A stretch of DNA of 28,005 nucleotides, taken from positions 1 to 28,005 of the IMG/VR virus record IMGVR_UViG_3300035698_003277; one strand, written 5' to 3'. The position numbers and the translations under genes are program-made. This stretch comes from a virus. Shown one piece after another: positions 1-28,005 of the stretch (within the stretch, counting starts at the first letter, position 1; each line of letters begins with the position of its first letter). The notes below the pieces were generated by a model that made no database searches, was not told where the DNA came from, and saw only the letters and a program-made list of their open reading frames with translations.

Positions 1-319
1 CGAAATCGCTTTTCTCTTCGACTACCTTGTAACCGGACGCCGCCATTTGCTTGCTCATGATTTTCTTGATGTAATACGCAAGTATGTTGCCGTCAGCACC
101 GATTACTTTCTTGTCAACCTTAACCGGCGGAAGCTTACCTGTCGAGTCTGTAAAGTACGCGATAACATCAAACTGATCTTTTGCCGGAAGAGTAATAAGT
201 ACTTTCCATAACTTAACGTCCTGAGTATGTGTCGGTACTTCAATGACCGTTCCTGCAATAACTATAATAGCAACACCGATTGCTAATCCGATTAGGGTAA
301 GGTATATTTTTGTTCTCAT
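1..319 (-). CDS. Small membrane-anchored phage protein (3' end outside window)
   Basis: An open frame starts at ATG 317-319 and runs off the left edge, giving at least 106 residues. It is preceded by a GGAG ribosome site lying inside the upstream gene, one base after that gene's stop. The first ~25 residues are MRTK followed by a hydrophobic stretch (IYLTLIGLAIGVAIIVIAG), a likely membrane anchor or uncleaved signal. The remainder is soluble and lysine-rich. I do not recognise a family. It is the last visible member of a run of exported or membrane proteins after the tail genes. Confidence 0.75.
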   Translation of the reverse strand, partial: MRTKIYLTLIGLAIGVAIIVIAGTVIEVPTHTQDVKLWKVLITLPAKDQFDVIAYFTDSTGKLPPVKVDKKVIGADGNILAYYIKKIMSKQMAASGYKVVEEKSDF

Positions 320-320
320 A

Positions 321-764
321 TTAGAAAACTCCTGCTTGGTGAAGCGCGTTTGTTAACTCGATAAAAATTAGACTATTAGTATCTACAAGTGCATCTACAT
401 ATTCAACATTCGCAAGTGCTGTCGGGTCACTCCCGTCAGGGGTATCGGCACTAGTGGGCATTATAGTAAAGTCTGCTCCTGCTGAGATCGTCAGTGGGTT
501 TGTAACCGTTACGGAGATAAACCAGTTAGTCGGGCTACTGCTCTGAACAAGTCCTACTCCGCTTGCTACCGCCACCTCGCTTGCAAACTGAGCAGTGTCT
601 CGTGCGGCTGCATCTATGATCGCGGCATTGGTTGCCGCTGTTATGTCGCCGGGGTACTTCTTGAACTCAATCTCGCCAGAGCAAAACAAGCACATTATCA
701 TCATGGTTGCTATGCTTACCCCGATTATCAAGCGCAATAATTCAATGGGTTCTTTTGTCTTCAT
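321..764 (-). CDS. Hypothetical protein with N-terminal membrane segment
   Basis: This 147-residue protein has a charged start (MKTKEP) and one hydrophobic segment at about residues 8-29 that contains two cysteines (MCLFCSG). That resembles a lipoprotein signal but is not a canonical lipobox. The rest is Ala/Thr/Val/Asn-rich and predicted to be extracytoplasmic, with an Ala-rich helix (about residues 40-70) followed by a beta-type region. Its ATG overlaps the upstream stop (TAATG), and AAGGAG lies 9 bases upstream. Its position after the tail genes suggests a virion or host-surface role, but I cannot assign a function. Confidence 0.75.
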   Translation of the reverse strand: MKTKEPIELLRLIIGVSIATMMIMCLFCSGEIEFKKYPGDITAATNAAIIDAAARDTAQFASEVAVASGVGLVQSSSPTNWFISVTVTNPLTISAGADFTIMPTSADTPDGSDPTALANVEYVDALVDTNSLIFIELTNALHQAGVF

Positions 765-1192
765 TACATGCTCTCCTTGCCTATGATGCTATAGCCGGTA
801 TTTGTCGCTCCGCCAGTAAGATATATCATACGAGTCGGCGAACCTAGTTCTATGCTCATCGACAGCGTTCCGTCTTTAATTTTCCACGTTGTCGGCAGAA
901 AGGTATTAGTAACCGCCCACGATACCCCGTTTGTGGTTTCGGTGTGGACGTCTCTAATCGTATTAGTAACCCAGCCAACGTAGATTATTTGATCTGTTCT
1001 CTCCGGATCTGTCGCAATAGTAAAATCGCGCAGTTGGCACGGTAGCCACGCAGTTATGGAATTGCTACTTGCATACATCCTGTCACATGCGATTGCTATT
1101 TGAGTGGTATGCACCACCCCGGTGATTATGTACGGCCCTGCCGCTATAGCCATGACAGGCAGTAAGCACAATAATACAATTAACTTTTTCAT
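764..1192 (-). CDS. Sec-exported hypothetical protein downstream of tail genes
   Basis: The protein has a classic Sec signal peptide: MKK, a Leu/Val core (LIVLLCLLPVMAIA) and an A-x-A cleavage region, leaving a mature domain of about 120 residues. Two ATGs are available. The one at 1192 has AGGAG at 6-base spacing, while the one at 1198 sits directly on the AGGAG, so I chose 1192 (142 residues). The mature part is Thr/Ile-rich with two cysteines and looks beta-structured. No family is recognised. Export from a gene within a structural operon is unusual. Confidence 0.75.
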   Translation of the reverse strand: MKKLIVLLCLLPVMAIAAGPYIITGVVHTTQIAIACDRMYASSNSITAWLPCQLRDFTIATDPERTDQIIYVGWVTNTIRDVHTETTNGVSWAVTNTFLPTTWKIKDGTLSMSIELGSPTRMIYLTGGATNTGYSIIGKESM

Positions 1193-1201
1193 CTTCATCT
1201 C

Positions 1202-2767
1202 CTATCTTGTAGGTTTGTTATATTTCCACATATCTTTATCGCCCAGCCTTTGTATCTTCCTTTGTGTAGCGGCCGGCCGTTTTGTCTTTGCTGCTACCCC
1301 GCCCTTGCTTCCGCCAACCGGGGGAGTCTGTAACGCAAATCCCGCTTTAACTTTTGCTACCTTCATCCCCAGAGGCAGAGCTGACTTGGGACCGAGCACA
1401 GGGCGCGGGTCTCTGTCGTCAGCCTTTTTCTTCTCAGCATACTTGATCTCAGTCAGTTCCTGCCGCGCTTTTATTTCCTCATACGCACTGCCGGACAATG
1501 TCCCGAAAGTCACCTGCTTAGTGTTCGCATAAGATTGGTACTGTATCGACATTACAACCGAAGGCTCGTGAGTGTCCCATATTTTTATTACATCACCAAC
1601 CGCCAAGCGGAATCCCAACGGTACAGACATGCTACCGATATACGCTAATCTCTGTACGTAATCTTTGTAGTACCGCGCTATTGTCGCCATGTCGCCTGTG
1701 CGGTCATAGCTTGCGCTCGTGTACGCGCTTGAATTAACAATGCCTAAATCTTCATCAAGTATGGCTTGCGTTCTCTGCCAGCCGTAACGCTGGAAAGCAT
1801 TGCCGCCGTGCCCCGTGTCAACCTGCGTGCGTGCGTCGTACCCGGCAACTATATCAACCTTCAAATCTCCTCCGCCAGCTGTTGCTTTATACCGCACCAT
1901 GTTATACTTTTCATCTATGATGTAATCGTCTAGTGTCGCGGCTGACACATCACTCTTTTCTACATACGCATTGGTATATCGGTTGTCCATTATGTTGGAA
2001 AGTCCAAGTATCTGCTTAGCCTCATCTATGTCATAATCTTCAGTTATGTACCCTGTAATGTCGGGGCTGTCTACTATCACCCTGCTGGTTGTGTTGTTCA
2101 GGTCAAGACTTATCTGTATATCTTCAATGTCCCCCGGCTGTATGTATCTGTCTATCTTTTTAAGATCGACCCCTCTGATGGTCACTATATTGCCGTTAAT
2201 CCACACGGCCGAATCAAACGCTCCACCTAACAGTGTGTCAATGATTTGTTCTACGCTTTCGCCCTGCCAGGCTAATACGGGGACAGTTTTGTCTATCTTC
2301 TTTCCTGTGAAACTGACCTCTATTGTTTGCCCGTACTTCTGAGCTAAGTCACCTTTCACAGAATTTATGCATCGCCTGATGTAATGCTGTACAGAAGAGT
2401 CTGTAGTCGCTCCTGTGCTATCTAAAAACAGTCCCCAGCGATTGCCTTTGTACGCGCTGGCGGAGTGTACTGCTGTGGCCAACTCGGTAGTGTGTACACT
2501 CGAAGTGTCTTTGTACTGCTCTTTGAGTGCGACGTTGCAGAGAGATTCAACTCCCAATACCGCAGTCGGCCCGGTGCGTCCGTAATCCTGTATGCTTGTT
2601 ACTACTCCACATAATGCCACTCCCGGCTCTGGTCTTATCCACACTACGCGATTGAGCATCCGTGACGCTATGTCAGAGTCAACATACAACGTGCCCCTGG
2701 CATACCCGTTTGCCAGTTCTAATTGCGCGCCTTGCACGCGATTGCTATGCGGCCCGTTGACTTGCAT
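1202..2767 (-). CDS. Tail tip/hub protein (baseplate-hub-like)
   Basis: This 521-residue protein lies two to three genes after the tape measure gene, where siphoviruses encode distal tail, hub and tail-associated proteins. Residues 1-80 look like a beta-barrel (GTLYVDSD...VVWIRPEPGVALCGVVTSI) resembling gp27-like hub domains. The middle is mixed alpha/beta, and about 365-440 contains another barrel-like stretch (LGFRLAVGDVIKIWD). The C-terminus (430-521) is Lys/Arg/Pro-rich and probably disordered or DNA/envelope-contacting. The start overlaps the preceding stop (TAATG) with only a weak ribosome site. The hub assignment rests on gene order plus fold impression, not on a diagnostic motif. Confidence 0.6.
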   Translation of the reverse strand: MQVNGPHSNRVQGAQLELANGYARGTLYVDSDIASRMLNRVVWIRPEPGVALCGVVTSIQDYGRTGPTAVLGVESLCNVALKEQYKDTSSVHTTELATAVHSASAYKGNRWGLFLDSTGATTDSSVQHYIRRCINSVKGDLAQKYGQTIEVSFTGKKIDKTVPVLAWQGESVEQIIDTLLGGAFDSAVWINGNIVTIRGVDLKKIDRYIQPGDIEDIQISLDLNNTTSRVIVDSPDITGYITEDYDIDEAKQILGLSNIMDNRYTNAYVEKSDVSAATLDDYIIDEKYNMVRYKATAGGGDLKVDIVAGYDARTQVDTGHGGNAFQRYGWQRTQAILDEDLGIVNSSAYTSASYDRTGDMATIARYYKDYVQRLAYIGSMSVPLGFRLAVGDVIKIWDTHEPSVVMSIQYQSYANTKQVTFGTLSGSAYEEIKARQELTEIKYAEKKKADDRDPRPVLGPKSALPLGMKVAKVKAGFALQTPPVGGSKGGVAAKTKRPAATQRKIQRLGDKDMWKYNKPTR

Positions 2768-3189
2768 TAATAGCCCGCTTCGTTCAGTGGATAAAATTTG
2801 CCGTCACCTGCCGCGCCTGAAAATGTATGTATTTTTACAGTAACGTCGCTTATCGCATATCCTTCAACCGCTATATCAACATAGCCTTGCCCCGATATTG
2901 CGACTGATGCTTGCGTAGTTGTATGTATGGCATCAACCAAATTGTTGTCCAGCAGTCCCGTTGTTGTTACTTTTACTGTTTGCACGTTGGCGGTATCATC
3001 CGAATATACCCGGAAAGTTTTGCTTATAAATACTGGCGCGCCGGCATAGGCATCAATATATATCGTCTTGAGTATATAATCGCCTGACGCATCAAAGTCT
3101 GCAAAGAAAACTCCGTTGGCATCTGATCCCGCTGTCGCGTTTGTCAATGACCAGCCGTACCCGTCTCGCTGTTCTACTATCGCGCCCAT
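2767..3189 (-). CDS. Tail-region hypothetical protein (beta-rich)
   Basis: The 140-residue protein has no cysteine and no signal peptide, and is dominated by alternating Thr/Val/Ile/Asp strands (DANGVFFADFDASGDYILKT, ISKTFRVYSD). This is typical of immunoglobulin-like or fibre-accessory tail proteins. GGAG lies 8 bases before the ATG, and the stop overlaps the next start. It sits between a CBM-like tail protein and the hub-like protein, so a distal tail component is the likely role. No specific family is recognised. Confidence 0.65.
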   Translation of the reverse strand: MGAIVEQRDGYGWSLTNATAGSDANGVFFADFDASGDYILKTIYIDAYAGAPVFISKTFRVYSDDTANVQTVKVTTTGLLDNNLVDAIHTTTQASVAISGQGYVDIAVEGYAISDVTVKIHTFSGAAGDGKFYPLNEAGY

Positions 3190-4142
3190 TAGTATAACTC
3201 CGTTGTGTGCAGTTCTTCAACTTTAGCGTTGTCGATATATATAATATCATTTGCCGCCGCGCTTGCGCTTGCTATAATGCCGACGGTAACAGCCTCGCTT
3301 ATGTGATACAAACTGCCGATATTAGCAGATACCGCTATGATTGCAGGAATATTGCTCACAAGCTCAAATGTTTGTTGTGCGTACGCTGTTACCCCGCGAT
3401 ATATTTGCAGTGTAATATATGATAAAGTTTGTGTCGTCAACCCGCTTTGATACATCGCTTCGACGCTGAACCGCAAATAATTGTTGTCAGTAGTATCATC
3501 TTGTTTCGCTGCCCCTAACGATTGCTTTATATGGGTAGTTGCCGCTGGTGTGTCGGGGCACGTGAACGATAGCATGTGATTGCCGCTCCCTATCTCTGCT
3601 GTACCGCGCACTGGTGTAGTGATTATGATCGCACCGGCCCCTTCGGTAATTGTCCAGTTCTGAGGCGCGTATGTATCGTCACAGGCCTCGAACCCGCCGT
3701 TTTTCAATTCGTTATAATATGTCATTTGTGATATTGAGTCTATGGTTGTAAAAGTCCATGCTATTTGATAGCCAAAAACAGCATCGTAAGTGAGTGATAC
3801 TCCAGCGCAAAACGCGGCACTGCTGATCGATGTTACTGCGCTTGTGGATGAATTTGTTATTGTTATTACGCCAACCTTACCGCAGTGCTTTTCGCCGTAT
3901 GTTTTTACCGCCGCCAAGGTTGCCGCTTTGCTTGCCACTTCCAATACTATCGTGGAAAATCCTAACTGTGTAACCGCAGGTCCGGACGGTATAATTTTAT
4001 CCGGCAGTATCAGCGGAGCATATGTGTTACTTTGCATCCGCTTCTTTTCAGTTACGTTGTAAGGCGCGCTAGTTGATACGCTGTAATCTCGCGCTATCGT
4101 TCCCAGTGTTGCCCCTCTGAATTTAAGTGTATCTCCAGCCAT
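3189..4142 (-). CDS. Distal tail protein with carbohydrate-binding-like C-terminal jelly roll
   Basis: This 317-residue protein follows the tape measure gene directly. Residues 1-135 include a beta-rich region beginning AGDTLKFRGATLG, which fits a distal-tail (Dit-like) attachment domain. From about 145 the sequence reads LKNGGFEACDD...QNWTI, the characteristic opening of CBM4/9-type jelly rolls (N-G-x-F-E ... W). It then has a strand-rich body to the C-terminus ending DIIYIDNAKVEEL, also typical of that fold (final strand with a Y-I-D-N-x-x-V pattern). I infer a tail-tip protein that binds surface glycans. The family fold is well known; the receptor is unknown. Confidence 0.6.
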   Translation of the reverse strand: MAGDTLKFRGATLGTIARDYSVSTSAPYNVTEKKRMQSNTYAPLILPDKIIPSGPAVTQLGFSTIVLEVASKAATLAAVKTYGEKHCGKVGVITITNSSTSAVTSISSAAFCAGVSLTYDAVFGYQIAWTFTTIDSISQMTYYNELKNGGFEACDDTYAPQNWTITEGAGAIIITTPVRGTAEIGSGNHMLSFTCPDTPAATTHIKQSLGAAKQDDTTDNNYLRFSVEAMYQSGLTTQTLSYITLQIYRGVTAYAQQTFELVSNIPAIIAVSANIGSLYHISEAVTVGIIASASAAANDIIYIDNAKVEELHTTELY

Positions 4143-5434
4143 TACGCTACGCTCAACTGTAATCTATTAACATCCTGCCGCAGTTGGTCTACTGTCGCGG
4201 CAATGGAATTAAAGTTATCTATTACCGATTCACCTAAGCTTGACAGTTCGTCACCTACTGTATCGCCTGCTTTTCTTACTTCATCATTCATGCCATCCGG
4301 ATTGCCCCAGTCAGGACCGTACCGCTGTTGGTTGCGCTCCTGCCGTATCTTTCTATAATATTTATCACCTTCCATCTTGCGCAAATCCCACGGAGCCGCC
4401 TGCGGTGCCACGCCTTCTATTCGGTCTATCGGCAATGCTATGTTGCCTTTCATTCCGCCTTTCTTGTATTCCGTTACTCTATCCTTCATTTCTAACAGCT
4501 CTCTTCTCAGCTGTCTTTCACGTGCGCCTTGGTCAACATATCCCTCCGGTTTTACCCCGGCGATTTGTTCTTTTCTGTTTTTGCGTATATCGTATATCTC
4601 TGCCCTTTTCTGATTGTAGGTTTTGTTGAAATTGGCCATGCTTTGGCTTGCTTCCATATCTTCATCAGAGGGTAGCATCCCGACTATTTGCCCTACTTTA
4701 ACCATCGACCCCATCACCGCTTCAAACGCATTGCCGATTCTCCGCGCCCATTTGGCCGCTGATCCGCTTTCAAAGAAGTGGGTAAGTCTGGTTATCATGT
4801 CATCCACAACCGGCAACATTTGCTCTCCTATGACTTCCTTCAAATCGCCTATCGCGTTCTTCATCCTAATCCACGGTTGTAACTTGGCCTCTTCTGTCGC
4901 TAACTTCCAGCCGTCAGCAAATGTCTTGTTTACCAGTGCCGCTTTTTCGGTTTCGTCTTTGGCCGTTCTCAGAGTGGGTATATACCGCTGGAGCATAGTA
5001 TAGTCGCCCGCCGCCGCCAGTGCCACGTATCTCATAGAAGACGACAAATCCATCTTCAGAGCAGAGGATAAACTGATCGCGTTTTGTGTTACTTTTTCAA
5101 GCTGATCGTTTGCCACGCCATACGTCTTGGCAAGCTGTAACGCTTCTAGTACTTGCTCATCACCATAGATTGTTGATTTCTGCATTGACGAGGCAAACGC
5201 TTCATACTTTTTTGTCGACTCCCCTAATATCGCTCCTAACTTCGCAACGGCAAGCCTTTGCCTGGAATAAGCTTGTATGCTTTCTGTCGCAAGATTCCCC
5301 AGAAAGGCAGCACCTTTGTAGCCGATATACGCTACCGCCAAAGCTCCGACTGCTTTTGTAAGTCGGCCAATGGCGCTACCCGTGGCGGCGGCTCCCTTTT
5401 GCTTGACGTTTAACACAATATCGTTGCTAGCCAT
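4142..5434 (-). CDS. Tail tape measure protein (short)
   Basis: The 430-residue protein sits immediately after the tail-assembly chaperone and its frameshift extension. It begins with soluble residues, then an Ala/Gly hydrophobic stretch (about 27-50, VGALAVAYIGYKGAAFLGNLA) and long alpha-helical segments typical of tape measure proteins (SIQAYSRQRLAVAKLGAILGE..., ITRLTHFFESGSAAKWARRIGNAFEAVMG). It ends in a heptad-like helix (FNSIAATVDQLRQDVNRLQLSV). AGGGAG precedes the ATG, and the start overlaps the chaperone extension by 8 bases. At about 1.5 angstrom per residue it would specify a short tail of roughly 65 nm. No lysozyme or peptidase domain is visible. Confidence 0.85.
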   Translation of the reverse strand: MASNDIVLNVKQKGAAATGSAIGRLTKAVGALAVAYIGYKGAAFLGNLATESIQAYSRQRLAVAKLGAILGESTKKYEAFASSMQKSTIYGDEQVLEALQLAKTYGVANDQLEKVTQNAISLSSALKMDLSSSMRYVALAAAGDYTMLQRYIPTLRTAKDETEKAALVNKTFADGWKLATEEAKLQPWIRMKNAIGDLKEVIGEQMLPVVDDMITRLTHFFESGSAAKWARRIGNAFEAVMGSMVKVGQIVGMLPSDEDMEASQSMANFNKTYNQKRAEIYDIRKNRKEQIAGVKPEGYVDQGARERQLRRELLEMKDRVTEYKKGGMKGNIALPIDRIEGVAPQAAPWDLRKMEGDKYYRKIRQERNQQRYGPDWGNPDGMNDEVRKAGDTVGDELSSLGESVIDNFNSIAATVDQLRQDVNRLQLSVA

Positions 5435-5729
5435 TTTTCTCCCTAATTTCAGCGTATGCGTTGCTGACTATTCCTACCATCTCAACCGTTTCGTTTGGCT
5501 GATGCCAGGCGTTGCCAGCATAAGGCCATTGGCCCGCTTTGCACATATCGTAGCTGTGATAAATATAACTTATTGCTGTCGTTTCCTTTCTCAAGCATCC
5601 GTACTGGTCTAGCTTTACTCCGCATATCGTCACATCCTTCCAAGCGCACCATCCTTCCCGGCAGTCAAAACACTTTCCCTTGCTGTCTGACTCATGCAAA
5701 CTAATCACCGCCGCAATAACTAATCGGTT
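5427..5729 (-). CDS. Tail assembly chaperone, -1 frameshift extension (gpGT-type T domain)
   Basis: This frame has no good start of its own: the first candidate is GTG 5706-5708 with no ribosome site. It reads upstream without a stop through the A9 slippery run of the chaperone gene. A -1 slip on A-AAA-AAA (5729-5735) joins it after the second Lys codon, giving a 213-residue fusion made of 113 residues of the upstream protein plus 100 here. This is the lambda gpG/gpGT arrangement between tail tube and tape measure. The extension is unusually Cys-rich (C13, C16, C21, C29, C38, C56 counted from the GTG), suggesting a zinc-binding T domain. Its stop overlaps the tape measure start. Confidence 0.8.
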   Translation of the reverse strand, partial: NRLVIAAVISLHESDSKGKCFDCREGWCAWKDVTICGVKLDQYGCLRKETTAISYIYHSYDMCKAGQWPYAGNAWHQPNETVEMVGIVSNAYAEIREKNG

Positions 5730-6067
5730 TTTTTTTCAGAAGATACAGTGTTGAACTCTACGCACTCTTTCACTAACTCGATCATGTCAGGCCCTTCGAT
5801 GTTGTCAGCAATCCACTGGTAATCAGCGTGCTTGACCGTTGTCCTGCCGTCGCTCTCTTTTGTCGGTGCTGGCATCTTGCACCCGTCTACCGTGCAGCCG
5901 GCCAAAAAGAATGGAATGTAATTGTATGCTACCGCAATATTTTCATCCGGGGCTACACAGTCATAGTATGCGGCCATGAACATGGCGAATACCTTTTTCG
6001 ATACTTTGCCGATTGTAAATCTGTTGCCGTTAAGCTCGACTGTTTTTGTTGCTCTGTAGTCTATCAT
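5720..6067 (-). CDS. Tail assembly chaperone (gpG-like)
   Basis: The 115-residue protein lies between the tail tube and tape measure genes, the canonical slot for the tail chaperone. It starts with a beta hairpin (VELNGNRFTIGKVS) followed by helices, as in gpG-like chaperones. The last codons are GAA AAA AAA ACC GAT TAG: a run of nine A (5728-5736) directly before the stop, forming an in-phase A-AAA-AAA slippery heptamer. Ribosomes that slip -1 continue into the 5427-5729 frame. The ATG overlaps the tail tube stop (ATGA). No obvious strong downstream hairpin was found by eye. Confidence 0.8.
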   Translation of the reverse strand: MIDYRATKTVELNGNRFTIGKVSKKVFAMFMAAYYDCVAPDENIAVAYNYIPFFLAGCTVDGCKMPAPTKESDGRTTVKHADYQWIADNIEGPDMIELVKECVEFNTVSSEKKTD

Positions 6068-7062
6068 AATGGCACAGATACGTAGTTACGTATTAATAGT
6101 TCACCCTCTATCACTGATTTGGCCGCTTGCAGGTCGATGTACCACCGGAACATTCCGTTATCATCCCCCGGCTGTAATTTCGTTATATGCCCGAACAGTT
6201 CTATCGACGCTCCCGGGTCGCTGAGTGTGGCTGCTTTGCTCCAGTATATCGTTAGTGCGCTGTTTGCTTGCCACATGCCCACTAACTCATCATCTGCTTG
6301 ATCTGCACCGTCATGGGCAGGTCCGGTAACTATGGACGCGGTTATATTTCTGTCGGATATGTAATAATATGCGATTCCCTTTCCGCCTGCCTGACAATAA
6401 TATGGAGCGCGAGTTGTGGCGCATTTTGTCGACAGTGTTTTTATACAGGGTACTATCGTTGTCGTTCCATCATCAATGGAAAACAAACCGATTGATTCTA
6501 CTACTTCTGGTGTCTGCGATACAATACTGGTGACAGCCAAAGGCGCGGCCTCGAGCACATCAGACACGACTCCCTCGAACTCCCAGTTAATAACGTAAAA
6601 CTGTCCGGCATCAGCCAACAGCTCGAAGCCTCCAGAACAGCCCCTTAGTTGATATGCTATGCCATCAATATTAAATAGTATTGATAGCCCGGCAACCGCA
6701 TCATCGTCAGGGGTAATAAGCATGTCTGTTGATATCACTCCCTGCATACCGCAGGCATTAAAGAACCGCCCGAAATTGGCGAGATATGTAGTCATAGCTG
6801 CGCCAGATATTGCGGCCAGGGGGAACGCTGTGGTGAATGTTATTGTTGCTGTTATAGTACCGTTTTTAACGGCATCAGGGTCTCGCGTTAAGGTGTCTCG
6901 GAATGTGTCCCACGTCAGGGGATCTCCCCCGATTTGTGGGAATCCTAGATTGATAACCTCGAACACGTCCGCTGCCGCTGGCGCGTTATACGTGCCCCGC
7001 GTTGTTTCTGCCTTAGCTGCTAACAGTTGCTTGCGTGTCAGTCTGTAATCTACATATGCCAT
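6064..7062 (-). CDS. Major tail tube protein
   Basis: This 332-residue protein lies between the tail terminator-like gene and the chaperone gene. The N-terminus (YRLTRKQLLAAKAETTRGTYN) is the typical opening of phage tail tube proteins, with the RGT-Y region followed by strand-rich sequence. The body is Thr/Ala/Ile-rich beta structure with several cysteines (about 104, 139, 207, 214, 223), and the C-terminus returns to strands (ELFGHITKLQPGDDNGMFRWYIDLQ). AGGAG sits 7 bases before the ATG. It would polymerise around the tape measure to form the tail tube. It is longer than simple single-domain tube proteins, so it may carry an extra surface domain. Confidence 0.8.
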   Translation of the reverse strand: MAYVDYRLTRKQLLAAKAETTRGTYNAPAAADVFEVINLGFPQIGGDPLTWDTFRDTLTRDPDAVKNGTITATITFTTAFPLAAISGAAMTTYLANFGRFFNACGMQGVISTDMLITPDDDAVAGLSILFNIDGIAYQLRGCSGGFELLADAGQFYVINWEFEGVVSDVLEAAPLAVTSIVSQTPEVVESIGLFSIDDGTTTIVPCIKTLSTKCATTRAPYYCQAGGKGIAYYYISDRNITASIVTGPAHDGADQADDELVGMWQANSALTIYWSKAATLSDPGASIELFGHITKLQPGDDNGMFRWYIDLQAAKSVIEGELLIRNYVSVPL

Positions 7063-7071
7063 AATATACTC

Positions 7072-7485
7072 CTATGCAATGCTCACGCTGCTAAGAAATC
7101 CAACAGCGCAAGTCAGGTTTATCTCTATTCCATGATCACTCTCTATCGGCTCAGACCACGCAACCGGCATACCGATATCGTAACTTCCGGCTGGCGCACT
7201 AATCGCGCATAGCCCCTCAATAATCTTTTCAATCCATCCCATGGCCGTGTCCCTCGCCGCGTCTACATCTCCGCCTTTCAATACCCATGCGGTTATGTGC
7301 ATTTCTACTAATACGTTTATTTTGTTGACACTATAATATTCTGACGATCCCGCGCCAATCCCTATACTGTACTTGTTTTTGTACTTGTCTTGACCAGGGG
7401 ACTTGAGTGCTGCCTTGGTTAAGCCCAAAGCCACAAGCTTGGTTTCTACTGCATCAATGGCCGTTTGTAATACCGCGTAGCTCAT
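7072..7485 (-). CDS. Tail terminator-like / tail completion protein
   Basis: The 137-residue protein immediately precedes the tail tube gene, the usual place for the tail terminator. Its composition fits that family: an N-terminal helix (LQTAIDAVETKLVALG), central strands (KINVLVEMHITAWVLKGG), a long amphipathic helix (DAARDTAMGWIEKIIEGL) and a terminal strand (GIEINLTCAVGFLS). GGGAGAGA directly precedes the ATG. The assignment is from gene order and secondary structure pattern. Confidence 0.6.
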   Translation of the reverse strand: MSYAVLQTAIDAVETKLVALGLTKAALKSPGQDKYKNKYSIGIGAGSSEYYSVNKINVLVEMHITAWVLKGGDVDAARDTAMGWIEKIIEGLCAISAPAGSYDIGMPVAWSEPIESDHGIEINLTCAVGFLSSVSIA

Positions 7486-8138
7486 TCTCTCTCCCAGTAT
7501 ATTGGTGCCACAGTTGTCAGTCCTGAATAGTGCGCTTTTACGCTGTCTAGTTCTGAGCTGTATAATGCCCTGTAATGCGATCCCATCATTGCCCAGTAAT
7601 CGTCAGGAGATTCCACAAGGGCTGTCGCGATGAGTTCCATGGCTTTATACGTAATGCTATCGCTGTACGCATGGTCGTTATCGTTTATCGTGTGCGGCTC
7701 AATGCCCCGCTTGCACAGTGTGTTTACCAGCATCTTATAAGCCATCAATAGCTTTTCTTCCCAGCCGCCTAAACTCCAGCGCAGGCTTGTCCCGATAGCA
7801 ACTGTCTTGTAATCGTATGCACGGCCTGAGTCAATGTTAATGCTTGGGGTAACTCCCGGCATCCAATCTATTGTCAGTTCTGTGTCGGATACGATTGCTG
7901 TTGAATCGTAAAAACCTCGTTCGGGGATGTTCAACACTATGGTAGGATCTGTGCTGTCGAAATTGTCATCCGTGCCTGTCAGGAAGTCGCCGGTTGCGCT
8001 TGTGAATGTCAATGGCAGTGTTGTTGCCGCGATTGCTCCGTCCGTTCCCTTTTTGTATACGTTTGTGGGAAAGGTGTAGTCAGTAAGCTTATTGTGCAAT
8101 CGAAGCAAATCAGCCGTTGTTACGTGTGGCCTTAGCAT
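7482..8138 (-). CDS. Head-tail connector/neck-region protein
   Basis: This 218-residue protein lies between the major capsid cluster and the tail terminator gene, where head-tail adaptor and stopper proteins are encoded. It opens with a helix (TTADLLRLHNKLTDY), has a beta-rich middle (about 30-115), and ends with long helices (EEKLLMAYKMLVNTL..., SITYKAMELIATALVE...). No diagnostic motif is seen. It overlaps the upstream small gene by 29 bases and the downstream gene by 4. Confidence 0.55.
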   Translation of the reverse strand: MLRPHVTTADLLRLHNKLTDYTFPTNVYKKGTDGAIAATTLPLTFTSATGDFLTGTDDNFDSTDPTIVLNIPERGFYDSTAIVSDTELTIDWMPGVTPSINIDSGRAYDYKTVAIGTSLRWSLGGWEEKLLMAYKMLVNTLCKRGIEPHTINDNDHAYSDSITYKAMELIATALVESPDDYWAMMGSHYRALYSSELDSVKAHYSGLTTVAPIYWERE

Positions 8139-8316
8139 TTTTTCGTTTCCGTTTTTTAGGTATTACGGGAGCGACTGTTTCGGGCGGTTCGTCGTGGATG
8201 TCCACTGCATAACCGAGGGCCTTTAAACGGCGCGCCGCAGTCTCAATTACGCCTTTGGCTAAGTTCATGCCTGCAAACCTTTTCGATTCGCGTATATCAA
8301 TAACAATCGCTCCCAT
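8110..8316 (-). CDS. Small basic head-region protein
   Basis: The 68-residue protein has a mixed N-terminal domain (GAIVIDIRESKRFAGMNLAKG) and a strongly basic tail (PKKRKRKNAKATRN) that would bind nucleic acid or an acidic partner. AGAGG precedes the ATG at good spacing. The gene overlaps the next start by 29 bases. It sits in the slot often occupied by small head-completion proteins, but no family is recognised. Confidence 0.6.
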   Translation of the reverse strand: MGAIVIDIRESKRFAGMNLAKGVIETAARRLKALGYAVDIHDEPPETVAPVIPKKRKRKNAKATRNNG

Positions 8317-8327
8317 ATAAACCTCTG

Positions 8328-8741
8328 CTAGTAGATTACACAGTAAACTTTCTGTCTGATGTTTGTGCCTGTTGCGCCTAAGCTGGCCGCGTGCGTAGTC
8401 TTTGCAAGTAGTCGCACTTCCTGACCGTATCTGAAACAGTTTTCGTACGTTTGCGCGGTTGTGGTTGCGAACTTACCGTAGTTAGCTACGACGTATCCGC
8501 TGAAGTTGGATACTGCGATTTGTGCCGCATTTGTCATGCTGGTAGGCGTGCTCAGTGTAACATCAACAAGCTCAGAAAACACTTTCATGCTCTCGCCTTC
8601 CGCTGTGAAAGTCTTGTATCCATACAGAGCCGCAGCCGTTGCGGTGGCTGGAAGCGCATTAGATACATAAAACTCCACGACTTGCAATGCGCTAGCGGAT
8701 CCTACCGCTATGATTGCGAGTAAAAGTAGCATCTTTTTCAT
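8328..8741 (-). CDS. Sec-exported hypothetical protein in the capsid gene cluster
   Basis: This 137-residue protein has a textbook signal peptide (MKK, LLLLAIIAV core, S-A-S-A-L cleavage region), leaving about 117 residues. The mature part is Ala/Thr/Val-rich with three tyrosine/phenylalanine-bearing strands and one cysteine. AGGAG lies 8 bases before the ATG. It directly follows the major capsid gene, where a cytoplasmic head decoration protein would be expected. A secreted protein here is odd and may act at the host envelope during infection. Function unknown. Confidence 0.75.
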   Translation of the reverse strand: MKKMLLLLAIIAVGSASALQVVEFYVSNALPATATAAALYGYKTFTAEGESMKVFSELVDVTLSTPTSMTNAAQIAVSNFSGYVVANYGKFATTTAQTYENCFRYGQEVRLLAKTTHAASLGATGTNIRQKVYCVIY

Positions 8742-8761
8742 TCTATATCTCCTGTTTTGTG

Positions 8762-9649
8762 TTAGCCGTAAATAATTGAAGCGAATTTTTCGTACTGGAT
8801 CTGGACGTCAGCTACACAGTATACTTCAACTTGAGTGCCCACTCCGTACGTTGCGATATTCATTGCACTGGCTTCCACAAAGAGAGTGATTCCGGTCAGG
8901 GGATCGGTGAAGCTTGACCGCAATATACCAGGTGCCGCCGGGGGCATGGCGTTACGGAAGCACACACCTATAGCACGCGGATGCAAAGCGATATTGATTT
9001 TGTCATCACCGACTACTTTGCGCCGCTGGTCCATGACAATATCAAAACTATATTTTGTACCGAGTACGCCATTGACGATGTTGTCCTGTGAAGCCGGTCC
9101 TGCCGCGCTCCAGTCTATCCCCGCGCTCCATGCCGCTTCTTCATCGGTTCCGATGACTGTGTACTTTTTGCCAGGATAAACTTTGGCGTCATCGAGCTGT
9201 TTCTTAGCAGTCGATAGTATCGTGTAGTCGGGCGTTCCGCCGCCGGGAGAGTTTGCTTTGTTAGTGGTGATGCCGGAGTATAAATCCCACACTGCATCAT
9301 CTAGCTTGTCGATTATCGCGCCAACCCGTTCCTTCATATAGAAATCGTCGATCTTGTACTTGCTTCCTACTTGCGAAAGCCGGTCGATTGACAGATGATT
9401 TCCGTACTCAGTAGATGGCGTGAAAGTTACTTTAGTGTCGGTTGGCTGTTGGGTAGTCCACTGCCCGCCTACTACGCGAGTTCCAGCAGTTACCGCGCCC
9501 GGGATTGGGAAGGTGTCCGAATATACACCCGGGGCCAGTACATGCTTGTCGATGACTTGCAGTAGACCGGCTCGTGACCGAAAGCCTTCAGCAAACGCGT
9601 TGCCAGCTTGATCAGTTATGTCAGCCATGAATAGATTTGTCCAAGACAT
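8762..9649 (-). CDS. Major capsid protein (HK97-like fold)
   Basis: The 295-residue protein follows the scaffold gene. It shows the arrangement of P22-coat/HK97-fold major capsid proteins: a short N-arm, strand-rich E-loop-like region (TAGTRVVGGQWTTQQPTDTKVTF), the long spine helix region (DFYMKERVGAIIDKLDDAVWDLY), a P-domain (TILSTAKKQLDDAKVYPGKKYTVI) and a C-terminal strand motif. The segment INIALHPRAIGVCFRN is typical of the coat family. AAGGAG lies 7 bases before the ATG. Several hundred copies would form the shell around the scaffold. Confidence 0.85.
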   Translation of the reverse strand: MSWTNLFMADITDQAGNAFAEGFRSRAGLLQVIDKHVLAPGVYSDTFPIPGAVTAGTRVVGGQWTTQQPTDTKVTFTPSTEYGNHLSIDRLSQVGSKYKIDDFYMKERVGAIIDKLDDAVWDLYSGITTNKANSPGGGTPDYTILSTAKKQLDDAKVYPGKKYTVIGTDEEAAWSAGIDWSAAGPASQDNIVNGVLGTKYSFDIVMDQRRKVVGDDKINIALHPRAIGVCFRNAMPPAAPGILRSSFTDPLTGITLFVEASAMNIATYGVGTQVEVYCVADVQIQYEKFASIIYG

Positions 9650-9661
9650 TTTGTTTTCTCC

Positions 9662-10390
9662 TTACTTTGCCTGTCCGCGCATTATTGCTTTTTGTTCCGG
9701 TGTCAGCGTCTGCCAATATGACGATGCTTCATCCGGCGGAAGGCCGTTAAATTCCTGCAGTGATTTAATTACTCCGGTTGCACCAGTGGTGTTGGCTCCT
9801 GTGCCTTGCCCCGGCGTCATCCGGTTCTTTACCAGATACGGCCTAGTCGATAGTAGCTCGTCTCGCAGTTCGTCAACAGTCATGTCTCGCCCGGATTTGG
9901 CTGATAGCTTAGGTGTACCGGTTTCGGTTAAAACAACCACTCTTCCGTCCACGATTCCTACCTTGGCTTCCATCAGTGCGGCTATGTCTGCCGCAGCACC
10001 GTCTGCCAAAGTGCTCGCTATGCCCATGACCGCGCCTTGCACGGCTGTCTTCTTTTGCGCCTGAGTCATCTGTCCGATTCGCCCGGATAAGTCTTCTGCT
10101 CGCGCCTTCTCAATGTCAAGCTGCTGCTGTACCCTGTCCAGTTCTTCCGCTTCTTTTCCCTTCTCGGTTTTGTACAGCTTTTCGTACTTCGCTCGCGCTT
10201 GCTTCTGCTGGTCGTAGTCGCGCATATACTTGTCGCGCTCTCCACGTATCCGGTCTAGTTCGTTCTGTAACTCAGTAAGAGCTTCTTGTGAAAGACCTGT
10301 TTGATTTTGAGAGCTTGTCTGCTCATCAATTTGAGATGTCGACTCATCACTTGCAGTTTCAGGAGATGCAACTCCGGCTTCTTCATTCAT
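9662..10390 (-). CDS. Scaffolding protein
   Basis: The 242-residue protein is encoded directly before the major capsid gene. It has an acidic Ser/Thr/Glu/Gln-rich N-terminus (residues 1-30), a long heptad-type coiled coil (about 32-110, rich in Glu/Lys/Arg/Gln) and a C-terminal region with a flexible GTGANTTGATG linker. This composition is diagnostic of phage capsid scaffolds or GPO-like scaffolds. It ends in a basic helix (TPEQKAIMRGQAK) that could contact the coat. AGGT lies 6 bases upstream of the ATG. A dedicated promoter and a 5' leader hairpin lie upstream (10552-10460). Confidence 0.85.
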   Translation of the reverse strand: MNEEAGVASPETASDESTSQIDEQTSSQNQTGLSQEALTELQNELDRIRGERDKYMRDYDQQKQARAKYEKLYKTEKGKEAEELDRVQQQLDIEKARAEDLSGRIGQMTQAQKKTAVQGAVMGIASTLADGAAADIAALMEAKVGIVDGRVVVLTETGTPKLSAKSGRDMTVDELRDELLSTRPYLVKNRMTPGQGTGANTTGATGVIKSLQEFNGLPPDEASSYWQTLTPEQKAIMRGQAK

Positions 10391-10459
10391 CTTTACCTAT
10401 TAGGTTAGGTTATACCTGTATCCAGTCGGACTATCCTTCCGGAAATAATTCAAAAACAT

Positions 10460-10489
10460 GGGGCGTCCAGCTGATGCACCAGACGCCCC
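10460..10489 (-). terminator. GC-rich leader hairpin, terminator/attenuator-like
   Basis: On the minus strand GGGGCGTC pairs perfectly with GACGCCCC (10482-10489 with 10460-10467) across a 14-base loop, followed by ATGTTTTTG. The form is that of an intrinsic terminator with a short U run. It lies about 30-60 bases downstream of the predicted start of the scaffold-capsid promoter and after the MuF-like gene. It could end upstream transcripts, attenuate the capsid transcript or stabilise the capsid mRNA 5' end. Confidence 0.6.
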
Positions 10490-10528
10490 GGAGGCAATAT
10501 GAAACACGGTTAATCACTCCGCACTTCT

Positions 10529-10557
10529 ATTATTATATAATCAAGTATGTATGTCAA
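10529..10557 (-). promoter_or_regulatory. Promoter for scaffold-capsid genes
   Basis: On the minus strand TTGACA (10552-10557), a 17-base spacer and AATAAT (10529-10534) form a near-consensus sigma70 promoter. It lies in the 194-base gap between the MuF-like and scaffold genes. Transcription would begin near 10522. Two tandem CGACA boxes lie just upstream (10563-10578), with spacing identical to that at the terminase promoter. Confidence 0.7.
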
Positions 10558-10562
10558 GGTTT

Positions 10563-10578
10563 TGTCGCTTTTTGTCGT
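10563..10578 (-). promoter_or_regulatory. Tandem ACGACA element upstream of capsid promoter
   Basis: Minus-strand ACGACA (10573-10578) and GCGACA (10563-10568) start 10 bases apart, and the second starts 11 bases before the -35. The same pattern with the same spacing occurs at 14984-14999. About one helical turn separates each box, as expected for an activator or repressor binding on one DNA face. Inferred from two sites only. Confidence 0.55.
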
Positions 10579-10584
10579 AGCATT

Positions 10585-11070
10585 TTATTCTTTTCCTGTC
10601 AGCAAAGGCTCATCAGTCCACTCCGCTACCGGAACCAAAGCGCATCTGCACCTACCCCCGCATATCGTCTGCCCGTCACCAGGCATGTTTGATGCCAGCC
10701 ATTCGCTGTATGCCATTTCCTTACCGTGCAAGTCTTCGCAGTCTACACATACGCTTGGACCTCCCACACTCTGCCACCTGAACACCGCGTCAAGATTGCC
10801 GTCCGCTTTGCTCTGCATATAGCCCAGTGCTCCGCCTTTAGTAGCCACCGCTGATATGGCCATCTTTGCCGCCGTCCTCAGTCGCTCTGCTTGCGGTAGG
10901 ATTGCGGCCTCAAGCTGTTCGTTACTCCATCCCAAGGCTTTGCCCTTCCGCTCAATCTGCTCAATGCCTATGATAGCCTGCTGGCTCTGAGTCATGAAGT
11001 CAGCGTATGCCATAGAGACGGACAACTGCGCTTTCTTTTTGTTCAGCTTTAATTCTATTGGTGATGCCAT
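10585..11070 (-). CDS. MuF-type minor head protein (short form)
   Basis: This 161-residue protein ends with the zinc-binding-like C-terminal motif of the Mu gpF/SPP1 gp7 minor head family: C108-V-D-C111-E-D-L-H115-G-K ... C137-G-G-R-C141-R-C143-A-L-V-P. Most family members are much longer, so this copy keeps mainly the conserved C-terminal domain plus about 100 helical N-terminal residues. It would sit at the portal vertex inside the procapsid. Its ATG overlaps the preceding stop (TAATG). The location after portal and a morphogenesis gene agrees with the family. Confidence 0.75.
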   Translation of the reverse strand: MASPIELKLNKKKAQLSVSMAYADFMTQSQQAIIGIEQIERKGKALGWSNEQLEAAILPQAERLRTAAKMAISAVATKGGALGYMQSKADGNLDAVFRWQSVGGPSVCVDCEDLHGKEMAYSEWLASNMPGDGQTICGGRCRCALVPVAEWTDEPLLTGKE

Positions 11071-11561
11071 TATTTAAACTTGCTCGTTACTGCTTTTATC
11101 TGCTTGTTTGCGTGATTGTATATCATGGCCGCAGCTATACTCACTACATGCCCTTCGAGTTCGTTCGTGTTACCTGTCTGCTTGAACGCCAACCCGGACG
11201 TTACCCCGCCGGCAACACGCGGCACAAATCTTTTCCCTATTGACGGCTGGTCTTTTTTGAATGCGTTCCGCGCTGGCATCTTCTTTGTGCCAAACAGGAA
11301 ATAACGCTGTATCTCTTCCGGCCTGCCGTCACTGTATAACACGCCCTCGCTCCCGGATACTTTTATTTTCATGCCGTTGCGGAACAGCCCCTCGTCTACC
11401 AAGGCCTTGTCATTCCCTTTCTTCCGCTTGGTGTACTCTGCCAGTCTCGCTCCGTGCGGTTTCTGCCCGAACAGATTATCCCGTATATTCATCTGTACAG
11501 TGCGCTTGCATTGCTCAATGCACTTTGTAAGAACCTCTTTTATCAGTCCGCTCCAAGTCAT
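11070..11561 (-). CDS. Virion morphogenesis protein (Mu gpG/HK97 gp10-like)
   Basis: The 163-residue protein contains the family pattern of phage virion morphogenesis/gp10-like proteins: a basic helical N-terminus, then ALVDEGLFRNGMKIKVS ... GVLYSD ... RYFLFGTKKMPARNAF. In relatives the motif is L-x-D-x-G-x-L followed by strands and a G-T-x-x-x-P-A-R segment. It ends with a Lys-rich helix. These proteins act in head completion or head-tail joining. The start overlaps the upstream stop by 4 bases. Confidence 0.65.
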   Translation of the reverse strand: MTWSGLIKEVLTKCIEQCKRTVQMNIRDNLFGQKPHGARLAEYTKRKKGNDKALVDEGLFRNGMKIKVSGSEGVLYSDGRPEEIQRYFLFGTKKMPARNAFKKDQPSIGKRFVPRVAGGVTSGLAFKQTGNTNELEGHVVSIAAAMIYNHANKQIKAVTSKFK

Positions 11562-11761
11562 TCCTTACCCGCCTTTATACTATCGTTAAGAGTCTTTGTT
11601 ACTTTCGGCATCAGTGCCTTGCGCGCCCACGCGTCCGCGTACTTTGTCCCGTACTTGCTGAACAACTTCATATCGAATGTTCTGTCCCACAGCGCTTCAA
11701 TTTCGGCTCGCTCGGCATCACGCACTTCATCTATCTTTGCTATCGTGTCTTTGATGCTCAT
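11558..11761 (-). CDS. Small helical protein between portal and morphogenesis gene
   Basis: The 67-residue protein is entirely helical by composition (SIKDTIAKIDEVRDAERAEIEALWDRTFDMK ...) and highly charged. It has ATGA overlaps on both sides, so it is translationally coupled within the head operon. No family is recognised. It may be a small head assembly factor. Confidence 0.6.
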   Translation of the reverse strand: MSIKDTIAKIDEVRDAERAEIEALWDRTFDMKLFSKYGTKYADAWARKALMPKVTKTLNDSIKAGKE

Positions 11762-13299
11762 ACAGGCTGTTCCGACTCGAAGTTAAGAGCTTCAATGCCA
11801 AACTCGTTTTTGACGTCGTCAAACTGCGCCGCTGATTCCTTCAAGCTTTCAAGCACAGAAGCGTCATCTTCCATGGTGTTGTACTTCGGGTTAATGTCGC
11901 GCGCCAGAGTTACCAAGTCGAACAGTCCGAGCTTCAATAGCGATTCAAGCGATTTGACGTTGCCCAGTTCTTGGAGTCTTAAGTCCGTGCTGTTTTCAGC
12001 CGCTTTGATTATCGCCTCGGCCTCGTCTGAGTCGTGGTACTTAAGGTAGACTATCCTCTTCAGCTCGGCCAGGTACCACTCGCGGTTGCGTGTTTTCGAT
12101 ATGCTTTCCAGCCTATTAAGCGCATCCCGCAACAGCTCGGCATCGTATGAGTCTGGGTAACGCATAACAATTTTATCTATCAATCCCGGCTGGCCGAGTC
12201 GGTAACTATACATCTTCCACATCTTCAGCTCAAACCGCTCGACACAATCGGCTATCAGCTTTACCGCATCCTCTGTGCGCCGATCCTCAACAACGACCTG
12301 CGCCGCTGACTTGGCCGCCGCGCTACTGTCTGCTGTGCGGTCTTTGAGACCAGCCTGCTGAAACATGCGCATGACAAGTGTATCTTCCCTCTCAAAAAAC
12401 ACATTGAACAGTGACGCATCCGGCGCTATCCACTGCGGGAAGGATTCATTCTGCCCTACTCCAAAGTAGCGGTGCGTGCCTATTGTCCCAAGGTTGTGTC
12501 GCTCCGGACCAGCCAAAAACTGGAAGGCCGCGCTGTAAAACATATTGTGTAATTCACTTGAGATGTTGTATAATTCGATCCCTGTGTTGGCTACTCCGGC
12601 AAGCGGACTTCTGAAGTATCCCGGGTACTTCTTAGATTTTGTTATGCCCTCGCGAATCCACGGTAGGATTTTGCGCCCGTACTCATCCGTAAGTAAATTC
12701 GGCCACGCCTGCCCCGTGCGTTCTGTCTCGTCCCCCGCTTCTGTTGCCTCGTATATCTCTTCCTGTTCATATACTAGATATACCTGCTTGTCTTTGTATA
12801 TCCTGTCTGTCTGCTCAACCACTCTGGTCAAGTTACCAAAGCTGTCGGTGTCCCAGTCGGTTATATGCGGCTGAGAAACGGTGGCGCAATAAGGACGAAG
12901 TCCAGCGTCTATGGCATCCTGCTCCGTTTCTGCTACGATAGCCGGCGCGTCAACCTTGCCCCAGATAACTCCGTACTCAGCGGCTTCCTCAAACCATATC
13001 GCGCGCATGTCGTCAGTGCTGTTGCCTTGCATATCGACATCGTCTTGATATTCGGCAAGCTGGTCAGGTAGCTCCTGCCCGAAGTTTGCCCGCGTGAATA
13101 CACTGCGGTATGTCTGCAGGATCATATCTACTATGCCGTGATAGCTGGTAATCTTCTTGCGCGCTTCAAACTGCTCAGACTTTTCCTTGTCGCTATATCG
13201 GATTAGCTGCTTGACTATCGCTGGCAACCCCTCGATCGAACATTCGATCTTGTCCCACACGTCAAGCCACTCGTCAAACCAAATCTTTTTTATTCTCAT
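11758..13299 (-). CDS. Portal protein
   Basis: This 513-residue protein directly follows the large terminase gene, and its size fits the portal family. It has the helical N-terminal region (DKEKSEQFEARKKITSYHGIVDMILQTYRSVFTR), a beta-rich wing (about 90-230, with W/Y-rich strands such as DRIYKDKQVYLVYEQEEIYE), a stem/crown-like stretch (PLAGVANTGIELYNISSELHN) and a long alpha-helical clip and crown region to the C-terminus with many Lys/Glu. Twelve copies would form the DNA entry channel. AGGAG precedes the ATG. No catalytic motif is expected. Confidence 0.8.
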   Translation of the reverse strand: MRIKKIWFDEWLDVWDKIECSIEGLPAIVKQLIRYSDKEKSEQFEARKKITSYHGIVDMILQTYRSVFTRANFGQELPDQLAEYQDDVDMQGNSTDDMRAIWFEEAAEYGVIWGKVDAPAIVAETEQDAIDAGLRPYCATVSQPHITDWDTDSFGNLTRVVEQTDRIYKDKQVYLVYEQEEIYEATEAGDETERTGQAWPNLLTDEYGRKILPWIREGITKSKKYPGYFRSPLAGVANTGIELYNISSELHNMFYSAAFQFLAGPERHNLGTIGTHRYFGVGQNESFPQWIAPDASLFNVFFEREDTLVMRMFQQAGLKDRTADSSAAAKSAAQVVVEDRRTEDAVKLIADCVERFELKMWKMYSYRLGQPGLIDKIVMRYPDSYDAELLRDALNRLESISKTRNREWYLAELKRIVYLKYHDSDEAEAIIKAAENSTDLRLQELGNVKSLESLLKLGLFDLVTLARDINPKYNTMEDDASVLESLKESAAQFDDVKNEFGIEALNFESEQPV

Positions 13300-13306
13300 T
13301 TTTCTC

Positions 13307-14581
13307 CTATGGTATAAATCTTTCTAGATTTTCGTAATAGGCCGCGTCCCTCACAGGATGATCAAGCAAATACGCACAGGCATAGCGGTCTCTATCCATT
13401 GCATGATCGTTTGTCTTCATTGGCTTGTCATCCCCTCGCTCCTGCGCTTTCCTGTCCCAGCCGTATGTCCCGTACTCTTTAATCGTGTACTCGCACTTGG
13501 AATCTATCAGCCAGCGTTCTGTGCGTATCTCATCTCCAAGCCTGCGTATTCCGTCAAGCACGTCATTATTAGCTTGGTACACTGGCAGGCCTCTCCGCCT
13601 TATCTCCTCAATGAACGATGCAGCCGAAGGATCCACTACTATCGCCTCAATCTTATCCCGCTGTGGCATGAACTTTTCAAGGTCGTTAGCGTATTCGCTG
13701 TCTGTCTTTTGCCTCCCTACCTCTGTTGAGTCGTGCCAATATTCCTTAACTAAAGTCTTAACGCCTCCGGGTGTTTGAGAGTATAGCCCGAACGTGCAGG
13801 GGTTTGTAGTCCCGTAATCGCACGCTATAATATATCTGGCGATCTTATCATCAGGTATCGCGCATATGACATTACGCTTGCGGCTGAACATATCGTAGAC
13901 AACCCCTTCCGCGCTGGCCCACTCTCCGTACCTCAGTCGCTTCAGGCGGTGGCCCGTTAGCTCTCCCAGCGTGTGCATGTATTTAACGCCGTCATCAGTC
14001 CATGCTTGCTTGTGCTGGTCGTATAGGCCCGGGTTGTCAGTGTGAGTCGATGGTATTCTTGTAAGCATTCCGGCATCTGCTTCCTTTTTTATCCAGTGCA
14101 TTTCTCCGCCGGGGTTGCAGTCGAGTGCGATTTGATTGTACGGCATGATATGGCCGGGCCGGTTTATGCGGGTCGTCAGCGCTTCGAAGTCGTTCTCGTC
14201 CGTTTCCGTTGCCTCAAAAATGTATATAATGTCATATTCGCTCGACATAATTCTGGACACGTCATCCAGCCCGCCGACTACTATCTCAGATCCATTAGCG
14301 TACTTGTAGCTTTGCCTGCGTGCCTTGTCTTCGCCATTCAGTAACGGGCTAGCGGGTGATACAACTTTTTTCTCGAATGTCTCTAGAACTGTCTGAGTCA
14401 TGCTGCGGCGCACCTTACGCACAAGCAGTGCTCGCGCTCCAGCGTACTTGCGCATAGCGGTGTCAGCCTTCTCAAGCAGGCATCTTGTCTTGCCAGTCCC
14501 TGCAGGGCCGTCAATAAGTACCCTCTCGTCCTTGCAGGCCCACGCTTTTCTTAGCTGTCCATATGGCATGTAGCTCATCAT
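13307..14581 (-). CDS. terL: Terminase large subunit
   Basis: This 424-residue packaging motor shows both domains. The ATPase has Walker A GPAGTGKT (25-32), an arginine-rich region (RKVRRS, 55-60) and a Walker B-type segment DIIYIFEATE (117-126) with the catalytic Glu at 123 or 126; the usual first acidic residue of the W-I-E-E-A motif is Phe here. The nuclease domain shows ACDYGTTNP (D255), VVDPSAASF (D317) and NDHAMDRDRYA (D392/D396), the RNase H-like metal-binding set. It cuts concatemeric DNA and drives packaging through the portal. The start overlaps the small terminase stop (ATGA). A MSYM start one codon later is equally possible. Confidence 0.93.
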   Translation of the reverse strand: MMSYMPYGQLRKAWACKDERVLIDGPAGTGKTRCLLEKADTAMRKYAGARALLVRKVRRSMTQTVLETFEKKVVSPASPLLNGEDKARRQSYKYANGSEIVVGGLDDVSRIMSSEYDIIYIFEATETDENDFEALTTRINRPGHIMPYNQIALDCNPGGEMHWIKKEADAGMLTRIPSTHTDNPGLYDQHKQAWTDDGVKYMHTLGELTGHRLKRLRYGEWASAEGVVYDMFSRKRNVICAIPDDKIARYIIACDYGTTNPCTFGLYSQTPGGVKTLVKEYWHDSTEVGRQKTDSEYANDLEKFMPQRDKIEAIVVDPSAASFIEEIRRRGLPVYQANNDVLDGIRRLGDEIRTERWLIDSKCEYTIKEYGTYGWDRKAQERGDDKPMKTNDHAMDRDRYACAYLLDHPVRDAAYYENLERFIP

Positions 14582-14916
14582 ATCTCGTCAATCAGCTTTG
14601 AATCCAATAGCTTTATGTCCTGATTCACAGTAATGTGCTCCTTCGATTTTCCTTCGAGCCTGTCGGCCCAGAACTCGATTGCCCACTTCTCTCCACCTAA
14701 CGCTAAGTTCATAACGATTTCAAGTATCTTCCGCTTCTTAGGCGTTCCGTCCGTGGTAAGCTCGTCACCTATTTCCCTCAGGATGTCAGGAATACACAGT
14801 TCTTTCCGGGGGCGTCCTTTCGGATTTCTGCACTCGCCCGGCTTGGCTGGCCTGAGATTGTCCCATCCTTTGTTTCTTCCTTTCTTTTGCTTTGGCTTTG
14901 TAATTGCTTTTGCCAT
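14578..14916 (-). CDS. Small terminase-like protein (DUF5681)
   Basis: The 112-residue protein carries the DUF5681 signature near its start (LRPAKPGECRNPKGRP, residues 21-36). The rest is helical, including a DNA-binding-type helix pair (ILREIGDELTTDGTPKKRKILEIVMNL). DUF5681 genes are commonly found directly before terL, and the ATGA overlap here supports a small terminase or packaging-initiation role. There is no Shine-Dalgarno motif before the ATG: the leader reads GGATATTTTATTT. It is the first gene after the late promoter at 14950-14978. Confidence 0.75.
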   Translation of the reverse strand: MAKAITKPKQKKGRNKGWDNLRPAKPGECRNPKGRPRKELCIPDILREIGDELTTDGTPKKRKILEIVMNLALGGEKWAIEFWADRLEGKSKEHITVNQDIKLLDSKLIDEI

Positions 14917-14925
14917 AAATAAAAT

Positions 14926-14951
14926 ATCCGCGTAGTTACTATTACACGGAT
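14926..14951. promoter_or_regulatory. Operator-like inverted repeat at the terminase promoter
   Basis: Arms ATCCGCGTA (14926-14934) and TACACGGAT (14943-14951) are complementary at 8 of 9 positions, with an 8-base centre. The dyad overlaps the last bases of the -10 box and the predicted start of transcription. That placement suits a repressor site better than an RNA hairpin, since only one arm would be fully transcribed. Inferred from sequence symmetry. Confidence 0.5.
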
Positions 14952-14978
14952 TATAGCAAGATTATTATGGCTTGTCTA
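14950..14978 (-). promoter_or_regulatory. Late promoter upstream of small terminase
   Basis: On the minus strand TAGACA (14973-14978), a 17-base spacer and TATAAT (14950-14955) form a strong sigma70 promoter. Predicted start is near 14943, leaving a leader of about 27 bases. Upstream tandem ACGACA boxes (14984-14999) match those of the capsid promoter in sequence and spacing. It probably drives the terminase-portal-head operon. Confidence 0.75.
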
Positions 14979-14980
14979 TT

Positions 14981-15406
14981 TTATGTCGTGTTTTGTCGTA
15001 TATGATTACGCTCCCACGCTTCGATATCTTCCATAAGCCACTTCTTAGATACAATCGGTGGAGGTGTTTTTCCATCGCTCATCCAGCGTTCCCACGTCCT
15101 CACCGATACGCCATACCTTGCGGCGCACTGCTTGAGTGACAGCACAACCGAGCCAGGTATGATTATCTTTAGCATTTTTTTACTCCTCTTGACCACGCAC
15201 TTGATTATCTCGTTCTCACGCATAACCACTTCGCTCAACCCGTCCCTTGGAGGAAGATACTTATCGTCCTTCTGCTCGTGTACCTTTTTAGGGAAACGGA
15301 TCGTGTAAAGCGGTGGCGATTTGTCAATAACTTCTCCCGTCATCCCAACCAAATATTTATTTTCTTTACATACGATTACTTCTACGGTGTCTTTAATAGC
15401 AATCAT
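14981..15406 (-). CDS. KOW-like plus AlpA/excisionase-type HTH protein (possible late regulator)
   Basis: The 141-residue frame has two parts. Residues 1-40 read DTVEVIVCKENKYLVGMTGEVID...YTIRF, resembling a KOW/SH3-like barrel. Residues 88-134 (LSLKQCAARYGVSVRTWERWMSDGKTPPPI...KKWLMEDIEAWE) match AlpA/MerR-type excisionase HTH domains: helix-turn-helix, a G-K-T-P-x-P wing and a terminal W. Met78 is preceded by AGAGGAG, so an internal start could make the 64-residue HTH protein alone (14981-15175). The stop is only 2 bases from the -35 of the late promoter, so a role in late gene control is plausible. AGGTAG supports the upstream start. Confidence 0.75.
   Translation of the reverse strand: MIAIKDTVEVIVCKENKYLVGMTGEVIDKSPPLYTIRFPKKVHEQKDDKYLPPRDGLSEVVMRENEIIKCVVKRSKKMLKIIIPGSVVLSLKQCAARYGVSVRTWERWMSDGKTPPPIVSKKWLMEDIEAWERNHIRQNTT
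14984..14999 (-). promoter_or_regulatory. Tandem ACGACA element upstream of terminase promoter
   Basis: Minus-strand ACGACA occurs at 14994-14999 and 14984-14989, starting 10 bases apart and then 11 bases before the -35. It lies inside the last codons of the KOW/HTH gene. The identical layout occurs at 10563-10578. Possible binding site for the HTH protein encoded immediately upstream. Confidence 0.55.
15158..15187. repeat. 30-bp repeat of a translation initiation region, copy 1
   Basis: Matches 17167-17196 at 29 of 30 positions. On the minus strand it holds AGGAGT, an A-rich spacer and ATGCTAAAGATAATCATA (Met-Leu-Lys-Ile-Ile-Ile). Here it lies inside the KOW/HTH frame at the internal Met78. 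Confidence 0.8.
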
Positions 15407-15407
15407 T

Positions 15408-16712
15408 CTACCTCTTCTGGTTCTGGTGAGGGTTCAGCATAATATCAGGTTCTTCCTTTGCCTTAACCATGCCGTCTTCGATGATAACACTGCATTCCTC
15501 CCCTTCCCCTACACGCTCCAACCATATCTGCATATCGTTTTCATCTGCAAAGTCGGCCAGCAATTTTAACGACTTGTTATCAAGCAGCGAACCGTCCCTG
15601 ATAAGCATGACCCGCAATTCAGGATTCATAGCCGCCGCCATTGCCGCCGATACCCGCAACTGTTCGGCTCCGCTAGCCTGGTCAAGTGGCACTCCGTCAA
15701 ACATCACCGTATCATCCACAAAGCTCAGACCGGCTACCGGGAACTTCGCGCCCGCCAACTGATCAGCTTTCCATGCGTCCACGCCTTCTATCTCTATCGT
15801 CAGCCGTTTAGCCAAGCCATCCTGCTTGTCATACTCAGCCCTGGCAGCAAGATAATCTTCATGCTTGCGATACACGGCGTTCGTCTTTTTGGCATTGTTG
15901 AGTTGCTCTTGTAACGGTTCGACGTCGATCACTTCCGGTATATCATCGACAGCTTTCTGTATGTCTGCTTTCATTTCTTCGGCTGTATTCTCGTTATCCC
16001 TGATCTTGGTACGGAGAGTTTCTATTTCTTCCGTAAACTCGCAGATCCGACATTTTGTTTCGTACAATTTGCTTTCCATGGTTTCAGTCAGGCGCAGCTT
16101 ATCATCCCGCGCTTTGTTGGCTTTCATTGAGCGTTTGAGTTGGTCAACCACAACATCCGTGTCAATCGGTTCGTCAACTTCTTTATACTCGGTCAGATCG
16201 TTTACTTTGTCGCTGGCCGTCCGCAACTGACGATTGGCAATGGTGCGCTCGTCATAGGCTATCTTTCGCTTCTCGTCCGCCTTGGTAAAGTCTATCCCTA
16301 TCAATTCCCGCAATGCCTCAAACTGTTTCTTGCGGTCCAGGTTCATAAACGATACCGGGTCGAATGTCAGCTTTCCCGTCAGTTTGTCCAGTATGTTTTG
16401 CGGACTTGTGTAGCGCATGCCTTCATCGTTAGCGATTGTGATAGAACCGCCTTTCTCGGTGAATGTTCTCTTTACAATTATGTTTCCCTTTGGGTGGTTG
16501 ATAACAATTTCAACCTCTCCCTTGGTTTCTCCGTTACGTAGTGGTTTATCGCATACGGATTTGTTCCCGGCCAAGGTATACATGATGCTGTCGAGTGCCG
16601 ATGTCTTGCCTTGTCCGTTCTGGCCCCCGACGACAACCATGTTTCCCGTCGGAGTGATTTCGACAACCTTGATCCTCTTCACGTTCTCCGATTTCATGCT
16701 GATAATTTTCAT
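15408..16712 (-). CDS. RecF/SbcC/Rad50-like SMC-type ATPase
   Basis: This 434-residue ABC-type ATPase has an N-terminal Walker A (GGQNGQGKTSALD, 29-41), a central coiled coil (about 145-310) with one C-x-x-C (221-224, a zinc-hook-like position), an ABC signature SGAEQLRVSAAMA (347-359) and a Walker B-type strand VMLIRDGSLLD (368-378). In the last, the normal D-E-P/A is replaced by R-D-G. These phage proteins are short SbcC/RecF relatives acting in recombination or DNA repair. No SbcD nuclease partner is adjacent. AGGAACACGAAC precedes the ATG. Confidence 0.8.
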   Translation of the reverse strand: MKIISMKSENVKRIKVVEITPTGNMVVVGGQNGQGKTSALDSIMYTLAGNKSVCDKPLRNGETKGEVEIVINHPKGNIIVKRTFTEKGGSITIANDEGMRYTSPQNILDKLTGKLTFDPVSFMNLDRKKQFEALRELIGIDFTKADEKRKIAYDERTIANRQLRTASDKVNDLTEYKEVDEPIDTDVVVDQLKRSMKANKARDDKLRLTETMESKLYETKCRICEFTEEIETLRTKIRDNENTAEEMKADIQKAVDDIPEVIDVEPLQEQLNNAKKTNAVYRKHEDYLAARAEYDKQDGLAKRLTIEIEGVDAWKADQLAGAKFPVAGLSFVDDTVMFDGVPLDQASGAEQLRVSAAMAAAMNPELRVMLIRDGSLLDNKSLKLLADFADENDMQIWLERVGEGEECSVIIEDGMVKAKEEPDIMLNPHQNQKR

Positions 16713-16737
16713 GTTCGTGTTCCTGTAGTTCAGTGGT

Positions 16738-17184
16738 TTAATGTTTAAGATTTAGGGCTTCCGCCACATTTGTTCCTTGGACCCTCGCAACCGGCACTGT
16801 GTCACTTTCCAAGCTCTTCTTTATCCTCTCAATGTATTCGGCCCTGTTCGATGCGCTACCGCCGTGGTACCAGCCGGCCGCCTCGATCCAGTTCGTACAC
16901 TCGTGCCGTTCATACATCAATCTGAGATACTCCCAAGCGCAATACTCGTTTATCCAGTCGACTTTTAGATCAATGTTTTCCGATATGTCGATTGTTTTAG
17001 ACAGCTCTCTGATCGCTATTCTTGTCACTCCGTGCCGTCCTATCGACACGCCGTCAGGATGTGTGCCTATCGCCTTATCGGACGATTCTACACAAGCAAT
17101 AGCTTTCAGCACCTGAGTACAAGTGTAATCGGGTATCGTGATGCTATTTGCCATGACTGTCAGCAATATGATTATCTTTAGCAT
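16738..17184 (-). CDS. Secreted lysozyme/transglycosylase-like protein
   Basis: The 148-residue protein begins with a hydrophobic export or signal-anchor segment (MLKIIILLTVMANSITI). It then shows a lysozyme-fold pattern: helix with catalytic-type Glu33 (LKAIACVESSDKAIG), the S-x-G-x-x-G segment (VSIGRHGVTRIAI, 46-58) and the late Y-H-G-G motif (AAGWYHGGSASNRAEYIERI, 102-121) typical of SLT transglycosylases. It probably degrades host peptidoglycan at lysis or entry. Unusually it sits among recombination genes and not beside the tail or a holin. The start region is the second copy of the 30-bp repeat. Confidence 0.7.
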   Translation of the reverse strand: MLKIIILLTVMANSITIPDYTCTQVLKAIACVESSDKAIGTHPDGVSIGRHGVTRIAIRELSKTIDISENIDLKVDWINEYCAWEYLRLMYERHECTNWIEAAGWYHGGSASNRAEYIERIKKSLESDTVPVARVQGTNVAEALNLKH

Positions 17185-17196
17185 TGTTTTACTCCT
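17167..17196. repeat. 30-bp repeat of a translation initiation region, copy 2
   Basis: This copy includes the ribosome site, ATG and first six codons of the lysozyme-like gene. It matches 15158-15187 with one mismatch (G for T at 17186). Confidence 0.8.
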
Positions 17197-17363
17197 TCGG
17201 TTAGTCGCTTTAACTCTCGCTCTATCGGCGCTAGTATGTCAGGGTCAGAGCTGAATCGCTTTTGAGTATCCCGCATTATTTCCAGTAGTTTCAGGTCTTG
17301 TGGAAGTTGGATTGGTAACCCGCCTGTCCGTATATAGTCGCTTGTTTCAGTGATGCTTTTCAT
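17178..17363 (-). CDS. Small hypothetical protein
   Basis: The 61-residue charged, helical protein starts with GAGGATAACTAA before the ATG. Its last codons contain the ribosome site for the lysozyme-like gene, and its stop overlaps that gene's ATG by 7 bases. The upstream RusA-like gene stops just before the ATG in frame 0 or overlaps it (ATGA) in the +1 frame. No family is recognised. Confidence 0.65.
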   Translation of the reverse strand: MKSITETSDYIRTGGLPIQLPQDLKLLEIMRDTQKRFSSDPDILAPIERELKRLTEGVKQC

Positions 17364-17708
17364 TTAGTTATCCTCTCTATCGTTACAATGGTTTTTTCGT
17401 TTGGCAAGCTCCTGACTGTATGAAGTCCGTGCGACTTCCGAGGGCGAATCATCTGGTAGTACTCCTGCAGCAACGATTCCGTCAATGATCCACTTAGCGC
17501 ATACCCCGTCCGAGTCGGTGAACTTTTGCCGTACTGAATGGATATGTATACTAACCGGTGCGTTAATTTTTTTAGCTTCATACGGTCTCGCAACGTCATC
17601 GACAACACCCTGTTCCAAGTTGGCAGGGCGAACGGTAGTTCTATTACCAATCTGTTCCAAGACTTGTTTCCTATATCGTTCCGGCAAGTCTTCAATCTTA
17701 ATCCTCAT
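17364..17708 (-). CDS. RusA-like Holliday junction resolvase, probable +1 frameshift near 3' end
   Basis: The 114-residue frame has a RusA core: H55-x-H57...K62-F-T-D65-S-D67-G-V-C-A-K72-W-I-I-D76-G-I-V-A-A-G-V-L-P-D86-D87. The Asp/Lys spacing matches E. coli RusA (D70, D72, K76, D80, D90, D91) with one extra residue after the second Asp. The start at 17708 overlaps the stop of a 43-residue gene. After CAG GAG CTT (Leu101) a 14-residue +1-frame tail (PNEKTIVTIERITK, stop 17360-17362) fits the expected C-terminal strand better than frame 0, and a second divergent copy (18505-18610) supports the switch. The product would be 115 residues. The enzyme resolves branched DNA in replication and recombination. 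Confidence 0.7.
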   Translation of the reverse strand: MRIKIEDLPERYRKQVLEQIGNRTTVRPANLEQGVVDDVARPYEAKKINAPVSIHIHSVRQKFTDSDGVCAKWIIDGIVAAGVLPDDSPSEVARTSYSQELAKRKNHCNDREDN

Positions 17709-17829
17709 AGTTCCACGCCAACTCATCATAATAATATCCTTCGAGCGCAACACCCAACTCCGCCAGGGCAGCCTTGTATTCATCACTACCATACGTCAGC
17801 CCTTTAAGCTTCGGTGTAGCTATGTCCAT
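17698..17829 (-). CDS. Small acidic protein upstream of RusA-like gene
   Basis: This 43-residue ORF starts with a strong AGGGAG ribosome site 7 bases before ATG 17827-17829. The protein is MDIATPKLKG followed by an acidic, aromatic tail (LEGYYYDELAWNYED). Its stop overlaps the RusA-like start, which explains how that gene with a weak ribosome site could be translated. No family is recognised. Confidence 0.6.
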   Translation of the reverse strand: MDIATPKLKGLTYGSDEYKAALAELGVALEGYYYDELAWNYED

Positions 17830-17924
17830 AATAATCTCCCTTCAATGAAATGTTAAAAAATATTATCGCGCAGAGAAGAACCTAAAAAACAATTATGTAT
17901 TTAATCATCAGATTACCTTCATTT

Positions 17925-17953
17925 TCTCCGTGCCTCTGTGCCTCTGTGAGAGA
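17925..17953. repeat. REP-like CACAGAGGCACAGAG motif
   Basis: On the plus strand TGCCTCTG occurs twice in tandem (17931-17946) between TCTCCG and TGAGAGA. On the minus strand this reads CACAGAGGCACAGAGGCACGG. To my knowledge, similar CACAGAG-GCACAGAG runs recur in intergenic DNA of many bacterial genomes. Here it lies 3' of the 174-residue gene in a 130-base AT-rich gap (17830-17959), which I otherwise cannot interpret. It may mark a host-derived insertion. Confidence 0.5.
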
Positions 17954-17959
17954 CACTTT

Positions 17960-18484
17960 TTATTTATTATTCACAAATAATTCCGGATGTAACCTTTCCG
18001 CTTTTTCCCTTGCCGCCCTCAACCTTCTAAAAAAAGCATCCTTATAACTCTCTCCATCCCTCTGCTTTTCTGTATTCTGAATAGTTTCTGTCGTCAGCTT
18101 TCCCAAGAACCTAGCCCTATTCAATTCACGCTTTATATCCAGCAACCTTTCGTAACCATCTTTTATTATTCCTAATAACCTTTCAGGATCGGCCGGATAA
18201 GAACATGTCTGCCAGTATTCATAATATTCTTTTCCATGATGATCATCCCGCATCAACTTCCGCGCCTTAATCCATTCATGCGCTCTCTCTATACGATGTT
18301 TTATTTGCAATTCAATATGTAATCTATCTCCCTCTCTAATATCTTCCTCAGCAGTCTGCTTAGGCCAGTATTCTGGAAACAACGCCCATTTATCCCGCTG
18401 CCTTTGCAACCTTTTCTCAGCAATCTTCAGGCGCCGGGGAGTTACTCCTGATGAATATAAAATTGGTGTTGCTCTAAATCTCAT
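17960..18484 (-). CDS. Hypothetical basic helical protein, possible insertion
   Basis: The 174-residue protein (ATG 18482-18484; a TTG start 21 bases upstream is less likely) is very rich in Arg, Lys and Glu and almost wholly helical (RRLKIAEKRLQRQRDKW..., GYERLLDIKRELNRARFLG..., AFFRRLRAAREKAERLHPEL). Its coding DNA and the following gap look more AT-rich, with different codon use from neighbouring genes. It lies between the partial and the complete RusA-like copies, with a REP-like motif behind it, suggesting recent acquisition. No family is recognised. Confidence 0.6.
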   Translation of the reverse strand: MRFRATPILYSSGVTPRRLKIAEKRLQRQRDKWALFPEYWPKQTAEEDIREGDRLHIELQIKHRIERAHEWIKARKLMRDDHHGKEYYEYWQTCSYPADPERLLGIIKDGYERLLDIKRELNRARFLGKLTTETIQNTEKQRDGESYKDAFFRRLRAAREKAERLHPELFVNNK

Positions 18485-18488
18485 TATT

Positions 18489-18611
18489 TTAACCCATAGG
18501 TTCAATCGTCACCACTGTCCTCTCCGCCGGCAAGCTCCTGGCTGTAACTCGTCCGTCCGACTTCCGAGGGCGAATCATCCGGTAATACTCCAGCAGCAAC
18601 AATTCCGTCAT
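18489..18611 (-). pseudogene. Partial second copy of the RusA-like gene 3' end
   Basis: Positions 18505-18610 align with 17379-17484 without gaps at about 80 percent identity. Frame 0 keeps DGIVAAGVLPDDSPSEVGRTSYSQEL but meets a TGA five codons upstream, so this is a C-terminal fragment. In the other frame a 40-residue ORF (ATG 18609-18611, GAGG upstream, stop 18489-18491) could be translated, but its upstream part is poorly conserved between copies. It is best seen as a remnant of a second resolvase gene left by recombination. Confidence 0.65.
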
Positions 18612-18621
18612 ATAGTTTTCC

Positions 18622-18771
18622 TCACGGCTGCATATCAACTTCGTTATCATAATGTGATGCCTGGTATTCAACCGGCTCCTCCAGCTTTTGTGCGAAGTAC
18701 ATGAAAAGTACTCCTAGGCCAGCAAATATCAGCCCGATAAACTCACATAAAAACTTGAGTGCTATTTTCAT
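18622..18771 (-). CDS. Small single-pass membrane protein
   Basis: The 49-residue protein starts at ATG 18769-18771, which overlaps the upstream stop (ATGA). A longer open frame exists, but it only runs antiparallel in frame to the winged-helix gene and is rejected. The segment IALKFLCEFIGLIFAGLGVLFMYF (about residues 3-26) is a clear transmembrane helix, followed by an acidic tail. Function unknown. Confidence 0.6.
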   Translation of the reverse strand: MKIALKFLCEFIGLIFAGLGVLFMYFAQKLEEPVEYQASHYDNEVDMQP

Positions 18772-19052
18772 AATGTCACCATGCATTTGAACATTGGGAG
18801 CATCTCGCATACCCTGACCTTTCGCCTCGCCTCGTACCTGTACCCAGTCTCCATTATCATGCCGGCACCGATTAGCTCTGTTATCCGCGGACGTACAGAG
18901 TTCATATCTTGGTAGCCTAACGCCTGACAAACTTCCCTATCGCTGAGGCTGTTGTTTGACGCTTTGAATACGTCGAGTATCTTTTGGTTGCGAGTACGAG
19001 TGTCCAGCTCGTGATAACATTCGATTGAATTGTCATGTACATTCTTTTTCAT
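18768..19052 (-). CDS. Winged-helix DNA-binding protein
   Basis: The 94-residue protein has a winged-helix pattern: helix 1 NQKILDVFKASNN, L-S-D-R-E-V-C-Q-A-L-G (helix 2), DMNSVRPRITELIGAGMIMETG (recognition helix and turn), then a basic wing YEARRKVRVCEM. The V-R-P-R-I-x-E-L signature recurs in small phage regulators found in replication modules. GGAGAGCAAAA lies before the ATG, one of five similar initiation sequences in this window. Likely a transcriptional regulator or replication accessory. Confidence 0.75.
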   Translation of the reverse strand: MKKNVHDNSIECYHELDTRTRNQKILDVFKASNNSLSDREVCQALGYQDMNSVRPRITELIGAGMIMETGYRYEARRKVRVCEMLPMFKCMVTL

Positions 19053-19064
19053 TTTTGCTCTCCT

Positions 19065-19385
19065 TTATCGTGTCATGGATACACGAAACATGGTTGATAT
19101 CTTTTCCTTAACCTGCTTTCTGACTTGCTTTTGTAATCGGCTTGGTCTGTCGGGGAATATCTGGAAATATATATTCCACATAAACTCACGTTCTGATTTT
19201 GTTAAACATCTTACCGCGTTGGCAAACGCACATTTTCTACTGTTCTGCCTGTTGAACTGGCCTTCGGGAACAATGTAGCACCCTGTTAATTCCGCGGCCG
19301 ACATGACCTCGCAAATCGTTACCATTCCCACTACAATCATTCCTTTGGTTTGCTTCACGTGTCTGAATCTGATTACTTCGTTCAT
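19065..19385 (-). CDS. Hypothetical basic protein
   Basis: The 106-residue protein has N-terminal strands (RFRHVKQTKGMIVVGMVTICEV) and a basic helical C-terminus (LTKSEREFMWNIYFQIF...RLQKQVRKQVKEKI). GAGGCAACC precedes the ATG, which overlaps the helicase stop by 4 bases. Its place between a helicase and a winged-helix gene suggests a replication or recombination role. No family is recognised. Confidence 0.6.
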   Translation of the reverse strand: MNEVIRFRHVKQTKGMIVVGMVTICEVMSAAELTGCYIVPEGQFNRQNSRKCAFANAVRCLTKSEREFMWNIYFQIFPDRPSRLQKQVRKQVKEKISTMFRVSMTR

Positions 19386-20854
19386 GGTTGCCTCTGGTTG
19401 TAATAATAATATGTTTTTCTATCTTTTTTCTCGCAATCTATAAATCTCTTCCCCTCGCTGTTGTCACCCATCAAAATGTTTACAGCCGTGTGAATCGCCT
19501 CGCGTGTCATGCTTAACTTTTGCTGAAGCTCAACTATTTCTACTCCCCTGCCTTCTGCTTCTCTTATTACCCGCATAACCGGAGTCGCTATAATGTAGCT
19601 TGCCTGATCTCTGTCCGCAACGGTAAACGATAATCTATCCGCAAACTTCTGGTTCCAGATTATTTGAAACGTGGATATGTCCTGATTCCTAACTTTACCA
19701 GGTATCACCGTCGTAATTTTTCCTTCGCTAGTTCCGTCTGTCTTAAAACTCAGGTGAACATCGCAAGCACCCTCAATATCACCCGAACCTCTTAGCCGTG
19801 ACGATACCGAGTTATCACCGTGCTGGCTTGACTTGCGCAAGTGGTGAACAACTACCTTTGTTCCAGTCCAGCCATTTACGACTGAGAAGTAAGCGGCTAT
19901 ATCCGTACTGCTGTTCTCATCCCCACCCAATGTTCTCCGTAACGAATCGACTATTATCAAATCGTTTTCTGTCATATCAAGACTTCGTATCGCCTTAGCT
20001 AATTGAGCTTGGCACGTATCATCAAGCAGATCTATGCTCGAACGGCCGATTGCGGAAGGAGTAATGAAGTATAGTTGCATATCGTCATCAGCTCCCATTA
20101 ATTCAAGTCTGCGCGATATAACCCGATTTGTGTTTTCTGTTTCAATGATAAGTGCTTTTCCGCCATAGCATTCATACTGCCCAAGCCACTTAGTTCGTCT
20201 TCCAAGTTCAGGTAGTGTTGCATATCTAAGTCCCAAATCAAGCATAAGCATCGACTTGCCACACCCAGGCTCACCGCTGGCAACCATCGTTCCTCCAGCT
20301 GGTATCAGTCTATCAACCGCGTACAGCTCGTCTTCTGAGTGCCGTTTCATGTCAGATATCCTCATTACGTTTTGCTGCTTGATGACTAACGGCTGATCAT
20401 TCTGTATCTGTTCCTTGACCTGAGTTATGGTCATCGTTCCCGCATCGACTGCTTTCAGTAACGCAGTCGCTTTCTTCCGGTCGTGTCTCTCGCTTGCTAT
20501 ATCGCATAATCTCTCCATCCACCCGTCAATCATCTTATCAGTAACCGCATATTCCCATATGTCAGACACCCACGCCAGATACTCAGGCTTGTGGTTACAG
20601 TCGTAAAGCTTAGATACCAATTCCTTCTGGCTCACTTTATTTACAGACAAAGTTATACAGTCATCCACAAAAGCATCGACATACGAATACTTTGTCAAAC
20701 TCTTATCCATCAGTTTATATTGCTCAACAGTTTCAATCGCCTTGCCGTAGTTACCGCTCTCTATGGCAAACCATATCGACCCGCAAATGTTAGATACGAT
20801 ATAAGCCTCGTAATCTACAGCAATATTTTCCAACTTATCAATTTCGATTGCCAT
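19382..20854 (-). CDS. Replicative helicase-type AAA_25 ATPase
   Basis: This 490-residue protein has a RepA/RecA-like core: Walker A GEPGCGKS (194-201), the IIETEN strand (236-241), Walker B LIIVDS (299-304) and a V-V-H-H-L-R-K segment (335-341) followed by SRLRGSGDIEGACDV, typical of AAA_25 hexameric helicases. The N-terminal 150 residues are helical with a DnaB-N-like arrangement (YEAYIVSNI...). The C-terminal ~70 residues contain a winged-helix segment (EIVELQQKLSMTREAIHTAVNIL). It probably unwinds phage DNA with the adjacent initiator. The ATG lies inside the end of the initiator gene (40-base overlap). Confidence 0.85.
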   Translation of the reverse strand: MAIEIDKLENIAVDYEAYIVSNICGSIWFAIESGNYGKAIETVEQYKLMDKSLTKYSYVDAFVDDCITLSVNKVSQKELVSKLYDCNHKPEYLAWVSDIWEYAVTDKMIDGWMERLCDIASERHDRKKATALLKAVDAGTMTITQVKEQIQNDQPLVIKQQNVMRISDMKRHSEDELYAVDRLIPAGGTMVASGEPGCGKSMLMLDLGLRYATLPELGRRTKWLGQYECYGGKALIIETENTNRVISRRLELMGADDDMQLYFITPSAIGRSSIDLLDDTCQAQLAKAIRSLDMTENDLIIVDSLRRTLGGDENSSTDIAAYFSVVNGWTGTKVVVHHLRKSSQHGDNSVSSRLRGSGDIEGACDVHLSFKTDGTSEGKITTVIPGKVRNQDISTFQIIWNQKFADRLSFTVADRDQASYIIATPVMRVIREAEGRGVEIVELQQKLSMTREAIHTAVNILMGDNSEGKRFIDCEKKDRKTYYYYNQRQP

Positions 20855-21798
20855 GACGTTTTCCCAAGCCCGTTAATTTTATAATGGTCAATAAACTTTT
20901 TTATCTGTACCTGAGTTTGTTCATAATTAAGATTCCCAAATTGCGGTAACATATTCTCGCTTGAAAACTCAATCGCTTCTTGTAACTCAGGCAATAAGCC
21001 AGTAGTTTTTGATATTGATCCACCCGACTGCTGAGTTTTATTAAACCAGTTTGATAAAAATTTAGATATACTTTTTTTTGGATGTTTTATAGGATTGTTT
21101 ATGAGCCATTCCGAGGCTCTTAATATTTCGCCTTGAATATCGACTGCAGGATAAGCTTTTACCCATCGCTCAATGTCTTCTTTCTGAATACCAGATATGC
21201 TTAATTCTTTTTCATTAAATGTAATACGTTTTGTCGGAGGAAGCAGCCGGTTAGGTTCGTGTCCGGTTTGGACACGTGCCAAACAAACATCATTAGATAC
21301 GCTAGTAGATAATGATGTATTATATACTCTACTCTTCTCTACTCTACTCTGTGTACTACTGCGTGAATTTACTGAGTTAATGTTAGCAATAACCGAGTTA
21401 TTGTATACAGAAACATCAATCAAGCTGTATTCCTGTAAAATTACTACTTTTTCACGCCTGGAAGCAGCATTGATATATCGCTCTTGAATTTCTATGGAAG
21501 TAAGTATTCCGTGCTCTGTTAATATTCTATTATCAAAGAATTTTCTGCGCGCCATAGTGCCAATAATATTTCCGATTATTTCGGGGTCTTCACCATACGA
21601 TTTTGCCAGCAACAATTTAACATCATCATCGTATTCCATATAGTACCCTTTATCGGCATATATTTTGCATAGCAGCGCAACCATAATTCCGAAACCTTTT
21701 ACCCCGTATTCTGCCTCGATTAGTGATACCTTATTATTGTTTCTAATATCAACATCAATGTTGAAATAATCAAGGCCTATTTTTTTCGGTCTAGACAT
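20815..21798 (-). CDS. Replication initiator-like protein (DUF4373/DnaD-type)
   Basis: The 327-residue protein starts at ATG 21796-21798 (AGGTGG upstream). A start 13 codons earlier would cross the terminator of the preceding RNA and is rejected. Residues 1-100 match DUF4373: GLDYFNIDVDIRNNNKV...EYGVKGFGIMVALLCKIY...GYYMEYDDDVKLLLAK. This N-terminal winged-helix domain is common in phage replication proteins. A variable Ser/Asn-rich middle (about 140-190) is followed by a helical C-terminus. It probably binds the origin and loads the helicase encoded next. Confidence 0.8.
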   Translation of the reverse strand: MSRPKKIGLDYFNIDVDIRNNNKVSLIEAEYGVKGFGIMVALLCKIYADKGYYMEYDDDVKLLLAKSYGEDPEIIGNIIGTMARRKFFDNRILTEHGILTSIEIQERYINAASRREKVVILQEYSLIDVSVYNNSVIANINSVNSRSSTQSRVEKSRVYNTSLSTSVSNDVCLARVQTGHEPNRLLPPTKRITFNEKELSISGIQKEDIERWVKAYPAVDIQGEILRASEWLINNPIKHPKKSISKFLSNWFNKTQQSGGSISKTTGLLPELQEAIEFSSENMLPQFGNLNYEQTQVQIKKFIDHYKINGLGKTSWQSKLISWKILL

Positions 21799-21818
21799 TA
21801 TGCCACCTACTTTGCTGT

Positions 21819-21925
21819 AAAAAAAGCAACCCGGCAAGGATTGAGAAAGCTGAATACAGCAGTGCCCTCGCGGGCTTCCTTACCGGGTGAAGTTTCTTCA
21901 TAAAGTTTGTATTCAACTTTCTCAT
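21819..21925 (-). ncRNA. Candidate structured RNA / attenuator upstream of replication initiator
   Basis: The transcript from the promoter at 21932-21960 would be about 107 nt. In order on the minus strand: P1 left arm GAGAAAGTTGAATAC (21909-21923), small hairpin TGAAG-AAA-CTTCA (about 21888-21900), P2 left arm ACCCGGTAAGG (21878-21888), hairpin GCCC-GCGA-GGGC (21864-21875) with a GNRA loop, P1 right arm GTATTCAGCTTTCTC (21843-21857), P2 right arm CCTTGCCGGGT (21829-21839) and a seven-U tract. P1 and P2 arms interleave, so they form a pseudoknot or alternative antiterminator and terminator states. A 44-residue leaderless ORF (ATG 21923-21925, stop 21791-21793) also spans it. Confidence 0.6.
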
Positions 21926-21927
21926 AC

Positions 21928-22233
21928 TCATAGTATATTCTTATTTTCGCTATTTGTCAAGCCCTTTATTTCGATCCGCGCCTTCTGCTTTTCGATCCAC
22001 CGGGTCCACCTTACATCACCGCCACACCGTTCGGTAAGCTGTTCGGTAATGCCGTACTCCTCATAGAACATCAGACCGCTGCAATTCGGGCTGAAATGGA
22101 CGCCGAAATGGCATTTAAAGCACAGTGGTATCCTGTACCTCGCATCTCCGTACTCATGCTTGTGCAGGTTGTTACGCCGAATGTAATAGTGCAGGACGCA
22201 TAGACCATCTTTTTTACAGGCGAAGCAGGTCAT
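21928..22233 (-). CDS. HNH-like zinc nuclease/recombination protein
   Basis: The 101-residue protein begins at ATG 22231-22233 with GGAGG at ideal spacing and an ATGA overlap with the upstream gene. It has C3-x-x-C6, H15-Y-Y-I-R-R, then RYRIPLCFKCHFGVH (C38-x-x-C41-H42...H46), a treble-clef HNH-like arrangement as in phage recombination endonucleases that process replication junctions. The C-terminal part is helical and basic. Exact family uncertain. Confidence 0.65.
   Translation of the reverse strand: MTCFACKKDGLCVLHYYIRRNNLHKHEYGDARYRIPLCFKCHFGVHFSPNCSGLMFYEEYGITEQLTERCGGDVRWTRWIEKQKARIEIKGLTNSENKNIL
21932..21960 (-). promoter_or_regulatory. Strong promoter before structured RNA and replication genes
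   Basis: Minus-strand TTGACA (21955-21960), a 17-base spacer and TATACT (21932-21937) form a near-consensus sigma70 promoter. It lies within the last codons of the HNH-like gene. Predicted start near 21925, where the P1 left arm begins. Confidence 0.75.
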
Positions 22234-22418
22234 TTCGCCTCCATGTGATACGTTACTTCGCCTTTTGTGGCAATTTCGCACTCTTCCAATATGTCGTTAT
22301 ACTTGCCCGCACCGTATCCGGCCTTGACAATATCGACCGCCTTGGTTTTGTTCGGAGCTTCCACAAGCTCAACGTAAGCGCGATATATCGTCTCTGTGAT
22401 TATTACATAGTGTTTCAC
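22230..22418 (-). CDS. Small DpnD/PcfM-like protein
   Basis: The 62-residue protein starts at GTG 22416-22418, overlapping the preceding stop. The sequence (YVIITETIYRAYVELVEAPNKTKAVDIVKAGYGAGKY...) shows the strand-helix-strand pattern of small DpnD/PcfM-type proteins found in phages and plasmids, whose role is unclear. Its last codons hold the GGAGG of the HNH-like gene. Confidence 0.55.
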   Translation of the reverse strand: MKHYVIITETIYRAYVELVEAPNKTKAVDIVKAGYGAGKYNDILEECEIATKGEVTYHMEAK

Positions 22419-22552
22419 CCAGGTAGCCTCGTTTGTCTGCGGTTATCTGTCACCTCTTGTGCCAGGTCGCAGTCGTAGTCAGAAGACTTTATACACGATC
22501 TGCTTTTGCACTCAGCGCATGATTCTTCTTTTAATAGACAAGTGTATTCCAT
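22415..22552 (-). CDS. Small Cys-rich protein
   Basis: This 45-residue ORF begins at ATG 22550-22552. It contains MEYTC...SCAEC...SCIKS...YDCDL, five cysteines in the first 30 residues, suggestive of a small zinc-binding knuckle. It has a GTGA overlap with the next gene. The ribosome site is weak. The coupling and composition support a real gene; the role is unknown. Confidence 0.5.
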   Translation of the reverse strand: MEYTCLLKEESCAECKSRSCIKSSDYDCDLAQEVTDNRRQTRLPG

Positions 22553-22567
22553 AGTAATGTCAAAAGT

Positions 22568-22630
22568 TGCAGCCGGGCGGTCTTGGAGGGGTAACGTTTT
22601 TTGAGGGGTTCAGGAACGCGCCCGGCTGCA
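22568..22630. other. Perfect 12-bp inverted repeat with 39-base loop
   Basis: TGCAGCCGGGCG (22568-22579) and CGCCCGGCTGCA (22619-22630) are exact complements. The 39-base loop contains two GAGGGGT-like repeats and a T6 run. No good U-run follows on either strand, so this is not a typical terminator. It may form a stable RNA hairpin in the leader of the small Cys-rich gene, or be a protein-binding or replication site. Confidence 0.7.
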
Positions 22631-22647
22631 TATTTAGTTAGAACGGT

Positions 22648-23046
22648 TTAGAACGGTATTGAATCTTCCGACATTGGCGTTACCCACCACTTTACCTTTG
22701 CTTTGGTTTTGCCGTTATACTCCTCATGACCTACCATAACAACCCCATCGAGACCAACAAACAGTTCAGGCTCAAGAGCAAAATCTTTGGTTGGTTCTTT
22801 GCCGCATGAACGCAGAATGGAACCAGTCTTTGAACTTGCCTGCTCTGGCTTTTCGGAGTTGTCAACTATGTAATCATATAACGGGCATTCATTCCCCGTG
22901 CCTCCTGTCACAGACATTTTCAGTTCGATCATCTCGTTACCGCTTTGACTTTTCTTTTGTTCGGCATCGACTATCCGAACCCTCACCTCCCCTGGTGCGG
23001 GTAGTTCATAATTCACCGGCTTGTCGTATTCGTGTTTGTAGTACAT
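22648..23046 (-). CDS. SSB-like protein (DUF669-type)
   Basis: The 132-residue protein begins at ATG 23044-23046 with GGAGG 5 bases upstream; a longer frame has no ribosome site. It shows the pattern of phage DUF669-type single-stranded DNA binding substitutes: ELPAPGEVRVRIVDAEQKKSQSGNEMIELKMSV... then FVGLDGVVMVGHEEYNGKTKAKVKWW. It ends in an acidic hydrophobic tip (SEDSIPF), similar to the D-D-I-P-F tail of bacterial SSB that recruits partners. It would protect ssDNA during recombination. Confidence 0.75.
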   Translation of the reverse strand: MYYKHEYDKPVNYELPAPGEVRVRIVDAEQKKSQSGNEMIELKMSVTGGTGNECPLYDYIVDNSEKPEQASSKTGSILRSCGKEPTKDFALEPELFVGLDGVVMVGHEEYNGKTKAKVKWWVTPMSEDSIPF

Positions 23047-23059
23047 GCTGCCTCCTTTT

Positions 23060-23572
23060 TTAGTTACCGAAGACTTTTGATCTTGCCGCCTTGGCAATAA
23101 TGGTCCTCATTGTTACAAGTATGTTTTCCTGTTCGTCAGGTGTCATTTCGTTAAAGCCGCTGCTGATTTGAGCTTTAATATATTTCTTATCTTCTGGGGT
23201 AAGCTTGCCCCACATTGTCTTAAATTCATCAGGCGCTGTACTTCTCTGTTGCTCAATCGCTCCCTTTACCTCTTCTGCACTGGCAATGCTGTCGATGATG
23301 CCTATTCCCAGCATACCTAGGGCGCGGCCGACTGCTGACGTTTCGCAGTTCTCAATGTACGATGTCTTGTTTACATTGCTGCTTCCCTTGACTTCGTAAG
23401 CATGACCGTTTGCTATCGTGCGCCCTGCATCGTCAAATATATCCGTTGCCATGACAATCATACCATCAGCGTGGCTAACTATTCTTGTGAAGATTGTCCA
23501 GAGTGGATGCATCCTTCTAAACTCCTGCACCCGCTCATTAACCGTGATATACTCTTTTCCGTGGATGTTCAT
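23060..23572 (-). CDS. Probable single-strand annealing protein (ERF/Sak-like)
   Basis: This 170-residue protein lies between a RecE-like exonuclease and an SSB-like protein, the usual trio in phage recombination modules. The segment KTSYIENCETSAVGRALGMLGIGI...SIASAEEV (about 87-120) is a recurrent conserved motif in phage proteins I associate with the ERF/Rad52-like annealing group; the N-terminal half is an alpha/beta region (ITVNERVQEFRRMHPLWTIFTRIVSH). GGAGAGCAAA lies before the ATG. The motif is recognised with more confidence than the precise family. Confidence 0.65.
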   Translation of the reverse strand: MNIHGKEYITVNERVQEFRRMHPLWTIFTRIVSHADGMIVMATDIFDDAGRTIANGHAYEVKGSSNVNKTSYIENCETSAVGRALGMLGIGIIDSIASAEEVKGAIEQQRSTAPDEFKTMWGKLTPEDKKYIKAQISSGFNEMTPDEQENILVTMRTIIAKAARSKVFGN

Positions 23573-23582
23573 TTTGCTCTCC

Positions 23583-24353
23583 TTATTTGTACCATGCCGG
23601 TAAAGACACGGTCGTTATTTCTGCAGGTAGTCCCGGCCAGCAGCTATTTTTTATGCAACTACTGTATATTTCCAGCCCGGTATTGCACTCGATCCCGCCC
23701 TGCAATACCGAACGCTCGTCGATTTGATATACCGCGCACTCATACGGTGGTGACTTTTCAAAGACTAAGAACAAAAAGTTGTTGACGTCTATCCCGTTTT
23801 CCAGAAGGCCACACGTGTAAAACGACTGTTGCCGGTGATATCCGAAGTTCGCAACCGATTTGGAAAACTCCGCCGCGCTTGCGTCCGTGGTGGTCTTAAC
23901 ATCAATAGCAGTGACGTCACCGGCAATGTCGATGATTTTATCAGGCCTACATTTGCACTCGGTGCCAGTCAAGATGTCAACCCAGAAGTATGAGTGTTCG
24001 ACTTGGCCTTTTGTCTGTATCAAGTCGAGAGCCGTCAAGTTCTGTCCCGCCCCCTTACGCATCAAGTCTATCAGCTCCATATCTTTTTGACTTATGGCCG
24101 TCTTGTCTGCGTTCGCTTCCCGCCATTCCTTCCCCGCTTTCGTGCGCCCATCATACGGGCATACAGGATAGTCGGTGGTAAATCGCTCCGGTTCCAGTAC
24201 AGCGCAGTGGAACGCACTGCCGAATGCCATTGCCGTTGTTTCCTCCCGCTCGCCCTGTATGACTTCGCGGTAGTACTTAGACGGCCTGTCAAGTATCAGG
24301 CTGATGCCAGAGTTACTTAGCGCCGGATGCGCGTGATATTCTGCATTGGTCAT
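23583..24353 (-). CDS. RecE-like exonuclease (PDDEXK, exodeoxyribonuclease VIII type)
   Basis: The 256-residue protein starts at ATG 24351-24353 with GGAGG upstream and an ATGA overlap; an ATG 5 codons earlier is inside that ribosome site. Motifs: N-terminal YHAHPALSNSGIS, AFGSAFHCAVLEP (43-55), R-P-D138-K, A-I-D151-V-K153-T-T and Y-H-R-Q-Q (172-176), the RecE/Cas4-like PDDEXK core. It degrades one strand of double-stranded DNA ends to supply substrate for the annealing protein. Confidence 0.85.
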   Translation of the reverse strand: MTNAEYHAHPALSNSGISLILDRPSKYYREVIQGEREETTAMAFGSAFHCAVLEPERFTTDYPVCPYDGRTKAGKEWREANADKTAISQKDMELIDLMRKGAGQNLTALDLIQTKGQVEHSYFWVDILTGTECKCRPDKIIDIAGDVTAIDVKTTTDASAAEFSKSVANFGYHRQQSFYTCGLLENGIDVNNFLFLVFEKSPPYECAVYQIDERSVLQGGIECNTGLEIYSSCIKNSCWPGLPAEITTVSLPAWYK

Positions 24354-24517
24354 ATCGCCTCCTTGCATACCTCGTTAAACCTGTCCCAAAACTCCTGCTT
24401 TTCAGTCTCGCTAATCGTGTTAAGCCATGTGTAGATGCCTTCGCAATCTGGATATCGGCGCAGGTCGATGGCCCTGTTGGCTTCGTCACTTATGGCGTCA
24501 TATCGTTCGTCAGTCAT
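24350..24517 (-). CDS. Small acidic hypothetical protein
   Basis: This 55-residue ORF lies between the XRE regulator and the RecE-like gene, joined by ATGA overlaps on both ends. The protein is acidic and helical (MTDERYDAISDEANRAIDLR..., SETEKQEFWDRFNEV). No family is recognised, but the coupling makes it convincing. Confidence 0.6.
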   Translation of the reverse strand: MTDERYDAISDEANRAIDLRRYPDCEGIYTWLNTISETEKQEFWDRFNEVCKEAI

Positions 24518-24702
24518 ATAGCTTTCTCCTCCCCGTGTGCTAACAAAAGCATACCCATGTTATATGTGTTTATCTCATGCGGTTTAACTTTCCCCCGCTC
24601 CCACCGCGATACAGTCGCCACGCTGACCCGCAACTTTTGGGCTAACTTCTCTTGAGTCAGCTTCAGTTTCTTTCGGAGTACTTTTATTTCTTTAGCTGTC
24701 AT
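24514..24702 (-). CDS. XRE/Cro-type transcriptional regulator
   Basis: The 62-residue protein (start ATG 24700-24702 with AAGGA upstream; an ATG 2 codons earlier is too close to the ribosome site) is a single HTH_3 domain: KEIKVLRKKLKLTQEKLAQKLRVSVATVSRWERGKVKP. This resembles Cro/CI family repressors, probably controlling early genes. No divergent CI-Cro pair is seen in the window. It overlaps the end of the upstream gene. Confidence 0.8.
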   Translation of the reverse strand: MTAKEIKVLRKKLKLTQEKLAQKLRVSVATVSRWERGKVKPHEINTYNMGMLLLAHGEEKAI

Positions 24703-24973
24703 ATTCATCCTTCCATGTGATTTTTCCTGTTTCCCACGTCCCTCTAGACAAGATCATTTGCGTTCCGGCACTCAACGCTTTTTCTCCGTCTAACAGAACG
24801 GTGTCGATATAAATCGTTACATTATTACGAGCCTTTGCTTTCGCAACTAGTTTCGCCTCGGTAACGTACATGGCCATGTCGTCAAAAGTCGCCAGCCGTG
24901 ATGTAAAATCCACGACGATCAGAGGTTCGGCGCGATAAGATTCGATCACCCTAAGTGTCACTTGCAGTTTCAT
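24692..24973 (-). CDS. Hypothetical protein
   Basis: The 93-residue protein has a strand-rich N-terminus (LQVTLRVIESYRAEPLIVVDFTSR), a helix (FDDMAMYVTEAKLVAKAKARN) and C-terminal strands. AAAGGAG lies at ideal spacing before the ATG. No family recognised. It is in the early operon with the XRE regulator. Confidence 0.6.
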   Translation of the reverse strand: MKLQVTLRVIESYRAEPLIVVDFTSRLATFDDMAMYVTEAKLVAKAKARNNVTIYIDTVLLDGEKALSAGTQMILSRGTWETGKITWKDEYDS

Positions 24974-25004
24974 AATATTCTCCTTTAGTTGATTTTAAAC
25001 TCAG

Positions 25005-25295
25005 TTAGTTGATGTGTAAATGCGTTTTAACCGCTTCGCTTATGTCGCCAGTATATGCTATGAACTCTTTTGCTATTGCGTGTGCTTGACGTTCGCTGAC
25101 TTCGTCACCGTCAAGCGCGACCGAAGCAACAGCCTTTTGCATCGGGCTACCAATCTCGCAAACAACCATCAAGATTGTCTCTCCGATTTCGTTATATTCT
25201 AGTTTCCTACCGCGCCGCATGTTCTTGAAGTAGATAGCACCGAAGGCCTCGGCTTCTGTTTTTATCTCTCTTACCATTTCCATTGTCGTCTTCAT
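25005..25295 (-). CDS. Early hypothetical protein under duplicated promoter
   Basis: The 96-residue protein is alpha/beta and acidic at its start (EMVREIKTEAEAFGAIYFKNMRRG...). It is the first gene after the copy A promoter, with GGAGAGCAAAG before its ATG. Its first 4 codons (MKTT) sit in the shared initiation region. No family is recognised. Confidence 0.65.
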   Translation of the reverse strand: MKTTMEMVREIKTEAEAFGAIYFKNMRRGRKLEYNEIGETILMVVCEIGSPMQKAVASVALDGDEVSERQAHAIAKEFIAYTGDISEAVKTHLHIN

Positions 25296-25403
25296 CTTTG
25301 CTCTCCTTGTTAATCTTTATATACCTATTATATACTATGTCTACGCATATGTCAAGCACTTTAATATATCCAATGCTAACAGATATATGTCCAATATTAT
25401 CAT
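25291..25403. repeat. 113-bp direct repeat, copy A
   Basis: Matches 27478-27590 at 110 of 113 positions. It carries a perfect early promoter, the ribosome site and first codons, plus an upstream dyad ATATATC...GATATAT (25364-25388). Confidence 0.9.
25327..25355 (-). promoter_or_regulatory. Consensus early promoter, copy A
   Basis: Minus-strand TTGACA (25350-25355), a 17-base spacer and TATAAT (25327-25332): both boxes are exact consensus. Drives the 25295 gene and probably the recombination operon. A dyad with 7-bp arms lies about 10 bases upstream of the -35. Confidence 0.85.
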
Positions 25404-25404
25404 G

Positions 25405-25656
25405 TTATTTGGATAACCGCGCACCCCATTTTTCCATTAATCCAGATATGATTTTGTTGGAATCCTGGTGAACCTTAATTGCTGGATGCTGAATAACATC
25501 CCCTTTCAATGTGCGCACTACCGTCCCTTCTTTTTCTATCCGTTCTTGTGCTTCGGACGCAATCACCATGTGTTCAGCGATTATTTTTATTACTATTTCA
25601 GTCGTATATTCTTTACATTGTAATTCGGCATCGTTATAGGCTGTTTTATACAACAT
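25405..25656 (-). CDS. P27-type small terminase-like protein
   Basis: The 83-residue protein shows the C-terminal pattern of P27-family small terminases: helix (IVIKIIAEHMVIASEAQERIEKEG), a short hairpin (TVVRTLKGDVIQ), then H57-P-A-I-K-V-H-Q-D-S-N-K-I-I-S-G-L-M-E-K-W-G. In relatives this region reads G-x-x-x-x-x-H-P-A-x-x-x-x-x-x-A. It lacks a clear N-terminal HTH. GGAGA precedes the ATG. It overlaps the PLD-like gene. It stands far from terL, which has its own DUF5681 partner, so its role may differ. Confidence 0.55.
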   Translation of the reverse strand: MLYKTAYNDAELQCKEYTTEIVIKIIAEHMVIASEAQERIEKEGTVVRTLKGDVIQHPAIKVHQDSNKIISGLMEKWGARLSK

Positions 25657-26305
25657 GAGTTGTCTCCGGTATGGTTAATGTCTCGAACAATAGCGGTTTT
25701 ACATCCGCCAGGTTATAAGTTGTATCTTCTGGTATGTCAGGCAGGTCTGACATATCGCAATCAGGCTCTACAATATCAAATATTTCATCTACAATCTTTA
25801 ACATAAAACTCGCAAAAGAAGGATCGTCTGTTATTTCGATGTTTTCCAGCCGGGGATTTTCGTTAAGGTTCATGGAAGTCCGCACAACGATTTTCCACTC
25901 ATCGTTTGTTATAACCATGAACTTGCTGTGGGATCGCAAAGCGCGTATGCAATCTTGGCTGAACAGCTCGCGCATCCGTCGATGATATGCTGGCTGGCGA
26001 CTGCGAAAAGACCTGTCCACAATCATTCTCAGAGACCGTACTTGAGACGCACTCATCATGTGATCAACATGCTCAAGATGTGCGCTAGCCGTCGTCCATG
26101 ATGATAGAACAACATCTGCTGGTCCAGTTTGATCGACTATCGCAAACAGAGCATCTATCAAGCTGAACTGGCCGTATGTCAATATATATACATCTTCTCC
26201 GTGCTTTAGCTTACCAATGGCATCTTGAGCGCAACCCGTCTTTACCGTGCGGAAGGTTCTGCTTGCTTTTTTTCGGTATGTTTTTGCTTTAATATTTTCT
26301 ATCAT
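25646..26305 (-). CDS. PLD-like (HKD-type) phage protein
   Basis: This 219-residue protein carries a phospholipase D-like motif: H126-S-K128-F-M-V-I-T-N-D-E-W-K-I-V-V-R-T-S144-M-N146-L-N-E-N-P-R-L-E, matching the H-x-K ... (G/T)-S-x-N pattern of nuclease-type PLD proteins. An upstream TYGQFSLIDALF segment (43-54) and SSWTTASAHLE (68-78) complete the alpha/beta fold. Only one motif copy is seen, so activity would need dimers. GGAGG lies before the ATG. It overlaps the P27-like gene by 11 bases, suggesting coexpression. Confidence 0.65.
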   Translation of the reverse strand: MIENIKAKTYRKKASRTFRTVKTGCAQDAIGKLKHGEDVYILTYGQFSLIDALFAIVDQTGPADVVLSSWTTASAHLEHVDHMMSASQVRSLRMIVDRSFRSRQPAYHRRMRELFSQDCIRALRSHSKFMVITNDEWKIVVRTSMNLNENPRLENIEITDDPSFASFMLKIVDEIFDIVEPDCDMSDLPDIPEDTTYNLADVKPLLFETLTIPETTHVV

Positions 26306-26306
26306 T

Positions 26307-26446
26307 TTATACCTCCATCCTTAGTATCGGGCAACGTGCTTCGCAGTTGAAAAGCTCGAACCCTTCTGACATATAAAAATCGCACAAGGCGGAATTATCA
26401 AAATTTTCATCCTTTGAGTCGGCTACTATATATCGGTGGTTTTCAT
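26307..26446 (-). pseudogene. Frameshifted small ORF upstream of PLD-like gene
   Basis: GGAGAAACAACA precedes ATG 26444-26446, but that frame stops after MKTTDI. The adjacent -1 frame is open for about 43 residues (NHRYIVADSKDEN...FDNSALCDFYMSEG...ARCPILRMEV) to stop 26307-26309. One extra A in the A4 run after ATG would join the two. It is a broken gene, a sequencing error or a -1 frameshift. Confidence 0.5.
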
Positions 26447-26477
26447 TGTTGTTTCTCCGGTTGTGTGATAGTTTTAT

Positions 26478-27056
26478 TCAGCAGTATGATGAGCTGTTTG
26501 AGTTTGGTACATACCATCCTATACGGTAGTGATTGCTGTCATACTCATACCCCTGTGTGTTCCAGTCCGTTTTCATCCAGCCGTTTTTCCAGTGAAACAA
26601 TGTCTGTTCAGCTGCCCCGGGAAAATCGCGCTCTATCTTTTCACTCAGGGCCAGCCGGTCATCATGCTCGTGTTTCAGTTCCTGCGGGTATAGCAGCGCA
26701 TAGCCAATTTCTTTCTCGGAATTGCTCGCTTCACATACGGTAGCGATCATATCCACGCAATCATGATCTTTGATCACGGTAATTTGTGCCCGGATATAAT
26801 TTTCCAGTCTTGAGATTGACGTTGTTTTCCAGAAAGCATCTTCCGCCGCTCCCGGGCCTCCATAATCGCCCGCAAAAACAGCAACGTACTCATCTTTTTT
26901 GTTGATAACATCCCCGGCATCCATGAATTTGTTTTCGTTGGTTTCGTCGTAGTGGACGGCGAGTATGGCGTAGTCTCCATCGTTTTCCATCTCTTTGATA
27001 GTGTCTGCATCCAGCAGTTCGATTCCTTCACTGATAATTGTTGATAGTGTATTCAT
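26478..27056 (-). CDS. Acidic hypothetical protein
   Basis: The 192-residue protein is acidic with mixed structure and a C-terminal W/Y-rich segment (HWKNGWMKTDWNTQGYEYDSNHYRIGWYVPN). GAGAGGA precedes the ATG. It belongs to the accessory block between the 113-bp repeats. No family recognised. Confidence 0.65.
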   Translation of the reverse strand: MNTLSTIISEGIELLDADTIKEMENDGDYAILAVHYDETNENKFMDAGDVINKKDEYVAVFAGDYGGPGAAEDAFWKTTSISRLENYIRAQITVIKDHDCVDMIATVCEASNSEKEIGYALLYPQELKHEHDDRLALSEKIERDFPGAAEQTLFHWKNGWMKTDWNTQGYEYDSNHYRIGWYVPNSNSSSYC

Positions 27057-27072
27057 GCTCGTATCCTCTCGG

Positions 27073-27150
27073 TTATTTGGTTACCGCCGCTGTTTCATCG
27101 TCTCTTACGATCCAAGCCTCTCCGTACTCTCTCTTGATCTCCGTCTTCAT
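27073..27150 (-). CDS. 25-residue ORF with strong initiation site
   Basis: The product is MKTEIKREYGEAWIVRDD plus 7 residues. It begins with GGAGAGCAAAGATGAAGACG, 20 bases identical to the start of the 25295 gene, and overlaps the upstream gene stop (ATGA). It may be a short peptide or a remnant left by duplication of the initiation region. Confidence 0.45.
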   Translation of the reverse strand: MKTEIKREYGEAWIVRDDETAAVTK

Positions 27151-27482
27151 CTTTGCTCTCCTGTTGTTATCTTTATTGCGCTTGCTGGTATGGTGTGCTG
27201 GCTTACGGGGTGATCATATTCGTGCGTGTCAATGTCGATTTCCAAGTACCTACCGTCTATCTCTAACACCTGACCGCCATACACTACCGCATAATCCCGC
27301 GCCTCTTCAATCGTGCTATGCAAGTGGATCACGTGGGCGTGATACGTACCCAGATTCTCCGATTCCGGCCAGCGGTCTAGATACATATCATAAGCATCAT
27401 CTCCGTATTGAGCATACAGACTTTCTAAATTTTGTCCGTTCCAATCGGCTGCTACATGGTAGTATCTCTGCTCTCTTTTCAT
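27147..27482 (-). CDS. Early hypothetical protein under duplicated promoter copy B
   Basis: The 111-residue protein is rich in Tyr, His and acidic residues (YYHVAADWNGQNLESLYAQYGDDAYDMYLDRW...). It is the first gene after promoter copy B, with GGAGAGCAAAG before the ATG. It is unrelated in sequence to the gene after copy A, so only the promoter and initiation region are duplicated. No family recognised. Confidence 0.65.
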   Translation of the reverse strand: MKREQRYYHVAADWNGQNLESLYAQYGDDAYDMYLDRWPESENLGTYHAHVIHLHSTIEEARDYAVVYGGQVLEIDGRYLEIDIDTHEYDHPVSQHTIPASAIKITTGEQR

Positions 27483-27590
27483 CTTTGCTCTCCTTGTTAA
27501 TCTTTATACACCTATTATATACTATGTCTACGCATATGTCAAGCACTTTAATATATCCAATGCTAACAGATATATGTCCGACATTATCAT
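27478..27590. repeat. 113-bp direct repeat, copy B
   Basis: Three mismatches relative to 25291-25403, offset exactly 2187 bases. Includes promoter, upstream dyad (27551-27575) and ribosome site. Confidence 0.9.
27514..27542 (-). promoter_or_regulatory. Consensus early promoter, copy B
   Basis: Minus-strand TTGACA (27537-27542), a 17-base spacer and TATAAT (27514-27519). Identical in the core to copy A. Drives the 27482 gene and accessory block. Confidence 0.85.
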
Positions 27591-27631
27591 CGTTCAACCA
27601 GAACGCGGACTAGTTTATTTATGATGTTGTG

Positions 27632-27793
27632 TTAGATTTGCTCTATGCGAGCGGTAGAAATATGCTGTTCGTGCGTCGTATAGCTTTGAACATCATATCC
27701 GTTTAGTTCAATACGCAAGCTGTCAAGTTCATCTATGCAGATATGCAATCGAAACAGCGCATCAGTTATCTGGTTGTGTTGTGTGCTTTCCAT
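27632..27793 (-). CDS. Small hypothetical protein
   Basis: This 53-residue ORF begins at ATG 27791-27793 with AGGAG about 11 bases upstream. The product is helical and acidic (NQITDALFRLHICIDELDSLR...). No family is recognised. It lies upstream of promoter copy B and downstream of the TGGCGG repeat block. Confidence 0.5.
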   Translation of the reverse strand: MESTQHNQITDALFRLHICIDELDSLRIELNGYDVQSYTTHEQHISTARIEQI

Positions 27794-27842
27794 CAGCTCT
27801 GTTTTCTCCTGTTGGTTGTTTAGTTGTTTCTCTCCGCCAGCT

Positions 27843-27908
27843 GGGAATGTTAGGTTTTTTATTATTTGCCGCCACTATAGTGGTGGCGGATAATAATAAA
27901 ACATTCCC
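27843..27908. repeat. Nested inverted repeats, regulatory or origin-like
   Basis: Outer arms GGGAATGTT (27843-27851) and AACATTCCC (27900-27908) are perfect complements. Inside, TTGCCGCCAC faces GTGGCGGATA around ACTATAGT. The whole forms an imperfect 66-base hairpin or cruciform. No gene is credible here. Confidence 0.65.
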
Positions 27909-27964
27909 TATTCCGCCAATTATTTCATTGTGGCGGATAATGGCGGAAAATAATGGCGGATAAT
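27860..27964. repeat. TGGCGGATAAT iteron-like cluster
   Basis: Direct copies of TGGCGGATAAT occur at 27884-27894, 27931-27941 and 27954-27964, with a variant TGGCGGAAAAT at 27941-27951. Inverted GCCGCCA and CCGCCA copies lie at about 27867-27873 and 27912-27918. Iteron origins and multi-operator control regions look like this. The copies are concentrated in about 100 bases of noncoding AT-rich DNA. Confidence 0.65.
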
Positions 27965-27971
27965 CAATCAT

Positions 27972-28005
27972 TAGTTGGTAGAGGTTTTAATAATAGTTGG
28001 TAGAG
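27972..28005. repeat. TAGTTGGTAGAG direct repeat at window edge
   Basis: Exact 12-base copies at 27972-27983 and 27994-28005 (period 22), the second ending at the window edge. More copies may follow outside. Confidence 0.6.

Follow-up and report, generated by a model that had tools for sequence, protein, structure and literature searches.

The 129-nt gap in front of the replication initiator gene of an uncultured tailed phage holds two RNA helices, P1 and P2, whose arms interleave between a promoter and a U7 tract. By the statistics of this one sequence, the crossing-helix structure exceeds chance. We tentatively interpret the element as a cis-acting, attenuator-like bistable leader of the replication operon that would also release a short RNA. 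In plasmids, the control of replication initiators by RNA has been studied in depth; the literature searched yielded no case of it for phage initiators of the DUF4373 type and nothing specific on phage initiator leaders, and a search on the HK022 put RNA also gave nothing. If correct, our interpretation would provide a compact, testable example of a phage that times its replication through RNA folding instead of a repressor, and the arm order P1L-P2L-P1R-P2R, in which no arm is common to both helices, would be a clean model for setting folding order against pseudoknot formation.

The window, i.e., the whole stretch of DNA analyzed, is a 28,005-base IMG/VR virus record encoding terminase, portal, capsid, and tape-measure genes. 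These lie on the minus strand, as do the genes for exonuclease VIII, an SSB-like DUF669 protein, the Lin1244_N/DUF4373 initiator, and an AAA_25 protein. In the interval separating the DUF669 gene from the frame that follows, we also observed a 17-nt inverted repeat (22563-22635, minus strand; core GCAGCCGGGCG / CGCCCGGCTGC) with a 39-nt loop and two CCCCTC motifs. The features of the initiator locus are as follows.

21928-22281, minus strand: upstream small gene with a weak phrog_1588 match (E = 0.0013); the promoter lies within its 3′ end
21932-21960, minus strand: promoter TTGACA-17-TATACT, 11/12 consensus matches
21791-21931, minus strand: 46-codon open frame, at most possibly coding; 44 codons from a leaderless ATG at 21925
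21819-21925, minus strand: predicted 107-nt RNA unit, from +1 to the end of U7; fold z-score of −4.2, with the P1 and P2 states within ∼1 kcal/mol
21908-21924, minus strand: P1 left arm (P1L) UGAGAAAGUUGAAUACA, 17 pairs with P1R, one of them U·G
21877-21888, minus strand: P2 left arm (P2L) ACCCGGUAAGGA, 12 pairs with P2R, one of them U·G
21864-21875, minus strand: GCCC-GCGA-GGGC hairpin with a GNRA loop, present in both states by folding
21842-21858, minus strand: P1 right arm (P1R) UGUAUUCAGCUUUCUCA, partner of P1L
21829-21840, minus strand: P2 right arm (P2R) UCCUUGCCGGGU, partner of P2L
21819-21825, minus strand: U7 tract, terminator-like, with a 3-nt spacer to P2 or a 1-nt spacer to a local hairpin
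21803-21808, minus strand: Shine-Dalgarno sequence AGGTGG of rep
20815-21798, minus strand: replication initiator gene (rep), Lin1244_N/DUF4373, phrog_2562, by family matches
19382-20854, minus strand: AAA_25/helicase-like gene downstream of rep, by family matches

The near-perfect promoter of the original prediction was confirmed, with its boxes at 21960-21955 (TTGACA) and 21937-21932 (TATACT). Only two copies of a better promoter, both matching at 12/12, occur elsewhere in the window. Two 113-bp repeats that are 97% identical (25291-25403 and 27478-27590, minus strand) each carry a perfect 12/12 promoter, which is followed by a small gene. The transcription start is predicted 7 nt past the −10 box, at 21925, so that P1L occupies positions +2 to +18. 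Reading along the minus strand, the promoter and +1 are followed by P1L, 19 nt, P2L, the GCGA hairpin, P1R, a single base, P2R, UGC, U7, AGGTGG, and the initiator ATG. All parts of the complete small-RNA-like layout (promoter, interleaved arms, GNRA hairpin, and U7) were thus found in the order and places predicted for them. Less secure is the description of this RNA as autonomous: the same strand enters rep 20 nt past U7, making a cis-acting leader at least as likely. The whole element sits between the stop of the upstream gene (21928) and the initiator ATG (21798), in a gap of 129 nt compared with a median of 14 nt 5′ of related initiators (∼160 loci). On the plus strand, no antisense promoter of ≥8/12 was found in the leader (21799-21925); the nearest match (10/12) lies inside rep at 21617-21644, and such sites, like plus-strand promoters near the leader generally, occur at chance level.

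Both helices proposed earlier are real but were described as too short. P1, reported as 15 bp with one mismatch, is an uninterrupted run of 17 pairs, and P2, reported as 11 bp with one mismatch, is a run of 12. What was counted as a mismatch in each helix pairs as a U·G wobble once the transcribed strand is considered, so that P1 and P2 are unbroken as RNA; on the opposite strand, each wobble becomes A·C and all remaining runs are of 9 pairs or fewer. For statistical comparison, we used 20,000 dinucleotide shuffles, of which none contained a 17-pair helix and only four had two crossing helices with minimum lengths of 12 and 9 pairs. When the window and the fetched phage and host loci (1.68 Mb; 3.35 Mb of strand, both strands scanned) were searched, the element was the strongest crossing pair, and the runner-up was AT-rich. 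The site also ranks among the few most unusual folds in the window. The most unusual of all is at 27841-27950, near the contig end, where palindromes are formed from repeated GGCGGA/TCCGCC and ATTATTATT motifs. A crossing pair in locus L146 was set aside as part of an unrelated repeated element. At 880-1610 (plus strand), this locus carries three tandem RNA-like units that have a promoter (TTTACAAATAYRAAAAAGTGTG...) and a 3′ end with a terminator in common but differ in their internal inverted repeats; none of the units matched Rfam above the gathering score. The promoter-like motif occurs at 22 places in that genome with ≤2 mismatches, compared with 0 for a reversed control, and may be a general promoter or mark a repeated small-RNA family.

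Folding calculations give good support to a leader that is, on paper, bistable, with two mutually exclusive folds, as the alternative pairings implied by the arm order had suggested. Under constrained folding of the 107-nt RNA, the P1 and P2 states reach −37.2 and −38.1 kcal/mol, respectively, and 89% of the free ensemble is in P2. When the leader is extended to 141 nt to include the rep start, the values are −44.6 and −44.4 kcal/mol, with 63% in P1, and the two states stay near balance at the remaining lengths tested as well as at 25°C. In a growing chain, P1 is the best fold at 80 to 90 nt and keeps P2L in its loop, and P2 is the best from 96 nt onward. As P1 can form first, P2 must then displace it, form a knot with it, or lose. 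Accessibility of the Shine-Dalgarno sequence is alike in both states, which argues against a simple translational on/off switch through its sequestration and leaves transcription termination, release of the RNA, or protein binding. A stop at U7 is plausible but would not be of the textbook kind. The P2 stem ends 3 nt from the U-run, and the structure closest to U7 is a local hairpin (CAAUCC/GGGUUG, 21843-21827) of only −4.9 kcal/mol. This weak hairpin can still form in the P1 state; P1 would therefore be no clean antiterminator, and the sign of the switch is perhaps less clear-cut.

As a cis-acting attenuator, the leader might work as follows. An RNA started at 21925 would begin almost directly with P1L, and folding makes P1 the best structure once P1R is made, with P2L held in the loop. 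After synthesis of P2R, P2 is slightly better in the folded 107-nt chain and places a strong stem just before U7. If P2 formed in time, polymerase could stop and release the ∼107-nt RNA; if P1 persisted, polymerase could continue through to rep and the AAA gene. The balance could be tipped by the initiator, by a host factor, by the speed of the polymerase, or by a ribosome from the upstream gene covering P1L. The consequence would be that rep expression is limited or timed. This interpretation is supported by helix lengths that the shuffles did not match, by the near-equal energies of the two folds and the order in which they appear, by the register of the strong promoter and U7 with the arms, by helices that are whole only in the sense RNA, by the position directly 5′ of the initiator, and by a similar arrangement at one other initiator locus (L183, below). 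Against it stand the related initiator loci without the element, the distance of the P2 stem from the U-run, the weak hairpin beside U7 in the P1 state, and the lack of an internal antisense promoter.

We searched for relatives by scanning viral contigs with rep, AAA, terminase, an initiator alignment, the peptide, the upstream gene, exonuclease VIII, and the P2 arms as a DNA pattern; further searches comprised one scan of genome contigs and BLAST of phages and plasmids. No homologue of the element was found among the phages, plasmids, IMG/VR records, and GTDB genomes searched, in scans that may have excluded records very close to the window. Rfam gave no match to the element at the gathering score, nor at E ≤ 10 in 21600-22300. 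The best initiator relatives are 32 to 49% identical, and their loci are missing the element. Single-sequence covariance models of the element gave weak matches: those in L147 and L002 fall inside protein genes and that in L110 was read as sequence only, and all were taken as chance. Structured regions upstream of the initiators in L176, L073, and L149 are hairpins unlike the window element; the one in L176 is a 24-pair hairpin directly upstream of the DUF4373 initiator gene (∼100 nt upstream of 2173, plus strand).

Several other explanations have to be weighed against a cis-acting attenuator. The 107-nt product could be an autonomous small RNA pairing in trans with phage or host RNAs, with rep expressed by read-through or from upstream transcripts. 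The strong promoter of its own, the compact structured body, and U7 would suit such a molecule, which we nevertheless consider rather unlikely: its single-stranded stretches are only short loops, a terminator at this position would inevitably affect rep transcription, and no complementary target in the window rises above the shuffled null. For duplexes with the minus-strand (mRNA-sense) transcript, the energies lie inside the span given by shuffled queries, and nothing stands out among the best duplexes at start regions. One segment of the plus strand (8881-8960), which lies opposite the capsid gene, has a score below the null. If P1 and P2 instead formed together, the RNA could be a pseudoknot bound by the initiator or another phage protein to autoregulate rep. 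The crossing order, the linkers of 19, 18, and 1 nt, and the strength of the two duplexes (−23.0 and −21.6 kcal/mol) are compatible with a knot, but full-length P1 and P2 would require threading of more than one helical turn, and RNA-binding activity of DUF4373 proteins was not found in this work; we regard this explanation as improbable. A DNA-level element (an origin, a recombination site, or a protein-binding site) is very improbable. The inverted repeats adjoin the initiator gene, and origins are often found beside such genes, but both wobbles turn into A·C mismatches when the other strand is read, arms that interleave could not extrude together, the site has no iterated repeats, and the register with the promoter and U7 is strict. 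A small transposable element bounded by P1 was also rejected, as no target duplication was seen by eye.

The open frame that crosses the element raises the question of a peptide. The 44-residue leaderless frame noted originally exists and extends to 46 codons; at one end, an ATGA joins its ATG to the upstream stop in an overlap, and at the other, its stop runs into the rep start. It fills the gap between its neighbors exactly and is placed like coupled phage genes, better than first described. It could be a small membrane-peptide gene, translated in coupling with its neighbors, with the repeats either incidental or, in the manner of type I toxin mRNAs, regulating its translation through a P1 that covers the leaderless AUG. 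The codon score points both ways, lying above that of 98.8% of off-frame pieces (in which stops are frequent) but below that of 98% of equal-length pieces from this phage's genes. The product has a basic N terminus followed by a hydrophobic stretch, but its hydropathy (1.62) is little above the 90th percentile (1.51) of shuffles retaining the repeat skeleton. The stretch is partly a by-product of the arms: the left ones, being rich in purines, give Lys/Arg codons, and their pyrimidine-rich complements give hydrophobic ones. No clear Shine-Dalgarno sequence precedes the frame, the family search gave no match, and the peptide scan of viral contigs found no relative. A peptide is not favored, and we judge it quite unlikely as the explanation of the locus; alone, it leaves the alignment of the two crossing helices with the promoter and U7 unexplained.

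Returning to the attenuator-like leader, we think it unlikely, but conceivable, that it represents a new class of phage riboregulator. In such a class, two long helices without a common arm would exclude each other only by interleaving, and the RNA 5′ end would serve as a kinetic gate between a released 107-nt RNA and the replication-operon mRNA, perhaps tuned by upstream translation.

Among known systems, type I toxin mRNAs (e.g., hok) have a small basic-hydrophobic frame and an RNA 5′ end paired far downstream. The element would resemble them in both respects, but here plus-strand promoters that could serve an antisense antitoxin RNA are seen nearby only at chance level, the frame has no family match, and the coding signal is weak. 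One of 163 initiator loci, L183 (Clostridiales contig JAJBVR010000078.1; element at 1575-1667, plus strand), has a similar layout of promoter, hairpin, U-run, and rep. Its TTGACA-17-TACACT promoter is followed by a 12-pair hairpin and U-run at ∼+1, a Shine-Dalgarno sequence, and the DUF4373 start. Unlike the window element, it has one simple hairpin, without crossing helices, and the two share no sequence similarity; the L183 leader is a possible simple analogue.

The C4 RNA (RF01695) of phages P1 and P7, raised originally as a comparison, is an RNase P product of ∼77 nt with three stem-loops, whose a′/b′ loops pair with the target mRNA (PMC5320573). As in C4, a short structured phage RNA lies upstream of, and on the same strand as, the gene it would regulate; here, however, the helices cross and the RNA has its own promoter. 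Membership was rejected: RF01695 was not matched in 21600-22300 when E values as high as 10 were allowed, and no complementary target in the window was above chance.

The rep mRNA attenuators of pT181 and pIP501 come nearer. There, pre-emptor and terminator have an arm in common, and the switch is thrown by an antisense RNA that originates within the leader (reviewed in PMC5703833). In both cases, the leader lies between the rep promoter and the initiator gene and offers alternative pairings; in the plasmids, one of these is terminator-like, with a poly-U tract just before the rep translation start. Relative to the terminator of those plasmids, U7 is present here, but the P2 stem is 3 nt away and the local hairpin is weak. 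P1 and P2 have no common arm and exclude each other only by interleaving, and no antisense promoter is seen inside the ∼127-nt leader. Because the common arm and the internal antisense promoter are missing, we do not class the element as a pT181/pIP501 type. By analogy of layout, these plasmid leaders are nonetheless its closest working parallel.
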